Origin: Flammeovirga sp. SJP92
GTDB taxonomy: Bacteria > Bacteroidota > Bacteroidia > Cytophagales > Flammeovirgaceae
Direction of reading: 5' to 3'
Assembly: GCF_001583495.1 (NCBI RefSeq)
Contig: NZ_LQAQ01000098.1
Span: forward strand, 1-64,000
Length of the DNA stretch: 64,000 nt
Shown: piece after piece, positions 1-64,000 of the stretch
How the letters are laid out: each line of letters begins with the position of its first letter
Position numbering within the stretch: position 1 is the stretch's first letter
Notes under the pieces: generated by a model
Seen by the model: only the letters and a program-made list of their open reading frames with translations
Database searches by the model: none
What the model was told of the DNA's origin: nothing
Program-made: the position numbers and the translations under genes

Positions 1-37
1 CATCGCTGATTTTCAACTGAATCAAATACCTTTTCAT
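1..37 (-). CDS. Possible 5' end of a gene leaving the window on the left
   Basis: On the minus strand an ATG at 37 opens a frame reading MKRYLIQLKISD up to the window edge without a stop. It lies about 75 nt downstream of a good Bacteroidota-type promoter (118-147), which is the main reason to think it is real. Only 12 codons are visible, there is no recognisable ribosome binding site, and no family can be assigned. It could equally be a chance frame in a leader RNA. Confidence 0.3.
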   Translation of the reverse strand, partial: MKRYLIQLKISD

Positions 38-57
38 TATATCAATCACCCTGAATC

Positions 58-79
58 GGGTTATCACATAGGATAACCC
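58..79 (-). promoter_or_regulatory. Leader hairpin, possible attenuator
   Basis: GGGTTATC (58-65) and GATAACCC (72-79) form a perfect 8-bp stem with a 6-nt loop. It lies in the minus-strand leader between the promoter at 118-147 and the ATG at 37. No T-run follows on the minus strand, so it is not a standard terminator in that direction. On the plus strand six T's occur at 87-92, too far away for a clean terminator. Confidence 0.35.
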
Positions 80-117
80 CTACGTGTTTTTTCCTCAGCC
101 GTTTACTGAAGGGAGTG

Positions 118-147
118 CAAAGGTAATAGGATGTTTTTTAAATGCAA
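118..147 (-). promoter_or_regulatory. Bacteroidota -33/-7 promoter, leftward
   Basis: Read on the minus strand, TTG (147-145), a 19-bp spacer and TACCTTTG (125-118) match the Bacteroidota primary sigma consensus TTG-N19-TAnnTTTG exactly. Transcription would start near 111 and run off the left edge. The driven gene is outside the window except for its possible first codons. Confidence 0.6.
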
Positions 148-217
148 TAGGTTTATTCATTTTTTGATTTAAACAAAAATCAACAACAGTGCAGTTATCT
201 AAAAATCAATTATTTAA

Positions 218-2680
218 TTATCTCCTTTCTAAGTCAAAAAATATAGAATTAGAGAATAAATGCATTCCATTGATCCAAAAACCCCTAATTAATGGATTAT
301 CGACATAATAGAAGACCTGTCCTTTTTTGTATTTCTCTGCTGCTATTAATGTTGATTCTCCTAATGAGTTCTTCAATTCTTCTCCTATATATCCAGAAAC
401 AGCATCAGTTTTAGCAATTAAACCAATATTATACCCATGATTTAGTAATGGAAGCTTATGGTTATTCTCCTTTATAAGGAAATACTCTTTTGAAAGACCT
501 TTAGAAATTAAAGAAGATTCAGGCAATCTTAACTCCATTATACAACCCAATGCTTTATTCTCTGTTTTCCCCTTCGCCATAAACATTGCTTCTATATTAA
601 ATAACTTCTGCATTTTCTTGCTCATTTCTAATTCATGAATCTCATCTACTACTTTTATCGCTTTCTCTAATAAAATAACCTTTCCTCCTCTTTCTATAAA
701 ACTCTTGACTAAACTAGATATTTTAGAATTATACTGTCCATCAGAAATTATTAGTGTATTAACTTTCGACAAATCGAAGCTTGTTACTTTATCGGCGTAA
801 AAAACATTAATAGGATATTCAATCACTTTGTCAAAGTAATACCACAGACTACCAAACTTTACAGGATTTACATCTTCCCCAGCAAGAACTGCAATACGAG
901 GAGTTTTCATTACTTCAACTTTCCTTTCCCAATTAGAATCATTGATATGAATCAACTGAGGTATTACATTATTTTCTTCGATTACTTTTTTAAAAGCATC
1001 AAATTTTCGAGACATCATTAAACCAAAATATGGAAATACAATACTTCCTTTGGGAATAATCTGTTGATTGTATTCAAAGTCTTTCATTAAGTGGCCCACT
1101 TTGATTTGTTCCTGCATCAACTTTGATATCAGTTTAACATCAGAAATAGATTCCCATTCTAAGACGAAGAAGGTAGAATCCGTCAATGCAGTTTCATCAA
1201 TACCACTTTTACTTTTTAATACTTTTTTTTGAGTAACCTTTTCTATCACCTCTTCTGTTTCCAACATGTCCAAACCAAAAGCATAAGGCAATGACCAAGC
1301 TGTAAGATCATAAGTTGTAGAATCTGTAAAATCTGCCTTGGGCTCTAAAAGCACCTTCAGCATACGCCCCATTGTTTGGTCTGTTGAAAAAACAATGTCT
1401 CCTTTCTCAATTTTTCTTTTTATTTGTTTTTGCTCAAAGTAGCTGTAACCTTTAACTGTTTTACTTTTTAAAACCTGTTCTCTTACGACTCCTTGTCTTT
1501 CCAATATAGAAGACATTAATTCAATGTTCTCTGAGTTCTTCTTTGTAGGAGTAATTATATAATTTTTCACAACTCCTCTATTAGCGTGGAAAAAGGCCTC
1601 ATATTCTCTCAATAATTCATTTTGATATTCTTCTGCTATTATTAAAGTCATCAAGGATGTCTCAAAATGTTTCTGAATTCTGCCTTCTAGTGTTATTTCT
1701 TTCGTTTCATCTTTCGACTTATAAGATAATCCCGCCACTCCGTGTCCTCCTTGTTCAAAAGTAAAACCTACAGCTCCATTAAAACACGTCCAGCTATCCC
1801 CATAACTTGGGTACAATAAATCGAACACTTTACGTGTGAAGTATTCCCAATCCTGAGTTTTGAAATAAGATTCATATTTTTCGGATGCAATCTTTTGATA
1901 CTTTTTTTGCCATGAAGTTACCTCTTTATGAATAGGATCTGCTGATGGCCCGAAGAAATATGAATATTGTGGCATCATTTCGTGAAAATCTACAAACACC
2001 TGAGGGTACCACTTTCTATATAATTCGGTTCTTTGGATTGTTTCTATTTGTGTACCCCATGCCCAATCTCTATTCAAATCAAATAAGTAATGGTTATATC
2101 TCCCCGTAGGCCATGGTTCAAGATGTTCCCATGTAGAAGGTTTTTGATTAATAAAGGATCCTTCTTTTGCTCTAAAATTGTTTACATATCGATCCCTACC
2201 ATCAGGATTTAAACATGGATCAATTATCACTATCAAATTTTCTAGAAGACCGGCGTATTTATCTTTCAAAAGTTCAAATGCTACTTTCATAGAGACCTCA
2301 GAACCTGATGCTTCATTACCATGCACATTATAACCTAACCAAACTATAGCATTAGAATGTGAAGGTTTGCCTTCTAAAAAACCTGCTCTCTGTAAATTGG
2401 ATTGACGAATACTTTCTAAATTCTGAATGTTTTTTGGAGAAGATATAGCCAATACAAAAAGAGGTCGACCTTCATAGGTCTCTCCATAAGGAATATATTC
2501 GACTTTTAATGACTCATCAGCTAGATAAGATAAATAATCATGTATTTTATGATGATAGGTAAATTGAGTTCCTAAATTATATTCTAAAAATTCGGATGGC
2601 GACTTTAAAGTTTGACTGTATGAAAATGTTGATAAAAAAAATAAACAGATCCACTGAATATAGAACAGTAGTCTTTGCAT
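218..2680 (-). CDS. Secreted M14-family zinc carboxypeptidase
   Basis: A predicted metallo-carboxypeptidase acting outside the cytoplasm on peptides. Residues 1-22 form a signal peptide (hydrophobic core, cleavage near YSQ). The M14 zinc site is visible: H120 and E123 in NVHGNEASG and H233 in DFHEM. DPCLNPDGR (154-162) and DLNRDW (201-206) are the usual substrate-binding segments, and E309 in FTFEQGGHG is the likely general base. The catalytic domain covers about 40-350. The remaining 470 residues resemble the long C-terminal extensions of Bacteroidota M14 peptidases, with a possible glutamine-amidotransferase-like fold around 590-680 (inference). All catalytic residues are intact, so the enzyme should be active. 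The gene stands alone and no clear promoter was seen upstream. Confidence 0.9.
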   Translation of the reverse strand: MQRLLFYIQWICLFFLSTFSYSQTLKSPSEFLEYNLGTQFTYHHKIHDYLSYLADESLKVEYIPYGETYEGRPLFVLAISSPKNIQNLESIRQSNLQRAGFLEGKPSHSNAIVWLGYNVHGNEASGSEVSMKVAFELLKDKYAGLLENLIVIIDPCLNPDGRDRYVNNFRAKEGSFINQKPSTWEHLEPWPTGRYNHYLFDLNRDWAWGTQIETIQRTELYRKWYPQVFVDFHEMMPQYSYFFGPSADPIHKEVTSWQKKYQKIASEKYESYFKTQDWEYFTRKVFDLLYPSYGDSWTCFNGAVGFTFEQGGHGVAGLSYKSKDETKEITLEGRIQKHFETSLMTLIIAEEYQNELLREYEAFFHANRGVVKNYIITPTKKNSENIELMSSILERQGVVREQVLKSKTVKGYSYFEQKQIKRKIEKGDIVFSTDQTMGRMLKVLLEPKADFTDSTTYDLTAWSLPYAFGLDMLETEEVIEKVTQKKVLKSKSGIDETALTDSTFFVLEWESISDVKLISKLMQEQIKVGHLMKDFEYNQQIIPKGSIVFPYFGLMMSRKFDAFKKVIEENNVIPQLIHINDSNWERKVEVMKTPRIAVLAGEDVNPVKFGSLWYYFDKVIEYPINVFYADKVTSFDLSKVNTLIISDGQYNSKISSLVKSFIERGGKVILLEKAIKVVDEIHELEMSKKMQKLFNIEAMFMAKGKTENKALGCIMELRLPESSLISKGLSKEYFLIKENNHKLPLLNHGYNIGLIAKTDAVSGYIGEELKNSLGESTLIAAEKYKKGQVFYYVDNPLIRGFWINGMHLFSNSIFFDLERR

Positions 2681-3095
2681 AGTTTCAGTTATAATATTTA
2701 TGAATAGATTAGTAAAATAGTAAGAGTATTAATGAAAGCCTAAAATCTAATCAAAAAGAATTACCTATTTCAACTCCCAAAAGGTTACTTATTGATTTTC
2801 AATGAATTCTATGTTTATAAAACAGAATATTATATTAGTATTATTAAAAATGATAACACATAATGTTAATATCTTATTTATATTTATTATATAACAGAAT
2901 TATATTTCGGTTAACATAAAATTATCAATATTTTAATCTGAATATAAAAGAAGTTCAATATTTATATTAATCAATGGTGTGAAATACATTTTTTATATAA
3001 TTTATTTTATATAAAAAATTTATTCATTATAATTGTACTAAGGTATCCCCTTATATAACAATTAAATAACATATTACTACTGATCATTTTTTTCA
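2681..3095. other. Divergent intergenic region, nothing distinct
   Basis: This 415-bp, strongly A+T-rich stretch separates the carboxypeptidase (minus) from the small secreted protein (plus). It must hold both promoters, but I found no TAnnTTTG element at a convincing distance from either gene, no strong hairpin and no small ORF worth calling. Confidence 0.6.
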
Positions 3096-3506
3096 ATGCG
3101 ATTAAATTCCTTACTAGCATTTATGTTTTTACTTTTCACAGTAAATACATCATTTGCCATTGTCGACAGTAATGAACCGACTTCAAAGGCTACAAAGTTG
3201 GAGGAGAGTGCTACTGCGTCTAGCACACGTTACATCTTTCTTAAAACAGTAAAGAAAGATTGTTTAGAAGGAGACACAGAGATTGTTTCTTCAATCATTC
3301 AGGTAAATATCAAGAATTTTGCACAGGAGAAATTTAAGATTCTAGCAAAATTTGAGAATGAAGTTTCAAAAAAGTATCCAAAAAATGTAATTCATGTAAA
3401 TCTTAACTGTATAGAAGGTGTCTATACTGATCTTAGAAGTGCTACAGATGCTAAAAAAGCATTAATTGACAATGTAGAGAAATCAAGATCTATCGTTTTA
3501 AGATAA
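3096..3506 (+). CDS. Small secreted protein of unknown function
   Basis: A 136-residue protein I do not recognise. Residues 1-21 are a typical signal peptide ending in SFA, so the mature protein of about 115 residues is periplasmic or secreted. It has two cysteines (C56 and C105), which could form one disulfide. The mature part looks like a small alpha/beta domain with a Lys/Glu-rich helix near 76-95. There is no lipobox and no transmembrane segment after the signal. It is transcribed alone and converges on clpB, with a shared terminator in the 50-bp gap. Confidence 0.7.
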   Translation: MRLNSLLAFMFLLFTVNTSFAIVDSNEPTSKATKLEESATASSTRYIFLKTVKKDCLEGDTEIVSSIIQVNIKNFAQEKFKILAKFENEVSKKYPKNVIHVNLNCIEGVYTDLRSATDAKKALIDNVEKSRSIVLR

Positions 3507-3537
3507 AAAAGCGAAATCTCACAAGGAAATTCCGCTT
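3501..3537 (-). terminator. Intrinsic terminator of clpB
   Basis: AAGCGAAAT (3509-3517) pairs with ATTCCGCTT (3529-3537) with one mismatch. On the minus strand the stem is followed by TTTTTTATC, the expected U-tract for clpB. On the plus strand the tail is only CTTCTTATT, so it may also act weakly on the convergent gene. Confidence 0.7.
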
Positions 3538-3556
3538 CTTATTAAATTCTCAGAAA

Positions 3557-6166
3557 CTATTTATTCTTAAAAACTAATTGATCGTTTTCAACATCAATTA
3601 ATACTATTGAATCTTTTTGGACATCACCTTTCAAGATAGATTTTGATAAATCATTCAGAATATATCTTTGCATTACTCTTTTCAATGGTCGTGCTCCAAA
3701 TTCAGGTTCATATCCCAAATCTGACACTTTATTCAAAGCATCAGGAGTAATTTCAATTTCTATTCCGTTGCTATGAATCCTATTCCGTATATCCTTGAAT
3801 TGAATAGAGGCAATTTTTCTCATATTCTCTCTGGTTAGAGGCTGGAACATCAGTATTTCGTCTATTCTGTTTAAAAATTCAGGACGTACCGTATTCTTAA
3901 GTAAATCCAAAGCTTTATCCCTACAGTTTTCTAGAATTTCTTCTTTCTGAATTGAAGAAGTTGCTTTCTCAAGATCATTTATCTTATCCATCATAAAATG
4001 TGCTCCCATATTTGAAGTCATGATTACAATGGTATTCTTGAAGTCAGCAACACGTCCTTTGTTATCTGTAAGACGACCATCATCCAATACTTGCAACAAG
4101 ATATTAAAAACATCAGGATGAGCTTTTTCTATTTCATCCAATAAGATAACAGAGTAAGGTCTTCTTCTCACCTCTTCTGTAAGTTGACCACCTTCATCAT
4201 ATCCAACATAACCTGGAGGCGCTCCAATCAGACGACTTACTGCATGCTTCTCCTGATATTCAGACATATCAATACGCACCATTGCTTTCTCATCATCAAA
4301 CAAGTAATCTGCTAGTGCTTTTGCTAACTCAGTTTTACCAACACCAGTTGAACCTAGGAATAAGAAAGAACCTATTGGCCTGCGTGGGTCTTGCAACCCT
4401 GCACGACTTCTTCTTACTGCATCTGATATGGCTGTTATAGCTTCATCTTGTCCTGCCACGCGTTTTCCAAGCTCATTTTCAAGATAAAGCAGTTTTTCCC
4501 TTTCGCCTTGTACCATCTTAGCCACTGGAATTCCTGTCCATCTTGACACTACTTCGGCAATATCTTCAGAATTGACCTCTGTACGAAGCATCACATTTCC
4601 AGAAGTAGATTCAGCTTCAGCATCTTTTTGCAATACTTCCAGCTGCTTTTCTGCCTCTACAATCTTACCATAACGTATTTCTGCAACCCTGCCATAGTCA
4701 CCAGCACGTTCAGCTTGATCAGCTTCAATTTTATATTTATCAATATCACGTTTCAATTGCTTTATGCCATCCAATGTCTGCTTTTCACGTTTCCATTCAT
4801 CTTCTAGCTCATTAAGCTTTCCCGTTAGAATTCGAATTTGATCCGTTAATATGTTTTCCTTCTCTACATCCTTTTCCCTACGGATAGCTTCCCTTTCAAT
4901 TTCTAACTGCATGACTTTTCTTTTGATCTCATCTACCTCTTCAGGCATAGAGTTCATTTGAATCCTCATTCTTGAAGCAGCTTCGTCCATCAAATCAATA
5001 GCTTTATCAGGAAGAAAACGATCTGAAATATATCTATCAGAAAGCTTTACAGAAGCAATGATCGCATCATCTTTAATTCTTACGCCATGATGTACTTCGT
5101 ACTTTTCTTTTATACCTCTAAGAATTGAAATAGCATCATCAACAGAAGGTTCGCCAACAGTTACAGGCTGGAAACGTCTTTCAAGTGCTTTGTCTTTCTC
5201 TATATATTTCTGATACTCTTTTAGCGTAGTTGCACCAATAGATCTCAATTCACCTCTTGCTAATGCTGGCTTCAATAAGTTAGCCGCATCCATAGCACTA
5301 TCGCCTCCTGCTCCTGCACCAATCAATGTATGGATCTCATCAATAAATAAAATGATTTTTCCATCTGCACTTTGTACTTCTTTGATTACTGCTTTCAAAC
5401 GTTCCTCAAACTCACCTTTATATTTTGCACCAGCAACCAAAGCCCCCATATCAAGAGAAGCAATGCTTATGTCTTCCAAGTTTTCTGGAATATCACCTGC
5501 AACAATTCTCTGTGCTAACCCTTCAGCAATTGCTGTTTTACCTACACCCGGTTCTCCAATCAGCATTGGATTGTTTTTGGTTCTTCTAGATAAGATTTGA
5601 AGCACACGTCGGATTTCCTCATCACGTCCAATTACAGGGTCCAACTTACCATCTCTCGCCATTTGAGTTAAATCAATCGCATATCTTTCAAGCGACTGAT
5701 ATTGTCCCTCTGCATTCTGGTCCGTGACTTTATTTCCTTTTCTTAATTCCTTAATGGCCTTTTTTAGGTAATCTTTCGTAAAACCAGCTTGTTTTAAAAG
5801 CTGTGCAACTTTATCACTTCCATCTAATAGGCCTAATAATATATGTTCTACTGCTACAAACTCATCTTCCATCTCCCCCATAAAACGTTCTGCTGCTTGT
5901 AGTGCTTTTGCCGCTTCGTTTGATAAATAAGGATTATCGCCTGTTGATTTTGGATAGGTCTGAACAATTTGATCTACTTGCTGATCAAGATTAGCTTTAT
6001 CTGCCTTTATTTTATTAGTCAAAAAAGAAATCATATTATCCTCTTGCTGGATAATTGCTTTCAGTAAGTGACCTGTTTCTATTACTTGTTGTTGTAATCC
6101 TTTTGCAATCGTCTGTGCTTTTTGCAAAGCTTCTTGCGACCGGATTGTATATTTTTCGAAATTCAT
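3557..6166 (-). CDS. clpB: ATP-dependent disaggregase ClpB
   Basis: A Hsp100 disaggregase that works with DnaK in the cytoplasm to resolubilise aggregated proteins. At 869 residues it has the normal full length. Order: Clp N-domain (about 1-145), first AAA+ module with Walker A GEPGVGKT (204-211) and Walker B ILFIDE (272-277), the coiled-coil M-domain (about 405-520) that distinguishes ClpB from ClpA/ClpC, and the second AAA+ module with Walker A GSTGVGKT (605-612) and Walker B VILLDE (673-678). The start gives the standard MNFEKYTIRS opening. It is a single-gene unit bounded downstream by a terminator. I saw neither a CIRCE-type repeat nor a clear promoter upstream. Confidence 0.97.
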   Translation of the reverse strand: MNFEKYTIRSQEALQKAQTIAKGLQQQVIETGHLLKAIIQQEDNMISFLTNKIKADKANLDQQVDQIVQTYPKSTGDNPYLSNEAAKALQAAERFMGEMEDEFVAVEHILLGLLDGSDKVAQLLKQAGFTKDYLKKAIKELRKGNKVTDQNAEGQYQSLERYAIDLTQMARDGKLDPVIGRDEEIRRVLQILSRRTKNNPMLIGEPGVGKTAIAEGLAQRIVAGDIPENLEDISIASLDMGALVAGAKYKGEFEERLKAVIKEVQSADGKIILFIDEIHTLIGAGAGGDSAMDAANLLKPALARGELRSIGATTLKEYQKYIEKDKALERRFQPVTVGEPSVDDAISILRGIKEKYEVHHGVRIKDDAIIASVKLSDRYISDRFLPDKAIDLMDEAASRMRIQMNSMPEEVDEIKRKVMQLEIEREAIRREKDVEKENILTDQIRILTGKLNELEDEWKREKQTLDGIKQLKRDIDKYKIEADQAERAGDYGRVAEIRYGKIVEAEKQLEVLQKDAEAESTSGNVMLRTEVNSEDIAEVVSRWTGIPVAKMVQGEREKLLYLENELGKRVAGQDEAITAISDAVRRSRAGLQDPRRPIGSFLFLGSTGVGKTELAKALADYLFDDEKAMVRIDMSEYQEKHAVSRLIGAPPGYVGYDEGGQLTEEVRRRPYSVILLDEIEKAHPDVFNILLQVLDDGRLTDNKGRVADFKNTIVIMTSNMGAHFMMDKINDLEKATSSIQKEEILENCRDKALDLLKNTVRPEFLNRIDEILMFQPLTRENMRKIASIQFKDIRNRIHSNGIEIEITPDALNKVSDLGYEPEFGARPLKRVMQRYILNDLSKSILKGDVQKDSIVLIDVENDQLVFKNK

Positions 6167-6495
6167 ATTCTATTTGTTTTATTGAAGTTATTAGAGAATT
6201 AGTATTATCCGTCTCCGGTTGTATACTCATCAATAACTGTTCAAAATGGTAAAATCAGTCATATTTTCTGAATTGTACTTAAAATTTCTTCACTGTATGA
6301 CGAAAAGTCATTAATCAACTGAAAAACAGAAAAATAACTAGACATTTTGTCTTTTTTTTCATTTCTCATCAATTTGAAGATTGTATTTTATTGTGAATGA
6401 TTATAAAGGTTTAGTGAAATTGGTGTCTTGCACTAAACTATGATTGTCTTCAAAATATAGATACTATTGAATCCCAATTAAATACTGTTTATAAT

Positions 6496-6576
6496 ATGAT
6501 GAATTTCGTTAAATACTTTGGTCTTGCCTTAGTCACTTTTTTTATACTGATGAAGTATATCATTTTTGGAAAATAA
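6496..6576 (+). CDS. Possible 26-residue single-pass membrane peptide
   Basis: The plus-strand ATG at 6496 (a second ATG follows at 6499) opens a 26-codon frame beginning MMNFVKYFGLALV and ending KYIIFGK. The middle is one hydrophobic stretch of about 18 residues flanked by lysines, the look of a small inner-membrane protein. It ends 3 bp before a hairpin (6580-6605). There is no Shine-Dalgarno, which is normal for this phylum, and no clear promoter. It may be chance. Confidence 0.3.
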   Translation: MMNFVKYFGLALVTFFILMKYIIFGK

Positions 6577-6605
6577 AAAGGGTAGCAACCTTAAGATTAC
6601 TACCC
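6571..6605 (-). terminator. Terminator of the GH15 gene
   Basis: GGGTAG (6580-6585) pairs with CTACCC (6600-6605), with two more A-T pairs inside. On the minus strand the stem is followed by CTTTTATTTTCC, the U-tract for the leftward GH15 transcript. Confidence 0.7.
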
Positions 6606-6630
6606 TGTCTATTATTAAACTTTACTTATT

Positions 6631-8418
6631 TTATAAGAAGTTTGGTAAATCTAATTTTTTAGAAATTCTATACGCTGCATTCATCAAACCTACGTGACTG
6701 TAAGTTTGAGGGAAATTCCCCCATTGACTACCATCTGAAGAATCCACATCTTCTGATAATAATCCAACATGATTAGCATAGCTACTCACTTTCTCAAAGT
6801 AATCAATTGCTTCTTTAATTCTTCCTACACAAGCTAATGCTTCAATGTACCAATAAGCACAAATCAAGAATGTTGTTTCTGGCGCACCAAAATCATCTAC
6901 GTGCTTATAACGATAGAATAAACCATCTTTTGCCATCAATTCTTTTTCCATTCCTGCCAAGTGACGTTTAGCTCTTTCAGAGTTTGGATCAAGGTAATTC
7001 ATAGTGATCAGCTGTAAACATGACGCATCCATATCTTTTGCACCTGCCGCTTGCATATAAACACCAGTCTCCTCATCATAACATTTCTCAATCATTTCAG
7101 CTGCACGCTCTTTGATTTTCAATGCTTTGTCTGCCATTTTCACATCATCAAAGTACTGTGCCATTTTATATGCTGCTGAAGCTCCTGCCCAGTGGAAAAG
7201 GAAAGTATAACAATAGTGGCCTGGACGATCTCTGAATTCCCATAAACCAGCATCTTTTTCCTCCATTGTATCAGCGATTTTCTGTAAAGTATGCTCTACT
7301 AATTTCTTTGTATGCATTCTATACTTATTCGTGAAACGCTCATCAGCATATAGAGGTAGTAAAGACGTTAGTACCTGACCATAAACATCATTTTGAATAT
7401 GAGTATAAGCATCATTACCAATTCTTACAGGTTTATTTTCTCCCAAATACCCTTTTAATGGCATTTCAATCTCAGTAATTTTTTTCTGAGCTGTAATTGT
7501 ATAAAGTGGCTGGTAACGATCTTCTTCCTGCTTCGTTACATTTTCAATATATTTGAAATAAGCTTCTACTTCTTCAAAGTGACCAATGTTGTTGAAAGCA
7601 TTCAGGGTATAATAAGTATCACGCATCCAACAATAACGGTAATCCCAGTTACGTGTACTCTTATGATATTCTGGAAGCGAAGTTGTACCGGATGCTATAA
7701 TTGCTCCTGTATCTTCGTATTGGTGTATTTTTAAGATTAATGAAGAACGAATTAATTTTTCTTGATGGAAGAAACTGATACTTGTTGATTTCACCCAGTT
7801 TCTCCAATATCTTTTTGTTCTTGTATAGAAGTTTTCAGCTGTATTTTCAATAGCCGCCTCTAATGGTGCTCCATAAGTCAATACCGTATACACAGCACCA
7901 CTTAATACAAATGAGTTTCCTTCCATTACATAAGATAAAGGAATATTGGTTGTTAATCTCATTTGTTGATCAAAACCTTCAAAACGGATATGGTTACTTC
8001 CTTGGGATTTTTGAGGAGTCATTTCACCATAATGACCTCTTGGGTCACATACTACTTGTACAGAAGGTGTTCCTTGCATTGGTTCAATTTTACGAACCAT
8101 CATCAAAGGCTTATAATAACGATCGTCTTGCTCGAAACGAGGGGCAAAGTCAGTTACTTTAAAATCTCCATCTTCAGTATATATTTCAGTAACAAGAATA
8201 TTTGTATTGGTTACATAATACTGTTTGGTCTCCTTTATTTTAGCTAAAGGTTTAACAGAAAACTCCCCTCCTTTTTCATCGTCTAATAAGTCACCGAAAA
8301 CAAAACTGCTATCAAATCTTGGCCAGCATAACCATCTAACACTTGCTTTTGTATCGATATAGGCCATAAATGCACAGTTACCGATAACACCCATGTCGTA
8401 CTTGTGTGTTTTCTTCAT
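6631..8418 (-). CDS. GH15-family glucoamylase/trehalase-like glycosidase
   Basis: A cytoplasmic (no signal peptide) inverting alpha-glucosidase of glycoside hydrolase family 15. It opens with the family N-domain signature GVIGNCAFMAYID and the RWLCWPRFDS segment (28-38). The (alpha/alpha)6 catalytic barrel shows RNWDYRYCWMRD (256-267), part of the substrate site, and near the C terminus LLSEDVD (catalytic Glu near 556) followed by GNFPQTYSH (567-575). At 595 residues it is the usual length. The substrate could be maltodextrin, glycogen-derived oligosaccharide or trehalose; sequence alone does not decide. It is a single-gene unit divergent from the DUF1573 gene. Confidence 0.9.
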   Translation of the reverse strand: MKKTHKYDMGVIGNCAFMAYIDTKASVRWLCWPRFDSSFVFGDLLDDEKGGEFSVKPLAKIKETKQYYVTNTNILVTEIYTEDGDFKVTDFAPRFEQDDRYYKPLMMVRKIEPMQGTPSVQVVCDPRGHYGEMTPQKSQGSNHIRFEGFDQQMRLTTNIPLSYVMEGNSFVLSGAVYTVLTYGAPLEAAIENTAENFYTRTKRYWRNWVKSTSISFFHQEKLIRSSLILKIHQYEDTGAIIASGTTSLPEYHKSTRNWDYRYCWMRDTYYTLNAFNNIGHFEEVEAYFKYIENVTKQEEDRYQPLYTITAQKKITEIEMPLKGYLGENKPVRIGNDAYTHIQNDVYGQVLTSLLPLYADERFTNKYRMHTKKLVEHTLQKIADTMEEKDAGLWEFRDRPGHYCYTFLFHWAGASAAYKMAQYFDDVKMADKALKIKERAAEMIEKCYDEETGVYMQAAGAKDMDASCLQLITMNYLDPNSERAKRHLAGMEKELMAKDGLFYRYKHVDDFGAPETTFLICAYWYIEALACVGRIKEAIDYFEKVSSYANHVGLLSEDVDSSDGSQWGNFPQTYSHVGLMNAAYRISKKLDLPNFL

Positions 8419-8687
8419 GTTGTAATGTTTGTTTTTGTCGTATTAATTAATAAATCAGGATGTGAGTAAACTACAATTTACTATATTTTTCATCAAAATA
8501 TAAAACTTTGAATTCTGAAGATCGAAGTTTATTATGTTATAAAATTTCTAAAATTGTTGAGCATAAGCACTAAGAAGAACAATAAGGCGTTGAATTTGTA
8601 TAGATAATAGTAAATTTATCAACTAGAGAGGCTCTTTATTTTTTCATATATTGCCTTTCAATCAATTTAAAAACAATTACTTCAACC

Positions 8688-9068
8688 ATGAAAAAAATAA
8701 TCTTAGCTTTATTTTTAGGCTTAATCGGGATTGTTGCATCTGCTCAAGATACTACTGGACCTGTACTCACTTTTGAAGAAAAAACATACGAATTTGGTGA
8801 TATTCACCAAGGAGATGTTGTAGAACATACATTCAAATTTTCAAACACTGGAGATGCTCCTTTAGTCATTACTAATGTAACTACTACTTGTGGGTGTACT
8901 GCTCCTAATTGGCCAAAAGAACCAATTCAACCTGGTGATAATGGCGAAATTTTAGTAAAATTCAATAGTAGAGGTAAAAGAGGTGTTCAGAATAAGCCAA
9001 TCACTGTTTATTCTAATGCAAAAACGACTTCTAAAATTTCTATTACAACCAACGTACTTGTTGAATAA
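8688..9068 (+). CDS. Secreted DUF1573 protein
   Basis: A 126-residue exported protein with a signal peptide (1-19, ending ASA) and one DUF1573 domain, an immunoglobulin-like/MSP-like beta-sandwich common in Bacteroidota envelopes. The hallmark is the TTTCGCTAPNWPKEPI segment with a CGC pair of cysteines. It is a paralogue of the lipoprotein encoded at 40558-41031, sharing the YEFGDI/FDFGEI opening and the CGCTAPNW core. This one lacks a lipobox and so is probably soluble in the periplasm or secreted. Function is unknown. It stands alone and ends at a strong two-way terminator. Confidence 0.9.
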   Translation: MKKIILALFLGLIGIVASAQDTTGPVLTFEEKTYEFGDIHQGDVVEHTFKFSNTGDAPLVITNVTTTCGCTAPNWPKEPIQPGDNGEILVKFNSRGKRGVQNKPITVYSNAKTTSKISITTNVLVE

Positions 9069-9086
9069 TAGTCATCTTGATAAAAG

Positions 9087-9127
9087 AAAAATGCCTGCTT
9101 CCTTCAATTAGGAAGCAGGCATTTTTT
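9087..9127. terminator. Strong bidirectional terminator
   Basis: A perfect inverted repeat: GCCTGCTTCCT (9093-9103) and AGGAAGCAGGC (9110-9120), extended by flanking A and T runs (9087-9092 and 9121-9127), with a 6-nt loop. It serves the convergent DUF1573 gene on the plus strand and the giant ATPase gene on the minus strand. Confidence 0.92.
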
Positions 9128-9144
9128 ATAACTAGAGTTTGATA

Positions 9145-12100
9145 TTATTTTACAATATAGATCACTTCTTTTTTCAACTCCTTAATTGCAGAAGTAATAT
9201 CTGAAAGATGATCTAATGTTTTCTCTGCACTTTGATCTCCCAATACCTTCAAACTATTTTTCTGTCTGAAGGTCTGCTTGATCTCGTTCCATCGTTCCAG
9301 GTCAGACTCTGTAAGAATCTCAATCAGTTCCTTAAACTTCAAAAGGTTCTCTTCTGCCGCACTTGTCAACGTCTGAGATTCGTTTTCATAATGTGAAACA
9401 ACTAACTCTTGAAGCTCTTTCTCATTCATTAATGGAGAAAGTTTTTCTGCTAGTTTATTCATGTTACGATACGACCCTTGAAGCTTGAATGGAGGTTCTA
9501 CTCTATAATCGTCATCTTGTGCCGCAGATGCTACATAAGCTTGATTGACTTTTAGAATAACACTTTGTACATACAACAACTGTCTGAAGATTTTAGTACT
9601 TTCTTCTTTTTCATCTGTTGAAATACTCACTTCCAATTCTAAGTTCTGAAGATCATCGTTCTTGATGGCACTCACCAACGCATATAAATCTTTCTTCGGA
9701 TAGTTTGTCCACTGAGAGATAAATTGATTTGAAGTAAGACAGTTCTCGATATAACTCAACTCAAATGCTGTTTGTGTACTACCGATTACTTCACCCAAAT
9801 TATAAGTATCTGCTCTATTGGCCAACATATCTGGAATCTGGAATTTATCACCTGATTCAGTATACGGGTTCCCTGCCATAATCACACAGAACCTTTTGCC
9901 TCTTAGATCATACGTCTTCGTATTGCCTTTGTAAACACCTTCAATTTTTCTTTGTCCATCACAAAGTGAGATAAACTTTTGTAAGAATTCAGGGTTACAG
10001 TGCTGAATATCGTCAAGGTAAAGCATGATATTGTTCCCCATTTCAAGGGCTAAACCAAGCTTTTCCAATTCTTCCCTTGCCGTTGCATTTGGAGCTTCTT
10101 CAGGGTCTAATGACAATACTTGATGTCCAATCGAAGGTCCATTGATCTTCATGAAAATTAAGCCTAAACGATTGGCCACATATTCCATTAAAGTGGTCTT
10201 ACCATAACCCGGAGGTGAGATCAATAAGAGCAAGCCCATAAGGTCTGTTCTCTTTTTAGACCCTGCCGCTCCAATCTGTTTCGATAAGTTTTCACCGATT
10301 AATGGAAGATAGACATCATTGATCAATCTATTTCTCACAAAAGAAGATAAGACTTTTGGCTCGAAAGAAGATAATTTTACTTCTTTCTTGAAGGCATCCA
10401 ATACTTCCCTTTTCTGAGCTGTATATTGCTCAAACAATGGTAAGCTATTATGAATGTGTTTCTTTATACGCGCTGAAAAATCATAGAAGTTGAACTGGTA
10501 TTTTCCTTCGTTAATTAAACTATGGTCACCCAATAAACCTTCTAACTCTTGTTCATACTCTACTTTAGAAAGTGCTCTATCTGCTTTGAAAGTCTCTAGT
10601 AAAAGTAAACTTGCTTCTAAAGTATAAGAAACATAATCTTCTTCTTTCTCAGTAAATGACGCTGACTTGAATAAAGTCGACCAGCCTATTTCCATAAACG
10701 TCAATAGTTTTTCCCATTGACCTGAAAGTTTACTGATGTGCTGATCAAAAGCATCCTTTACATTTTGAGCTAAAAGCAGACGTTTGAACTCTTCCGCTAA
10801 GAAATAAGCCTTTTCACTGATTTCAAAATAACCATATGTGAGTAAATCCATCAAACAGTAACCGATCTCTTCTATAGCTGTCTCTACTTCAAGGTTCAGC
10901 TTTTTCAACATTACCTCAACATGTGGTGTAATGTATTTTAGAATAGAAGATGGATCTGCTTTTTCTTCAAATAAAGAAGAGAAAAGCGAGAAACCGTTGG
11001 CCCATTCCTGAATGATTTCTTTTTCTTTCTTCGGAATTTCCTTCAGCCAGACAATTTGTGCCAATGCTCTTGTTACAGAATCATAGCATAATGTCTTCAA
11101 TGAAGTATTCATAAGTGCATATACTTTGGCTACTTTTAAAGCATCCAAATCGTGTACACCTTTTAAATAACCATCATTTAATGAAGTACCCATAAATTGC
11201 TGGATTTCCTTCAATAAGGCTTCATCCTCTTGCTCAACAATAGCTGAGGCACTTTTAGTCGCTAAAAATTGATAGGCTAAATATTCACCTCTATATACCG
11301 CTAAAGATTCAGATGGTAAAGACATGGTCCATACTTCTTTTGTACTTAAAAGACTTTCATCGTGTACTTGCTCAAAGAAATCTGTTCCTGTCAAATGATA
11401 GAATAAATTACCTTTTCTCTCAATGATTGTAGCTCCTAATTCTTGTTGTGCTACCGCGAAAGAGTGCTTTCCGAAACGGATAAAGCCAGGACCGTCAACA
11501 TTTAATTCATTACGGTCTCTCAATTGTCGAATAGCTTCTTTCTGTGCTTTCTTTAAGGCACCAAGAACCTCTTCACCTTTTGAGGTTTCACCAAAATCAA
11601 TCAGACTTTGTGCCGTCTCTCTTAATTTTTCAATTAAAAGATCTGTGGAGAAGTAGGCAATCAACTGATCCTCTTTTTCCATCTTTTTTGCTTTCGCTAA
11701 AATAGACTGGATCATTCGGTCAGCAGAGTTACGTAAACGTAAAACCCTCTTATTACGAACTTCTTCTAATTGAATTTTCTTTGTTTCGAAAACAGTCGCT
11801 ACTTCCTCTCTCTTCTTTTCAAGCTGTTCCGCAAAATCATCAAAGTCTGCAAATTTACCTTCTAGTTCTTCTACCTGTGCTGATAGCTTACTAAGGTATT
11901 CATCACATTCTTCTGGAGTAGTAGAAATATCTAGGAAACTGGAAACAGATTGTTCTAATAAACGATACTGAGCTGTAAACTCTGCTTCTGCTTCTTGCTT
12001 TCCTAACTGATTTTTCTTTTCTCTTGCCTGTGCTTGAACATTGTTGAGAGAAGAGAATAATTGAGAGATATTATTGATGATCTCTGCCGTTTGAGTGGCA

Positions 12101-14004
12101 TCCTTAATTTTAAGGTTAGAGACGGTTTCAATTAATAACTCTAATTCTTTACCTAAAGCAGTCAGTTCATCAATCGCTTCTTCAACATCAATTGTTTTTT
12201 CCCACTCGGGCAATTGAGTTCGAAGTTCATCAATCTTAGAAGTAAAACCTGCTAATGCATTATCTCCTAAAAGAAATTGAATGCATCGTTCTCCTAACTT
12301 TAAAGAATGTTCTTTTAACTTTTCCTCTTTTTCTTCAATTGGAGGAATCTGAATGTATCGAACTTCTTTAAGACTGACAGCCTTACCTCTTAATGCTCTT
12401 AATGAAGCGAGTCCTTGAACATAATCACGAATGTCTTTATAAATTCCACGGTCAATTTGTCGTGTAATCTTCAAACATTCCTCATCAAAGGCTTTTTGTT
12501 GATCCTCTGCATTTTTGCGTTGACGGCTTACTTTCTCGTATTCCTCAATCGCCGCAGTAGCTGTATCCTTGATTTCATCAACAGGTTCAATGATATTCCC
12601 TACATCCTCTCTGCCTAACCATGGATACATGTCAGTTACTGCAGATGCTTCTTGCAAAATATCTGAGTAAAGCCCCATATAGTTATCGGACTTCTGACAC
12701 AACACATTGATTCCATTCAACTGTGCCATGGCTTTTACAACCTCCTTATTACCAAGGTTTACAAGGTAATGATCATTTTCAGTAGTAGGTTCTACTAAAT
12801 CTGCATCAACAAAAGGCGACTGTAAAATTTGAAGATTATGTACTTTTCTTGGCTCTTCATCTGCTTTAAAATAGACTAGTTCCCCATTAGGGAATACAGA
12901 ATAGCCATTACACTTTAAAGGAGGTTGAACCGTTTGCTCAATAACATTATAGGAAAGAAGGATATACTCTCCGGTATCTCTTTGATAGAAAATAAATAGA
13001 TAATCTTCACCGTTTGGTGCCACTATTCTCTTTTTGAAGATCCAATCGTGCTCTTCTTGTTCAAATAGTTTAGACTCTCCATTTTGAAGATAATATCCAT
13101 TTGAGAATACGATACCTTGTTCTTCTGGCAATAAAATACAGGCATTAGAAATCGCATTGACTCTAATTGCCGTTTTTAATTTGTCATTGTAAACAAAGTA
13201 CCTCCACTCCTTTTCTCTATAAGGGAGAACTTTCAGAAGAATAATATTACCAAGATCAGCATAATGGATTTCTCCATCTTCTAATCGCTGTTCTTTTTCA
13301 TCTACTTCCTCCGCTAAAATTCCTTCACCGTCTAGGGTGTTGTCTTCTATTTTAATGGTAAGATCACCTCCTACTGTTTCAACAAACACTCTGTCGAGGA
13401 TTGAAACATGTGGATGTTCACCTTCCCTAAAATCACTTCTTGTTGTTCTCTTCCATTCGAAATCATGCTGAGGTGGAAAGACCACTTCATGATCACTTCT
13501 AGCATCAGCATATTTCAAAGCACCCCCTGAGATTTCCCATTTGAAGGCTTTGATATCTCCAACTCGATCGCTCAATTGGAAGAGCATGTATAAGTTTTTT
13601 CCAGCTTTAAAGAACTGTGAGAACTTTGTATCTTTTTGGTATTGATACAGTTCATTAAAGTCTTTTATAAACTGTTTATCTTCTATCAAGGATAAGGACT
13701 CATTCTTGAATGTATGGGATTCGTTATCATAAGAATAGATTCCGAATACATCCGACAATGCCATCTCTTGCCTTAATCCCAACTGAACATTGTAACCGAA
13801 AAGAAACGTATCTCCTATTGGTATCATGTCTCTGGCGATACAGTTGTTTTCTGTCATTAATCGCTCAGAAGCAATCAGTCCAATTTCTATGGAACCGAAA
13901 ATTTCTTTCCGTAAATTATTAAGTTGTTCTAAAGACTTGTGAAGTTCCTTACCGCTGTTTTGTAATCGTTGTTGGAGAAGTTCATAAGTTCCGTTTTCTA
14001 ACAT
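9145..14004 (-). CDS. Giant coiled-coil AAA+ ATPase of the flotillin locus (DUF3686/'DNA repair ATPase' type)
   Basis: A 1619-residue cytoplasmic protein and the third gene of the yqiJ-flotillin-ATPase locus. The first 450 residues are beta-rich with repeated short strands, possibly propeller-like. About 470-830 is largely coiled coil, 830-1230 is helical, and the C-terminal third is an AAA+ ATPase. Walker A is SPPGYGKT (1263-1270, K1269), with Ser replacing the usual first Gly. Walker B is MLYLDD (D1331 D1332). Sensor-1 and the following segment read MAGNPYTESG then DMLANRAD (N1379, R1397), the pattern of the MoxR-like/helix-2-insert AAA+ clade. Databases label such proteins 'DNA repair ATPase'; I see no nuclease or DNA-binding motif to support that. 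Neighbours suggest a membrane-associated remodelling role instead (inference). Confidence 0.82.
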   Translation of the reverse strand: MLENGTYELLQQRLQNSGKELHKSLEQLNNLRKEIFGSIEIGLIASERLMTENNCIARDMIPIGDTFLFGYNVQLGLRQEMALSDVFGIYSYDNESHTFKNESLSLIEDKQFIKDFNELYQYQKDTKFSQFFKAGKNLYMLFQLSDRVGDIKAFKWEISGGALKYADARSDHEVVFPPQHDFEWKRTTRSDFREGEHPHVSILDRVFVETVGGDLTIKIEDNTLDGEGILAEEVDEKEQRLEDGEIHYADLGNIILLKVLPYREKEWRYFVYNDKLKTAIRVNAISNACILLPEEQGIVFSNGYYLQNGESKLFEQEEHDWIFKKRIVAPNGEDYLFIFYQRDTGEYILLSYNVIEQTVQPPLKCNGYSVFPNGELVYFKADEEPRKVHNLQILQSPFVDADLVEPTTENDHYLVNLGNKEVVKAMAQLNGINVLCQKSDNYMGLYSDILQEASAVTDMYPWLGREDVGNIIEPVDEIKDTATAAIEEYEKVSRQRKNAEDQQKAFDEECLKITRQIDRGIYKDIRDYVQGLASLRALRGKAVSLKEVRYIQIPPIEEKEEKLKEHSLKLGERCIQFLLGDNALAGFTSKIDELRTQLPEWEKTIDVEEAIDELTALGKELELLIETVSNLKIKDATQTAEIINNISQLFSSLNNVQAQAREKKNQLGKQEAEAEFTAQYRLLEQSVSSFLDISTTPEECDEYLSKLSAQVEELEGKFADFDDFAEQLEKKREEVATVFETKKIQLEEVRNKRVLRLRNSADRMIQSILAKAKKMEKEDQLIAYFSTDLLIEKLRETAQSLIDFGETSKGEEVLGALKKAQKEAIRQLRDRNELNVDGPGFIRFGKHSFAVAQQELGATIIERKGNLFYHLTGTDFFEQVHDESLLSTKEVWTMSLPSESLAVYRGEYLAYQFLATKSASAIVEQEDEALLKEIQQFMGTSLNDGYLKGVHDLDALKVAKVYALMNTSLKTLCYDSVTRALAQIVWLKEIPKKEKEIIQEWANGFSLFSSLFEEKADPSSILKYITPHVEVMLKKLNLEVETAIEEIGYCLMDLLTYGYFEISEKAYFLAEEFKRLLLAQNVKDAFDQHISKLSGQWEKLLTFMEIGWSTLFKSASFTEKEEDYVSYTLEASLLLLETFKADRALSKVEYEQELEGLLGDHSLINEGKYQFNFYDFSARIKKHIHNSLPLFEQYTAQKREVLDAFKKEVKLSSFEPKVLSSFVRNRLINDVYLPLIGENLSKQIGAAGSKKRTDLMGLLLLISPPGYGKTTLMEYVANRLGLIFMKINGPSIGHQVLSLDPEEAPNATAREELEKLGLALEMGNNIMLYLDDIQHCNPEFLQKFISLCDGQRKIEGVYKGNTKTYDLRGKRFCVIMAGNPYTESGDKFQIPDMLANRADTYNLGEVIGSTQTAFELSYIENCLTSNQFISQWTNYPKKDLYALVSAIKNDDLQNLELEVSISTDEKEESTKIFRQLLYVQSVILKVNQAYVASAAQDDDYRVEPPFKLQGSYRNMNKLAEKLSPLMNEKELQELVVSHYENESQTLTSAAEENLLKFKELIEILTESDLERWNEIKQTFRQKNSLKVLGDQSAEKTLDHLSDITSAIKELKKEVIYIVK

Positions 14005-14023
14005 AACCTATTTGAATTAAGAG

Positions 14024-14061
14024 TTAAGAGTGAAGAATTAAGAACTTACCTTCACTCTTAA
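14024..14061. repeat. Inverted repeat between flotillin and ATPase genes
   Basis: TTAAGAGTGAAG (14024-14035) and CTTCACTCTTAA (14050-14061) form a perfect 12-bp stem with a 14-nt loop in the 71-bp gap. Next to it are near-repeats of AATTAAGAG/GTTAAGAG, a simple-sequence type often seen between genes in this phylum. No T-run follows on the minus strand, so full termination is unlikely. It may tune expression of the ATPase relative to the flotillin or protect a processed mRNA end. Confidence 0.6.
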
Positions 14062-14075
14062 TTTCTCCGACAAAA

Positions 14076-16208
14076 TTATTTGATAAAAGTTGATGCTGCA
14101 GCCGCTGCTATACCTGTTTTTTCAGCTGTTGCTAAAGCACTGTCGATCCACGTTTTTTGAAGATCATCGTTGGTCATCGTTCTCATTTTATTCAAAAGAC
14201 CAGCCACGCTTAAGTTTTTGATATCTTCAGTAGTTACACCGAATTGCTCAATGTATCCTCTTATTTTACCAATGATGTTTTTTCCATCAGAAGAATCCAA
14301 TAAGTTGTCTTTTACTTCAGTGGCTACGCTACTTGTTTCAAAGAATGATTCCACTGTTTCACCCATGCTGATTGACTTGATGATTTTGTCGTACACTTGA
14401 CTTTCACCGCCAATGATTTTGATGTCACTGCTTTTCACAGCTTCAGCCATCACTTGAGCTTGAGCTTTCGTCAATTCTTGTTGCATTTGGAATTTCGCTA
14501 AGGCTAATTCTTTCTCTTGGTTCAATTGTAATTTGAATCTCTCCAAGTCTTTGATTGCCTCATCCATATGTGCCGTAGCTTTTGCTTCCGCCTCTATACG
14601 TTGTGCTTCTACTAATGATTTCTCTTGTAAAACTTTCGCTTCCGCTAAACCTTCTAATTCAATTGACTTCGACTTCTTCTCCATTCCTTCTGCCTCTGCA
14701 ATCATCTTCTGTCTTAATACTTCCGCTTCCGCTTCACCTAATTGTTTGTTGGCTAATGCTTGTGCTTCAGAAGTAGCAGCAATGTATTGTGCTTCTGCAA
14801 TCGCTTCTTTCTCTCTTGCAATTGCTTTCGCTTCATTCACTTGTGCCTCAGCAAAACCTGAAGTAGCTTGTTCTTTTACTTTCGCATCTGCTAATGTTTT
14901 AATAGCCGCTGCTTTTTGGTTTGAAGTTTCGAAATCAGCTGCTGCTTCAATTTTTTGTTGTTCAGCATGTAATTTCGCTGCTTCTTTCTGAGCCTCTGCC
15001 GCTTTCAGCTCCATCATTAAGTTCTCTTCCGCTTTTTGTTCCGCCAACGTAATTGCTACTTTCTTCTGACGTTGTGCTTCTGCAAATGCTTCTGTATCCT
15101 TAATTCTTTCTTGCTCTTCCACTACAGATTTCTCAACTGCTACTCTTTCTTTGATCACATCTTGGATATCACGCTTCTGCTCTTCCAATGTTTTCTCTTT
15201 CGCAATTTGAGCCAATTCAACAACTTTCTGCTTTTCAGTTTCAGCTAATTGTCTTTCTTTTTCTATACGCTCGTTTTCTAACGCTTCCGTTTTCTCAATA
15301 TTCTTCTGAGCTACTAAGATTTCACGCTCTTTATTTTTCTGTTGGATTTCAAGTTCCTCATCCACTTGTAACTTGATTTTCTCCGCTTTCAAGCGTTCTT
15401 CTTGTACAATCGTTTCCGTTGTAGCTTCTTCTTTTGCTTTGATTGTGTCAATTTCTCTTCTCTGACGCTCTTCCGCTTCAACTCTTTGCTTCTCTAAAAC
15501 AAGTACCGCTTCTTCTTTTTCAACATCCTGCTTCTTGATCTTTTTCTCTTCTTCGTTTTTGATCAAGTTCGCTTGAATTTTTTGCTTAGCAGTTAAGTCG
15601 ATAATCTTTTTGATACCCTCAGCATCCAAGATATTATCTGGATCAAGGTTCTCAACATTTGTTTGCTCTAAGTAATCAATAGCACAGTCATCCAATACAT
15701 AACCGTTCAAGTCAGTACCGATAATGTCAATTACTTCTTGTTTTACTTTCTCTCTTGAGTTATATAATTCGATAAAATCGAAACGCTTACCAATTGTCTT
15801 TAACGCTTCTGAGAATTTTGCTTCGAATAATGAGATCAGAAGTTCAGTATCTGATGCTCTTTCACATCCTACTGTTTGCGCAACAGTTGCTATATCTTCT
15901 AATTGATTATTTACTCGGATAAAGAATACAACTCGAATATCTGCTCTTAAGTTATCTTGGCAAATTAGACCTTGTTTTCCTTCACGACTAATTTCAATAC
16001 TTTTCAAAGAGATGTCCATTCTCTCTGCTTTGTGAACTACAGGGATAACTAAACCTCCTTGAGTGATTACTCTTAATCCACCCATACCTGTTCTTACAAG
16101 GGCTTTACCTTGAGGAACTTTTTTGTAAAAACTGACGATAAAACCTAGGATACCTAGAACCATGAATGCAGCAATAGCTACACCTGCAATTAAGAGTTGT
16201 GAGCCCAT
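14076..16208 (-). CDS. Flotillin-family SPFH protein, YqiK type
   Basis: A 710-residue membrane-scaffold protein. Residues 5-27 form one N-terminal transmembrane helix, followed by the SPFH/band-7 domain (about 30-200, starting YKKVPQGKALVRTGMGG). About 205-590 is a long charged coiled coil with many Ala-Glu-Ala repeats, the flotillin domain. The last 110 residues form a separate tail containing IKIIGGESQVYDKIIKS. E. coli YqiK (553 residues) has the same order but is shorter. Flotillins oligomerise in the cytoplasmic membrane and organise ordered lipid patches. The gene lies between the YqiJ-like gene and the giant ATPase gene on the same strand, so the three probably act together. The start gives the only N-terminal transmembrane segment. 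Confidence 0.93.
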   Translation of the reverse strand: MGSQLLIAGVAIAAFMVLGILGFIVSFYKKVPQGKALVRTGMGGLRVITQGGLVIPVVHKAERMDISLKSIEISREGKQGLICQDNLRADIRVVFFIRVNNQLEDIATVAQTVGCERASDTELLISLFEAKFSEALKTIGKRFDFIELYNSREKVKQEVIDIIGTDLNGYVLDDCAIDYLEQTNVENLDPDNILDAEGIKKIIDLTAKQKIQANLIKNEEEKKIKKQDVEKEEAVLVLEKQRVEAEERQRREIDTIKAKEEATTETIVQEERLKAEKIKLQVDEELEIQQKNKEREILVAQKNIEKTEALENERIEKERQLAETEKQKVVELAQIAKEKTLEEQKRDIQDVIKERVAVEKSVVEEQERIKDTEAFAEAQRQKKVAITLAEQKAEENLMMELKAAEAQKEAAKLHAEQQKIEAAADFETSNQKAAAIKTLADAKVKEQATSGFAEAQVNEAKAIAREKEAIAEAQYIAATSEAQALANKQLGEAEAEVLRQKMIAEAEGMEKKSKSIELEGLAEAKVLQEKSLVEAQRIEAEAKATAHMDEAIKDLERFKLQLNQEKELALAKFQMQQELTKAQAQVMAEAVKSSDIKIIGGESQVYDKIIKSISMGETVESFFETSSVATEVKDNLLDSSDGKNIIGKIRGYIEQFGVTTEDIKNLSVAGLLNKMRTMTNDDLQKTWIDSALATAEKTGIAAAAASTFIK

Positions 16209-16495
16209 AAATTGATTAGTTTAAATTAAAGTTTTAAAAATTATATATACTATGGAAAATAGTTAGATTACTATTCTGTTACTTTTTAAGATAATACACT
16301 GTTATGTTTGCTTTTAAATAATAACATATGCTTTCGAATACTTTAAGTTGCTTTTTTCATTACTTAATTCATTAAAATTTCACATAAAAAACCAGCATGC
16401 TTCTCAATATTAAATTGACTAGCATATTAAAATATAAATACACAAAAATTACTGATTGAATTTACCCATGATTAGTTGAGTCTGTTTGCTTTAAA
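16209..16495. other. Gap between yqiJ-like and flotillin genes
   Basis: 287 bp, A+T-rich, with no ORF and no strong hairpin. A short sequence, TTTAAA then GCAAACA, occurs near both ends (around 16485 and 16310) but I could not give it meaning. The gap is long for an operon, so the flotillin gene may have its own promoter; I did not find a TAnnTTTG match. Confidence 0.5.
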
Positions 16496-17131
16496 TTAAA
16501 TAGGTTCTACTAAATAACATTTTTGAGTAGAATCATATTCTATAACCATGGCTTCGTCTCCTTTAAAGAGACTACTATTTTCAGAAGTTTTGATATAAAT
16601 TTTCTGTTCAGCATTTCCAATAAGCACTGTTGCTTGCCCTTTCTTGACATTTGAAGCTGGTAAAACAACTTTAGATACTTTACCTACAATCTCTCTATCA
16701 ACTTCATGGTTAAGCTTCTTAAAAACCAATGCAAATGGATAAACGAAAAATCTTGACAAGAAAATAGATACTATCAATATTGGAAGGAATGCCATTAAAG
16801 CATAAACTCCAGAAGTATTACCAAAATAATGATTCCCAAAAACGGAGAATACCCACATCAATGTAGATAAAACTGTTATAATGATCATTAAAGGCACTTT
16901 CCCGACAAATAAAAATTCAGCAGTCGTTGCAAATACACCATGACCTACTGCTACATCATCAATATCGTGATCAATGTCTGCATCTAGATCAACTGTGCTA
17001 TCTAATTCTAGATCTAGGGTATCAGGAGATAATACTCCTACCATAACATTTAACCAGTAAAATAAGCAGATTACAACTAGAAAGGTGTAAGGCAAGTTTA
17101 CCAGATTAATAGATTCGTTTAATAGTTCCAT
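16496..17131 (-). CDS. YqiJ/NfeD-like membrane protein with C-terminal OB-fold
   Basis: A 211-residue inner-membrane protein. Transmembrane segments lie near 14-32, 78-96 and 108-133. An Asp-rich stretch at about 36-62 (repeated Asp with Val, Ile and Leu, then DIDHDIDD) sits between the first two. The soluble C-terminal 70 residues look like an OB-fold of the NfeD/YqiJ type (GKVSKVVLPASNVKKGQATV, ending FKGDEAMVIEYD). Proteins of this family are the standard partners of SPFH/flotillin proteins and are thought to bind them at the membrane. Upstream of the flotillin and giant ATPase genes on the same strand, it is the first gene of the presumed three-gene unit. The Asp-rich loop could bind cations (inference). 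Confidence 0.85.
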   Translation of the reverse strand: MELLNESINLVNLPYTFLVVICLFYWLNVMVGVLSPDTLDLELDSTVDLDADIDHDIDDVAVGHGVFATTAEFLFVGKVPLMIIITVLSTLMWVFSVFGNHYFGNTSGVYALMAFLPILIVSIFLSRFFVYPFALVFKKLNHEVDREIVGKVSKVVLPASNVKKGQATVLIGNAEQKIYIKTSENSSLFKGDEAMVIEYDSTQKCYLVEPI

Positions 17132-17221
17132 TAAGCATTACGTTAGTGTCTTTTAAATTTAGTAAGAAAAGAGAGTAATTAATCCATCTTTTCAAATGTT
17201 TACATATATTAACGTCGTAAC

Positions 17222-17257
17222 AAAAAAAATAGTTGAGGTTTTCAGGGGCCTCAACTA
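17222..17257 (-). terminator. Terminator of the tadA-TPR operon
   Basis: TAGTTGAGG (17230-17238) pairs perfectly with CCTCAACTA (17249-17257). On the minus strand the stem is followed by eight T's (complement of 17222-17229). It separates the tadA-TPR transcript from the yqiJ-like gene downstream. Confidence 0.88.
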
Positions 17258-17367
17258 CTTCTTTAACAATTTATATCTTTCCGTATTACAATTTGAAATA
17301 AATCTTAATACACCCCTATTATAAGGTATGTTTTTTCATTTTCATCAAAAAACGGTAAAAGTCTTTT

Positions 17368-17856
17368 CTATTTACCGAATTTATCTTTTAAGAAATTGTA
17401 AGCATCTTGTGCCTCTTTTTCATTAAAAGTCGCCAATGAATCTGCTAATTCCTTTCCTTTAGGATACCCTCCGAACATGGCAGGTGCATTTCCATAATAA
17501 CGTAATAATCCCCAGTGTGCAGGTACATGTTTCGGATCGATTTCTATTGCTCTTTCAAATGCCGCTTTAGACTTCGGTGCAATTTGCATCAGTTTCAACA
17601 TATTGGCTCCTTTAGCTTGTTGTCCCAAACTTGCTCCATAATAATAATGGTAATCCGCATTATCCGCTACTTTCTCTTTCAATTCTTCAAAAACAACCTC
17701 CGCTTCCTCATTATTCCACTGCCCTAAATAACACAAGCCTAATAACTCTTTTGCTTTTACCTCTTTATCTACATAAGGGGACAATAAATCAGGAATATTT
17801 GAAAAATCTTCCTCTTGCAATAATTTCTCTACTTTTAGTATTAAGTCCTTATCCAT
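17368..17856 (-). CDS. Small TPR-like protein
   Basis: A 162-residue cytoplasmic protein built of TPR-like helix pairs: ELLGLCYLGQWNNEEAEVVFEEL (about 38-60), YHYYYGASLGQQAK (69-82), SKAAFERAIEIDPKHVPAHWGLLRYY (about 95-120). The conserved tail GNAPAMFGGYPKGKELADS (about 122-140) resembles a loop in Bacteroidota TPR proteins of unknown role. Its ATG shares one base with the tadA stop codon (TAATG), so the two are translationally coupled. The partner is unknown; the link to tRNA modification is positional only. Confidence 0.75.
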   Translation of the reverse strand: MDKDLILKVEKLLQEEDFSNIPDLLSPYVDKEVKAKELLGLCYLGQWNNEEAEVVFEELKEKVADNADYHYYYGASLGQQAKGANMLKLMQIAPKSKAAFERAIEIDPKHVPAHWGLLRYYGNAPAMFGGYPKGKELADSLATFNEKEAQDAYNFLKDKFGK

Positions 17857-18314
17857 TATTTCTTTCTTTTATCTCTTAGTTTCTTGAAGAATTTCATTAA
17901 AATTTCGTGGCATTCTTCTTCCAGAATACCAGTAGTATATTTTGCTCTTGGGTGAGCTAGTTTTTCAGAGTAAGACTTGAAGCCTCTTTTCTCATCACTT
18001 GCCCCGTAAACTATCCGCCCTACTTGTGCCCAGAAGATGGCTCCAGCACACATTGCACAGGGTTCTAAAGTTACATATAAAGTACAATCACTCAAATGTC
18101 TTGAACCTAAATGATTCGTTGCAGCAGTAATTGCCAACATTTCGGCATGAGCCGTAGGATCGTTAAGCTTTTCAGTTTGATTGTATCCTTTACCAATTAT
18201 TTTTCCATCGGCCACTACCAATGCCCCTACAGGTATTTCTCCTTCTTCAAAAGCATTCTCTGCTTCTTTCAAAGCAAGTCGCATAAATTTGACATCCTGA
18301 GAAGAATTATCCAT
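17856..18314 (-). CDS. tadA: tRNA adenosine(34) deaminase TadA
   Basis: Deaminates the wobble adenosine of tRNA-Arg(ACG) to inosine in the cytoplasm. At 152 residues it is the normal length. The zinc/catalytic site is complete: HAE with H56 and the proton-shuttling E58, and PCAMC with C86 and C89. The start gives the usual N-terminal helix (DVKFMRLALKEAENA). It is the first gene of a two-gene unit with the TPR gene, overlapping its start by one base, and is divergent from an ECF sigma-factor gene. Confidence 0.95.
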   Translation of the reverse strand: MDNSSQDVKFMRLALKEAENAFEEGEIPVGALVVADGKIIGKGYNQTEKLNDPTAHAEMLAITAATNHLGSRHLSDCTLYVTLEPCAMCAGAIFWAQVGRIVYGASDEKRGFKSYSEKLAHPRAKYTTGILEEECHEILMKFFKKLRDKRKK

Positions 18315-18644
18315 AAAAATTGTACTATTCTAATATTTAAAATTAAGTGAATGAGTAATCACTTTTGATTGATTTTTTGATTCAAAAGCTAAAAACCTGT
18401 TTTTTAAGAGGTTTTCAACTGCTAAAAAGGGCCTGTTTAGACGAATGATCCCATCTTTTCGATAAACACATCTTATCCTTAGACAAAGAAATTTGAATAT
18501 TCTCAATATTTTCAAACATTTACAATACGGAATTTTTAAATAAAGTACTACTAATTCAACGATGGTGTTAAGTATACATTTTTTAATATTTACCCCATTA
18601 TCTACAATAAAGTACTTTGAGTTAACGTTTTAAAAGCACGAAGG
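18315..18644. other. Divergent promoter region tadA / ECF sigma
   Basis: 330 bp containing both promoters. The plus-strand sequence TACTTTG about 36 bp before the sigma-factor ATG resembles a -7 element but is one base short of TAnnTTTG. AAAACCT and AGGTTTT form a short 7-bp hairpin near 18390-18412. No ORF worth calling. Confidence 0.5.
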
Positions 18645-19265
18645 ATGAAACATTATACGCTCTCAGACCAAGAATTAATTGCACAATACCTTAATGGTAG
18701 TGAAGCTGCCTTTGAACAGTTATTGAACAAGTATAAGAATAAGCTATTTACTAGCATCTTATTAATCGTAAAAGATGAGTATGTAGCCGAAGACTTATTG
18801 CAAGATACGTTCATTAAGGCAATAAAAATGATTCGAGCTGGGAAATATAATGAGGAAGGCAAGTTTATGCCATGGATCTCTCGTATTGCTCATAATATGG
18901 CAATCGATTATTTCCGTAAGCAGAAGCGTTATCCTACCATCATCATGGAAGATGGAAGTAGTGTTTTTGATACTTTAGATTTTTCTGAAACTTCAATTGA
19001 AGACCAAAGAATCTTACTAGAAACACAAACTAACGTAAGAAACCTTGTAGACCGTTTGCCTGATACGCAAAGAGAAGTTCTTGTAATGCGTCACTACATG
19101 GAAATGAGTTTTCAAGAAATTGCTGATTCTACAGATGTAAGTATTAATACAGCATTAGGTAGAATGCGTTATGCCCTCATCAACCTTCGTAAAATGATGG
19201 AGCAACAAAGCGAAAATTCCAATAATGCAGTTAGACAAAAAACATCTAAACAAAGAGTGTTCTAA
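18645..19265 (+). CDS. ECF-type RNA polymerase sigma factor
   Basis: A 206-residue sigma-70 family protein of the ECF group. Region 2 spans about 8-90 (DQELIAQYLNGSEAAFEQLL, then EDLLQDTFIKAI and WISRIAHNMAIDYFRKQKR), the core-binding and -10-recognising part. Region 4 spans about 130-190 (LPDTQREVLVMRHYMEMSFQ then EIADSTDVSINTALGRMRYA), the -35-recognising helix-turn-helix. Regions 1.1 and 3 are absent. A short hydrophilic tail follows. Instead of a membrane anti-sigma gene it is followed by an overlapping 87-codon gene. The target regulon is unknown. Confidence 0.92.
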   Translation: MKHYTLSDQELIAQYLNGSEAAFEQLLNKYKNKLFTSILLIVKDEYVAEDLLQDTFIKAIKMIRAGKYNEEGKFMPWISRIAHNMAIDYFRKQKRYPTIIMEDGSSVFDTLDFSETSIEDQRILLETQTNVRNLVDRLPDTQREVLVMRHYMEMSFQEIADSTDVSINTALGRMRYALINLRKMMEQQSENSNNAVRQKTSKQRVF

Positions 19266-19488
19266 TAAAGTACTAAGTTGGCTTTACAGAGACACATCTT
19301 ACACTACTCTAAGTGAAGAAGATAAAGAATTTATACTTGATGATAGTAGTTGTGAGGCGTTTTTGATTAATGGTGTCAAGGTAAAAGCAGCACTAAACCG
19401 AATTAATGAAAAACCTAGTCAGAGGACTATAAAAAATATTATGGACTATGCAAAAAAAGCAATAGACCAAGAAGATTCTTCGAACTGA
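19225..19488 (+). CDS. Small soluble protein overlapping the ECF sigma gene
   Basis: An 87-residue protein in a different frame whose first 41 bases overlap the end of the sigma-factor gene. No other in-frame start exists until the last 15 codons, so the overlap is forced. It is hydrophilic, lacks a signal or transmembrane helix, has two cysteines, and its C-terminal half (ALNRINEKPSQRTIKNIMDY then AKK) is predicted helical. Similar short proteins follow this type of sigma gene in related Cytophagales, as far as I recall. Tight coupling suggests a sigma-binding regulator, which is inference. A strong terminator follows. Confidence 0.65.
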   Translation: MQLDKKHLNKECSNKVLSWLYRDTSYTTLSEEDKEFILDDSSCEAFLINGVKVKAALNRINEKPSQRTIKNIMDYAKKAIDQEDSSN

Positions 19489-19505
19489 TAAACTAAATGG
19501 CTCTT

Positions 19506-19540
19506 AAAGAAAGGTTACCGAATGGTGGCCTTTCTTTTTT
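19506..19540 (+). terminator. Terminator of the sigma / 87-residue unit
   Basis: AAAGAAAGG (19506-19514) pairs with CCTTTCTTT (19529-19537), followed by a T-run reaching 19540. Confidence 0.88.
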
Positions 19541-19593
19541 CTTTCATATTTTCTAAGAAGCCTTTTTCTTTTTGAAACAAAATTCATCCAAAC

Positions 19594-19637
19594 AAAAAAA
19601 AGAGACTGCCTTCTATGTTAAAGAAGACAATCCCTTT
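19594..19637 (-). terminator. Terminator of the sigma / anti-sigma operon
   Basis: In the minus-strand RNA, the complements of 19622-19637 and 19599-19614 form a 16-bp stem with three G-U pairs and a 7-nt loop. The stem is followed by a U-run (complement of A's from 19594). Confidence 0.85.
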
Positions 19638-19660
19638 ATCTATTCCAATTCAATTTTGTG

Positions 19661-20737
19661 CTAGATGATATTATATTTGATACCCATACTAATCATATAG
19701 TTCTTCGACATTGCTGATACATTGGTATCCTTACTGAGGTCATTTAATGAAACGCCATACGACGTTCCCAATGATAATGCAGTTTTAGGAGAAACTTGAT
19801 AACTCAATTCTGCTCCTAACTGCCCAGTTACATTAACAGATTGATCCATAATGCTATCTGATACATTGTCAGTACTGCTTTGGTCTACAATCATATTAGT
19901 TACTAATGCTGTGTGCACTGCTAGTCTTAACTTTTTCTTTTCCAATGCATATCCTACTTTCACAGGAACCGAAACTACCTTCTGATTCAATTCCCCCAGC
20001 TCTGTCAATCCTGTTTTATAGGTATAATCAGCATACTTTACGCCAGCCTCTACAAAGAAACCTTTTTCAAATTGAATTCCAGCATTAACACCAACAGTAG
20101 GTGAAACGGCAGTCTGTGAAACCACTCGATCATTTACTTTGATATTTGGATCAAGACGAGACATCCCCACTTCTGCACTAACATAGTAGTTTTTATTTCT
20201 CTTTTGTTTTGACGCTGGAACTGCTTTATTTCTTTTTACAATTCCTAACTCCGAGAATTGCTCTTCTACTTCCACCTCAATTTCAGTTTCTGGCTCAATT
20301 TGAGATAAATGTATTGGAGGTAATTCCTTCTCTTCTTCGTGAGTTAAAAATGGCATGGGCGGTGGCATATTTACTGCAACCTTTTTTATTCTTGGTAAAA
20401 TATGTTTATCCAAGACACTCACTGCTTTAATGGCGTCTGCTTCATATAATGAAGGTGAAACCATAGAAGCTGTATTTACATTTTTTCCATCAAAATCAGA
20501 TCCGATTGATAAAGAATGAGGAGTTTCATATTTGACTAAGAAACTCGTTAATAATCCTACAGTAATTAAAGCAGCTACTGATCTAAGAAAGGTAAAGTGA
20601 TTCTTTTTTTGGTTAATCTGATCGACTTCGGCTTCAATGTCATCCCATAATCCTTCCGGAGGAGACATTTGTTCATCTTGAAAAGCATCTTTCCAGAAGT
20701 TTTCAAAATCTCCTCTGTTATCCTCTTTCCATTGCAT
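19661..20737 (-). CDS. Predicted dual-membrane anti-sigma factor (cytoplasmic domain, TM helix, outer-membrane barrel)
   Basis: A 358-residue protein overlapping the end of its sigma gene by 20 bases. Residues 1-48 are cytoplasmic and contain FWKDAFQDEQMSPPEGLWDD, a PPEGLW-type element typical of Bacteroidota anti-sigma N-termini. Residues 50-68 form one transmembrane helix. Residues 70-182 are a disordered, Pro/Glu-rich linker long enough to cross the periplasm. Residues 183-358 are a repeating amphipathic beta-strand domain of the outer-membrane beta-barrel type (NYYVSAEVGMSRL at the start, MISMGIKYNII at the end). There is no signal peptide. This matches the dual membrane-spanning anti-sigma (Dma) family reported in Bacteroides thetaiotaomicron. 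It probably senses outer-membrane state and holds the upstream sigma factor inactive. Confidence 0.78.
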   Translation of the reverse strand: MQWKEDNRGDFENFWKDAFQDEQMSPPEGLWDDIEAEVDQINQKKNHFTFLRSVAALITVGLLTSFLVKYETPHSLSIGSDFDGKNVNTASMVSPSLYEADAIKAVSVLDKHILPRIKKVAVNMPPPMPFLTHEEEKELPPIHLSQIEPETEIEVEVEEQFSELGIVKRNKAVPASKQKRNKNYYVSAEVGMSRLDPNIKVNDRVVSQTAVSPTVGVNAGIQFEKGFFVEAGVKYADYTYKTGLTELGELNQKVVSVPVKVGYALEKKKLRLAVHTALVTNMIVDQSSTDNVSDSIMDQSVNVTGQLGAELSYQVSPKTALSLGTSYGVSLNDLSKDTNVSAMSKNYMISMGIKYNII

Positions 20738-21278
20738 AGTAATTTCTTTCTAGTTGTGATTCTTCAATCATTTCCTTCAAAAGTTTTCGTGCTCTCGAAA
20801 ACTGAGATTTCGATGTTCCTTCTGTAACACCTGTCATCTCCGCTATTTCTTTATGCTTATATCCTTCAATAGCGTATAAGTTAAAGATAACACGACAACC
20901 GTCAGGAAGTTTTTGTAACAATGATAATAATTCCTGGAAGCTATAATCTGAAAGTGCAACTGCTTCCTCTTTTAAATCATACATATCATTTACATCCATC
21001 ATAGGATATAAATATAATTTTGAACGCTGATAATTGATGGCCGTATTGACTACAATTCTTCGCATCCAATGTTTTAAAGAAGATTCATTTCTAAAGGAAT
21101 CAATCTTCTTGAATATTTTCACAAAAGATTCTTGCAAAATATCTCTAGCATCTTCCTCGGTTCTTGAATATCGACATGCAACGGCCATCAACACTCCACT
21201 GTATTGTTCGTATAATTTACGTTGCATTTTTTTGTCTCCGACTTTACAACCTTGGATTAATTCTTCATCTCTTAACAT
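20718..21278 (-). CDS. ECF-type sigma factor paired with the dual-membrane anti-sigma
   Basis: A 186-residue ECF sigma factor. Region 2 covers about 5-85 (EELIQGCKVGDKKMQRKLYE, EEDARDILQESFVKIF, LKHWMRRIVVNTAINYQR). Region 4 covers about 118-172 (LPDGCRVIFNLYAIEGYKHK then EIAEMTGVTEGTSKSQFSRA). The last seven codons overlap the start of the anti-sigma gene, so both are made together, the normal arrangement for a sigma/anti-sigma pair. No -33/-7 promoter was found upstream, consistent with possible autoregulation from its own promoter (inference). Confidence 0.92.
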   Translation of the reverse strand: MLRDEELIQGCKVGDKKMQRKLYEQYSGVLMAVACRYSRTEEDARDILQESFVKIFKKIDSFRNESSLKHWMRRIVVNTAINYQRSKLYLYPMMDVNDMYDLKEEAVALSDYSFQELLSLLQKLPDGCRVIFNLYAIEGYKHKEIAEMTGVTEGTSKSQFSRARKLLKEMIEESQLERNYYAMERG

Positions 21279-21621
21279 GATGGATTAAGTTAAGTTTAAA
21301 CTACCCTATCGCAGTATAAAAAAATCAATATTACAGCTACTACATGATGCAAGACGTTTCTTACTTAATTTGACACTATCAAGTAGTTTAACTGTTTCAC
21401 CTTAAGTCAATTGTGTCGCAAGCATTGACTAATGCTCACTATTATAGACACATAAAATGTAAAAATTGAATAGAGGTTTATGATGTTGAAGGTATATAAA
21501 TTTTATTATATACTGATTATTAGGTAGTTATATTTTAAATAATTTCACACCAGTTCTTAATTGATTCTAAAAAAAGACTTAATCTATCTTAAAAAGGAAT
21601 GTATTTGTTAATTAGTTTAAA
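21279..21621. other. Intergenic region upstream of the ECF sigma gene
   Basis: 343 bp between two minus-strand units. It contains the sigma operon's promoter, which I could not identify by the primary consensus, and a short 6-bp palindrome AGCATT-gact-AATGCT (21421-21436). No strong terminator for the Omp85 gene could be seen. Confidence 0.5.
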
Positions 21622-23379
21622 CTAGAATTTTCCTATAAAACCAAAGTGGATTTTAGCTAATTGGGTTGTAAATGGAATGTTATTCGTTCTTCCTAGTGCA
21701 TAAGCTATAGAGAATTCTCCTGACGCTGTTGAAATATTCACACCTGCTCCCACACCCACTGGAAAGTCCCATTCTTCTTCTAATCCTGTTACTCCAATGT
21801 CAGTAAAAAGGAATAAAAAGGATTGATCTCCCATATTGACTCTAGGCTCAAACGTGATATAAGAATATCGGTCTACAAACAGTTCCCCTTCATTAAAACC
21901 TCTTATAGACCTAAAGCCTCCCAATCTAAACAACTCATTTTTAAATAAGTTATCTCCAAGCATTTGAGCACCTTTTAATTTTAAATACCCTTCTAGCCAT
22001 TTTGTAATGCCAAAGTAATATTCTGTTTCTAATTGCCACTGAAGTAAGGAAGAGTTTTGAGGAATTCCATCATATACTTCAGAAGGTAAAGCAGGGTTAA
22101 AGATGATATTTCGTTGACCGCCTGTAAACTTGATTTCATACCTCCAGCCTCTACGAGGTGAGATAGGATTGTCTAAGTTCTGCCATTTATAACCTATGGA
22201 GTAAAGAATAGACTGTGTGTCATTTAATGTATCCACATCATTTTCATTCAGTTCTCTTAATATTCTGCTTGACTCCCAGGTTGCTCCTAAACTTAAACTA
22301 GCTCTAGTAGATACTCTTTTTTTAATTTGAATACTGTTGTCAACCTTCAAAAACGTTGAATCCTGCTGTTGAATATTAATATTGTAAGCAAAATCAATCG
22401 TTGATCTGAACAATCTTGGATGTTCATAAGTGGCATTGAACCACTGAGAATCATTATCAGGCCTTTTCCAGTCAATAAAAAAGCGCTTTCCTGTTCCAAA
22501 TGGATTCCAAAGATCCAGTAAAACCTGTCCTGTTATTAATAATTCTCCTTCATTCTGTCCATTGGGTGCCATTCCCAACATACCATCTGCTCTGCTTGCT
22601 TTTCTTTTCTCTAATGGGATCTCTACCATTGCTTTACCATATTCAAAAACAACATCAGGTTTTTGTTTCAATTTTAGGTAAGGTGTTTCCTCTAAAATAA
22701 CAGTTGCTTTATCTACATTTCTTTGCCTGAATGTTTCTCCTTTTTCTAAGCCTAAGTAAGCTTCAAAAAACTTTTTATGCACTCCTAATGGAGCATTTCT
22801 TTTTACAATCAAAGTATCTAAAACTACTTCGTCACCAAGATTTACATTAAGGATACCTGATAAATTACTACCATCAAAAAATATAGAATCAATATTGATA
22901 GAAGTAAAAGGATAACCTTGATTTTCGTAATAAGAAACTACTTGTTCTTTTGCTGTATCAAGGTCTTTTAATTTTACCCATTTTTCTTTTGAATTACCTC
23001 TCCAATACTTTCCTTTTAAAATTTGTGGATTGACAGATTTGATATCAATTCTTATTTCTTCTGATCTTGGTCCTAAAAATACTTTATTGATGTAGGTAGT
23101 GTTCTCAATAAAAGCTGTATCAATTGAAGCCATAAAATAACCTTCATCTCTCCAAAAATAAAGAAGGCTTTCACTATATGCTTTACATTCTTCAATTGAA
23201 TTAAAGGTACTTGGTTCTTTTTGAAAAGGTTTATTTTGAGGTTCATCCACAAAATGAATATGAACTTCATACACAGGAGTTTGTCCCCACAAAACAGTCT
23301 GAAAAAGCAAAAGTAGAGTACTCAAAAAGAATACTCTACTTTGCCAATAAGATATTATATGTTTTATTTTTTTATTCAA
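21622..23379 (-). CDS. Omp85-family outer-membrane protein (BamA/TamA-like)
   Basis: A 585-residue outer-membrane barrel protein. A signal sequence with a long hydrophobic core (about 15-32) is followed by a periplasmic part with POTRA-like domains (about 35-245, for example TAKEQVVSYYENQGYPFTSI). The surface-antigen barrel spans about 255-585. The conserved loop-6 motif is present as RLGGFRSIRGFNEGE, and the C terminus FGFIGKF ends in Phe as expected for a beta-signal. It is shorter than BamA (about 750-850), closer to TamA-like proteins with few POTRAs. Its start overlaps the end of the alpha-2-macroglobulin gene by 8 bases. The cargo could be that protein's pathway or an unrelated outer-membrane substrate. 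Confidence 0.85.
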   Translation of the reverse strand: MNKKIKHIISYWQSRVFFLSTLLLLFQTVLWGQTPVYEVHIHFVDEPQNKPFQKEPSTFNSIEECKAYSESLLYFWRDEGYFMASIDTAFIENTTYINKVFLGPRSEEIRIDIKSVNPQILKGKYWRGNSKEKWVKLKDLDTAKEQVVSYYENQGYPFTSINIDSIFFDGSNLSGILNVNLGDEVVLDTLIVKRNAPLGVHKKFFEAYLGLEKGETFRQRNVDKATVILEETPYLKLKQKPDVVFEYGKAMVEIPLEKRKASRADGMLGMAPNGQNEGELLITGQVLLDLWNPFGTGKRFFIDWKRPDNDSQWFNATYEHPRLFRSTIDFAYNINIQQQDSTFLKVDNSIQIKKRVSTRASLSLGATWESSRILRELNENDVDTLNDTQSILYSIGYKWQNLDNPISPRRGWRYEIKFTGGQRNIIFNPALPSEVYDGIPQNSSLLQWQLETEYYFGITKWLEGYLKLKGAQMLGDNLFKNELFRLGGFRSIRGFNEGELFVDRYSYITFEPRVNMGDQSFLFLFTDIGVTGLEEEWDFPVGVGAGVNISTASGEFSIAYALGRTNNIPFTTQLAKIHFGFIGKF

Positions 23380-26300
23380 CCACTATTGTTTTTGCTCCAT
23401 GATAAGAACGGTATTCACCGTTGTACATTGCATCTGCACTTATCGGGCCTACTTTGAATTTACCTTTGCTTACTGCTCTTACAACATAGAAGTATGTTTT
23501 TGGTTTTGACGTTGCTGTCACAAAGAAGTTAACACGATCATCTCTGAAATCAACATGCTGAGGTGTAGACGCTTTGTCTCTTGTCCACTTTACGCCTGGA
23601 ACAGCACCTAAACGAGGGTTTTCAATTTCAAAACCTGCTGGAAGCATATCTGTAACTACTACATTCTCAATCTTCTTCAAATCCGCTTCTAAAGTAACTC
23701 CTACAATAATTAAATCGTTTTGCATAAACTGATCTGAAGTAATTGTCTGCCCTTCACGATTATAATAAGTTCTTCTTACTTTCAAGCCTTTATCCTCTTC
23801 TGGATATTCACCTGATGCATTCAAACCTTCCAGTTCTGCAAAATAATATAACTCTCCATTTCCAGAAGCCGCAATATTCACTTGTTTGCCTAGCACTTCT
23901 TTAGTAAGTATCAAGTCATCGTTATCAAAACTTCCAACATTACTTCCTCCTACTTTTACAGAAGCTTTAACATCTTGAGAATTTGCCTTCTTCACTAATT
24001 TTCCTAATACAAGCAAACTAAATGCTCTTTCTTGTGTTGACATCCAACTTTCAGCTTTCATACTTTCTGTCAAATGCCTTGCTACTGTACCTACTTGTGC
24101 ATTTTTAGGATCTGTACCTAAAAGAGCATTCAATACCAATGCCTGATCTCTAATATAAGAAGAGAAACTTCCTCCGAATTCTTTTTCAGCTTTATCCATA
24201 TTCAGCTTATTTGGTAAAAGAAGGCGATATGTTTTGCGGTCACCTGCTCTTAAGTAAGTAGCAGCAAGAATATATTTTGAATTTCTAGGAATCAAATTCT
24301 GATTTTGCTTGTAGTAATTCATAGTAGCAATATCTGCTTTTCCTGCCTCTGCTAAGATATAAAGTGAATAGAAAACTGTTTTACTCGCTGCTTTTTCAAC
24401 GATTCTGCTGTTATTACTGTAATAATAATAATCACGAGTACTTTTCTTCTTTACTTTCTTACTCAAGTAATCCAAAAGCTTATCCAATGTTCTTTGATTT
24501 ACTTGATAACCGTTTTTCTGAGCTTCCATTAAGAAATGAGCCGCATAAGCAGATCCCCAGAAGCTTTCATAGCTTCCGCCTTGCCAATATGTTAATGCAC
24601 CGTTGTAAATCTGCATACTTTGAAGCTTTCTGATTGCCTCATTGATATTGTAATCTACACTTCCTTCACTCACATCTTTTGACATTTTTGAAGAAAGATC
24701 ACCTAAATACAATTGAGGGAATACAGCTGATACAGTTTGCTCAACGCAACCATATGGATATCTTACCAAGTAATTTAAATCTTCGGCAAACTCAAGCATT
24801 GGTGATTTACTCAACCAAAGTTTACCTTTTACTGAAGAGCTGATATAATCTTTCTTCAAATCTACATTTTTATTACTTCCAGCCTTAACAACTCCTGCAG
24901 ATGTTGACTTCAATAATGAAGTTACAGGTCTTACATTCAGATTTGTTTTTGAAATAAAATCTTCACCGTTAGCATTAGCTACAATCACAACTTTTCCTTC
25001 ACCAATTTCTTGTGCGGCAGTAAGCTTGAATGAAACTCTCTTTTCTGAGTTGGCAGGAATTGTCACTGTTTCCAGCTGAGACTGATTGACAGTTAATGCT
25101 CCTGAAACATCCACTTTTGTTTTTACCTTCAACTCTTTATCAGTGGTGTTAGTCATCATTACACTTGCATCATTCACATCAGAAGGACTTAAGAATCTAG
25201 GTAACGAAGTGCTGACCACCAACGGATCTTTCACCTTCATTCTAGCTTCTGCAGATCCAAATGCTTTTTGCTTATTGGCCACTGCCATAATTCTCAACTC
25301 ACCTGAAAACTCAGGAATATCAATTTTGAATTTTGCTTTTCCATCAGAATCTGTTTTCAAAGTTCCACTCCAGAAAGCCACTAAATTCACTCTGTTATTC
25401 ACCATTGGGTTTGCTCTCGCACCAAGGTTAGCCATGTCAGAACCGAAGCTATTTGCTTGTTGTTTGAATTGCATCACCAATGGGTAAACATCATAAGTTT
25501 TTACACCTAACGCTCTGTCTTGGTAGAAGTAGTTGAAAGGATTTGGTGTTTTGTAATTCTTGATTTGAAGAATACCTTCATCCACTACAGCAATTGTCAT
25601 TTCAATGTTTTTCTCACCATTTTCAGCAACTACCTCAATTTCCTGTGTTTTATTAGATCTACTTTCCTTAGGAGCATTAATTTTCAAATCTAATCTCGAT
25701 TCAGCGGATTCTACTTTCACCGAAGTAAAACCATGTGCAACTGTCAATGGAAGAGCATTATCTTTTGCTCCTTTTATTAAAGTTGCAGTCACAAAAATGT
25801 TTGGAAGATATCTGTCTTCAATAGGTAATTCTAATGACGCAGACTGCTCATCAGTATCTAACTCATAATGAGATAATACATCATCTTGCTCAACTGTTAC
25901 TAATAATTTTCCTTTGAAAGGTGTCTTAAATAATAACTTGGCTTTATCTCCAACTTTATATCTCGGTTGTTCTGCTTCAATAGTTACTCTACCTTCTTTA
26001 TCTACTTGGAAGGCATTGCTTGAAGTCATACCCCAACCGTACGCATAGTATCTTTTTGAAATATAAGTTTTAGCTTCTGGAAGTCGAATTCTTACTTCAT
26101 ACTCACCTGAAGCTTCTGGAAGGAAATCAAATGTTGTATTTTTACCACTCAAAGTAATCATAGTCTTCTCTAAAGGAATCTCCTTTTTACGAGAAACATA
26201 GCGGTACCTTCCATTATAAGTGCTCTCCATCACAGATTGCCATTCATAGCGTACCAATTCCACTTCTGCTTTGACACCACTTTTTACTTTTCTATTCTTA

Positions 26301-28750
26301 TCAACAGCCACTAAAGGTAATCTTGTCTGTTGTCTTGTCTTAATGTACCAATCTTGATCTTTTACCCCTAAGAAATAATCCTGAGTTGTCACTTCAACGG
26401 TATTCAATCTTCTTACAGGTCTCCCCGATTCATCAAAAACAGTTGTATATAATTTTCCTTCCAAAATACCACTATTCTTATAAACATCATCAATCAAGAA
26501 GGTCTCAGAGAAGTTACCACTTGCATCTGTTTTTGCTTGCCTTAAATGATCCTCATAGCGTAATGAAATATTTCCTCTTAGGTTGAAATTATACTCTGAT
26601 AATTCTTTCACATAAAGTGTTTTTCTACTTAATGAAAAATCAATTTCATATCCTCTGTTCGATGCAGGTGTTCCAAATAGGTTCATTGCGGTGGCATTGA
26701 TTTCAAATTTGCTATCCACTCCTACTTGTTCTTTATCTGTTTTAGTTGTGACTTTAATTCTATCCGGCATAAAGTCTTCCACACTGATTCTTTTGGATGA
26801 AAGAATAATATCATTGGCAGTACTGACTTCTATGGTGTAATAACCCGTTACACCACCATCCATCAATGTTACTTCCGACTCAAAAGAACCTTCTTCATTG
26901 AGTGTACCTCTTTCTGATTTCAGTAAATTACCATCTGGTAAATACACTTTGATTTTGATTGGCTGATCTGAAATTGGATTCCAATCTTTATCTCTTGTGA
27001 TCGTTTTATAATAAATAGTTTCCCCTGGTCTGTATAGATTACGATCACCATAAATATAGGTCATCAAACCTGTACTATTTAAACGCATACCTCCTACATC
27101 AAAACGCTCTGTGGCTACCCTAGTCTGATCATAGTTTAAGTAATTGAAATCATCACCTTTTTCAGCGTAAACCATTCTTATATTGAAGCCCTTTGTAGCA
27201 CTTTCAAGATCTTTAAATTCTGCAACACCTTTAGCATTGGTATTTACTGAAACTAACTCCTGGTTGTTTCTACTTACTAAAGTGATTTTAGCATTCTCCA
27301 CCGGAGAAGCATCTGCTATTGAATTAGCATATACTAAAACACTGTTTTTCCCCTGTTTTACTAGAAGTCCTATATCAGAAATACTGATTAGTTTTCTTGC
27401 GGCTAGATATCTTTTCTTTGAACTACGAATTTCTACCACGTAAACACCACTGAATCTATTTTCGTCTAAGAAATCTAAAGAGAATGTCTGGAAATTTCCA
27501 CTTGTGGGCAAATCACCCACTGATACATTTTTTTGAGAAAAAACCTCATCTCCTAGTTTATAATATTGTGGTCCGTAATAGTAATAATCACTTTCTTGAT
27601 AATTACTGTTGTCATCAAAGAAAGAATAAAGATTGTTTTTGTAAATTTTATAAATATTAATGTCTACTTCTGGAACACTGATAATATTCAAATCAATCTT
27701 TTTACTGCTTTTATTCGACATGTAAATTGATTTTTTATCAGCAAATGAAATGCTTGGATCCACTTCACCAAAAACTACTTTTTTCTTATATCTTGATCCT
27801 AATTTTGTTCTGAAAACACCTTTTACTTCTGATGAAATAGAAACTGTATACGACTGACCCGACTTGAAATTACCAACTAACTGTACACCACTTTCAATCG
27901 TTTCCACTTCAAAAGCAACTTTCGGAGACACTGAAATATTTGATTTTAATTTTTCATTGTAAATACCTTGGTTGGCTTTAATTTCAATGACATTCTGTGT
28001 TGAAAGAATTTTAGCAACCACAGAAGAAATCTGGAATTTTTCTTTCTTTGGAATAATTGATTTCAGTTGTTGTTCTTTAGAAGCTACCTTCGCATTCGGC
28101 AACATAAATCCTTTTTGAACAATAATATTGACAGCTACTTCCTTTTGAGGAAGTTCTCCTTTAATTGCTAAAACTAACTGCGTACCTCCACCTTTAGAGA
28201 TTAGTTCACTTTTTAATGTTTTATCACCATCTTTTATTGTGATTTTCTCAGCAATTTTATCACTTTCAACTGGATAGTTGAAGTTTAATGTTAAGTGCGG
28301 TTCAGCTTGATTGTTTTTACCTAATGCCCAAGCAATACTTGAATAAGTTGCTTTAAGATAAGGAGTATGGAACTTATAACTTAACTGACTTTTATCTAAA
28401 GTAATTCCTTCTTTCGCAAAAGCGCTCTCTGATAATTTCAGAGTATACTCCGTACTTGGGCTGAAGCCTTGTTCAGGAGAAAAAATAACTGTGTTTTTGG
28501 CAGTCCATTTAAACTTACCTTTTACTTCAGGAGATATTGAAAAATATTCCTCATTCAGCCATTCATCATTTTTTGATTCTCTTATTTCTTGACTTAGGGT
28601 AACAGATAGGTTTTGTTGAAGAGAAATTTCACCATCGAAGTTATTATAAATAACCTTCGTTTCTTCATTTTCTGTTGTGCTAGTACTACACCCAATTAAT
28701 AAATTAAAAAATAAAAGCAGTAATAGGCATGCTCGTAGTTTTTGTATCAT
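23372..28750 (-). CDS. Alpha-2-macroglobulin-family lipoprotein with intact thioester
   Basis: A 1792-residue envelope protein thought to trap attacking proteases. Residues 1-20 form a lipoprotein signal with lipobox LIGC (lipid-modified C21). Multiple macroglobulin (MG) beta-sandwich domains follow to about 1000, then the alpha-2-macroglobulin core (SFGSDMANLGARANPMVNNR, LPRFLSPSDVN). The thioester domain carries YPYGCVEQT with C1335, E1337 and Q1338, so the covalent-trapping thioester should form. Enterobacterial homologues (YfhM) sit beside pbpC. Here the downstream partner is instead an Omp85 gene overlapping by 8 bases. The start gives a clean lipoprotein signal. Confidence 0.93.
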   Translation of the reverse strand: MIQKLRACLLLLLFFNLLIGCSTSTTENEETKVIYNNFDGEISLQQNLSVTLSQEIRESKNDEWLNEEYFSISPEVKGKFKWTAKNTVIFSPEQGFSPSTEYTLKLSESAFAKEGITLDKSQLSYKFHTPYLKATYSSIAWALGKNNQAEPHLTLNFNYPVESDKIAEKITIKDGDKTLKSELISKGGGTQLVLAIKGELPQKEVAVNIIVQKGFMLPNAKVASKEQQLKSIIPKKEKFQISSVVAKILSTQNVIEIKANQGIYNEKLKSNISVSPKVAFEVETIESGVQLVGNFKSGQSYTVSISSEVKGVFRTKLGSRYKKKVVFGEVDPSISFADKKSIYMSNKSSKKIDLNIISVPEVDINIYKIYKNNLYSFFDDNSNYQESDYYYYGPQYYKLGDEVFSQKNVSVGDLPTSGNFQTFSLDFLDENRFSGVYVVEIRSSKKRYLAARKLISISDIGLLVKQGKNSVLVYANSIADASPVENAKITLVSRNNQELVSVNTNAKGVAEFKDLESATKGFNIRMVYAEKGDDFNYLNYDQTRVATERFDVGGMRLNSTGLMTYIYGDRNLYRPGETIYYKTITRDKDWNPISDQPIKIKVYLPDGNLLKSERGTLNEEGSFESEVTLMDGGVTGYYTIEVSTANDIILSSKRISVEDFMPDRIKVTTKTDKEQVGVDSKFEINATAMNLFGTPASNRGYEIDFSLSRKTLYVKELSEYNFNLRGNISLRYEDHLRQAKTDASGNFSETFLIDDVYKNSGILEGKLYTTVFDESGRPVRRLNTVEVTTQDYFLGVKDQDWYIKTRQQTRLPLVAVDKNRKVKSGVKAEVELVRYEWQSVMESTYNGRYRYVSRKKEIPLEKTMITLSGKNTTFDFLPEASGEYEVRIRLPEAKTYISKRYYAYGWGMTSSNAFQVDKEGRVTIEAEQPRYKVGDKAKLLFKTPFKGKLLVTVEQDDVLSHYELDTDEQSASLELPIEDRYLPNIFVTATLIKGAKDNALPLTVAHGFTSVKVESAESRLDLKINAPKESRSNKTQEIEVVAENGEKNIEMTIAVVDEGILQIKNYKTPNPFNYFYQDRALGVKTYDVYPLVMQFKQQANSFGSDMANLGARANPMVNNRVNLVAFWSGTLKTDSDGKAKFKIDIPEFSGELRIMAVANKQKAFGSAEARMKVKDPLVVSTSLPRFLSPSDVNDASVMMTNTTDKELKVKTKVDVSGALTVNQSQLETVTIPANSEKRVSFKLTAAQEIGEGKVVIVANANGEDFISKTNLNVRPVTSLLKSTSAGVVKAGSNKNVDLKKDYISSSVKGKLWLSKSPMLEFAEDLNYLVRYPYGCVEQTVSAVFPQLYLGDLSSKMSKDVSEGSVDYNINEAIRKLQSMQIYNGALTYWQGGSYESFWGSAYAAHFLMEAQKNGYQVNQRTLDKLLDYLSKKVKKKSTRDYYYYSNNSRIVEKAASKTVFYSLYILAEAGKADIATMNYYKQNQNLIPRNSKYILAATYLRAGDRKTYRLLLPNKLNMDKAEKEFGGSFSSYIRDQALVLNALLGTDPKNAQVGTVARHLTESMKAESWMSTQERAFSLLVLGKLVKKANSQDVKASVKVGGSNVGSFDNDDLILTKEVLGKQVNIAASGNGELYYFAELEGLNASGEYPEEDKGLKVRRTYYNREGQTITSDQFMQNDLIIVGVTLEADLKKIENVVVTDMLPAGFEIENPRLGAVPGVKWTRDKASTPQHVDFRDDRVNFFVTATSKPKTYFYVVRAVSKGKFKVGPISADAMYNGEYRSYHGAKTIVVE

Positions 28751-28852
28751 CTCTTTAAATAGTTTTGAACATCATTTAAGTCATTATTTAAAAAAATTAA
28801 AACCTCAAATCTGTTCTTATGGAAAGTTGTCTTTTCGATCTTATTAAAGATA

Positions 28853-28882
28853 CAAAAAAAGTCATATCGATGATATGACTTT
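28853..28882 (-). terminator. Terminator of gldN
   Basis: AAAGTCATAT (28858-28867) pairs perfectly with ATATGACTTT (28873-28882). On the minus strand the stem runs into a T-tract (complement of A's from about 28853). Confidence 0.85.
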
Positions 28883-28903
28883 AATATATATTACATAAAT
28901 GTT

Positions 28904-29761
28904 TTAATATTCCCATAATAGGGCTTCGTATTCCATCAATTTATAAACAGCTTCTTGTGATTGGTAAAGCGACTGTTTATTATTTCCATACATCATGATG
29001 ATTGAATTATTTTGAGGGTTTTCAAATTTAATCAATCTTCCATCGTATAACTCCAATGCAAATGCATCTCCTAAGTTTCTGTTTTGAGCCGAATTGGCTG
29101 CATTGTACCAGATAGCATCCGGGTCTTCTACCAGCTTACCATTTTCATCTCTTTTATGAAACACTAGTTCATTCAATTCTCTGTAAGAGAAAGAACCTAA
29201 TTCAATATCAATACCTTTAGGATTTTCAGATGCAGGAATAATCAAGTTGATAGCCACCAAATCATTGTACATTTTTGATCTTCTCTTATCAAAAACTCTA
29301 TCCACCTTTAGTTCAATAGCCCATAATCGATCAGGAGAATACTCCTCACCTGGCTTTTGTCCACTTTCATTTTTGAAAGTCATTCCATCAATATCACCCC
29401 AAGCTTCATCATCATCATCAATTGTTTCTCCAGTTGTTTGAGGAATAATCAATCGAGACAAGAATTCTTCTTTAGACAGTCTTGTTTCTAAGGTGTCACT
29501 TGTATAAGGTACAATCCTATCATTCTTTACAGCATCAATTATTATTTTAGTTAACTCCTTGTTTTTAGAAAAGAATCCATAATTGATTTTAGTCTGTAAA
29601 TTAACCCTAAACCAAAGCGATTTTTTCCACATCACTTCATAATTCTGAATATTCATCACAGAGTGAGGGTTCGTCAAAGTATCTGCCATCTGAGCTTTTG
29701 ACTCATTGCTTACTATGAATAAAAAAGCTGTTAGGATATATATAAATATTCTGTTCTGCAT
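28904..29761 (-). CDS. gldN: GldN-family gliding motility / type IX secretion protein
   Basis: A 285-residue exported protein with a signal peptide (1-24, ending KAQ). Two segments match the GldN/PorN family: MWKKSLWFRVNLQTKINYGF (about 44-63) leading to TIIIDAVKNDRIVPYTSD-like text, and RLWAIELKVDRVFDKRRSKM (about 145-165), the 'W-x-FDK-R-S' region. An acidic DDDDEAWGD stretch sits between them. GldN and GldK form a periplasmic ring under the outer membrane in the type IX secretion/gliding machine. The gldK, gldL and gldM genes that usually precede it are absent, so this may be an extra copy or a split locus. It is a single-gene unit closed by a terminator. Confidence 0.78.
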   Translation of the reverse strand: MQNRIFIYILTAFLFIVSNESKAQMADTLTNPHSVMNIQNYEVMWKKSLWFRVNLQTKINYGFFSKNKELTKIIIDAVKNDRIVPYTSDTLETRLSKEEFLSRLIIPQTTGETIDDDDEAWGDIDGMTFKNESGQKPGEEYSPDRLWAIELKVDRVFDKRRSKMYNDLVAINLIIPASENPKGIDIELGSFSYRELNELVFHKRDENGKLVEDPDAIWYNAANSAQNRNLGDAFALELYDGRLIKFENPQNNSIIMMYGNNKQSLYQSQEAVYKLMEYEALLWEY

Positions 29762-29940
29762 AATGATAGATGGATTATTTCATATTGTACCATACTTAAT
29801 AAAAATATCATGCCACATTCATAAAGTGGTAAATTTAAAGAGGATTTACTGTTAATGAAGAAAATGATGTAAGACTAGGTTTAAGATTAAAGGAATTTTA
29901 GGGTTACACCTCTATTTTTTAGAGAAATTTTCCATAACAA

Positions 29941-29974
29941 AAAAGTGCCTTAAACTTTCGTTCAAGGCACTTTT
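29941..29974 (-). terminator. Terminator of the DUF349 gene
   Basis: AAAAGTGCCTT (29941-29951) pairs perfectly with AAGGCACTTTT (29964-29974). On the minus strand the stem is followed by further T's (CTTTTTTGTTATG). Confidence 0.9.
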
Positions 29975-29996
29975 ATTAAAATATTTCTATTTTGAA

Positions 29997-31820
29997 TTAC
30001 ATTGCTAACAACTTATCTTCTAATTTCTTAAGGATACGTTGTTTTGTCTTCAATTTGTTCACATAGTTATTACGCTCTTGGTATAAAGCATAATTCTCTG
30101 TGTTTTGCTCCGCATTTGGAGAAGATAAAATCGAAGAATACTTCGCGTTGAATTCAAATAATTCTTGTTCGTCTTTACGGATAGACTCTCTAAGGATATC
30201 TAATTTGATTTTCAATTGCTCGAAATCAGATAAGCTGTATAAGTCTGGCTCCTCGTTCTTAGCAGTACGCTCTAAGAAGTGACTCTCGAAGATTTCGTTA
30301 CAAACGATACGGAAACGTAAGTTCATTTCTTTATCTTCTTGAGAAGGCTCTTTACCTAATGATTTCCAACCATTTTGTAATTGCTTAATGTTAGCAATGT
30401 TGAATGGTGCGCCATCGCTTAAGTACTTTTCAGCTGTTTCTAGTAAATCCTTTTTAGACTCTAGTGGAGCTTTGTTTGACATACCACCCATATCTCTTGT
30501 GCTATACGCTGGTCTGTCACCGCCTCCACCATAGTTGTTATCACGTTGTTGGTATCCACCATTGTCACGTTGTTGGTATCCGCCACGTTGTTGGTATCCA
30601 CCATTATCGCGTTGTTGGTATCCGCCACCACCACGTTGCTGGTAACCACCATTATCGCGTTGTTGGTATCCGCCACCACCACGTTGTTGGTAACCACCGT
30701 TATCACGTTGTTGGTATCCGCCACGTTGTTGGTATCCACCATTATCACGTTGTTGGTATCCGCCACCACCGCGTTGCTGGTATCCGCCACCACCACGTTG
30801 TTGGTATCCGCCATTATCACGTTGCTGGTATCCGCCACCACCGCGTTGCTGGTATCCGCCACCGCCACGTTGCTGGTATCCGCCACCACCGCGTTGCTGG
30901 TATCCGCCACCGCCACGTTGCTGGTATCCGCCACCACCGCGTTGCTGGTATCCACCACCACCGCGTTGTTGGTATCCGCCACCGCCACGTTGCTGATATC
31001 CACCACCATCACGTTGTTGGTATCCACCACCACCGATAGAGCTGAAGAATTTTGCAGTCTCACGTTTGAAATCTTGGAATAAGAAGCCCATTTTCTTCTT
31101 AGGCACATTTCCAACTTCTCTCCATTGAGCTTGTAAATCCTTAACCTCTTGAACGTGGTCTTCACCACCGCCCATACGGTTGATCCTTCTTACTTTGATC
31201 AATAATGCTTCAAACTGATCAATGTATTCTTCGTGAAGAGCGTTTTGTTTTTCGTAGAAATCACTTCTAGCTTGGTAGAAGTCATCCATATATTGGTTAA
31301 ACTTCGTAGACAGTTCTTCTTCTTCTTCTTTGATAGCAGAACCTGTCTTAATCCAGTTCATCTTAATTTCTTTGAAACGAAGAGAAGCTTCTTTCCAATC
31401 AGTGCTATCTTTCCACTGTTCAGCTTCTTTTAGAAGAGCAGTTTTAATTTCTAGGTTTTTAGCTCTGTTGACTGAAATGTACTCGTTGATTTCATCTTCT
31501 AATACATTGATGATTTCATAAAGTTCAGTAAAGTCACCTAAGCCGTTGAATGAAGCTAAGTAAGTACGCATGTGAATAAGCTTCATTAAGAATGAACCTT
31601 TGTTCTCTGCTGTGTGTACTGCTTCTTTAACTGCTAAAACTTTGTTTGTTACCATAGTGAAACGGTCTACAAAATATTGTAAACTCTCTTCTTCACTTTC
31701 TCTTACGACTCCAATTTCTCTGTCTTGGAAATGGTAATATCCTCTTAAAAATACTTTACCATCTTGTACATAGCCGTACTCTGTAATGTTCTTGTGCTCG
31801 ATAATTTGGGAATCTGACAT
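29997..31820 (-). CDS. DUF349 protein with a YQQR-repeat disordered domain
   Basis: A 607-residue cytoplasmic protein. Residues 1-262 are mainly helical and hold DUF349 units (EAEQWKDSTDWKEASLRFKE, then DLQAQWREVGNVPKKK). Residues about 262-430 are low complexity with 21 YQQR units separated by GGGG, GG or DN linkers. Residues 450-607 contain a further DUF349-like helical region (LQNGWKSLGKEPSQEDKEMN, then RFRIVCNEIF). Arginine and tyrosine in a Gly/Gln background resemble RGG-type or phase-separating RNA-binding segments; that role is inference. The repeat is in frame and the flanking domains are intact, so this is a functional gene. It is transcribed alone. Function of DUF349 in this phylum is unknown. 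Confidence 0.88.
   Translation of the reverse strand: MSDSQIIEHKNITEYGYVQDGKVFLRGYYHFQDREIGVVRESEEESLQYFVDRFTMVTNKVLAVKEAVHTAENKGSFLMKLIHMRTYLASFNGLGDFTELYEIINVLEDEINEYISVNRAKNLEIKTALLKEAEQWKDSTDWKEASLRFKEIKMNWIKTGSAIKEEEEELSTKFNQYMDDFYQARSDFYEKQNALHEEYIDQFEALLIKVRRINRMGGGEDHVQEVKDLQAQWREVGNVPKKKMGFLFQDFKRETAKFFSSIGGGGYQQRDGGGYQQRGGGGYQQRGGGGYQQRGGGGYQQRGGGGYQQRGGGGYQQRGGGGYQQRGGGGYQQRDNGGYQQRGGGGYQQRGGGGYQQRDNGGYQQRGGYQQRDNGGYQQRGGGGYQQRDNGGYQQRGGGGYQQRDNGGYQQRGGYQQRDNGGYQQRDNNYGGGGDRPAYSTRDMGGMSNKAPLESKKDLLETAEKYLSDGAPFNIANIKQLQNGWKSLGKEPSQEDKEMNLRFRIVCNEIFESHFLERTAKNEEPDLYSLSDFEQLKIKLDILRESIRKDEQELFEFNAKYSSILSSPNAEQNTENYALYQERNNYVNKLKTKQRILKKLEDKLLAM
30541..31036. repeat. Tandem repeat encoding 21 YQQR units
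   Basis: A direct repeat inside the DUF349 gene with units of 18, 24 or 27 bp, recognisable on the plus strand by 21 copies of (A/G)CGTTG(T/C)TGGTA (one copy varies, TGATA). Variation is mostly at synonymous positions. Runs of identical units suggest expansion and contraction by slippage, so copy number probably differs between strains. Confidence 0.95.
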
Positions 31821-32299
31821 CGCTATTCGCCTGTTTGGTCTTTTAAATGATAATAAAAGCTGTTGATTAAATTATTAATAAAATAAATTGGTGAAGATAA
31901 TATCAATTAATACTTAGTCATTAACGTAGTATTAAAATGTATTTGATCAACTTTAAGAATTGAAATGATCAATAGTTTCTGATAGTCTCTTACAAACCGA
32001 ATTATGATAATTTTTTAAATTAACTGTAATTTTTATCTATACGTTTTTAAATTATTTTTATTAGTCAAACTATATATTTACTACGAATGAGATATATACT
32101 TAAATAAGTTATAAGAATTGTGCCACTTTATATTAAATACATGGTGTTTTTCTCACATTCTCTAATTATTATGCAATTTGCTACCTTTGATTTTGATTTG
32201 CAAATTTTACCACGATATACTCACTTTTATTAGTGATTAATTTAAGTATTCTCCTACATTTACGGAAAATAAGAGTTTTTAGTTCAATAATTTAAAGAT
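31821..32299. other. Divergent intergenic region DUF349 / ettA
   Basis: 479 bp, very A+T-rich. It holds the ettA promoter candidate (32182-32189) and must hold the DUF349 promoter, which I could not place. No ORF or strong hairpin was seen. Confidence 0.55.
32182..32189 (+). promoter_or_regulatory. -7 element of the ettA promoter
   Basis: TACCTTTG matches TAnnTTTG exactly, about 110 bp before the ettA start. The -33 position lacks TTG (TTC is the nearest), so this rests on the -7 element alone. Confidence 0.5.
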
Positions 32300-33988
32300 A
32301 TGAGCAACAATAACGAAACTGTAATCTTCTCAATGGCGGGTGTCACAAAAGTATACCCACCTAATAAACAGGTCCTTAAAAATATTTATTTATCCTTTTT
32401 CTACGGAGCCAAAATTGGTGTCTTAGGTCTAAACGGATCAGGTAAATCTTCTCTTTTAAGAATCATTGCAGGAGTTGATAAAGAGTATCGTGGTGAAGTC
32501 GTTTTTTCTCAAGGATATAGCATTGGTTACTTAGAGCAAGAACCACAACTAGATCCTGAAAAAACGGTGAAAGAAGTTGTTCAAGAAGGAGCTAAAGAAA
32601 CGGTAGATTTACTTCAGGAATTTGAGGAAATCAACTTGAAATTTGCTGAGCCTGAGATTCTTGAAGATCCTGACGCAATGAACAAACTCATTGAGCGTCA
32701 AGGAGAAGTACAAGAGAAATTAGATAATCTTGATGCTTGGGAATTAGACAGCAAGTTAGAAAGAGCAATGGATGCTTTGCGTTGTCCTCCTGAAGATCAA
32801 AAAGTAGGTGTACTTTCTGGTGGTGAGAAACGTAGAGTCGCTTTATGTAGATTATTATTACAAGCTCCTGATGTTCTGCTACTTGACGAACCAACCAACC
32901 ACTTGGATGCGGAGTCAGTATTCTGGTTGGAGCAACATTTACAACAATATAAAGGTACTGTAATTGCCGTAACCCACGACCGTTATTTCTTGGATAATGT
33001 GGCAGGGTGGATTCTTGAGTTGGACCGTGGTGAAGGTATTCCTTGGAAAGGAAATTATTCTTCTTGGTTAGATCAGAAACAAAAGCGTTTAGCGAAGGAA
33101 GAAAAGCAAGAATCAAAACGTCAGAAGACATTAGAGCGTGAGTTGGACTGGATCCGTATGACTCCTAAAGGTAGACATGCCAAACAAAAAGCGCGTTTAT
33201 CGTCTTACGAAAATCTCTTAAACGAAGAAGCGAAGGAGAAAGAACAACAGTTAGAACTTTACATCCCTGCTGGACCAAGATTGGGTAGTAAAGTAATCGA
33301 AGCGAAAGGTGTTTCTATGGCTTTTGATGATAAAGTACTTTATGAAGACTTAAATTTCACGTTACCTCAAGGTGGTATTGTAGGTATCGTCGGTCCAAAC
33401 GGTGCAGGTAAAACTACTTTATTCAAATTGATCACAGGTCAACTTCAACCCAACAGCGGTACTTTTGATGTAGGTGATACAGTTGAGATTGGATATGTAG
33501 ATCAAGAACATGCTTTGATGGATCCTCAAAAAACTGTTTGGGAAACCATTTCTGATGGGAATGAACTCATGGAAATTGGTGGCAAGCAAGTCAACTCAAG
33601 AGCTTATGTGAGTAAGTTCAACTTTGCAGGAAATGATCAATCGAAAAAAATCAGTGATCTTTCTGGTGGTATGAGAAACAGAGTACAGTTAGCGATGACC
33701 TTAAAAGAAGGTTCCAACTTGTTGTTACTTGATGAGCCTACCAACGATTTGGATGTTAACACTATGCGTTCGTTAGAGGAAGCATTAGAGAACTTTGCTG
33801 GTTGTGCCGTGATTATTTCACACGACCGTTGGTTCCTTGATCGTTTAGCTACTCACTTATTGGTATTTGAAGGTGATTCAAAAGTACGTTACTTCGAAGG
33901 TAACTTCTCAGAGTATGAAGCGAAGAGAAGAGAAGAAGTAGGTGATACAACGCCAAAAAGATTGAAATATAAAAAATTGATGAAATAG
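32300..33988 (+). CDS. ettA: Energy-dependent translational throttle EttA (ABC-F)
   Basis: A soluble ABC-F ATPase that binds the ribosomal E site and gates entry into elongation according to ATP/ADP level. At 562 residues it is close to E. coli EttA (555). There are two ABC modules: Walker A GLNGSGKS (43-50) with VLSGGEKRRV near 173-182 and LLLDEPTNHLD after it, and a second Walker A GPNGAGKTT near 362-372 with LSGGMRNRVQL and LLLDEPTNDLD. The linker between them (about 260-320) carries the charged helices typical of ABC-F. There are no transmembrane segments. The EttA rather than Uup or YheS assignment rests on length and the opening MAGVTKVYPPNKQVLKNI. Confidence 0.93.
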   Translation: MSNNNETVIFSMAGVTKVYPPNKQVLKNIYLSFFYGAKIGVLGLNGSGKSSLLRIIAGVDKEYRGEVVFSQGYSIGYLEQEPQLDPEKTVKEVVQEGAKETVDLLQEFEEINLKFAEPEILEDPDAMNKLIERQGEVQEKLDNLDAWELDSKLERAMDALRCPPEDQKVGVLSGGEKRRVALCRLLLQAPDVLLLDEPTNHLDAESVFWLEQHLQQYKGTVIAVTHDRYFLDNVAGWILELDRGEGIPWKGNYSSWLDQKQKRLAKEEKQESKRQKTLERELDWIRMTPKGRHAKQKARLSSYENLLNEEAKEKEQQLELYIPAGPRLGSKVIEAKGVSMAFDDKVLYEDLNFTLPQGGIVGIVGPNGAGKTTLFKLITGQLQPNSGTFDVGDTVEIGYVDQEHALMDPQKTVWETISDGNELMEIGGKQVNSRAYVSKFNFAGNDQSKKISDLSGGMRNRVQLAMTLKEGSNLLLLDEPTNDLDVNTMRSLEEALENFAGCAVIISHDRWFLDRLATHLLVFEGDSKVRYFEGNFSEYEAKRREEVGDTTPKRLKYKKLMK

Positions 33989-34012
33989 TTTTTTTACAAA
34001 CTTTTCTAAAAG

Positions 34013-34054
34013 ATGCTTCTTTTATCTAATAATGATAATAGAAGCATTTTTTTT
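34013..34054 (+). terminator. Terminator of ettA
   Basis: ATGCTTC (34013-34019) pairs with GAAGCAT (34041-34047), and the stem continues inward for seven more positions with one mismatch. Eight T's follow. Confidence 0.88.
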
Positions 34055-34068
34055 AAACAAAAAGAGGT

Positions 34069-34076
34069 TATTTTTG
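34069..34076 (+). promoter_or_regulatory. -7 element of the mutL promoter
   Basis: TATTTTTG matches TAnnTTTG, with a TTT at the -33 position 19 bp upstream, falling inside the T-tail of the ettA terminator. It lies 86 bp before the mutL start. Confidence 0.45.
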
Positions 34077-34161
34077 TAATTCTGATGAGATTCTTTTTTA
34101 TTGAATTTTTTCAACAAGATTTTTGAAAAATCACTATATCAAATATAGTTAAGAATTAAAT

Positions 34162-36174
34162 ATGCAAGACGTCATACGATTATTACCTGAGTCATTAGCC
34201 AATCAAATTGCAGCCGGAGAAGTGGTGCAACGCCCTGCTTCAGTGGTAAAGGAATTGGTGGAAAATGCCATCGATGCTGGTAGTAACTCTATCGTGCTAA
34301 AAGTAAAAGATGCCGGTAAAACATTAATTCAAGTGATTGATAATGGATGCGGTATGTCTGAAACTGATGTACGAATGAGTTTTGAACGTCATGCAACTTC
34401 TAAAATAGGTTCTTCTGATGATCTCTTTAATATCAACACTTTTGGTTTTAGAGGTGAAGCACTTGCTTCTATCGCAGCAGTAGCTCAAGTAGCCGTCAAA
34501 ACTAAAAGAGAAGAAGATGAATTGGGTATTCTATTAGAAATAGAAGGTTCTGAAGTGAAAAATCAAGAACCAATCAGTACTCCTAAAGGAACTGCATTTT
34601 CTGTAAAAAACCTTTTCTTCAATGTTCCTGCAAGAAGAAAATTCTTAAAATCGAATCCTGTTGAATTAAAACATATCATTGATGAATTCCAGAGAGTGGC
34701 ATTGGCTCACCCTGAAATCTCAATGACCATGATTTCTGAAGATAAAGAAATCTATAATTTAAGAGCTGGAAATATTGCAAAGCGTATTGTTTCCATGTTC
34801 GGTAAATCTTATCAAGAACAACTTTATCCTTGTCAAGAGGATTTGGGAGTAATCAAAGTAAAAGGTTATATCGGGAAGCCTGAAAACGCAAAGAAAACAC
34901 GTGGTGAACAGTTTTTCTTTGTCAATGGAAGGTATATCAAACACTCTGCATTGAATCATGCCATCATGACGGCTTATGATACAATACTTCCAGATAATCA
35001 TTTCCCTTTCTATCTTTTATTCATTGAATTGGATCCTGCTAATGTGGATGTGAATGTTCATCCTACAAAAACAGAGGTGAAATTTGCTGATGAAAGAACA
35101 ACTTATGCTATTGTTAGTGCCGCTGTAAAACAAGCATTGGCAAGCTATGGAGTTGCCCCTTCTATTGATTTTGGCATTGATGTCAACTTTGCAAAAGATG
35201 AAGAGAAAGGACCTGTTCTTACTTCTACTCCTCCGAGTATAGACAGTATTGAAATTTCCTCTAACCTTCCAGATTTACCCTCTCCTTCAGAAAGCAACTC
35301 AAATACTTTTTCAGACAATATGAGTAGCACTTCTACTCCATTGGATGATTTTGTATTGAATGTTCCTTTTGAACAAGACAATAATGGAGAAGATTTCGTA
35401 AAGGTTTCCTCTAGATTGAATTCTTGGAGTAATAAAGAAGCGGGTGATTTACCAGATTTCACACCTTGGAATCCAGATGAAGAACAAATTTCTTCTAATA
35501 ATTTCTCTACTTCTGAAACTCCTGATGAACCAATTACATATAGTTCAAGAGCCAACGATATTGACCAATCTATTGAAAAGCTTTCGGACAATGAAGGTTT
35601 TCCTTCAGACAATGTAATTCCTACACAGTTACATCAGAAGTTTATTATGTATCAGGTAAAATCCGGTGTGATGCTCATGAATCAAGAAGCAGCACATGAG
35701 CGTATCTTATACGAAAAATTTCTATTACAAATTGATAATTCTTCAGGTGTTTCACAGCAACTGCTTTTCCCTAAAAAAGTAGCATTGAATCCTTCTGATT
35801 TTGTGTTATTTACTGAATTTTCTCCAGAAATCACTGCTTTAGGCTTTGGTTTTTCAATGGAAGAAAATAATGAGATTCTAATTAAAGGTATTCCGGCCAT
35901 CATACAAGGTGGTGATGAACAAGAAATCCTAGAAGAACTACTTGAGCAAGTAAAACACAATCAAGAATTGCGTCTTTCTGCTAATGAAAACATTGCGAGA
36001 GCATTAGCAAAAAGAGCATGCATCAAGAGTGGTCAGGTATTAGAATTACAAGAGATGAAATCTATGATTGAACAACTTTTCTCTTGCGAGTCTCCAAACT
36101 ATACACCTGACGGAAAGAAAACAGTTGTATTAATGGATACCGCTCAAATTGAGGGCTTATTCAATATCCGCTAA
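34162..36174 (+). CDS. mutL: DNA mismatch repair protein MutL
   Basis: Couples MutS mismatch recognition to downstream repair. The N-terminal GHKL ATPase has all its motifs: [18 protein letters not shown] (14-31), the Mg-binding N35 in [13 protein letters not shown] (60-64) and GFRGEAL (95-101). The transducer domain runs to about 330. A Ser-rich linker (about 345-490) separates the C-terminal dimerisation domain. At 670 residues the length is normal. In the C-terminal domain the endonuclease motif DQHAxxExxxxE appears as [12 protein letters not shown] (507-518), with Asp changed to Asn and His to Glu; the later CPHGRP-type motif reads SPNYTPDGK. Nicking activity is therefore doubtful. The 3' end overlaps the convergent pterin dehydratase gene by a few bases. 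Confidence 0.96.
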
Positions 36175-36407
36175 TCCAACAACTGATCAATAGCTTCAGC
36201 TAAATTCTTATCTTTTTCTGTGACAGTATTACCTGCGTCATGTGTGGTCAGGTGTATTTCTACTGTATTCCAAACATTTGACCAATTAGGGTGATGCTGA
36301 TGCTGCTCCGCTAAAAATGCTACCCTTGTCATAAAGGCAAAAGCTTCTGAAAAGTCTTTAAAAGTAAAAGTCTTTTGGAGTTTATTGTCTTTTTCTATCC
36401 AACTCAT
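36171..36407 (-). CDS. 4a-hydroxytetrahydrobiopterin dehydratase (PCD/DCoH)
   Basis: A 78-residue pterin-4a-carbinolamine dehydratase, which recycles the pterin cofactor of aromatic amino-acid hydroxylases. The family pattern is clear: [20 protein letters not shown] (about 34-53), with the active-site His pair in HHP and the later His-Asp (LTTHDAG, then EKDKNLA). It is slightly shorter than the usual 95-110 residues because the N-terminal arm is short. No phenylalanine hydroxylase gene is nearby. Its stop overlaps the mutL stop on the opposite strand. Confidence 0.88.
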
Positions 36408-36535
36408 TTTCCTGTTATATGTGTTTAAAATCTTATGTGAAGTTTTTTTAAAGAAAGAATTATCTCTTCTTTATAACTAAACTAATGATAACATGTTTAA
36501 AAGAGTAATATATGGCAAATAGTTTATAGCAATAG

Positions 36536-36569
36536 AATAAAAAAAACCGACACCCTAAGGCATCGGTTT
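36536..36569 (-). terminator. Terminator of purH
   Basis: AAACCGA (36544-36550) pairs with TCGGTTT (36563-36569), with two more G-C pairs inside. On the minus strand a long T-tract follows (complement of A's from about 36536). Confidence 0.85.
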
Positions 36570-36598
36570 CTTTAAAAGCAAAGTGCTTTATTTATATT

Positions 36599-38140
36599 CT
36601 AGTGTTTGAAATGACGAACACCTGTCATTACCATAGCAACACCATTGTTGTTACAGAAATCAACTGAATCTTGATCTTTGATCGATCCACCTGGCTGGAT
36701 TACAGCTTCAATTCCTTCTTTTTGTGCAATCTCTACACAGTCAGGGAATGGGAAGAATGCATCTGATGCCATTACAGCTTCTGATAAATCAAATCCAAAG
36801 CTTTTCGCTTTCAAGATCGCTTGGTTTAAAGCATCTACTCTTGAAGTTTGACCAACACCACTTGCAAACAACTGACCATCTTTCGCTAAAACGATAGCAT
36901 TAGATTTAGTGTGCTTACAGATTTTGTTAGCAAAAAGTAAAGCGGCAGTTTGTGCATCTGAAGGTGCTTTTTCAGTTACCGTTTTCAAATCTTCCCAAGT
37001 TTCAGTTTGAAGGTCTTTGTCTTGAGCCAATACACCATTTAATAATGATTTGTACTGAACCTTACCAACAGTTACTTCTTTTCTGTTAAGGATGATACGG
37101 TTTTTCTTTCCTTTTAATAATGCTAATGCATCTTCTGCAAAACCAGGAGCGATAACTACTTCACAGAATAATTTGTGAATTTCTTCAGCTGCTGCTAAAT
37201 CAATTTCTTTATTACTGATCAATACACCACCGAAAGCAGAAACAGGATCACAAGCTAATGCTTTTACATAAGCATCTTTGATATCGCTACCTAAAGCAAC
37301 ACCACAAGCATTTGTATGCTTCAAGATTGCAAATGCAGCTCCTTCCTCAGCTGGGAATTCATCGATCAATGCTACTGCAGCGTCAACGTCAACCAAGTTA
37401 TTGTAAGAAAGTTCTTTACCATTCAGCTGGTCGAACATTTCTGATAACTCACCGTAGAAAGTTCCTTTTTGATGAGGGTTTTCACCGTAGCGAAGTGTCT
37501 TAGCAGAACGCTCAGATACTTTCAAGCTTGGAATTTCTTCTTCCTCTTCAGCTACAACACTATTGAAGTACTCAAAGATTTTTGAGTCATAGTGAGATGA
37601 GATGTCAAATGCTTTTGCAGCGAAACGTAAACGATCTTTAAGATCTGTTGCTCCGTTTTTCTCTGATAAGATTTGAGCTACTTCATCATACTGCTCTCTT
37701 GAAGATACAATTAAAGTATCTTTGTAGTTCTTAGCAGCAGCACGGATCAAAGAGATACCACCGATATCTACTTTTTCTACGATTGCTTGATGCTCAGCTC
37801 CTGAAGCTACAGTCTCCTCAAATGGATACAAGTCCACGATTACCAAATCGATGTTTGGAATATCGTATTCTGCGATTTGAGCTTGATCTGTTTCGTTGTC
37901 TCCTCTATTAAGGATACCTCCAAAGATTTTAGGGTGCAAAGTTTTAACACGTCCTCCAAGGATAGAAGGGTACGAAGTTAAGTCTTCAACAGCCGTTACT
38001 TCGGCTCCTAGTTCTTCTATAAAACTCTGTGTGCCACCTGTTGAATAAATTGTGACACCATTTTCTTGTAACAGTTTTACAATTGGCGCTAGATTGTCTT
38101 TGTAAAAAACCGAAATGAGTGCTGACTCGACCTTTTTCAT
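36599..38140 (-). CDS. purH: Bifunctional AICAR transformylase / IMP cyclohydrolase PurH
   Basis: Catalyses the last two steps of de novo IMP synthesis. The N-terminal MGS-like cyclohydrolase domain (1-195) shows STGGT (33-37) and GGRVKTLHP (62-70). The C-terminal AICAR formyltransferase domain (about 200-513) shows RYGENPHQ (217-224) and the catalytic K274-H275 in AILKHTNACGVA. At 513 residues it is the normal length. It is a single-gene unit with its own terminator. The start gives the standard opening KVESALISVF. Confidence 0.97.
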   Translation of the reverse strand: MKKVESALISVFYKDNLAPIVKLLQENGVTIYSTGGTQSFIEELGAEVTAVEDLTSYPSILGGRVKTLHPKIFGGILNRGDNETDQAQIAEYDIPNIDLVIVDLYPFEETVASGAEHQAIVEKVDIGGISLIRAAAKNYKDTLIVSSREQYDEVAQILSEKNGATDLKDRLRFAAKAFDISSHYDSKIFEYFNSVVAEEEEEIPSLKVSERSAKTLRYGENPHQKGTFYGELSEMFDQLNGKELSYNNLVDVDAAVALIDEFPAEEGAAFAILKHTNACGVALGSDIKDAYVKALACDPVSAFGGVLISNKEIDLAAAEEIHKLFCEVVIAPGFAEDALALLKGKKNRIILNRKEVTVGKVQYKSLLNGVLAQDKDLQTETWEDLKTVTEKAPSDAQTAALLFANKICKHTKSNAIVLAKDGQLFASGVGQTSRVDALNQAILKAKSFGFDLSEAVMASDAFFPFPDCVEIAQKEGIEAVIQPGGSIKDQDSVDFCNNNGVAMVMTGVRHFKH

Positions 38141-38215
38141 ATTATTTTATTGATAATCTTTGATTTGTGATTATAGCGCGAAATTAATCATTTCATGTTT
38201 AAAAAAAGACTCATA

Positions 38216-38266
38216 AAATAAAAAAGACCAAAAATTATAGTTTTTACACTGCAATTTTTAGTCTTT
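38216..38266 (-). terminator. Terminator of the coaE end of the ybbR-coaE unit
   Basis: AAAGACCAAAAATT (38223-38236) pairs with AATTTTTAGTCTTT (38253-38266) with one mismatch. On the minus strand T's follow (TTTTTATTTTATG). Confidence 0.8.
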
Positions 38267-38287
38267 CTAATGAATTAATTATCAAGT

Positions 38288-38896
38288 TTAGATTAATTCA
38301 CTTTCTTTTTCACCTACTGAAAAAGTTTTGTGAAGTTCTATAATCTGAGGAATCAGTAAAGTAGAGTCGTCATTATTCAATCTATAATCCGCTAGACCAA
38401 ATAAATCCTCTTCTTTTTTCTGCTTCTCAATGATATCTTCAATTTGCTTTGGCGAACGATGATCTCTAGCTACTACCCTTTGAATTCTTTTCTCAATAGG
38501 TGCATCAACGACAATGACCTTATCCATTTTTTTATAGTTACCATTACTAAACATCAAAGCCGCTTCTTTTACGACATAAGGATGTTTTCTTAACTGGATT
38601 TGAGCCCAATTTTCATAGTGAGTAGCTACCCGAGGGTGAACAATTTCATTGATAGCTGTTAGCTTTTTTTGGTCATTAAAAATCTGATTCGCTAAATAAG
38701 CTCGATTTAGTTTACCATTTTCTAAATAAGCTTCTTCTCCAAAAACCTTTTTAATTTCATTTATAATCTCTAGGTCTTCGGTCATTAGCATCTTAGCACT
38801 GGCATCTGCATTATAAATAGGTGTTCCCAACACTTTGAAAACTCTACATATAAAACTTTTACCAGCCCCAATACCGCCAGTAATTCCTACCTGCAT
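38288..38896 (-). CDS. coaE: Dephospho-CoA kinase CoaE
   Basis: Phosphorylates dephospho-CoA in the final step of coenzyme A synthesis (cytoplasm). The P-loop is GGIGAGKS (7-14). YNADASAKML (about 28-37) and the lid segment VVARDHRSPKQ are typical, and LNNDDS (about 177-182) matches the conserved N-x-D end motif. The length of 202 residues is normal. The start is 2 bp after the stop of the YbbR gene, so the two are co-transcribed, as in many Bacteroidota. Confidence 0.95.
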   Translation of the reverse strand: MQVGITGGIGAGKSFICRVFKVLGTPIYNADASAKMLMTEDLEIINEIKKVFGEEAYLENGKLNRAYLANQIFNDQKKLTAINEIVHPRVATHYENWAQIQLRKHPYVVKEAALMFSNGNYKKMDKVIVVDAPIEKRIQRVVARDHRSPKQIEDIIEKQKKEEDLFGLADYRLNNDDSTLLIPQIIELHKTFSVGEKESELI

Positions 38897-38898
38897 GT

Positions 38899-39942
38899 TT
38901 AATTTAATTTCGTTTTTTGCACTCTAAGGTGCTTCGGTGAGAGTAAAATGTTCTCGTAATTGTCATTGTCTAAAAACACCTTTGGTGTTACCGTAGAATC
39001 TGCCCAATTAATATCCTTGAAGTCAACGACCACAGGGATAGAGTCAATACTATTGATTAGGTCTTCTCTGATGATATAGCTAATATAAACATCCTTTGGA
39101 TCTAATAAAAATGTTGAATCTTCTACTTGAGGAAAGTTTACTCTTAAAATACGCGTTTTTTCTGTTGAAGAGATAAAATAATGTACATCAAACTGCACTT
39201 TCACCTCATCATACTGCGAAACTACTAATCGTTTCTGATTTTTAAAAGGTGTTTCTATCGGTATGTATTCATTTAAATCTTCTGCAATCGGTTCCACATC
39301 ATCCGATCTAAGAACTAACACATCAGGATACTTCGAAAGTTCCGTTGCAGGTCCCCTAAATGTTACACTATCTGGAGTGACATTGATTTTTCCTACTCTT
39401 CTATAACCATTTTGGAAATGAAATGATGAAGAATCAATTTCTATTGCCAGCCTCTTGTTAGTAAGTGTATCATAATTAAAGGACAATGTATCTTCTAGAA
39501 TATAATTTACTTTTAAGCCTTTCAATACTTGTGAAAGTTCTTTTAATAAAAACTTTCCTGCCAGATATTTTACTGAAACTGGATCCTCTAGGTTTATAGT
39601 AAGTTTGCTTTTTCCTACACCTAATGATTTCGATAGCAATGTCCATCCATTACCTGTGGCATTCACGCTCACATATTGAGGCGGTTCCTGCAAAGCCACA
39701 ACATTATCTTCCTTTACTTTTACATCTACAGGAATTTCTATTGTTGATGTATGATCATCATTTAAGGAATGAAAAATCCAGAAAATAAACGCGGTCATGA
39801 AACAGATCATCATAGCACTCCAGTCCCAAGTTTTTATTTCTTGGAAAAAGCTACTGTCTTCTATAAGTTCATCCAGTTTTTGTTTTGACCACTCAACGAG
39901 CTTTTCAAAATCAGGTATATGATATTTTTTATTATCAGGCAT
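38899..39942 (-). CDS. YbbR-domain membrane protein
   Basis: A 347-residue protein with one N-terminal transmembrane helix (about 41-59) and a long extracytoplasmic part with YbbR-like repeats (VNVTPDSVTFRGPATELSKY and earlier QYVSVNATGNGW). In Firmicutes the related CdaR regulates the c-di-AMP cyclase CdaA; no cyclase gene is adjacent here, so that role is only a family hint. It lies between yajC and coaE, the standard Bacteroidota order. A 23-bp palindrome sits 21 bp upstream of its start. Confidence 0.85.
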   Translation of the reverse strand: MPDNKKYHIPDFEKLVEWSKQKLDELIEDSSFFQEIKTWDWSAMMICFMTAFIFWIFHSLNDDHTSTIEIPVDVKVKEDNVVALQEPPQYVSVNATGNGWTLLSKSLGVGKSKLTINLEDPVSVKYLAGKFLLKELSQVLKGLKVNYILEDTLSFNYDTLTNKRLAIEIDSSSFHFQNGYRRVGKINVTPDSVTFRGPATELSKYPDVLVLRSDDVEPIAEDLNEYIPIETPFKNQKRLVVSQYDEVKVQFDVHYFISSTEKTRILRVNFPQVEDSTFLLDPKDVYISYIIREDLINSIDSIPVVVDFKDINWADSTVTPKVFLDNDNYENILLSPKHLRVQKTKLN

Positions 39943-39962
39943 ATTCTAATTTAAAACCTCTA

Positions 39963-39985
39963 AGAGCATGTTCCAAATCTGCTCT
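39963..39985. repeat. Imperfect 23-bp palindrome, copy 1
   Basis: AGAGCATG at 39963-39970 and TGCTCT at 39980-39985 flank a short centre. It matches the perfect palindrome at 60667-60689 in 19 of 23 positions by hand alignment. Both lie just upstream of a minus-strand gene. Confidence 0.55.
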
Positions 39986-40125
39986 TTTCTCAATAGAAGT
40001 GAAGTACCAGAATTTAATTCTTATTTATTCAATACTGCAATGTACTGAAAAAGAAAAACCGTTGCACAATTTAATTTGTACAACGGCAGAAAATTTATTT
40101 TATAAGCTTTTCAGAAAGTGATTCC

Positions 40126-40458
40126 TTAAGCTTTTTTATCTTTTTTTGGACCAAATACGATATTAGTATTTTCAGCTGAAATTGAAGATTTCTCAAAAGT
40201 TACTTTCACACCTCTATCAATTTCTAAAACCACTGTAGAAGAGTTTACTTCAAATACTTTTCCGTGCATACCGCTTACAGTTACTACCATTTGCCCTTTC
40301 TTCACAGCATCAGAAAACTTTTGTTGTTCCTTTTGTTTCTTTTGCTGAGGTCTTATCATAAAGAAGTAGAATACTGCTACCATCCCCACGATAAAGATCA
40401 AATTCATAATATTTGCTGACTGTCCTGCAGCTTGTAAAAGTATGTTCATTGTAAGCAT
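40126..40458 (-). CDS. yajC: Preprotein translocase accessory subunit YajC
   Basis: A 110-residue inner-membrane protein with one transmembrane helix (about 18-36, IMNLIFIVGMVAVFYFFMIR) followed by RPQQKKQKEQQKF, the YajC signature, and a small cytoplasmic domain (VTVSGMHGKVFEV). It joins SecDF in the Sec holotranslocon. It sits between DUF1573 and ybbR in the conserved cluster. The terminator and -7 element upstream (40484-40527) suggest that yajC can be transcribed independently. Confidence 0.93.
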   Translation of the reverse strand: MLTMNILLQAAGQSANIMNLIFIVGMVAVFYFFMIRPQQKKQKEQQKFSDAVKKGQMVVTVSGMHGKVFEVNSSTVVLEIDRGVKVTFEKSSISAENTNIVFGPKKDKKA

Positions 40459-40483
40459 AATGTATTATTATTTATATGAGCCA

Positions 40484-40491
40484 CAAAAATA
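40484..40491 (-). promoter_or_regulatory. -7 element of a yajC promoter
   Basis: On the minus strand TATTTTTG matches TAnnTTTG, in the T-tail of the upstream DUF1573 terminator and 26 bp before the yajC ATG. No TTG at -33, so moderate support only. Confidence 0.4.
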
Positions 40492-40492
40492 C

Positions 40493-40527
40493 AAACCTCT
40501 ACTAGGTATATTTCCTAATAGAGGTTT
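40493..40527. terminator. Terminator between the DUF1573 lipoprotein gene and yajC
   Basis: AAACCTCTA (40493-40501) pairs perfectly with TAGAGGTTT (40519-40527), with an inner TAGG/CCTA extension. On the minus strand GTATTTTTGTGG follows; on the plus strand eight or more T's follow. Confidence 0.8.
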
Positions 40528-40557
40528 TTTTTTGTGAATTATAAGAAAAAAGCAGAA

Positions 40558-41031
40558 TTACATTGTTGCTTTTTCTTCTTTAGGATTCACTTTAGCTCTG
40601 ATTGTTACTACATCCATACCATCTTCTACGTTGGCACTGATTGTAACTCTTTTCACTTGTGTTCCTTTTTTATGAGCACTGTTGAAAGAAACTGTTAATT
40701 CAGCTGTCTCACCTGGAGCTAAAGGTTCTTTACTCCAGTTAGGTGCTGTACATCCACAAGTAGTTCTCACATTTGTGATTAATAAAGGTACCTCACCTGT
40801 ATTCTTATAATTGAATACGTGTGTTACCTTATCTCCTTCTGTAATTTCACCAAAATCAAATTCTTTTTCTTCGAATTGAAATTTAGCTACAGGCCCAGTA
40901 GGTGCTACTGTACCTTGTACTACTTCTACTTTTGTTGATTCAGCAGTAGCAGAAGATTCCGATTTCTTCTCACCACAAGCGATCATTAATGTTGCTAAGG
41001 CTAGAACTGAAAGTGCTTTTATGAATTTCAT
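40558..41031 (-). CDS. DUF1573 lipoprotein
   Basis: A 157-residue lipoprotein with lipobox LMIAC (lipid-modified C19) and one DUF1573 beta-sandwich domain. The family core VRTTCGCTAPNWSKEPL holds the conserved CGC cysteines. It is a paralogue of the protein at 8688-9068, but membrane-anchored. Its place between ytxH/nusB and yajC is conserved in Bacteroidota. Terminators on both sides make it a separate transcript. Function is unknown. Confidence 0.92.
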   Translation of the reverse strand: MKFIKALSVLALATLMIACGEKKSESSATAESTKVEVVQGTVAPTGPVAKFQFEEKEFDFGEITEGDKVTHVFNYKNTGEVPLLITNVRTTCGCTAPNWSKEPLAPGETAELTVSFNSAHKKGTQVKRVTISANVEDGMDVVTIRAKVNPKEEKATM

Positions 41032-41149
41032 TTTTCTAAAAAATTAGATTTTACCTATAACTGATATTTATTGTAGGTTTAAAGTTAAGAATAATATTAA
41101 CATTACTTACTTCACTCCTTGAAACACAATTATAAAAAACTTTTTGATG

Positions 41150-41183
41150 AAAAAAGGCAAGGAAATCACTTTTTCCTTGCCTT
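41150..41183 (-). terminator. Terminator of nusB-ytxH
   Basis: AAGGCAAGGAAA (41154-41165) pairs perfectly with TTTCCTTGCCTT (41172-41183) around a 6-nt loop. On the minus strand T's follow (complement of the A-run at 41150-41155). Confidence 0.9.
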
Positions 41184-41203
41184 GAATCTAGAATATATTA
41201 AAA

Positions 41204-41524
41204 TTATTCATTGTCATCCTCTAAAATAGGTTCCGCAATGCTTTCTTTAATAGCATCAACTTCTCCCATTAATTCTTCGGCACGCTTGATTGCATCATCA
41301 ATCACTTTCTGGCCTTCAGATTTTGCAGCTGTAACGGCAATGTTTCTTTCTTCCATTAAGTCTTCTACAAGATCTTCTAGATCTTCACGATACTTATCTA
41401 ATTTATATGAAAGACGTTCTCTTGTATTTCTTCCTTTATCTGGAGCGAATAAAACGCCTAATAAAGCACCTGCTGCAGCACCGGCAACAAAGCCTAAAAA
41501 TGAATTTCCACCGTTTTTTGCCAT
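41204..41524 (-). CDS. YtxH-domain small membrane protein
   Basis: A 106-residue protein with a glycine/alanine-rich hydrophobic N-terminus (FLGFVAGAAAGALLGVLFAP, residues 9-28) followed by DKGRNTRERL, the YtxH signature, and an acidic coiled-coil-like helix (DLEDLVEDLMEERN). It is probably inserted in or attached to the cytoplasmic membrane. YtxH proteins are linked to general stress in Bacillus; the molecular role is unknown. It lies 21 bp after nusB on the same strand. Confidence 0.85.
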   Translation of the reverse strand: MAKNGGNSFLGFVAGAAAGALLGVLFAPDKGRNTRERLSYKLDKYREDLEDLVEDLMEERNIAVTAAKSEGQKVIDDAIKRAEELMGEVDAIKESIAEPILEDDNE

Positions 41525-41545
41525 CTTAAAAGTAATATTGTTTAA

Positions 41546-42730
41546 TTATTTGTTATCTAGTAAGCCTTTTCCACTCTTCTTGATCTTCCCTTCGTTTTGA
41601 AGCTCTTCAGAGATTGAATCTAACATACCATTGATAAACTGCCAACTTTTTGGCGTACTATATTGCTTAGAGATCTCAATAAATTCATTTATGGTCACTT
41701 TTACAGGAATATTTCTGAAGTTCAACATTTCTGCCAATGCCATATTGATCAAGATACCATCTACTTTAGCAATTCTATCAACAGCCCATTTTTTGGATTT
41801 GCTTTCAATAATTCCTTTGAAGCTTTCCTCTTGATTTAAAGTATAAGTATAAAGGTCTTCAAAGAATTCTTTATCCTCATCCCAGTTCTTAGAAATTGAA
41901 AGGATTTCTGTCTCCTCTCCCTCACTAAGATTCTTCACAGTCTTCAACACCATACTTCTAAGTATTTTCTTGTTTTCCGACCAGTTTAAATCTTCTGCTT
42001 CAAATGTAGATTCAATCACCTCATTTTTAAAGATGAAGTCTCTAACAATTAAACGTAATATCTCCTGCTGTGTTTCAAATGAATTTGATTCTTTTAAAAG
42101 ATCTTCAATTTGAGATACTATCTCCTCATCTTTCTTCAAAATTCTCAACCATTCCAACACTCTTTCATCGTCCTCAATTCTTCTTAATTTCTTTTCAGAA
42201 AGAATTTCGTTTAAAGCAGCATCTTCTCTTAACAGTTTGAAAGCGGTATTATTGTAGAACCAATCCACAAACTTTTGGTCCATTTCAGTGTTTCTAGCAC
42301 CTCTTTCTGTTTTACGCTCTAATTCTTTTTTAGAAAGCACTGAGATATCAATGATATAAGACAATAGCTTTAAATACTTTGTAAATAACTGTTCTGTCTC
42401 AATCACCATTCTTTTTCTGAAATCAAGCTGATCATTCGATACCAATTCTTCATAATGACTTCTTGCATTAGAAGCTACTTTCAAAAGCTTAGCGTCTAGG
42501 TTTTCAGTAGAAGCCTCAGTATCTTCATCCACATAGTTATTGAAATACTCAATTACTTTTGCTTGCTCTTCATCAATTCTAGCTTTTTCCTCTTGGCCTA
42601 ACTCCAAAAATTCTTCTCTGAATTCAGCCTTGATTTTATCAATTGTTAATTCTTTGTTAGAAGCTTTACTTTGCTTAAATGCATAAACGCTTTGCATCAC
42701 TTTGATGCGTAATAATCTTCTGTTGAGCAT
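41546..42730 (-). CDS. nusB: Transcription antitermination factor NusB with N-terminal extension
   Basis: Binds boxA RNA with NusE (S10) during rRNA transcription. The C-terminal part (about 250-385) is the NusB fold (WAVDRIAKVDGILINMALAE then FRNIPVKVTINEFIEISKQY). The N-terminal 240 residues are a Bacteroidota-type helical extension starting MLNRRLLRIKVMQSVYAF, making 394 residues against about 140 in E. coli. The N-terminal segment itself resembles the start of NusB, so the canonical domain is split by a long charged helical insert. The leader contains a -7 element (42890-42897) and a hairpin (42774-42815). Confidence 0.9.
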   Translation of the reverse strand: MLNRRLLRIKVMQSVYAFKQSKASNKELTIDKIKAEFREEFLELGQEEKARIDEEQAKVIEYFNNYVDEDTEASTENLDAKLLKVASNARSHYEELVSNDQLDFRKRMVIETEQLFTKYLKLLSYIIDISVLSKKELERKTERGARNTEMDQKFVDWFYNNTAFKLLREDAALNEILSEKKLRRIEDDERVLEWLRILKKDEEIVSQIEDLLKESNSFETQQEILRLIVRDFIFKNEVIESTFEAEDLNWSENKKILRSMVLKTVKNLSEGEETEILSISKNWDEDKEFFEDLYTYTLNQEESFKGIIESKSKKWAVDRIAKVDGILINMALAEMLNFRNIPVKVTINEFIEISKQYSTPKSWQFINGMLDSISEELQNEGKIKKSGKGLLDNK

Positions 42731-42773
42731 GGATTTATATTTTTTCCTAAAAACCTAAAGAACATTTACATTT

Positions 42774-42815
42774 AGTTGACGGCAACGAGGATTAGAAAGT
42801 TCTCGTCAATCAACT
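42774..42815 (-). promoter_or_regulatory. Structured nusB leader
   Basis: AGTTGA (42774-42779) pairs with TCAACT (42810-42815) and ACGAG (42785-42789) with CTCGT (42802-42806), a two-part stem with an internal loop, 44-85 bp upstream of the nusB ATG. There is no T-run, so it is more likely a leader structure than a terminator. Confidence 0.4.
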
Positions 42816-42889
42816 TTATTAAGAGAGTATGTTATATAAATGATGTGGAAAAGGGAATAAATGGATAGGATTCTCTTTCAAACAGCAAA

Positions 42890-42897
42890 CAAACATA
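42890..42897 (-). promoter_or_regulatory. -7 element of the nusB promoter
   Basis: On the minus strand TATGTTTG matches TAnnTTTG. The -33 region is not a clear TTG. The predicted leader is about 150 nt. Confidence 0.45.
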
Positions 42898-43043
42898 CTC
42901 TAAGATACTATCTAATTATGGCATTTCATACATGATAATCAGATATTTAAGTATTCTTAAAGATGAGATGTTTGTTTAGCAAGTCTTAGATTTTGCTTGA
43001 TGAACAAAGCGTAACTTCCCCTTTAATGTTACTTGGAATGCAA

Positions 43044-43075
43044 TAAAAAAAGGCTAGTCGTTTTATTGACTAGCC
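43044..43075 (-). terminator. Terminator of tRNA-fMet
   Basis: GGCTAGTC (43052-43059) pairs perfectly with GACTAGCC (43068-43075). On the minus strand seven T's follow directly. Confidence 0.9.
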
Positions 43076-43080
43076 CTGCT

Positions 43081-43156
<76 letters not shown>

Positions 43157-43177
43157 CTGTTTTTCTTAAATGCTGTG

Positions 43178-43209
43178 CAAAAGTAGAGGTTTATTTTTTA
43201 CCAACCAAA
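43178..43209 (-). promoter_or_regulatory. Promoter of the initiator tRNA
   Basis: On the minus strand TTTG (43209-43206), a 20-bp spacer and TACTTTTG (43185-43178) match the Bacteroidota -33/-7 consensus. Transcription would start roughly 10-15 bp before the mature tRNA. Confidence 0.75.
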
Positions 43210-43278
43210 TAAACTTTTAAAGTAAAGAGTTAACATACTATAATGCAGAGGAGTAAATTTTAAAAATCATCTATTTCA

Positions 43279-43980
43279 TTACATTTTGACTGCAATGGAT
43301 AATATAGAAATGGTCTTAGCTCCACTTTTAACCAGTGTTCTTCCTAAAGACTCCACAGTTGCACCTGTAGTTAACACATCATCCACTATCAGGATATTCT
43401 TACCAGAAACAACTTCTGGAAGTGGAATCGTAAAGACATCCTCCATACTTTTCAACCGTTGCTCTCTAGATTTTTTGGTCTGCGATGTAGTATACTTTAC
43501 ACGCTTTACGGCCTTCTTATTGTAAGGAATATTGGTTATGGTAGCAATAGACTCACATAACACATCAACCTGATTATATCCTCTTTCTTTGTTTCTTTTA
43601 GTATGAAGTGGCACAGGGACAATTACATCTATATCCTCAAAAAATGTTTTCTTCTTATGATCAAGGTAAAAATCTGCAATCCACTTTCCTATCCTCTGAT
43701 TTCCTTTGTATTTTAAATTATGAATTAAGCTCTGAACCACCGAAGAATTTTCAAAAACAAAAAAAGAAGCTGCTTGTTTCAAAGGTAATCTGAATTGAAA
43801 TTTATTGGTGATATAGTTATCTTCAGATAAATCCCAGCTGAAAGGATAGCTAATTATTTCAAAATGACATTTAAAGCAAAGTATTTCTTCCCCCTCTTTT
43901 AGAAGCGAATCACAATGAACACATGTCTTAGGAAATAGGCTGTAGAAGATTAAATCAAAAAGTTTAGTAATATTATGCAT
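43279..43980 (-). CDS. comF: ComF-family phosphoribosyltransferase-like protein
   Basis: A cytoplasmic protein of the ComF/GntX family, needed for natural transformation in several bacteria. A four-cysteine zinc ribbon at the N terminus (CVHC and CFKC, C20/C23/C35/C38 in this numbering) is followed by a type-I PRTase fold with the PRPP loop ILIVDDVLTTGAT near the C terminus. I start at the ATG at 43980, giving MHNITKLFDLIF as in other ComF proteins. A longer frame begins at 44031, but a good -7 element (44011-44018) lies inside it, so transcription would start downstream of that ATG. Length is 233 residues. It is divergent from the conserved hypothetical at 44052. Confidence 0.9.
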   Translation of the reverse strand: MHNITKLFDLIFYSLFPKTCVHCDSLLKEGEEILCFKCHFEIISYPFSWDLSEDNYITNKFQFRLPLKQAASFFVFENSSVVQSLIHNLKYKGNQRIGKWIADFYLDHKKKTFFEDIDVIVPVPLHTKRNKERGYNQVDVLCESIATITNIPYNKKAVKRVKYTTSQTKKSREQRLKSMEDVFTIPLPEVVSGKNILIVDDVLTTGATVESLGRTLVKSGAKTISILSIAVKM

Positions 43981-44010
43981 TGAAAAAATAATTAGTTTGG
44001 AAACGTCGTT

Positions 44011-44018
44011 CAAAATTA
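44011..44018 (-). promoter_or_regulatory. -7 element of the comF promoter
   Basis: On the minus strand TAATTTTG matches TAnnTTTG, with TTT at -33 after a 19-bp spacer. It gives a leader of about 25 nt to the ATG at 43980 and decides the comF start. Confidence 0.55.
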
Positions 44019-44051
44019 GCGAATTATTCAATCAGATAAATTAATTAAAAG

Positions 44052-44414
44052 TTGGAAAACGAAGATTTAGAAAATATAAAAACTGAATGGTCTAGACTTA
44101 TTAGTGCTTTGACAGAAGTATTTGAAAAACAACCTAATGATCTGAATAGCATTCTATTTATGATTGGGGTTCAAGAACTAGGAAAAGGACCTATTCCATT
44201 TTCAAAAGAAGAAAAACAAGATCTAATTCATATTGCCACTTGTAAAGTGCTGAGCTATTCTGGGTATTATGAATTAGAAGGATTGGATCAGGAAGGTTGG
44301 CCACACTGGAAGCTTCTTAAAAAAATTCCATCTATGGATTTACTTGCACAAGAGCAACTCATGAGATGGCACGTACTAGAGTATTTTAAAAAAGAAACAG
44401 ACCTATTAGATTAG
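44052..44414 (+). CDS. Conserved hypothetical protein, TTG start
   Basis: A 120-residue soluble protein I cannot assign to a function. A stop codon lies two codons before the TTG at 44052 and the first in-frame ATG is about 37 codons in, inside conserved-looking sequence, so TTG is the likely start. Recognisable segments are FMIGVQELGKGPIPFSKEEK (about 37-56), DLIHIATCKVL and GLDQEGWPHWKLLKKIP, which I recall from hypothetical proteins across Bacteroidota. It is mainly helical. The gene ends 4 bp before xthA, so it is co-transcribed with a DNA-repair gene, a positional hint only. Confidence 0.75.
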   Translation: MENEDLENIKTEWSRLISALTEVFEKQPNDLNSILFMIGVQELGKGPIPFSKEEKQDLIHIATCKVLSYSGYYELEGLDQEGWPHWKLLKKIPSMDLLAQEQLMRWHVLEYFKKETDLLD

Positions 44415-44418
44415 AAGA

Positions 44419-45183
44419 ATGAAACTCATATCCTATAATGTAAACGGTATTAGAGCAGCCATTAAAAAAGAGCTCGACCAATGGGTGGCATCTGTCAATC
44501 CTGACATTATTTGCCTTCAAGAAGTTAAAGCAAATCCAGAGCAAGTTGACCTTAGTGTTTTTGAAGATTTAGGTTACAAGCATGTCTACTGGCATTCAGC
44601 TGAAAAGAAAGGTTATAGTGGAGTCGCTATTTTATCAAAAATCCCTGCAAAATCTACTAAAATAGGCATGGGAATTGATGTATACGACTGTGAAGGTAGA
44701 ACGATACTGTGTGAGTTTGATAAATTCACTTTGATCAATACATATTTCCCCTCTGGTACGTCTGGAGACGAGAGGCAAAGTTTCAAATACAGCTTTTTAG
44801 ATGATTATTTTAATTATATAGAAAGTTTAAAAGCAGATTATAAAAACTTGATTGTATGTGGTGATTTTAATATATGCCACAAAGCAATAGATATTCATAA
44901 CCCAGAGAGAAATAAAAACACATCTGGCTTTCAACCGGCAGAAAGAGCATGGGTTACGAAGTTCATCGAAGAAGGAGGTTTTGTTGATGCTTTCAGAAAA
45001 TTTGATCCTAGTCCTGGTAAATACAGTTGGTGGACATATAGAGCAGGAGCTCGCGGAAAGAACTTAGGTTGGCGTATCGATTATTTTATGGTACAGAAGG
45101 AATTTGCTAGTCAATTGACAAACGCTGTATTGCATAATGACGCCTTCCATTCTGATCACTGCCCTGTAGAAATTGATTTTTGA
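44419..45183 (+). CDS. xthA: Exodeoxyribonuclease III
   Basis: An AP endonuclease/3'-5' exonuclease of base-excision repair. Metal and catalytic residues are visible: N7/N9 in YNVNGIR, E35 in CLQEVKA, the GDFN motif, and the C-terminal D246-H247 in SDHCPVEIDF. RIDYFMV (about 219-225) is also typical. At 254 residues it is the standard length. Co-transcribed with the upstream hypothetical gene and closed by a terminator. Confidence 0.95.
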   Translation: MKLISYNVNGIRAAIKKELDQWVASVNPDIICLQEVKANPEQVDLSVFEDLGYKHVYWHSAEKKGYSGVAILSKIPAKSTKIGMGIDVYDCEGRTILCEFDKFTLINTYFPSGTSGDERQSFKYSFLDDYFNYIESLKADYKNLIVCGDFNICHKAIDIHNPERNKNTSGFQPAERAWVTKFIEEGGFVDAFRKFDPSPGKYSWWTYRAGARGKNLGWRIDYFMVQKEFASQLTNAVLHNDAFHSDHCPVEIDF

Positions 45184-45199
45184 AATAAAATTCATAAAT

Positions 45200-45233
45200 A
45201 ATTGGTCTTTTGTAAGTAAATGATCAATTTTTT
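45200..45233 (+). terminator. Terminator of xthA
   Basis: AATTGGTC (45200-45207) pairs with GATCAATT (45222-45229) with one G-U, followed by a run of T's to 45233. Confidence 0.7.
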
Positions 45234-45338
45234 GAATATTTTTAGTCTTGTGCAGATCAGATGTATCTCTTTCAATTAAATGATTAATCCTAGTTGTACA
45301 CTTTGTATAACTGTAACAAATAGAAAATTTCATTGCAG

Positions 45339-47102
45339 ATGAAAAAGCTAATAGCTATTACATTCTCTTTATTGACTTTAATAACCTTCATAGGTTGCAC
45401 CCCAGGAGATTCTGACAATAAATCAGAAGAAAATACTTTAACCCCAGCTAAAGGAAATAAGTATTACGGTGGAGTTTTTAGAGTGAATGAATCTGAGTAT
45501 ATCAAAAACTTATACCCACTCAGTATAATTGATATTTACTCTTATAGAATTGCATCGCAGATTTACGAAGGGTTATTTAAGTTTGATCAGCAAACGCTTC
45601 AAGTAACTCCCAGTCTTGTAGAAAGCTATGCAAAATCAGATGATCAGTTAGTTTATACTTTCAAGCTGAAAGACAATGTCTATTTTCATGATGACAAATG
45701 TTTTGAAGGTGGAAAAGGTAAAAAACTTACAGCTCAAGATATTTTCTATAGTTTCAATCTAATTTGTACTTATAACAAAAACAATCAGTATGCTCACCTA
45801 TTCACAGATATTGTTGTAGGGGCTGCTGAATATTATAATGCTACAAAAGAGGATTTATCATTTATCAGAACACCAAAAGGTCTTGAAGGAGTATCAGGTT
45901 TTAAAGTAATTGACGAACACACATTTGAAGTTACTTTGATCAAACCTAACTCAATGTTCTTATACAACCTTGCTAGACCAGGTGCTTTTATCTTCCCTAG
46001 AGAAGCAAGAGAATTTTACGGAGATGACATGCGTACAAAATGTGTAGGTACAGGTCCTTTCCAAATTGCATCTGTGGATGAAGATATCAGTATCATTCTT
46101 TCTAAAAATGAAAACTATCACGGAACTGACGAGTTTGGAAACAAGCTTCCTTTCTTGAAAGCTATAGTTGTTTCATTTATCAAGGATAAGAAAATCGAGT
46201 TCTTAGAGTTTAAGAAAGGTGAGTTGGATATGATGTACAGAATTCCAACTGAAGATATTATCGACATCTTAACAGAATCTGATGAAAGCTCTGCGAATTA
46301 CAAATATCGTCTTCAAAGGGTTCCAGAAATGTCAACGCAATTCTTGGCATTGAATAACCAAAGCAAGGTTTTCAGTGATGTAAATGTTAGAAAAGCTTTC
46401 AACTATGCCATTGATAGACAACGTATTTTAGAATACATCTTAAATGGTGAAGGTTACATGGAAGGATACAACGGTATCACTCCTCCAGTTTTCAAAAACT
46501 ATGACATTGGTGAGATCAGAGGTTATTCGATGAACATTGATTCTGCAAAATATTACCTTGCAAAAGCAGGTTACCCTAACGGTAAAGGATTCCCAAAAAT
46601 CACTTTGGATCTTAACACAGAAGGTGAGCAATACAGTAATGTTGCATTGGAAGTGAAAAAGCAATTGAAAGATAAATTGAATATCAATATCGAATTGAAA
46701 TTCTCTCCTTTCGCTCAAATTGCTGAAAAGAGTATAATGGGTAGATACGATTTCTTGCGTTTAGCATGGATTGCAGATTACCCAAGTCCAGAAAACTACT
46801 TATGGGCTTACTACTCTAAAACATTGCCTGAAAATCCAAACGAGAAATCATGGCCAAACTTGATTCGTTATAAGAATCCAAAGTTTGATGTTGAATATGA
46901 GAAAGCACTTGCAGCAACTACACAAGATGAAGCATTGAAACATTTTATGAAAGCAGAGCAAATTCTTATGGCTGATGCACCTTTCATTGTACTGTGGTAT
47001 GATGAAGGTTACAGACTAATTCAACGCTCTGTACAAGATTTTCCTAATAATGCGATGCAATATCGTGATTTCAGTGCCGTTTATTTTGACAAAACTAATT
47101 AA
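45339..47102 (+). CDS. Oligopeptide-binding lipoprotein (SBP family 5)
   Basis: A 587-residue ABC-transporter solute-binding protein for peptides or similar ligands. The frame opens at a TTG (45333), but the ATG at 45339 gives a textbook lipoprotein signal: MKKLIAITFSLLTLITFIGC with lipidated C20. The family-5 fold shows YKFSDDLVYTFKLKDNVYFH-like text (QLVYTFKLKDNVYFHDDKCF, about 105-125), VRKAFNYAIDRQRIL (about 348-362) and APFIVLWYDEGYRLIQ near the end. No permease or ATPase genes follow; a terminator closes the gene. In Bacteroidota such orphan SBPs are common. Confidence 0.9.
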   Translation: MKKLIAITFSLLTLITFIGCTPGDSDNKSEENTLTPAKGNKYYGGVFRVNESEYIKNLYPLSIIDIYSYRIASQIYEGLFKFDQQTLQVTPSLVESYAKSDDQLVYTFKLKDNVYFHDDKCFEGGKGKKLTAQDIFYSFNLICTYNKNNQYAHLFTDIVVGAAEYYNATKEDLSFIRTPKGLEGVSGFKVIDEHTFEVTLIKPNSMFLYNLARPGAFIFPREAREFYGDDMRTKCVGTGPFQIASVDEDISIILSKNENYHGTDEFGNKLPFLKAIVVSFIKDKKIEFLEFKKGELDMMYRIPTEDIIDILTESDESSANYKYRLQRVPEMSTQFLALNNQSKVFSDVNVRKAFNYAIDRQRILEYILNGEGYMEGYNGITPPVFKNYDIGEIRGYSMNIDSAKYYLAKAGYPNGKGFPKITLDLNTEGEQYSNVALEVKKQLKDKLNINIELKFSPFAQIAEKSIMGRYDFLRLAWIADYPSPENYLWAYYSKTLPENPNEKSWPNLIRYKNPKFDVEYEKALAATTQDEALKHFMKAEQILMADAPFIVLWYDEGYRLIQRSVQDFPNNAMQYRDFSAVYFDKTN

Positions 47103-47131
47103 TATTAATTATATTACTATAGATTAATAAT

Positions 47132-47167
47132 AAGACTGATTTTATTGTAAAATCAGTCTTGTTTTTT
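47132..47167 (+). terminator. Terminator of the peptide-binding lipoprotein gene
   Basis: AAGACTGATTTT (47132-47143) pairs perfectly with AAAATCAGTCTT (47149-47160), followed by GTTTTTTC. Confidence 0.92.
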
Positions 47168-47221
47168 CAAGGAGTAAAGGGTTTTTACACCCGTTTTATT
47201 TAAAAAGTTAATTTATAGCCC

Positions 47222-50200
47222 ATGTTCGAAAGTAAAATCAAAGCCTATAAACAAAAGCTGTATAGAAATGCAATTCTTAAAGGTGCAATTCTAACCTTTG
47301 CCGCTGTTCTGGGTTTGCTTTTACTTTTTAGTGTTTTAGAGTACCTCAATAATTTTGGTACTACCACAAGAACAATTCTGTTCGGGTTATACATTTCTAC
47401 TTTCGTTTATACTTTATTCATTTGGGTATTGAAACCTGTTGCCAAATTGAATGGTATTAGCAATCAAATCTCAGATGAAAAAGCGGCTGAAGAAATAGGA
47501 AAGTACTTTCCGGAAATCTCCGATAAATTACTCAATACTATCCAACTTCAGTCTGAAGATCAGAAGAATAGCCTTATTCAGGCTACTCTTGAACAAAGAG
47601 ATCAGCAATTCTCTCCGATCAATTTCTCATTAGCCATTTCTTACAAAGAAAACTTAAGGTATTGGTATCAATATTTACTACCTGCTCTTTGTATTTTAAT
47701 AGGTATCTTACTGATCAAACCTCAAGTACTTACTGAAAGTACTCCTAAGATTGTTCAGTTTGATAAAGAATTCCTTCCTGTTGCACCTTTCTCTTTCGAA
47801 TTAATTTCATCAGATCTTGATGTTTTCAAAGGAGATGATTTTGAATTAAAGGTAGAATTAAAAGGTGATGCGATCCCGAATGATGTTTATATCGAAACAG
47901 ACAAAGGTTCTTTAATTAAGCTTGAAGCTTCTACTCCAGGCTTTTCATTCAGTCATGTATTCAAAAAGCTACAACATCCTATCAGGTTCCGATTTAAAGC
48001 TGCGGGATACTACTCACAGGAGTTTAAGATGAATATGCTCACTAGACCTAGTCTTTCTAAGTTTAGCGTTCAAATAGAGTATCCTAGGTATACCAACAAG
48101 AATAATGAGACTATTGCTAATACTGGTAATTTATTAGTTCCTGAAGGCTCTAAAATCACTTGGCTTTTTGATACTAAAACAGCTGATTCTATTCGACTTT
48201 ACTTTAAAGAACTAGTCATTAATCAGAATGCCGAGAATATTGATGACAATGTTTTCCAATTTGAATACACTTCAAGTAACTCAACAGAATACAGTGTTAC
48301 TCTTTCGAATATTTACGGCACTAACAAAGACAGTATCTCCTATTACCTTAATGTCATAAAGGATCAATACCCAAGTATCAGTATGCGTCAGTATCAAGAT
48401 ACAGTGATGTATGACTACTTGGTATTTGGTGGTAATATTGGTGATGATTATGGTATTACTCGATTAAGAACGAGATATAGAATAAAAAGAAAGGACGATA
48501 AAAAGGCTCCAAATACTTTTGAGAAAATTGATATTCCATTTAACAAAAGAGCTATTGATCAAAGTTTCTATTATCAATTACAAACAGATCAATTCAATTT
48601 AAAAGAAGGAGATAAGTTGGAGTACTTTGTGGAAGTTTACGACAATGATGGCGTCAACGGAAACAAAAGAAGTAAAACACCTTTGTATACTTTTCAGTTG
48701 CCTACGTCAGAAGAAATTGAAAAAGATTTAGAGCAAACGAAAGAAGAGACGAAAGATCAACTAGAAGAAACGCTTGCAAAAGCAGATCAACTGGATCGTG
48801 ATTTAAAGAAACTGGAAGAAAAACTAAAAGGTAAGAGACAACTTACTTGGCAGGATAAAAAAGATATTCAAAAGCTGATTGAACAGAGAAAGGCATTAGA
48901 AAAAGAAATTGAAAATCTTCAATCACAAAGTCAGGAATTAAAAGACAAACAGAATAAATTTTCTGATCAGGATAAAAGCTCAGCAGAAAAGTCTGAACAG
49001 CTTCAGAAAATTATTAATGACATCAATGATGAAGAGACAAAGAAACTTTATGAGGAATTGAGTAAACTCATGGAGCAAAATCATATTAATCAATCTCTTC
49101 AAGAAAACTTAAAAAATATTGAGAAGCAACAGAAGAATCTTAAGCAAGAGTTAGAGCGTACGATTAAGCTTTTCAAAAAACTTCAAATGCAGCAAAAAGC
49201 AAATGAGGTATCGAAGAAATTAGAAGACCTGGCACAGGAACAACAGAAGCTGGCAAAGGAAACAAAGGACTTAGAAAACAACGAAAGCGAGACTACTTCT
49301 GAAGAACAGAAAAAAGAAAATGCCGAGGAGAAAAAAGAACTTGTTAAAAAACAGGATAACTTGAATGAAAAGTTTGATAAAATCAAACAAGAAATGGATC
49401 AACTTCGTAAAATGGATAAGGAGGAACGAACTAATCAAGACTTCGAACAATTTACGCCGAATGAAAGATCAATTTCTAAAGAGCAACAAAATGCCTCTGA
49501 ACAGTTAAAACAAAATCAGAAAAAACAGGCTCATCAATCGCAGAAAAAAGCTGCCAATAAAATGCAACAGATGGCCAAGCAAATGCAACAAAGTATGCAG
49601 TCTGCTGAGATGGAACAGATCAGTGAAGATCATGATGCTTTGAGGCAGATCATGGAGAATTTGATCAAACTTTCCTTCGATCAGGAAAATCTGATGGAAT
49701 CCTTTAAGGAGGTTAGAAGAATTGACCCTAAATTTGTGGAATTATCACAAACTCAGCTTAAATTGAGAGATGATTCTAAATATATAGAAGATAGCTTAGT
49801 TGCGTTATCAAAACGAGTATTCCAAATCGAATCTTTTGTTACTAGAGAGGTAACGGATATGAATAAGTATATGGATGAAAGTTTAGATGCTATTAAAAGA
49901 AGAGTTCCAGAAGTAGCTGCAAGTAAGCAACAATTTTCTATGACCTCAATTAACAATCTAGCTTTGTTATTGAGCGATATTTTAGATAATATGCAACAGC
50001 AAATGAGTCAGAGTATGGCAGGACAACAGATGAATCAAAAGCAATCATCGTCCTCCCCTAGTCCAAGTCAGATGCAACAGCAGTTAAACCAACAGATGGA
50101 GAACTTAAAGAAAAGTGGGAAGTCTGGTAAAGAGTTATCAAAAGAACTTGCTAAACTTGCAGCACAGCAGGAAATGATCAGAAATGCTTTGAAGCAAAGT

Positions 50201-50599
50201 ATGGGTAAAGGTCAGGAGCAAATGCAAGGAAAGGATAAAGATGGCAAAGAAGGTGAAGGTACTGGAGAAGGTGATGCTTATAAGAAAATCCTTAAGCAAA
50301 TGGAGCAAACAGAAGATGACTTGGTCAACAAGCGTCTTACTGATAAGCTAGTAAAAAGACAGAAAGAAATTTTAACCAGAATGCTTGAGTCTGAAAAGGC
50401 GAAGAAAGAGAAAGGTAAAGATGAAGAAAGAAAAGGTGAAACAGCAAAACAGCAAAAGCAGATTCCACCGCCAGATAGTTTTGATGAGTACTTAAAACAA
50501 AAAGAAACTCAGATTGAATTATTGAGAACAATTCCTACTTCATTGAATACCTATTACAAGCAGGAAGTGAACAAATACTTTGAAAAGATAAAAGATTGA
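47222..50599 (+). CDS. DUF4175-family membrane protein with long coiled coil
   Basis: A 1125-residue membrane-anchored protein. Transmembrane helices lie at about 18-39, 50-70 and 149-166. An extracytoplasmic beta-rich part (about 180-500) includes repeated Ig-like strands (PYTNKN..., TDKGSLIKLEASTPGFSFSH). From about 500 onward it is almost entirely charged coiled coil and Gln/Met-rich low complexity (KQMQQSMQSAEM, MSQSMAGQQMNQ). Its function is unknown; it looks like a large scaffold. The HATPase gene begins 1 bp after its stop and ybeY overlaps that gene, so the three form one operon. Confidence 0.85.
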   Translation: MFESKIKAYKQKLYRNAILKGAILTFAAVLGLLLLFSVLEYLNNFGTTTRTILFGLYISTFVYTLFIWVLKPVAKLNGISNQISDEKAAEEIGKYFPEISDKLLNTIQLQSEDQKNSLIQATLEQRDQQFSPINFSLAISYKENLRYWYQYLLPALCILIGILLIKPQVLTESTPKIVQFDKEFLPVAPFSFELISSDLDVFKGDDFELKVELKGDAIPNDVYIETDKGSLIKLEASTPGFSFSHVFKKLQHPIRFRFKAAGYYSQEFKMNMLTRPSLSKFSVQIEYPRYTNKNNETIANTGNLLVPEGSKITWLFDTKTADSIRLYFKELVINQNAENIDDNVFQFEYTSSNSTEYSVTLSNIYGTNKDSISYYLNVIKDQYPSISMRQYQDTVMYDYLVFGGNIGDDYGITRLRTRYRIKRKDDKKAPNTFEKIDIPFNKRAIDQSFYYQLQTDQFNLKEGDKLEYFVEVYDNDGVNGNKRSKTPLYTFQLPTSEEIEKDLEQTKEETKDQLEETLAKADQLDRDLKKLEEKLKGKRQLTWQDKKDIQKLIEQRKALEKEIENLQSQSQELKDKQNKFSDQDKSSAEKSEQLQKIINDINDEETKKLYEELSKLMEQNHINQSLQENLKNIEKQQKNLKQELERTIKLFKKLQMQQKANEVSKKLEDLAQEQQKLAKETKDLENNESETTSEEQKKENAEEKKELVKKQDNLNEKFDKIKQEMDQLRKMDKEERTNQDFEQFTPNERSISKEQQNASEQLKQNQKKQAHQSQKKAANKMQQMAKQMQQSMQSAEMEQISEDHDALRQIMENLIKLSFDQENLMESFKEVRRIDPKFVELSQTQLKLRDDSKYIEDSLVALSKRVFQIESFVTREVTDMNKYMDESLDAIKRRVPEVAASKQQFSMTSINNLALLLSDILDNMQQQMSQSMAGQQMNQKQSSSSPSPSQMQQQLNQQMENLKKSGKSGKELSKELAKLAAQQEMIRNALKQSMGKGQEQMQGKDKDGKEGEGTGEGDAYKKILKQMEQTEDDLVNKRLTDKLVKRQKEILTRMLESEKAKKEKGKDEERKGETAKQQKQIPPPDSFDEYLKQKETQIELLRTIPTSLNTYYKQEVNKYFEKIKD

Positions 50600-50600
50600 A

Positions 50601-51017
50601 ATGCCGAGTAGCACAATGAATAAGCCATTCAAATTAAAGATACCTTCGTTAATAGAAAACGTTCGTATCGCAGAGAGTTTTATCGACCAAGCTCGTGACG
50701 AGTTTAATTTTAATGACGACATCTATGGTAACATTATGATTGCTGTAACTGAGTCAGTCAACAATGCTATCATTCATGGTAACAGAAATGAGAAAGAAAA
50801 AAATGTACATTTAGAATTAGATGTATCTGATAAGGAAATTTCATTTACTGTAGAAGACGAAGGAAAGGGATTTGATTATGATAGTCTTCCGGATCCAACG
50901 GCTCCTGAGAATTTAGATAAACCAGGTGGTAGAGGTATTTTCTTAATTAAACATTTAGCTGACGAAGTAGAATTTTCTAACGAGGGGAAAGCAATTACGC
51001 TAAGATTTTATATTTAA
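50601..51017 (+). CDS. RsbW/SpoIIAB-like ATP-binding (HATPase) protein
   Basis: A 138-residue protein that is essentially one GHKL ATPase domain. The N-box is ESVNNAIIHGN (51-61), G1 is DEGKGFD (86-92) and G2 is GGRGIFLI (109-116). There is no histidine phosphoacceptor domain, so it is an anti-sigma-factor-kinase type protein rather than a histidine kinase. No STAS antagonist or partner sigma gene is adjacent. It starts 1 bp after the DUF4175 stop and shares one base with the ybeY start (TAATG). An internal ATG at 50616 is a possible alternative start. Confidence 0.88.
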   Translation: MPSSTMNKPFKLKIPSLIENVRIAESFIDQARDEFNFNDDIYGNIMIAVTESVNNAIIHGNRNEKEKNVHLELDVSDKEISFTVEDEGKGFDYDSLPDPTAPENLDKPGGRGIFLIKHLADEVEFSNEGKAITLRFYI

Positions 51018-51454
51018 TGGAGAACATTACTTTTTTCAATGAAGACATTGATTTTACAGTTCAGAATGCTGATGAAGTGAAACAATGGATTCATGAAGTA
51101 ATTACAAAGTTTAACTTTGAGTTGATTGAAGTCAACTACATTTTATGTTCTGATGAATATCTTCATAAAGTAAATGTTGAGTATCTAGATCATGATACTT
51201 ATACCGACATTATTACTTTTGATAATTCAGAATATGAAAATGAAATTGAGTCAGACATTTTTGTAAGTATTGATAGAATCAAAGAAAATGCTTCGACTAT
51301 TGGTACTTCAGAAACGGATGAATTACACAGAGTCTTAATTCATGGAATTCTTCACCTTTTAGGTTTTAAAGATAAATCTGAAGAAGAAGCTGCAAAAATG
51401 AGAGCTTTGGAAGATGAACAATTAGGCATCAGGAATGAGAAATTGAAAGCTTAG
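51017..51454 (+). CDS. ybeY: Endoribonuclease YbeY
   Basis: A metallo-RNase for 16S rRNA 3'-end maturation and ribosome quality control. The zinc motif reads HGILHLLGFKD: H109, H113 and, in place of the third His of HGxLHLxGYDH, D119. The lysine-aspartate ending (GFKDKS) is what I recall from other Bacteroidota YbeY proteins. The length of 145 residues is normal. It overlaps the HATPase gene by one base. Confidence 0.92.
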   Translation: MENITFFNEDIDFTVQNADEVKQWIHEVITKFNFELIEVNYILCSDEYLHKVNVEYLDHDTYTDIITFDNSEYENEIESDIFVSIDRIKENASTIGTSETDELHRVLIHGILHLLGFKDKSEEEAAKMRALEDEQLGIRNEKLKA

Positions 51455-51479
51455 TTTTTTCTTTTATCAAAATATTAAA

Positions 51480-51495
51480 TGTTCCACGTGAAACA
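51480..51495. promoter_or_regulatory. parS-like site 1
   Basis: TGTTCCACGTGAAACA matches the widely conserved chromosomal parS consensus TGTTNCACGTGAAACA at all 16 positions. parS binds ParB for chromosome segregation. Confidence 0.85.
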
Positions 51496-51517
51496 CTTTT
51501 GATTGTTGAAGTCAATA

Positions 51518-51533
51518 TGTTCCACGTGGAACT
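51518..51533. promoter_or_regulatory. parS-like site 2
   Basis: TGTTCCACGTGGAACT has a perfect 14-bp palindromic core, GTTCCACGTGGAAC. It is the symmetric version of site 1, whose end is 22 bp away. Confidence 0.75.
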
Positions 51534-51840
51534 TTTTGTTTTTAGAAACTTGAAATTCAATAATAGATGAAACTTGATATCGATTATGTGATTATTTCTT
51601 TTTAAGTCAACTGATGAATTTCGAATTAGATAGTTAGTAATAATGAGTAAGTCTATATTGTTATATTATATACAGAGGTTATTAAAGATATCGCGAAATA
51701 GAAAATAGAGTGATTTAATAATGAGCAATTTTCACCTTACTATTCTAGAAATATCTATTTTCAAAAATCGAAAATCGGATAGTCAATGAAGAATTATTAA
51801 TAAATGTATTCCTAAAGAATAAATACATCACTTCATTTAT

Positions 51841-51848
51841 TATCTTTG
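51841..51848 (+). promoter_or_regulatory. -7 element of the mnmG promoter
   Basis: TATCTTTG followed by CACTG is a very typical Bacteroidota -7 region. The -33 region has no clear TTG. The predicted mnmG leader is about 175 nt and includes parS-like site 3. Confidence 0.55.
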
Positions 51849-51991
51849 CACTGCTTTATTAGTTACTACCTATCTGTTAATCAAAGTTTAACTAATAAAC
51901 ATTTCAATTACTGTTTCAGTTTAATACAAATAGATACGAAACAGTATGACAACTACTAATAGTCAATAGTAGTTTCCACAAAAGAAAAACA

Positions 51992-52007
51992 TGTTCCACG
52001 TGGAACT
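51992..52007. promoter_or_regulatory. parS-like site 3
   Basis: TGTTCCACGTGGAACT, identical to site 2, ending 19 bp before the mnmG ATG. Between them is AAGGAG, one of the few clear Shine-Dalgarno sequences in the window. Confidence 0.75.
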
Positions 52008-52026
52008 TTTAAAATAAGGAGAAAGA

Positions 52027-53901
52027 ATGTATCCATCTTATGACGTTATTGTAATTGGCGGAGGACATGCTGGATGTGAGGCTGCACACGCTGCTGCAAA
52101 CCTTGGATCTAAAGTATTACTGATTACAATGAATATGCAAACCATCGCTCAGATGAGCTGTAACCCAGCCATGGGTGGTGTTGCTAAAGGACAAATAGTA
52201 AGAGAGATTGATGCTCTTGGAGGTATGTCAGGTATTATCACAGACAAGTCTATGATTCAGTTCAGAATGCTGAACAGATCTAAAGGACCTGCAATGTGGA
52301 GTCCAAGAGCTCAGAGTGATAGAATGGTATTTGCTCAAGAGTGGAGAGATGCTTTAGAAGCAAATCATAATGTAGATATATGGCAGGAAATGGCGACCGA
52401 AATAGTAATGGAAGGTGATAAAATCACTGGAGTTAAAACTAGCTTGGGAGTTGTTTTCAATACCAAATCTGTAGTACTGACAAACGGTACTTTCTTAAAT
52501 GGCTTGATCCACATCGGTGAAAAGCAATTTGGAGGTGGGCGTAGTGGCGAACATGCTGCTAAAGGTTTGACAGAACAATTAGTACAATTAGGTTTTGAAG
52601 CAGGTAGAATGAAGACTGGAACTCCTCCAAGAGTTGATGGCCGTTCATTGAATTGGGAGAAAATGCAAGAGCAGGCAGGTGATCAAAACCCTGAGAAATT
52701 CTCTTTTTCTGACAGTACTTCTACACTAACAAAACAACGTAGCTGCTTCATCACTTATACTAGTAATGAAGTGCATGATATCTTGAAGACTGGCTTCGAT
52801 AGATCACCAATGTTCAACGGTAGAATCCAGGGTTTAGGTCCAAGATATTGTCCTTCTATTGAAGATAAAATCAACCGTTTTGCAGAGAGAGATCGTCATC
52901 AGATCTTTGTGGAGCCGGAAGGATGGAACACTTGTGAAATGTATATCAATGGTTTTTCTACATCACTTCCTGAGGATGTACAGTACAAAGCACTTCGTAA
53001 AATTGAAGGTTTTGAAAATGCGAAGATGTTCAGACCAGGTTATGCCATTGAATATGACTTCTTCCCTCCTACCCAACTGAAGGCTACTTTGGAAACGAAG
53101 CTTGTAGAGAACCTTTATTTTGCGGGGCAGATTAATGGTACTACAGGTTACGAAGAAGCAGCTTCTCAAGGTTTGATGGCAGGTATAAATGCTCACAATA
53201 AGATCAATGAAAGAGAGCCTTTCGTATTGAAAAGATCGGAAGCTTATATCGGTGTTCTTATTGACGACTTGATCAACAAAGGAACAGAAGAGCCATATAG
53301 AATGTTTACGTCTCGTGCGGAGTACAGAATCTTGTTGAGACAAGATAATGCCGATTTAAGATTAACGCACTTAGGGCATCAATTAGGTCTTGCTTCTGAT
53401 GAACGTTTTGAAGCGGTTCAGAAGAAAAAAGAGCAAATTGAAAAAGCTACTGAAGTCTTAAAAGAGACAAGTGTGAAGGTCAGCAATGCCAATCCTCATC
53501 TTGAAGAAAGAGGTTTACAGACGATGAACCATGGTTTGAAAGCTGATAAATTCTTGAAGAAAACGAAGGTAGATATGGCGCTTACTTTGGAAAGTGCTCC
53601 TACTCTAAAAGAAGCTTTTGAAGGTTTTGGAGAGAAAGCATTAGAGGAAGTAGAGATCCTTTTGAAGTATGAAACATACATTGAGAAGGAAGAAAAGATT
53701 GCTGAGAAGTTAACTACTTTGGAGAACTATAAAATTCCTGAAGGATTTGACTATAGACAAATCAATGCTTTATCTGCTGAATCAAGAGAGAAACTTACAC
53801 GAGTTGCTCCACTTACATTAGGTCAGGCATCAAGAATTTCAGGTGTTACACCTGCAGATGTTACCATCTTAATGGTCTACCTTGACAAGCAAAAAGCGTA
53901 G
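52027..53901 (+). CDS. mnmG: tRNA uridine-5-carboxymethylaminomethyl enzyme MnmG (GidA)
   Basis: With MnmE, modifies the wobble uridine (U34) of several tRNAs, using FAD and a folate one-carbon donor. The FAD-binding motif is VIGGGHAGCEAA near the N terminus; RGPAMWSPRAQ-type text (SKGPAMWSPRAQSDRM) and NGTTGYEEAASQG are family signatures. At 624 residues it is the normal length. The ATG is preceded by AAGGAG. mnmG/gidA is the classical neighbour of the replication origin in many bacteria, which fits the parS-like sites upstream and the DnaA-box region about 4 kb downstream. Confidence 0.97.
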   Translation: MYPSYDVIVIGGGHAGCEAAHAAANLGSKVLLITMNMQTIAQMSCNPAMGGVAKGQIVREIDALGGMSGIITDKSMIQFRMLNRSKGPAMWSPRAQSDRMVFAQEWRDALEANHNVDIWQEMATEIVMEGDKITGVKTSLGVVFNTKSVVLTNGTFLNGLIHIGEKQFGGGRSGEHAAKGLTEQLVQLGFEAGRMKTGTPPRVDGRSLNWEKMQEQAGDQNPEKFSFSDSTSTLTKQRSCFITYTSNEVHDILKTGFDRSPMFNGRIQGLGPRYCPSIEDKINRFAERDRHQIFVEPEGWNTCEMYINGFSTSLPEDVQYKALRKIEGFENAKMFRPGYAIEYDFFPPTQLKATLETKLVENLYFAGQINGTTGYEEAASQGLMAGINAHNKINEREPFVLKRSEAYIGVLIDDLINKGTEEPYRMFTSRAEYRILLRQDNADLRLTHLGHQLGLASDERFEAVQKKKEQIEKATEVLKETSVKVSNANPHLEERGLQTMNHGLKADKFLKKTKVDMALTLESAPTLKEAFEGFGEKALEEVEILLKYETYIEKEEKIAEKLTTLENYKIPEGFDYRQINALSAESREKLTRVAPLTLGQASRISGVTPADVTILMVYLDKQKA

Positions 53902-53940
53902 TCTTCCCGATATCAAAAAAAATAATATATTTTTAGATAA

Positions 53941-53970
53941 AAGGCATATTTCTTTATAGAGATATGCCTT
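53941..53970 (+). terminator. Terminator of mnmG
   Basis: AAGGCATAT (53941-53949) pairs perfectly with ATATGCCTT (53962-53970), with a short inner TCT/AGA extension. The T-tail is weak (ATTTTG). Confidence 0.65.
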
Positions 53971-54054
53971 ATTTTGTAAGTGCATTTTTTGTAACGAAGA
54001 ATAGAGTTACAATTCTGCTTTTACTGAAAAATATGTCTTAGAAAGTCTATCATA

Positions 54055-55812
54055 ATGAACTTAACCTTAAGAATAATAATTTCTGTATATATACTTTTTA
54101 CAGTGTATGCTTGTGCTGTCATCTCCTCTCCTACAGGTGGGCCAAAAGATGAGATACCTCCAAGGTTTGGTGCCAGTACTCCATTCAACGGACAAACAAA
54201 TGTGGATACCACTAAACTAAAGATCACACTTTATTTTGATGAATATGTACAGGAAGAAAAGTTAAGACAGAACTTAATTATTACCCCATACAAACCTACT
54301 TTCCAATACAAATCAAGATTTGCAAGAAACAAAGTAATTTTAAATATTCTGGATACACTAGAACAGGATATGACTTATTACTTTGATTTCGGAAACTCGG
54401 TAGTCGATGTTACAGAAAAAAACCCGGCAAAAAATGTTCGCTTTTCTTTTAGTACTGGTGATTATTTAGACTCACTAGAAGTAACGGGACAAGTCAGAGA
54501 TTTACTAACTGACGAGCCAATCGAAGGAGCAATTATCGCTTTATATAATCCGTATGATTCATTAGATGTCAATACAGATCCTCCTGTTTATTTTTCAAGA
54601 ACTGTAAAAGATGGTTTATTTATATTAGAAAGATTTAAGCCTGGATATTATAAAGTATACTGTATAGATGATACAAACGGAGATTATAAATATACTTTGA
54701 GAGAAGAACGTATTGGTTTCTTCAAAGACTCTCTCCTACTCGATAGAAATATTGATGACGTACAATTATATATCAGAGATTATGATTTGGTACCATTCGA
54801 ATTCAAAAATGTAAAAGTTGAAAATAAAGAAGATTTGATTGTCAAATTCAACAAGTATGCTGTTGAATACGGAATAGAATTTCCGGAGAATAATTCATTT
54901 ACTGATAGTATTTTCCATCAAGATCAAAAAGGAGAAATCAAATTACTTTACATTGGTGAAAGAGACATGGAAGATTCTTTAAGAATGACAGGATATGCAA
55001 TTGATTCCATAGAGCAAAGAATTGAATTTGATACCATGATTTTATTTCCTAGTAGAGCTGAAATCAGAGCAGAGGAAAGAAAAGAAAAGAATAAAAAGAA
55101 TGGAGGTTTGATTGGTGGAGCCCTAAAAACTTTAGGTGATGCAGTTGGAGCTACTGAAGAAGAAGAAATAGAAATTGTAAGAATTAAATTCGAAAAGAAA
55201 TTACCAGAAGATAGTGATTTAATTCCAGAAGATAGTGTAGATGTTGTACTGCAATTTCCTTTGCCAATGAAAGAGTGGAATCTTGACAGTATGTATTATG
55301 TATACAGTGAAGACACCACAAGATTGGATAGTATTCTAATTGAAAAAGATTTAGAGTTTAATTTTAATCACACAGAAGTAAGTTTTCCTAAGTTTTATGC
55401 AGACTCAGCCTTCAGTCTTATTTTCACCGACAATGCATTTGTATCTGTAAAAGATGATTCAACAAAAGCCAAAACACTTAGCTTTACAATCAAAGAATTG
55501 GATAAGTATGGAATTATTGAAGGACAAGTTGTAGGTAGCCATGATAGCTTTATTGTACAATTAGTTACCCCAAAAGGAGATGTTGTACAAGAAGTACAAA
55601 ACGAAAGGTTATTCTCTTTTGAATATGTAAAACCTGGTACTTACGGAATCAGAGTTTTGATTGATGAAAATAATGATGGGATTTGGTTCCCTGGAGATTT
55701 TGAAAAAAGAATTCCTCCAGAATCAACAGCATTCTTCCCTAAAGAAATTAAAGTTGAAGCCAACTGGGAAATTCGAAGAGAAGACACAATCATAAATACT
55801 GATAAGAAATAA
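54055..55812 (+). CDS. Big_5/Ig-like domain lipoprotein
   Basis: A 585-residue lipoprotein. Residues 1-19 form a signal and C20 in FTVYAC is the lipidated cysteine. Directly after is SPTGGPKDEIPPRF, the GGPKD-x-x-PP motif of a Bacteroidota family with an N-terminal Big_5 (Ig-like) domain (about 35-135). A carboxypeptidase-regulatory-like domain (about 140-200, VTGQVRDLLTDEPIEGAIIA) follows, then a long mixed region and a second such domain near the C terminus (EGQVVGSHDSFIVQLVTPKG). Likely on the outer membrane; function unknown. It is the last gene before the origin region and ends at a terminator. Confidence 0.85.
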   Translation: MNLTLRIIISVYILFTVYACAVISSPTGGPKDEIPPRFGASTPFNGQTNVDTTKLKITLYFDEYVQEEKLRQNLIITPYKPTFQYKSRFARNKVILNILDTLEQDMTYYFDFGNSVVDVTEKNPAKNVRFSFSTGDYLDSLEVTGQVRDLLTDEPIEGAIIALYNPYDSLDVNTDPPVYFSRTVKDGLFILERFKPGYYKVYCIDDTNGDYKYTLREERIGFFKDSLLLDRNIDDVQLYIRDYDLVPFEFKNVKVENKEDLIVKFNKYAVEYGIEFPENNSFTDSIFHQDQKGEIKLLYIGERDMEDSLRMTGYAIDSIEQRIEFDTMILFPSRAEIRAEERKEKNKKNGGLIGGALKTLGDAVGATEEEEIEIVRIKFEKKLPEDSDLIPEDSVDVVLQFPLPMKEWNLDSMYYVYSEDTTRLDSILIEKDLEFNFNHTEVSFPKFYADSAFSLIFTDNAFVSVKDDSTKAKTLSFTIKELDKYGIIEGQVVGSHDSFIVQLVTPKGDVVQEVQNERLFSFEYVKPGTYGIRVLIDENNDGIWFPGDFEKRIPPESTAFFPKEIKVEANWEIRREDTIINTDKK

Positions 55813-55845
55813 AGTTGAGTTAAATAGTAACTAAAAATACTTTCG

Positions 55846-55877
55846 AAAAAAGTGAGCAGTAATGTTCACTTTTTTTT
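55846..55877 (+). terminator. Terminator of the Big_5 lipoprotein gene
   Basis: AAAAAAGTGA (55846-55855) pairs with TCACTTTTTT (55866-55875), followed by more T's. Confidence 0.85.
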
Positions 55878-56564
55878 GTCTTTACAATCAAATACAGAAT
55901 ACTTCTCTTTATACATTGTAAACTAAAATTTATTGCATTTAAATCTCCTGATTTCTAAAATCTATAAGGCACGAATGAAGCTAAGCCATTCGCTTAACAT
56001 TCTAGCCAATAGACTTCTTCTGTATAACTTACTCATCTAGTTTAATAGTGTTTCTTTCAGCCTTATGGGAAAAGTATGAAGAATTTCATGTATTGTTCTG
56101 GTAAAATGATTTTCTTATTTGGGTTAAATTAAAGCGAGTTCAAAATGTATTCAGTTAGATACTAACACTAAAAGACATTATGTTGATAAGTAATAGAATT
56201 TGTATCAAAAACCATACAGTGTCTAAACAGTAACTTTTTTAAAGTGATTCTATTTTCTAAGCCCTCTTTATTTTAAGATCAAAAAACGAGATGAAAACCA
56301 TATAGATATAGTTTTGAGGGACTAAAATGAATTTCTACTCTTGAACTTTAAGAACATAATTAATTTTGATATTATGTCAGCTAATACTCTCACCAGTATT
56401 TTATTTCTCCTTTCCAAAATTAGAGTTGAACAAGATCACTCCTATTTATATTCTTTTTTGTGAATCTTGAATAAAAAGCTGGTTTACAGTAAACATAATA
56501 CTATACCTTAAATGAATAAAAGGTTATCAGAATCAGGAACATTTTTTTATTCTAACTCTCCTAT

Positions 56565-57482
56565 TGTGGATAATCAACAAAATTTACTCATAAAATAACC
56601 GTATTATCATCAAAAAATAAACATATGTAGAAAGAAGTGTGAATAACATTTTATTGTATCAAAACATTAAAAATTTATTTGATAATAGAACATATATACT
56701 ATCAATTATAGGCCTTTAGATAGTTAAAAACAGCATTTATGAGCTAATTGCATATTAATCAGTGATATAGGTAATAGAACTATAATATAACTTTAAATCT
56801 TATTTACTAACATTAATTATTCAATTTTGTGAACAAGTTTTGAAGTTATCAACAGACTTATCCACAATTGAGGTATTTCATAGTATATTCACGCATTTAT
56901 ACACACATATTATGGTATATTAAGTAGAAAATAAATACTTAACTAACTGATTATATGATACTTAATATAATAATAGTATTATTTATAAACATATGAACAA
57001 TACATGAATTCACAGGATGTTCATTGTTTAAAGCAATTTTTGACATATTCTGATACTCTACATGAGTTTATGACTTCCATAAAAGTATAGGAGCAATTGA
57101 AAATAATTGGTGAAATGGTAGTGTTGATAAATCTTGGAAATGCGCTGTGATTTTTAGGCGCAAAAATGATTGATAAATAAACAAAGTATGTATATTGATA
57201 GTATACAAAAGAGTTATTCACTGTTTTTATCCTATTTGGTTAAAAAATTGTACACAAAGGATATTTATTCATAAGTTATCCACATTATTCACAGCATTTT
57301 TACACAAAATTGTGATTAGTGAGTAATATGTTGAATAAGCGTTGATAATATCCACAGTAATTCACAAATGGCTCTTATTCACACTATTCACAAGGGTGTT
57401 TATAAAGTGATGTGACTAAAAATGGCGCTTTTAAACACATGAATTAACTGAATAACTTCTGAGTGAATAATAGTGTGAATAC
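56565..57482. other. Predicted chromosomal replication origin (oriC)
   Basis: Seven exact TTATNCACA DnaA boxes: 56565-56573 (-), 56638-56646 (-), 56858-56866 (+), 56897-56905 (+), 57276-57284 (+), 57285-57293 (+) and 57375-57383 (+). Many one-mismatch copies lie around them, for example 56846, 57122 (-), 57214, 57248, 57298, 57348, 57358, 57384, 57462 (-) and 57474 (-). By a hand estimate at about 30% GC, fewer than one exact match is expected per 10 kb. The stretch is A+T-rich and gene-free, mnmG is nearby and parS-like sites lie 5 kb away, all of which fit oriC. dnaA itself is not in the window, which is not unusual in this phylum. Confidence 0.82.
57214..57482. promoter_or_regulatory. DnaA box array, origin core
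   Basis: Eleven exact or one-mismatch DnaA boxes in 269 bp. Nine point the same way (57214, 57248, 57276, 57285, 57298, 57348, 57358, 57375, 57384) and the last two the opposite way (57462, 57474). Two pairs abut with no spacer: 57276-57284/57285-57293 and 57375-57383/57384-57392. GCGCTTTT (57425-57432) and AAAAGCGC (57488-57495) form an inverted repeat bracketing the reversed boxes. The tandem array is where I would expect DnaA-ATP filament formation. Confidence 0.75.
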
Positions 57483-57664
57483 TGTTGAAAAGCGCTATAA
57501 ATCTTTGTTTTTGAATAGTTTAGGCGGTTTATAAGGCAATAGCAAATATGTTTATAAGTGGGTAAAACCTGTTGGTATGTGCAGTTATCAACTTATAAAC
57601 ACCCCTAATAACAATAAAAGAGAATTTTAAATTTTTATTTTTTTATAATCTATTAAAGAGTTAA

Positions 57665-59506
57665 ATGTTGAAAACCTTATTTGGTCAAAAAAAAACGTAT
57701 CTCTATTTTTTCCTTTGTTTTATTATTTCTCAATTCAGTTGGGGACAAAGTAAAACAGATGAGAAGTTAAACTTAGCCCAGGAATATTATAAAACGGAAG
57801 AGTTTGATAAAGCCCTTGAACTGTATAGGGACTTAATTAAAAACAAAGAACTGATAAGTCAGATCCACGAAAACTATCTTTCGGTTCTTTTAAAAAAAGA
57901 AGAACTCAAGGAAGCTGAGAAGTATTTAAAAAAGGTGGTGAAGAATAATCCTGATAATTCAATGTATAATGTGGATTATGCAAGGGTGAAGTTGATAGAG
58001 AAGGATACGCTTTCTGGTGACAAGATCATGGAGACGTATATTAAGCAAGTTGCAAACAATACTACAAAGCTGAGATATGCTGCTTTGTATTGTATTGATC
58101 TTGGGTTGTTCAATTATGCGGAACAATGCTACAGAACCGGAGAGAAGAATCAGGGAGAGACTTTCTTTTATGAACTGGCAGATCTTTATTCCAATTGGGG
58201 AAAGTATGAGCAGATGATTGATGAGTATATGAAATTGCTGTTCATAAAACCTGATCAGCTTGAATATGTGGAGATGGCTTTGCAGGATCGGTTGACAACT
58301 GAAGAGAAATTTGAGCTTATCGAACCACAGTTACTCACAATGGTGCAGAAGAACGCTGGTATGACGGTCTTCAATGAACTGATCGTTTGGTACTACTTAC
58401 AGCAGAAGAAGTTCTACGCGGCATTTATACAGGCTAGAGCGTTGGATAAGCGTCTTAGGCTGGAAGGTTACAAGATTCTTGAGATAGGGCGTCTAGCGAA
58501 GAATAACAAGGACTATAAGAACGCCTCTAAGATATTCCAGTACTTGGTGGATAGGTACAAAGAGTATGCAGTGTATCCGATGTCTAGAAAGTTGTTGATA
58601 GAAACGAAGGAGGAGATTATCAAAAGTACCTACCCTATCGACAGAGATCAGATTAATTCGCTGGTAAAAGATTATCAACAGATCATTGATGAAATTGGTG
58701 TAAATGGACAGACAGGTGATGCTTTGAGGAATATGGCATTGCTTCAAGCTTTCTATTTAGATGAAAAAGATAAGGCAATTGTGGAATTAAAGGAACTTAT
58801 CAACAATCGTTCAATTCCAAAGTCATTAGTTTCACAAGCTAAGCTGGATCTTGGGGATATCTATTTGCTTCAGGACAATCCTTGGGAAGCTTCACTACTT
58901 TATTCACAAGTAGCTAACAGTAATCGTGAAATGACGATTGGTCATATGGCAAAACTCAAGAATGCAAAGCTTTATTACTATACGGGTGATTTTCTGTTGG
59001 CACAATCACAATTAGATATCTTAAAGCTCGCTACATCTAGAACGATCAGTAACGATGCTATGGCTTTATCTTTGTTGATAAGTGATAATCTTAACCTTGA
59101 TACCACTTCTTTAGCCATGGAACAGTATGCGGCTATTGATTTGTTGGTATTTCAAGGAAAATATGTGGAAGCGATAGAGAGTTACGAACAAATGTTAGTA
59201 AAATTCAAAGGACACCGTTTATCTGATGAAATTCTTTGGGAAAAAGCACATTTGTTGATAAAATTGGGGAATTATGAACAAGCCACTGAACCTTTGAAGG
59301 AAATTGTGGAGTTTTATGGTTATGATATTCTAGCTGACGATGCACATTATCTCTTGGGGACTATTTATCAAGATCATCTGAATGATAAAGAATCGGCTAT
59401 GAATTACTTCAAGGATATTCTGATCAAGTTTAAAGGTTCAAGCTATGAAGTGGATGCCCGTAAGCGTTTCAGGGCACTTAGAGGCGATAATGTGAACAAG
59501 TCGTAG
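57665..59506 (+). CDS. Secreted TPR-repeat protein
   Basis: A 613-residue exported protein with a signal peptide (about 1-27, ending SWGQ) and TPR-type helix pairs through most of its length: KLNLAQEYYKTEEFDKALEL (about 35-54), LLKKEELKEAEKYLKKVVKN, KLDLGDIYLLQDNPWEASLLY and LVFQGKYVEAIESYEQML. Near the C terminus LADDAHYLLGTIYQDHLNDK and YEVDARKRFRAL resemble tol-pal/BamD-like repeats. Probably a periplasmic scaffold; no specific function assigned. It begins at the right edge of the predicted origin, and its terminator hairpin contains two DnaA boxes. Confidence 0.85.
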   Translation: MLKTLFGQKKTYLYFFLCFIISQFSWGQSKTDEKLNLAQEYYKTEEFDKALELYRDLIKNKELISQIHENYLSVLLKKEELKEAEKYLKKVVKNNPDNSMYNVDYARVKLIEKDTLSGDKIMETYIKQVANNTTKLRYAALYCIDLGLFNYAEQCYRTGEKNQGETFFYELADLYSNWGKYEQMIDEYMKLLFIKPDQLEYVEMALQDRLTTEEKFELIEPQLLTMVQKNAGMTVFNELIVWYYLQQKKFYAAFIQARALDKRLRLEGYKILEIGRLAKNNKDYKNASKIFQYLVDRYKEYAVYPMSRKLLIETKEEIIKSTYPIDRDQINSLVKDYQQIIDEIGVNGQTGDALRNMALLQAFYLDEKDKAIVELKELINNRSIPKSLVSQAKLDLGDIYLLQDNPWEASLLYSQVANSNREMTIGHMAKLKNAKLYYYTGDFLLAQSQLDILKLATSRTISNDAMALSLLISDNLNLDTTSLAMEQYAAIDLLVFQGKYVEAIESYEQMLVKFKGHRLSDEILWEKAHLLIKLGNYEQATEPLKEIVEFYGYDILADDAHYLLGTIYQDHLNDKESAMNYFKDILIKFKGSSYEVDARKRFRALRGDNVNKS

Positions 59507-59570
59507 GTAAAAGTGTATAAGACTTCGATTTTTAATGAAATATTGTTTTTATAAAGCATTTATCAAGTTC

Positions 59571-59579
59571 TTATCCACA
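59571..59579 (+). promoter_or_regulatory. Outlying DnaA box
   Basis: TTATCCACA, an exact consensus match 65 bp after the TPR gene. Confidence 0.6.
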
Positions 59580-59720
59580 ATGCGTTTATAATTTGTCCAA
59601 AACAGATAAAAAATCAGGAATTTATTCAGAAACTGTGAGTAATTGATTGAAAAAAGGTGTTTGTAACCCAGTTTTCACAATTCACAGCATAAAATATAGA
59701 GAATAAGCAGTTTATTCAGT

Positions 59721-59778
59721 AAAAAGAGAAAGTTATTCACAGTTATGTAGGCTAATTGTGAATAACTTTCTCTTTTTT
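59721..59778. terminator. 21-bp-stem terminator hairpin carrying two DnaA boxes
   Basis: The arms 59721-59741 and 59757-59777 are perfectly complementary over 21 bp around a 15-nt loop, starting with an A-run and ending with a T-run, so the hairpin works as a terminator in both directions. The inner 9 bases of each arm are exact DnaA boxes in inverted orientation (TTATTCACA at 59733-59741, TGTGAATAA at 59757-59765). It closes the TPR gene. Confidence 0.88.
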
Positions 59779-59826
59779 GTGTATAAAATCAATAGAAAAT
59801 CGTCTGAAATTAGAATCTTATCAACA

Positions 59827-59862
59827 AAAAAGGGATACTCCGTGAAGAATATCCCTTTTTTT
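59827..59862 (-). terminator. Terminator of the methyltransferase gene
   Basis: AAAAAGGGATA and TATCCCTTTTT flank a short loop with the sequence around CTCCGTGAAGAA. On the minus strand the stem ends in a T-run (complement of the A's near 59827). Positions are accurate to a few bases. Confidence 0.75.
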
Positions 59863-59890
59863 ATGTCTTGAAATCGTAAAATTGATGTGA

Positions 59891-60628
59891 TTAACTTTTC
59901 TGAACCACGAAAATCATACGGTCTGATGTCTCTTTATCGAAAGAATTCAGCTTATAATCCCCAAAAATGTTGATAACTTTCAGATTTACCTGCTCAAATA
60001 GGTTTAAGAATGCTGTTTTTCTTAATGCTTCTACCCTTTCTGTGAATATATAATGCTTTCCTTTGTCTGTAAATTCAATTTGCTTCATTACATGACGGTT
60101 ATTTAAAAACTTATGCACATTAAAAGAAAGTTCAGGACGCTCAATCACCGTTTTTTCAGGCAGACTGCTCAATACTTTATAGGTATTGAAATAATCTAAC
60201 ACTAAAACGCCATTTTCCTTTAAACTGTGGGCAATCATCTTTAAAGCGGCTAAATCTTCTTCTTCAGTCTCGAAATAACCGAAACTTGTGAATAAGTTGA
60301 GCACAAAATTGTATTCCTGCTCTTTATAAAGTTCACGCATGTCATGTACATTGAATTTCAATCTTTCATTTTCAAATTCACGGGCATGTTGAATACTTTC
60401 TGTAGAAAGGTCGATTCCCTCCACATCAAAGCCTTGTTTGTTTAAGAAAATAGAGTGTCTTCCTTTTCCGCAAGCTAGATCGAGTACTTTGTCGTTTTTT
60501 GAGATACCTAAATGATCAGAAAGTGCACACATAAACTGTTCTGCTTCATTAAAGTCTCTGTTCTGATATAGAATGTGATAATATGGCGTATTAAACCATT
60601 GATCAAACCATTCTTCTCCCTTTTGCAT
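59891..60628 (-). CDS. Class I SAM-dependent methyltransferase
   Basis: A cytoplasmic methyltransferase with a Rossmann SAM-binding fold. Motif I is VLDLACGKGRHSIFL, followed by VEGIDLS (acidic end of strand 2) and FNVHDMREL. The opening EEWFDQWFNTPYYHILYQNR matches a common family of small-molecule/unknown-substrate methyltransferases in Bacteroidota. I start at the ATG at 60628, giving MQKGEEWFDQWF (245 residues). A longer frame from 60673 begins inside a palindrome (60667-60689) and adds a sequence unlike the family. The substrate is unknown. Confidence 0.87.
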   Translation of the reverse strand: MQKGEEWFDQWFNTPYYHILYQNRDFNEAEQFMCALSDHLGISKNDKVLDLACGKGRHSIFLNKQGFDVEGIDLSTESIQHAREFENERLKFNVHDMRELYKEQEYNFVLNLFTSFGYFETEEEDLAALKMIAHSLKENGVLVLDYFNTYKVLSSLPEKTVIERPELSFNVHKFLNNRHVMKQIEFTDKGKHYIFTERVEALRKTAFLNLFEQVNLKVINIFGDYKLNSFDKETSDRMIFVVQKS

Positions 60629-60666
60629 TTTATTCACTAGTTTATATTTTTCAGAGGTAGATCTTA

Positions 60667-60689
60667 AGAGCATGTTTTAAACATGCTCT
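60667..60689. repeat. Perfect 23-bp palindrome, copy 2
   Basis: AGAGCATGTTT (60667-60677), a single T, and AAACATGCTCT (60679-60689). It is upstream of the methyltransferase start and resembles the imperfect palindrome at 39963-39985, also upstream of a minus-strand gene. Confidence 0.7.
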
Positions 60690-60800
60690 AAGTCAAAATA
60701 AAAACTCATCTTTTTTCTCATTGTTTTATAAATACTCCCTTAAATGCATTCTTTAATGTCGTACTCACAAAAAATTAATAAGAACGAATGATAAACTTAT

Positions 60801-60833
60801 TTTGGCTTAGTACTAAAACAACTATTACCTTTG
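60801..60833 (+). promoter_or_regulatory. Distal rightward promoter upstream of metG
   Basis: TTTG (60801-60804), a 21-bp spacer and TACCTTTG (60826-60833) fit the Bacteroidota consensus with a spacer 2 bp longer than usual. Transcription would start near 60840, immediately before a hairpin. Confidence 0.5.
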
Positions 60834-60845
60834 TGCTGTTTTGAG

Positions 60846-60872
60846 AAAATTATACCCCGAAAGTATAATTTT
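60846..60872 (+). terminator. Attenuator-like hairpin
   Basis: AAAATTATAC (60846-60855) pairs perfectly with GTATAATTTT (60863-60872), followed by CATTTTTA. It lies only a few bases after the predicted start from the distal promoter. Confidence 0.45.
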
Positions 60873-60962
60873 CATTTTTAGGGATCAAACCAATTTTGAT
60901 TACTGTTCATAAGTTTTTGAAAATTCCCCTTTTTTTATTGAAAATTCACGATTTTCGTTAAG

Positions 60963-60995
60963 TTATCAACAATTTGAAGCTCGGAGTGTGAATAA
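60963..60995. promoter_or_regulatory. Inverted DnaA-like box pair
   Basis: TTATCAACA (60963-60971, one mismatch) and TGTGAATAA (60987-60995, exact on the minus strand) face each other across 15 bp, within AAGTTAT...ATAACTTT. The same layout occurs at 59733-59765. Confidence 0.55.
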
Positions 60996-61066
60996 CTTTG
61001 ATTTCCAATGCTGAAATCATCTGTAAATCAGTATTAATAGGTGGTGAATAACAATTTCAAAATGTT

Positions 61067-61074
61067 TATCTTTG
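61067..61074 (+). promoter_or_regulatory. -7 element of the metG promoter
   Basis: TATCTTTG followed by CAACGG, a typical Bacteroidota -7 region. It gives a metG leader of about 60 nt. The -33 region has no TTG. Confidence 0.65.
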
Positions 61075-61144
61075 CAACGGCTTATCGTCAGTAAGAAATT
61101 GACCGCCTAGTCATCTTAAAAGCATAGAAATTTAAAGACAATCC

Positions 61145-63208
61145 ATGTCAAAACATTACAATAGATATACCGTAACTGCGGCATTGCCGTATGCAAACGG
61201 ACCTTTACACATTGGACATATCGCGGGTGCTTATTTACCTGCTGATATTTATGTAAGATCATTACGTCAGAAGGGAAAAGATGTAGCGTTTATTTGTGGT
61301 AGTGATGAGCACGGTGCAGCGATTACTATTCGTGCACAGAAAGAGGGAATTACGCCTCAAGACATCATTGAAAAATACAATAAACAAATTGGTGATACAT
61401 TTAAGAAGTTTGGAATTGCTTTTGATTTGTTCCACAGAACTTCTGCTCCTGTTCACCATGAAACAGCTCAGGATTTCTTCAAGACCTTAAATGATAATGG
61501 TGAGTTTGAATTGAGAGAGTCTTCTCAGTATTATGATGAGGAAGCAAAACAATTCTTAGCTGACAGATATATTGTTGGTACTTGTCCTAAATGTGGTCAT
61601 GATGCGGCTTATGGTGATCAGTGTGAAAAATGTGGATCTTCTTTAAGTCCAACAGATTTGATCGACCCTAAATCTCAGATTACGGGTAACACTCCTGTTC
61701 TTAAAACAACTCGTCACTGGTACTTGCCAATGAACAAGCACGAGGATTGGTTGCGTGAGTGGATCAATGAAGGTACTTTAGAAGGTAGAGAACATCATAC
61801 GCCTTCGGAGTGGAAAAATTCTGTTTTGGGTCAATGTAGATCATGGTTGGACCAAGGTTTACAACCTAGAGCGATGACTAGGGATCTAGATTGGGGTGTA
61901 AAAGTGCCAGTGGAAGGTGCAGACGGAAAAGTTTTATATGTGTGGTTGGATGCTCCTATTGGATACATTTCAGCAACAAAAGATTGGGCGGCTTCTCAAG
62001 GTAAAAACTGGGAGGACTATTGGAAAAAAGCAGATACGAAATTAGTTCACTTTATTGGTAAGGATAACATCGTATTCCACTGTTTGATTTTCCCTATCTT
62101 ATTGAAATCTCATGGTGAATTCATTTTACCGGACAACGTTCCTGCCAATGAATTCTTGAACCTTGAAGGTGCAAAGTTATCAACATCTCGTAACTGGGCT
62201 GTTTGGTTGCATGAATATTTAGAGGATCTTCCAAATCGTGAGGATGAATTACGTTATGTATTGACATCAATTGCTCCTGAAAATAAGGATTCTGAGTTTA
62301 CTTGGAAAGATTATCAAGAGCGTGTGAATAACGAGCTAGTTGCTATTTTAGGTAACTTTATCAACAGAGCGGTTGTACTTACTCACAAATATTTCAAAGG
62401 AGAAGTGCCTGTAGCAGGTGAGTTCACTCCAATGGAAGAAGGTATTGTGGCAGAAATGAAAGCCATTCCTCTTCGTGTTGAAAAATTAATCGAGCAGTAC
62501 AAATTCAAAGAGGCTTTAATTGAAGCAATGAAATTGGCTCGTTTAGGTAATAAATATTTAGCAGATACAGAACCTTGGAAATTGTTCAAGCAAGATCCAG
62601 AGTTGGTGAAGACTATTTTGAATATGTCTTTACAGATTGCTGCCAACTTGGCCATTACTATTGATCCTTTCTTACCGAATACGGCGAAGAAAATCCAAAA
62701 CATGTTGGGTATGGAATCATTGGATTGGAACCAAGTAGGAAACCCTGAGTTGATTACTGCTTATGATCGTTTAGCTCCAGCTGAGTTATTGTTCAGTAAA
62801 GTGGAAGATAAAGTGATTGAGGCTCAAATTGAGAAATTAGAGAAAACTAAAATCTCTCAGGCTCCTGTGGAACCTCAAAAAGACGAAACTACTTTTGACG
62901 ATTTCCAGAAAATGGATATTCGTGTAGGTACTATCGTTGAAGCAGAAAAAATGAAGAAGGCGAAAAAGCTTTTGAAATTAACTGTAGATACGGGTATTGA
63001 CAAGAGAACAGTAGTAAGTGGTATTGCGGAGTTCTTTGCTCCAGAAGATATCATCGGAAAGCAGGTTTCTATTTTAGTGAATTTAGCTCCAAGAAAAATC
63101 AGAGGTATTGAATCTCAAGGAATGATCTTGATGGCTGAAGATAAAGACGGAACATTATCGTTTGTTTCTCCTACCTCGCAAATTGCGGAAGGAGGTATCA
63201 TTCGTTAA
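61145..63208 (+). CDS. metG: Methionine-tRNA ligase
   Basis: Charges both initiator and elongator tRNA-Met. The class I HIGH motif is LHIGH (21-25); the KMSKS loop reads KLSTS (344-348), a variant I also know from other Bacteroidota MetG. The connective peptide has a four-Cys zinc knuckle (C147, C150, C160, C163). The C-terminal 110 residues ([20 protein letters not shown] onward) are the EMAP-II/Trbp111-like tRNA-binding domain. At 687 residues it is full length. A strong terminator follows. Confidence 0.97.
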
Positions 63209-63222
63209 TTATAAATACACTG

Positions 63223-63256
63223 AAAGCCCACGATTTCACCTAGTCGTGGGCTTTTT
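63223..63256 (+). terminator. Terminator of metG
   Basis: AAAGCCCACGA (63223-63233) pairs perfectly with TCGTGGGCTTT (63244-63254), followed by T's. Confidence 0.93.
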
Positions 63257-63278
63257 ACACAATTAACTACTAAACTTT

Positions 63279-63497
63279 ATGAGCAAAGGATTCGGAAACA
63301 TCGTCAATATCATTTTCGCTATTACATCAGTCTCTCTATTTATTCTTGCCTATTATGCCTATGATAGAGGTGAAGAATATATGGAAAACCTTCAATTGGC
63401 AGGTTTAACGACATTACTTTTAGTATTAAGAGTATTTATGTCAAAACAAGCCGCTAAAAGAGATCGTAATAGAAAAAACGGTAAATTCGGAAAATAA
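63279..63497 (+). CDS. Small two-TM membrane protein
   Basis: A 72-residue protein with two predicted transmembrane helices (about 8-27, IVNIIFAITSVSLFILAYYA, and 39-55, LAGLTTLLLVLRVFMSK) and a very basic tail (KQAAKRDRNRKNGKFGK). The tail should face the cytoplasm. I do not recognise the family. It starts 22 bp after the metG terminator and 5 bp before the next gene, with which it is probably co-transcribed. Confidence 0.7.
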   Translation: MSKGFGNIVNIIFAITSVSLFILAYYAYDRGEEYMENLQLAGLTTLLLVLRVFMSKQAAKRDRNRKNGKFGK

Positions 63498-63502
63498 GCT
63501 TT

Positions 63503-64000
63503 ATGTATTCAGTTCGTGAAATCTATACTTTAAGAGAAGAGGGAAAATATCAGGAGGCTTTTCTAACTGCTAGAGGTCTTTTGGAATTATCTCCTAATGA
63601 TGAAGAGATTCATGCCGCTATGGCCTGGGTGCTTTATGATATGCTTAAAGTGGCTCATCAAGAGAAAGAACACGAACAGTTTTTAGAGCTTTATGCTACT
63701 TTTGTAGAATACATTCCAGAAGAAGCTGATCGATTACAATACTGTGCTTGCTTGTCATTTTATGATGAGTTAAGATTATTGTTAGAGCAGGAAAAATATG
63801 AATTGGCAGATCAGCTTTTACTTTTATTTGCTCCCCTCACCTTTCATCCACAGAAAGAAAAACCAAAACCTTTCTATCAGATATTGGAACTCGTAATGCA
63901 TTTCAACCAATATCTTCCCAATTTTTTATCCTTTATCCGCAGTTGGAGACTGACCAACCTCCTCCCGCAGCACTATCAGACGAATGGACAGAATATGTCG
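63503..64000 (+). CDS. TPR-like protein, cut by the window edge
   Basis: An open frame from the ATG at 63503 to the end of the window (166 codons, no stop). It opens MYSVREIYTLREEGKYQEAF, a TPR-like first helix pair, then LLELSPNDEEIHAAMAWVLY, a second. The rest of the visible part is helical with Leu-rich text (LRLLLEQEKYELADQLLLLF). No signal peptide, so cytoplasmic. The family is not recognised; the C-terminal part that would define it is missing. It follows the two-TM gene by 5 bp. Confidence 0.8.
   Translation, partial: MYSVREIYTLREEGKYQEAFLTARGLLELSPNDEEIHAAMAWVLYDMLKVAHQEKEHEQFLELYATFVEYIPEEADRLQYCACLSFYDELRLLLEQEKYELADQLLLLFAPLTFHPQKEKPKPFYQILELVMHFNQYLPNFLSFIRSWRLTNLLPQHYQTNGQNMS

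Follow-up and report, generated by a model that had tools for sequence, protein, structure and literature searches.

A cluster of DnaA boxes in a Flammeovirga genome, at positions 56565-57482 of the DNA analysed here, can on sequence grounds be assigned with high confidence to the oriC of its chromosome I. The preliminary description of this DNA had put the cluster forward as a candidate oriC, and we found that box conservation, synteny, parS proximity and GC skew all support that proposal by lines of evidence mostly independent of the box count. The best-conserved element of the locus lies just outside the described cluster, directly ahead of the neighbouring gene, and is a candidate site of duplex opening that also led to box clusters in relatives with changed gene order.

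The DNA analysed, called the window below, is the first 64 kb of contig C98 (260,872 bases) of a draft genome of 8.49 Mb in 123 contigs. Flammeovirga aprica JL-4 was the nearest named relative in our scan, with 99.7-100% identity in the TPR protein and 93% in the lipoprotein encoded on the two sides of the cluster. The available text of PMC8653839 describes Flammeovirga as a genus with two chromosomes and reports dnaA and dnaN on chromosome I only; the terms oriC, replication origin and GC skew had no occurrence in that part of this second-chromosome paper, and the available part of PMC13342612 mentions Flammeovirga only as a multipartite genus.

A cluster of DnaA boxes conserved in position across the genus

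The 918 bp between 56565 and 57482 have a GC fraction of 0.253 and hold 23 sites that match TTATNCACA with at most one mismatch, of which seven are exact, as had been described, and 16 carry one mismatch, where at least ten had been claimed. Such numbers are beyond chance: in 1000 first-order Markov sequences modelled on 56565-57482, exact boxes averaged 0.19 (maximum 2) and boxes with at most one mismatch averaged 3.3 (maximum 9), and the 451 exact boxes of the whole 8.49-Mb genome, against 326 for a reversed-pattern control, correspond to about 0.05 expected per 918 bp. The surroundings are A+T-rich and gene-free as described, with no open reading frame of at least 80 aa between the end of the lipoprotein gene at 55812 and the start of the TPR gene at 57665. 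A search of 55800-61200 for RNA elements gave no Rfam match at the gathering threshold.

From 57248 to 57419, nine boxes on the plus strand are followed by two on the minus strand that face them, which bears out the arrangement reported for the core. Both of the reported pairs of boxes without a spacer are real, one at 57276/57285 composed of two exact boxes (TTATCCACATTATTCACA, 57276-57293, plus strand) and the other at 57375/57384 composed of an exact box and a one-mismatch box. At the first pair, both positions were box-like in 9/9 Flammeovirga genomes and the pair was exact in six of the nine; G001 and G006 lack, genome-wide, any same-strand pair of exact boxes within 30 bp, so that the exact touching pair is not universal even in the genus. 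The earlier view of touching boxes as unusual did not hold either, since according to the available text of PMC8287927 a tandem set, defined with at most 3 bp between the boxes of a pair, occurs in 57% of the predicted unwinding modules, more often than any other arrangement.

An alignment of the intergenic region in nine Flammeovirga genomes, our own included, revealed nine positions with a site of at most one mismatch in every genome: 56638 (minus strand), 56846, 56858, 57276, 57285, 57348, 57375, 57397 (minus strand) and 57593. The sequence between these conserved boxes drifts for much of its length while the box positions stay, and the boxes at 57265, 57298, 57431 and 57474 are present in only four of the nine. 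Three other motifs were seen in the region, GGCGCTTTT at 57424-57432, AAAAGCGC at 57488-57495 and GGCGCAAAA at 57157-57165; the first two are largely kept in the genus, and all three are possibly sites of another protein.

Further boxes, missed in the preliminary description, occur at 58900-60987, some of them at positions that the genus conserves. Comparison of the nine genomes showed that, among four exact boxes beyond the TPR gene at 59571-59786, those at 59733, 59757 and 59778 are common to 6/9, 6/9 and 4/9 genomes and that at 59571 to fewer than 4/9. Inside a methyltransferase open reading frame (60041-60295), the positions 60041, 60111 and 60287 are box-like in 9/9, 9/9 and 7/9 genomes, and two boxes before metG (60963 and 60987, spanning 60963-60995) are each kept in 7/9. 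Besides 60041 and 60111, seven other sites beyond the TPR gene are kept in 7/9 or 8/9.

Conserved neighbours and parS sites

The cluster is bordered on the left by a gene for a probable lipoprotein with a Big_5 domain (54055-55812, plus strand; domain search and synteny), which is preceded by the conserved neighbour mnmG/gidA (52027-53901, plus strand; Pfam GIDA, 2.1e-167, and synteny), and on the right by the TPR protein gene (57665-59506, plus strand), which in many of the order's genomes likewise neighbours boxes. The order mnmG-lipoprotein-boxes-TPR is kept in the window and in seven Flammeovirga relatives, a count that leaves out G002, whose locus was too short for mnmG synteny, and it recurs outside the genus, in G009 and G010 from two further genera of the family and in G021 from another family. 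Across the order, 51 genomes had a TPR match and 30 yielded loci, of which 29 were counted (L018, with an upstream flank of only about 525 bp, was left out); the 1.5-kb stretch ahead of the TPR gene held at least eight boxes in 22/29 genomes from several families, the window average being 3 per 1.5 kb. The TPR flank was without a box cluster in the other 7/29 (G039, G020, G037, G052, G018, G013 and G019). In G054 (L023), the array upstream of the TPR gene is strikingly uniform: fifteen boxes within about 320 bp all match the single variant TTATTCACA exactly.

Three parS sites that had also been missed lie between ybeY and mnmG, namely TGTTCCACGTGAAACA at 51480-51495 and two copies of TGTTCCACGTGGAACT at 51518-51533 and 51992-52007, which places three of the four sites of this genome 5-6 kb from the locus. 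A pattern search of 19 genomes found a canonical parS site 5-6.5 kb from the TPR gene in 9/9 Flammeovirga and within about 8 kb of it in 8/10 others (G009, G010, G011, G012, G020, G021, G022 and G023); of the remaining two, G019 has parS and the TPR gene on different contigs, and no parS was found in G018. The available text of PMC7333895 places parS most often near the origin, and a single ParB_N match was found in our genome. The fourth parS-like site, TGTTTCACGTGAAAC at C116:82937-82951, is away from the origin, and single parS-like sites on other contigs were also seen in G003, G004 and G005; these single sites perhaps belong to the second chromosome.

The dnaA gene does not adjoin the locus; in our genome it is on contig C61. 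Its open reading frame (L001:961-2982, minus strand) encodes 673 aa with a long Pro/Gln/Asn-rich stretch ahead of the ATPase domain, and the corresponding frames have 676-699 aa in four Flammeovirga and 492 aa in G009.

GC skew turns near the locus in most chromosomes sampled

The first 30 kb of C98 have a GC skew of about -0.14 to -0.19; past 45 kb the skew is mostly positive, and its cumulative curve is lowest at 43,922, 13 kb from the box cluster. The keto-skew minimum of the contig, at 5.6 kb, runs counter to the oriC reading and was left out of its support. Genome-wide skew was sampled in the chromosomes of relatives, using twenty-one or twenty-two 20-kb stretches in each of four chromosomes (G001, G008, G009 and G021), and a model that starts replication at the TPR locus and ends it on the opposite side was ranked among all rotations. 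The TPR locus ranked 13/260 in G008 (maximum at 120 kb, locus at 105 kb), 10/261 in G001 (4.76 versus 4.752 Mb) and 18/384 in G009 (7.12 versus 7.225 Mb). With the terminus left free, the best origin was at 240 kb in G008 (97% range 120-240 kb; locus 105 kb), 4.42 Mb in G001 (range 4.18-4.94; locus 4.75) and 7.22 Mb in G009. The skew of G021, from another family, does not fit the TPR locus (rank 135/450), and that of G052 is weak, with rank 42/246 for the conserved block described below, 171 for the TPR gene and 122 for dnaA. The skew minimum, which the preliminary description had named as a check on its proposal, falls near the locus in C98, G001, G008 and G009, and the expectation fails in G021.

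A conserved block beside the TPR gene is a candidate unwinding site

The best-conserved element of the intergenic region, at 57585-57616, had been missed; it lies outside 56565-57482. It reads TTATCAACTTATAAACA-CCC-CTAATAAYAATA and is followed by an A+T tract, is among the longest near-invariant stretches, and takes the variant form TTATACACA-GCC in G007 and G008. Its left part (57585-57601, plus strand) consists of two co-oriented weak boxes, TTATCAACT with two mismatches and TTATAAACA with one, which stand in an 8-bp register and have one base in common. A CCC spacer and the triplets CTA-ATA-ACA-ATA follow (57602-57616, plus strand); read 3'-5' on the bottom strand, these are candidate DnaA-trios, the third of which (ACA) is without the central A. 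The strand assigned to the trios would follow, by analogy, from the available text of PMC8287927, in which the 5'-tail encodes the trios, and from the geometry of E. coli. The A+T tract at 57606-57656 is a candidate duplex unwinding element beside the boxes, with a calculated stability within the lowest 0.09% of the 51-bp windows of the 64 kb; by the same calculation, stability is slightly lower still in one window, at 56951. Since the probable unwinding site (57585-57656) falls outside the reported stretch, the origin should be drawn to about 57664, past the right-hand boundary of the preliminary description.

Searching 291 genomes of the order with a pattern of this block gave matches in 30, at one place each, and a reversed control matched in 3. 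In 9/9 Flammeovirga there was exactly one match per genome, just upstream of the TPR gene. Boxes beside the block were counted for all 21 non-Flammeovirga matches, with 40 composition simulations of the upstream 1 kb for each, and in 18/21 the upstream count was above all 40; in the same 18, upstream boxes outnumbered downstream ones (0-5, not simulated), in G035 by only 4 to 3. The upstream counts of G279, G179 and G149 were not above their 40 simulations; the matches in G179 and G149 look like chance, and that in G279 is without box excess. Six other block matches in the genus of G052 (g28) had 24-28 boxes upstream. In G052 itself, from a family in which the gene neighbourhood is different, the block lies between convergent open reading frames 1.16 Mb from the TPR gene and is adjoined by 27 boxes. 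There, the block is thus no promoter, and it predicts a box cluster even though synteny is lacking. These results indicated that the conserved block can find box clusters in relatives with changed gene order.

In layout, the block resembles the basal unwinding system, for which the available text of PMC8287927 requires a co-oriented box pair, no more than 3 bp apart and with at most 2 and 4 mismatches, and a run of three or more 3'-NAN-5' trios within 16 bp of a box. The pair of the window agrees with this rule with its one-base overlap; the window falls short of the three-trio part, as two trios are followed by a TGT break and then TAT. Three trios in a row were present in 3/9 Flammeovirga and 12/21 other loci, compared with a fraction of 0.22 at random positions; two of the trios are supplied by the search pattern itself. 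At +6, +9 and +12, which are outside the search pattern, T was in phase at 36/63 positions versus 12/126 out of phase over all 21 loci, many of which are close relatives. When each genus was represented by a single locus (13 loci), the counts were 14/39 versus 11/78 (p=0.0076), and without Flammeovirga and g28 (11 loci) they were 11/33 versus 11/66 (p=0.054). The trio periodicity is therefore weaker once redundancy among the loci is removed.

Other box clusters and a second conserved cluster

Exact boxes paired within 30 bp, same-strand or convergent, occur at 8 places in our genome, 5 of them on C98 and 4 of these at 56.8-59.8 kb; those outside oriC are on C98, C20 and C19, and triples with TTATNMACA are on C98, C20 and C93. 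By these pair and triple patterns the locus is the single dominant cluster of the genome. The preliminary description had named equally dense clusters as evidence against its proposal, and none appeared in our genome by these patterns; set against this are three exact boxes in 39 bp on C20 and a smaller conserved cluster, 106 kb away in our genome, of which the G007 counterpart has 7 exact boxes per 500 bp versus 4 at the oriC of G007. The clusters at C20:75117-75155 and C19:49167-49271, with three exact boxes each, were rejected as origins because they reach only 6-7 boxes with at most one mismatch per 1-kb bin, versus 19 at 57-58 kb of C98. Three evenly spaced copies of TTATCAACA were seen in 39 bp at G000:C93:731500-731538, and a third small cluster at C98:128471-128662 has three exact boxes including a convergent pair.

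A second box cluster is present beyond the window at C98:164000-164600 (about 4000-4600 of L044), downstream of an RluD-like gene (C98:163311-164012) that was named by eye from its sequence. In 9/9 Flammeovirga, 700 bp of this cluster contain 7-12 boxes that differ from the consensus at one position at most (1-7 exact), exceeding all 60 simulations of each genome (maxima 4-7), and where both lie on one contig (six genomes), the TPR gene is 69-106 kb away. Its box positions are largely not common to different clades, the pattern used found no unwinding block in it, and four outgroups (G009, G021, G020 and G018) have none or one box at that place. A parS-like core, GTTCCACGTGGAA, was seen inside the second cluster of G001 and G006 (L184, L185). 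The second cluster is non-coding, keeps its place in the genus and is distant from oriC, which makes it a candidate datA/DARS-like DnaA control locus.

Proposed mechanism and alternative explanations

In the mechanism that we propose, DnaA would load on the box array at 56565-57482, with the further boxes beyond the TPR gene, and also on the weak tandem pair at 57585-57601. A DnaA-ATP oligomer would extend from the weak pair over the CTA/ATA triplets at 57605-57616 and open the A+T tract up to about 57656, where the helicase would be loaded, and ParB bound at the parS sites 5-6 kb away would segregate the copied origins. We judge it fairly likely that unwinding takes place at 57602-57656 by this mechanism. 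A rival to the mechanism, though not to the oriC reading, is that the duplex opens at another A+T tract, such as 56951-57001 between the groups of boxes, and that the block at 57585-57650 serves the TPR gene as its promoter or leader. The lowest calculated stability at 56951, the position of the block directly ahead of the TPR start codon and the failure of the strict trio rule in the window speak for this explanation, which we nevertheless consider rather unlikely, as the G052 block sits beside a box cluster yet between convergent open reading frames, 18/21 other block matches likewise have their box excess upstream, and the mean majority fraction is 0.67 and 0.77 for alignment blocks from 56932 compared with 0.88 at 57563-57661.

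Two further explanations deny that the locus is the origin. The cluster could be a DnaA-titrating or regulatory locus with the true origin elsewhere, near dnaA or at C98:164 kb, as might be suggested by the location of dnaA on another contig, 1.0-1.2 Mb off in four relatives (G001, G006, G007 and G008), and by the second conserved cluster 69-106 kb away. We regard this as very improbable, because parS, synteny and skew put the origin at the locus described here, only one exact box occurs in the 3.5 kb around dnaA, the pattern used found no unwinding block in the second cluster, and four genomes outside the genus do not have that cluster at its place. It is scarcely credible that the boxes, upstream of the TPR gene as they are, serve only DnaA-dependent control of the TPR or lipoprotein gene, since 23 boxes would be more than a promoter needs, the boxes go on past the TPR gene and inside the next open reading frame, and the G052 cluster is not tied to the TPR gene. 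Returning to the oriC reading, we offer as a speculative extension, doubtful at present, a two-site control of initiation in which the compact, one-base-sharing box pair serves as the unwinding anchor at oriC and a genus-specific datA/DARS-like locus acts from 69-106 kb away; if true, Bacteroidota would have evolved a DnaA control site of their own in the second cluster.

Discussion

The analysis supplies base-level coordinates for a probable origin, its centromere sites and a candidate unwinding site in Cytophagales, names a candidate fragment for replicating plasmids in Flammeovirga, and gives a reference point for the timing of chromosome II relative to chromosome I. The oriC of Escherichia coli adjoins mnmG/gidA and is separate from dnaA, as is the Flammeovirga locus, which differs from it in a longer one-directional box array and in parS sites close by. 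Cytophaga hutchinsonii belongs to the same order as Flammeovirga. According to the available text of PMC5288383, its oriC has been carried on plasmids, and we set it beside the Flammeovirga locus by description, not by sequence. The oriC of Thermotoga maritima, from a different phylum and likewise compared by description and not by sequence, also combines an unwinding element with adjacent DnaA boxes that are bound directionally, according to the available text of PMC10316083.

As described in the available parts of PMC5010248 and PMC4585315, the datA and DARS loci of E. coli share with the second cluster a non-coding group of DnaA boxes at a conserved place away from oriC; unlike them, the second cluster is known from sequence, and it was present only in the nine Flammeovirga among 13 genomes. 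The basal unwinding system, as far as the available texts of PMC8287927, PMC6669920 and PMC10721633 describe it, matches the conserved block in its co-oriented box pair, its short spacer and its triplets with 3'-GAT-5' nearest the boxes, which here are followed by an A+T tract, with the other boxes upstream. The Flammeovirga block departs from that system in that its boxes are weak and have one base in common (8-bp register), that the third triplet is without the central A in six of the nine Flammeovirga, and that it is not next to dnaA. Taken beside these systems, the locus is very probably an origin of an ordinary kind, to which a candidate opening site conserved among relatives is now added.
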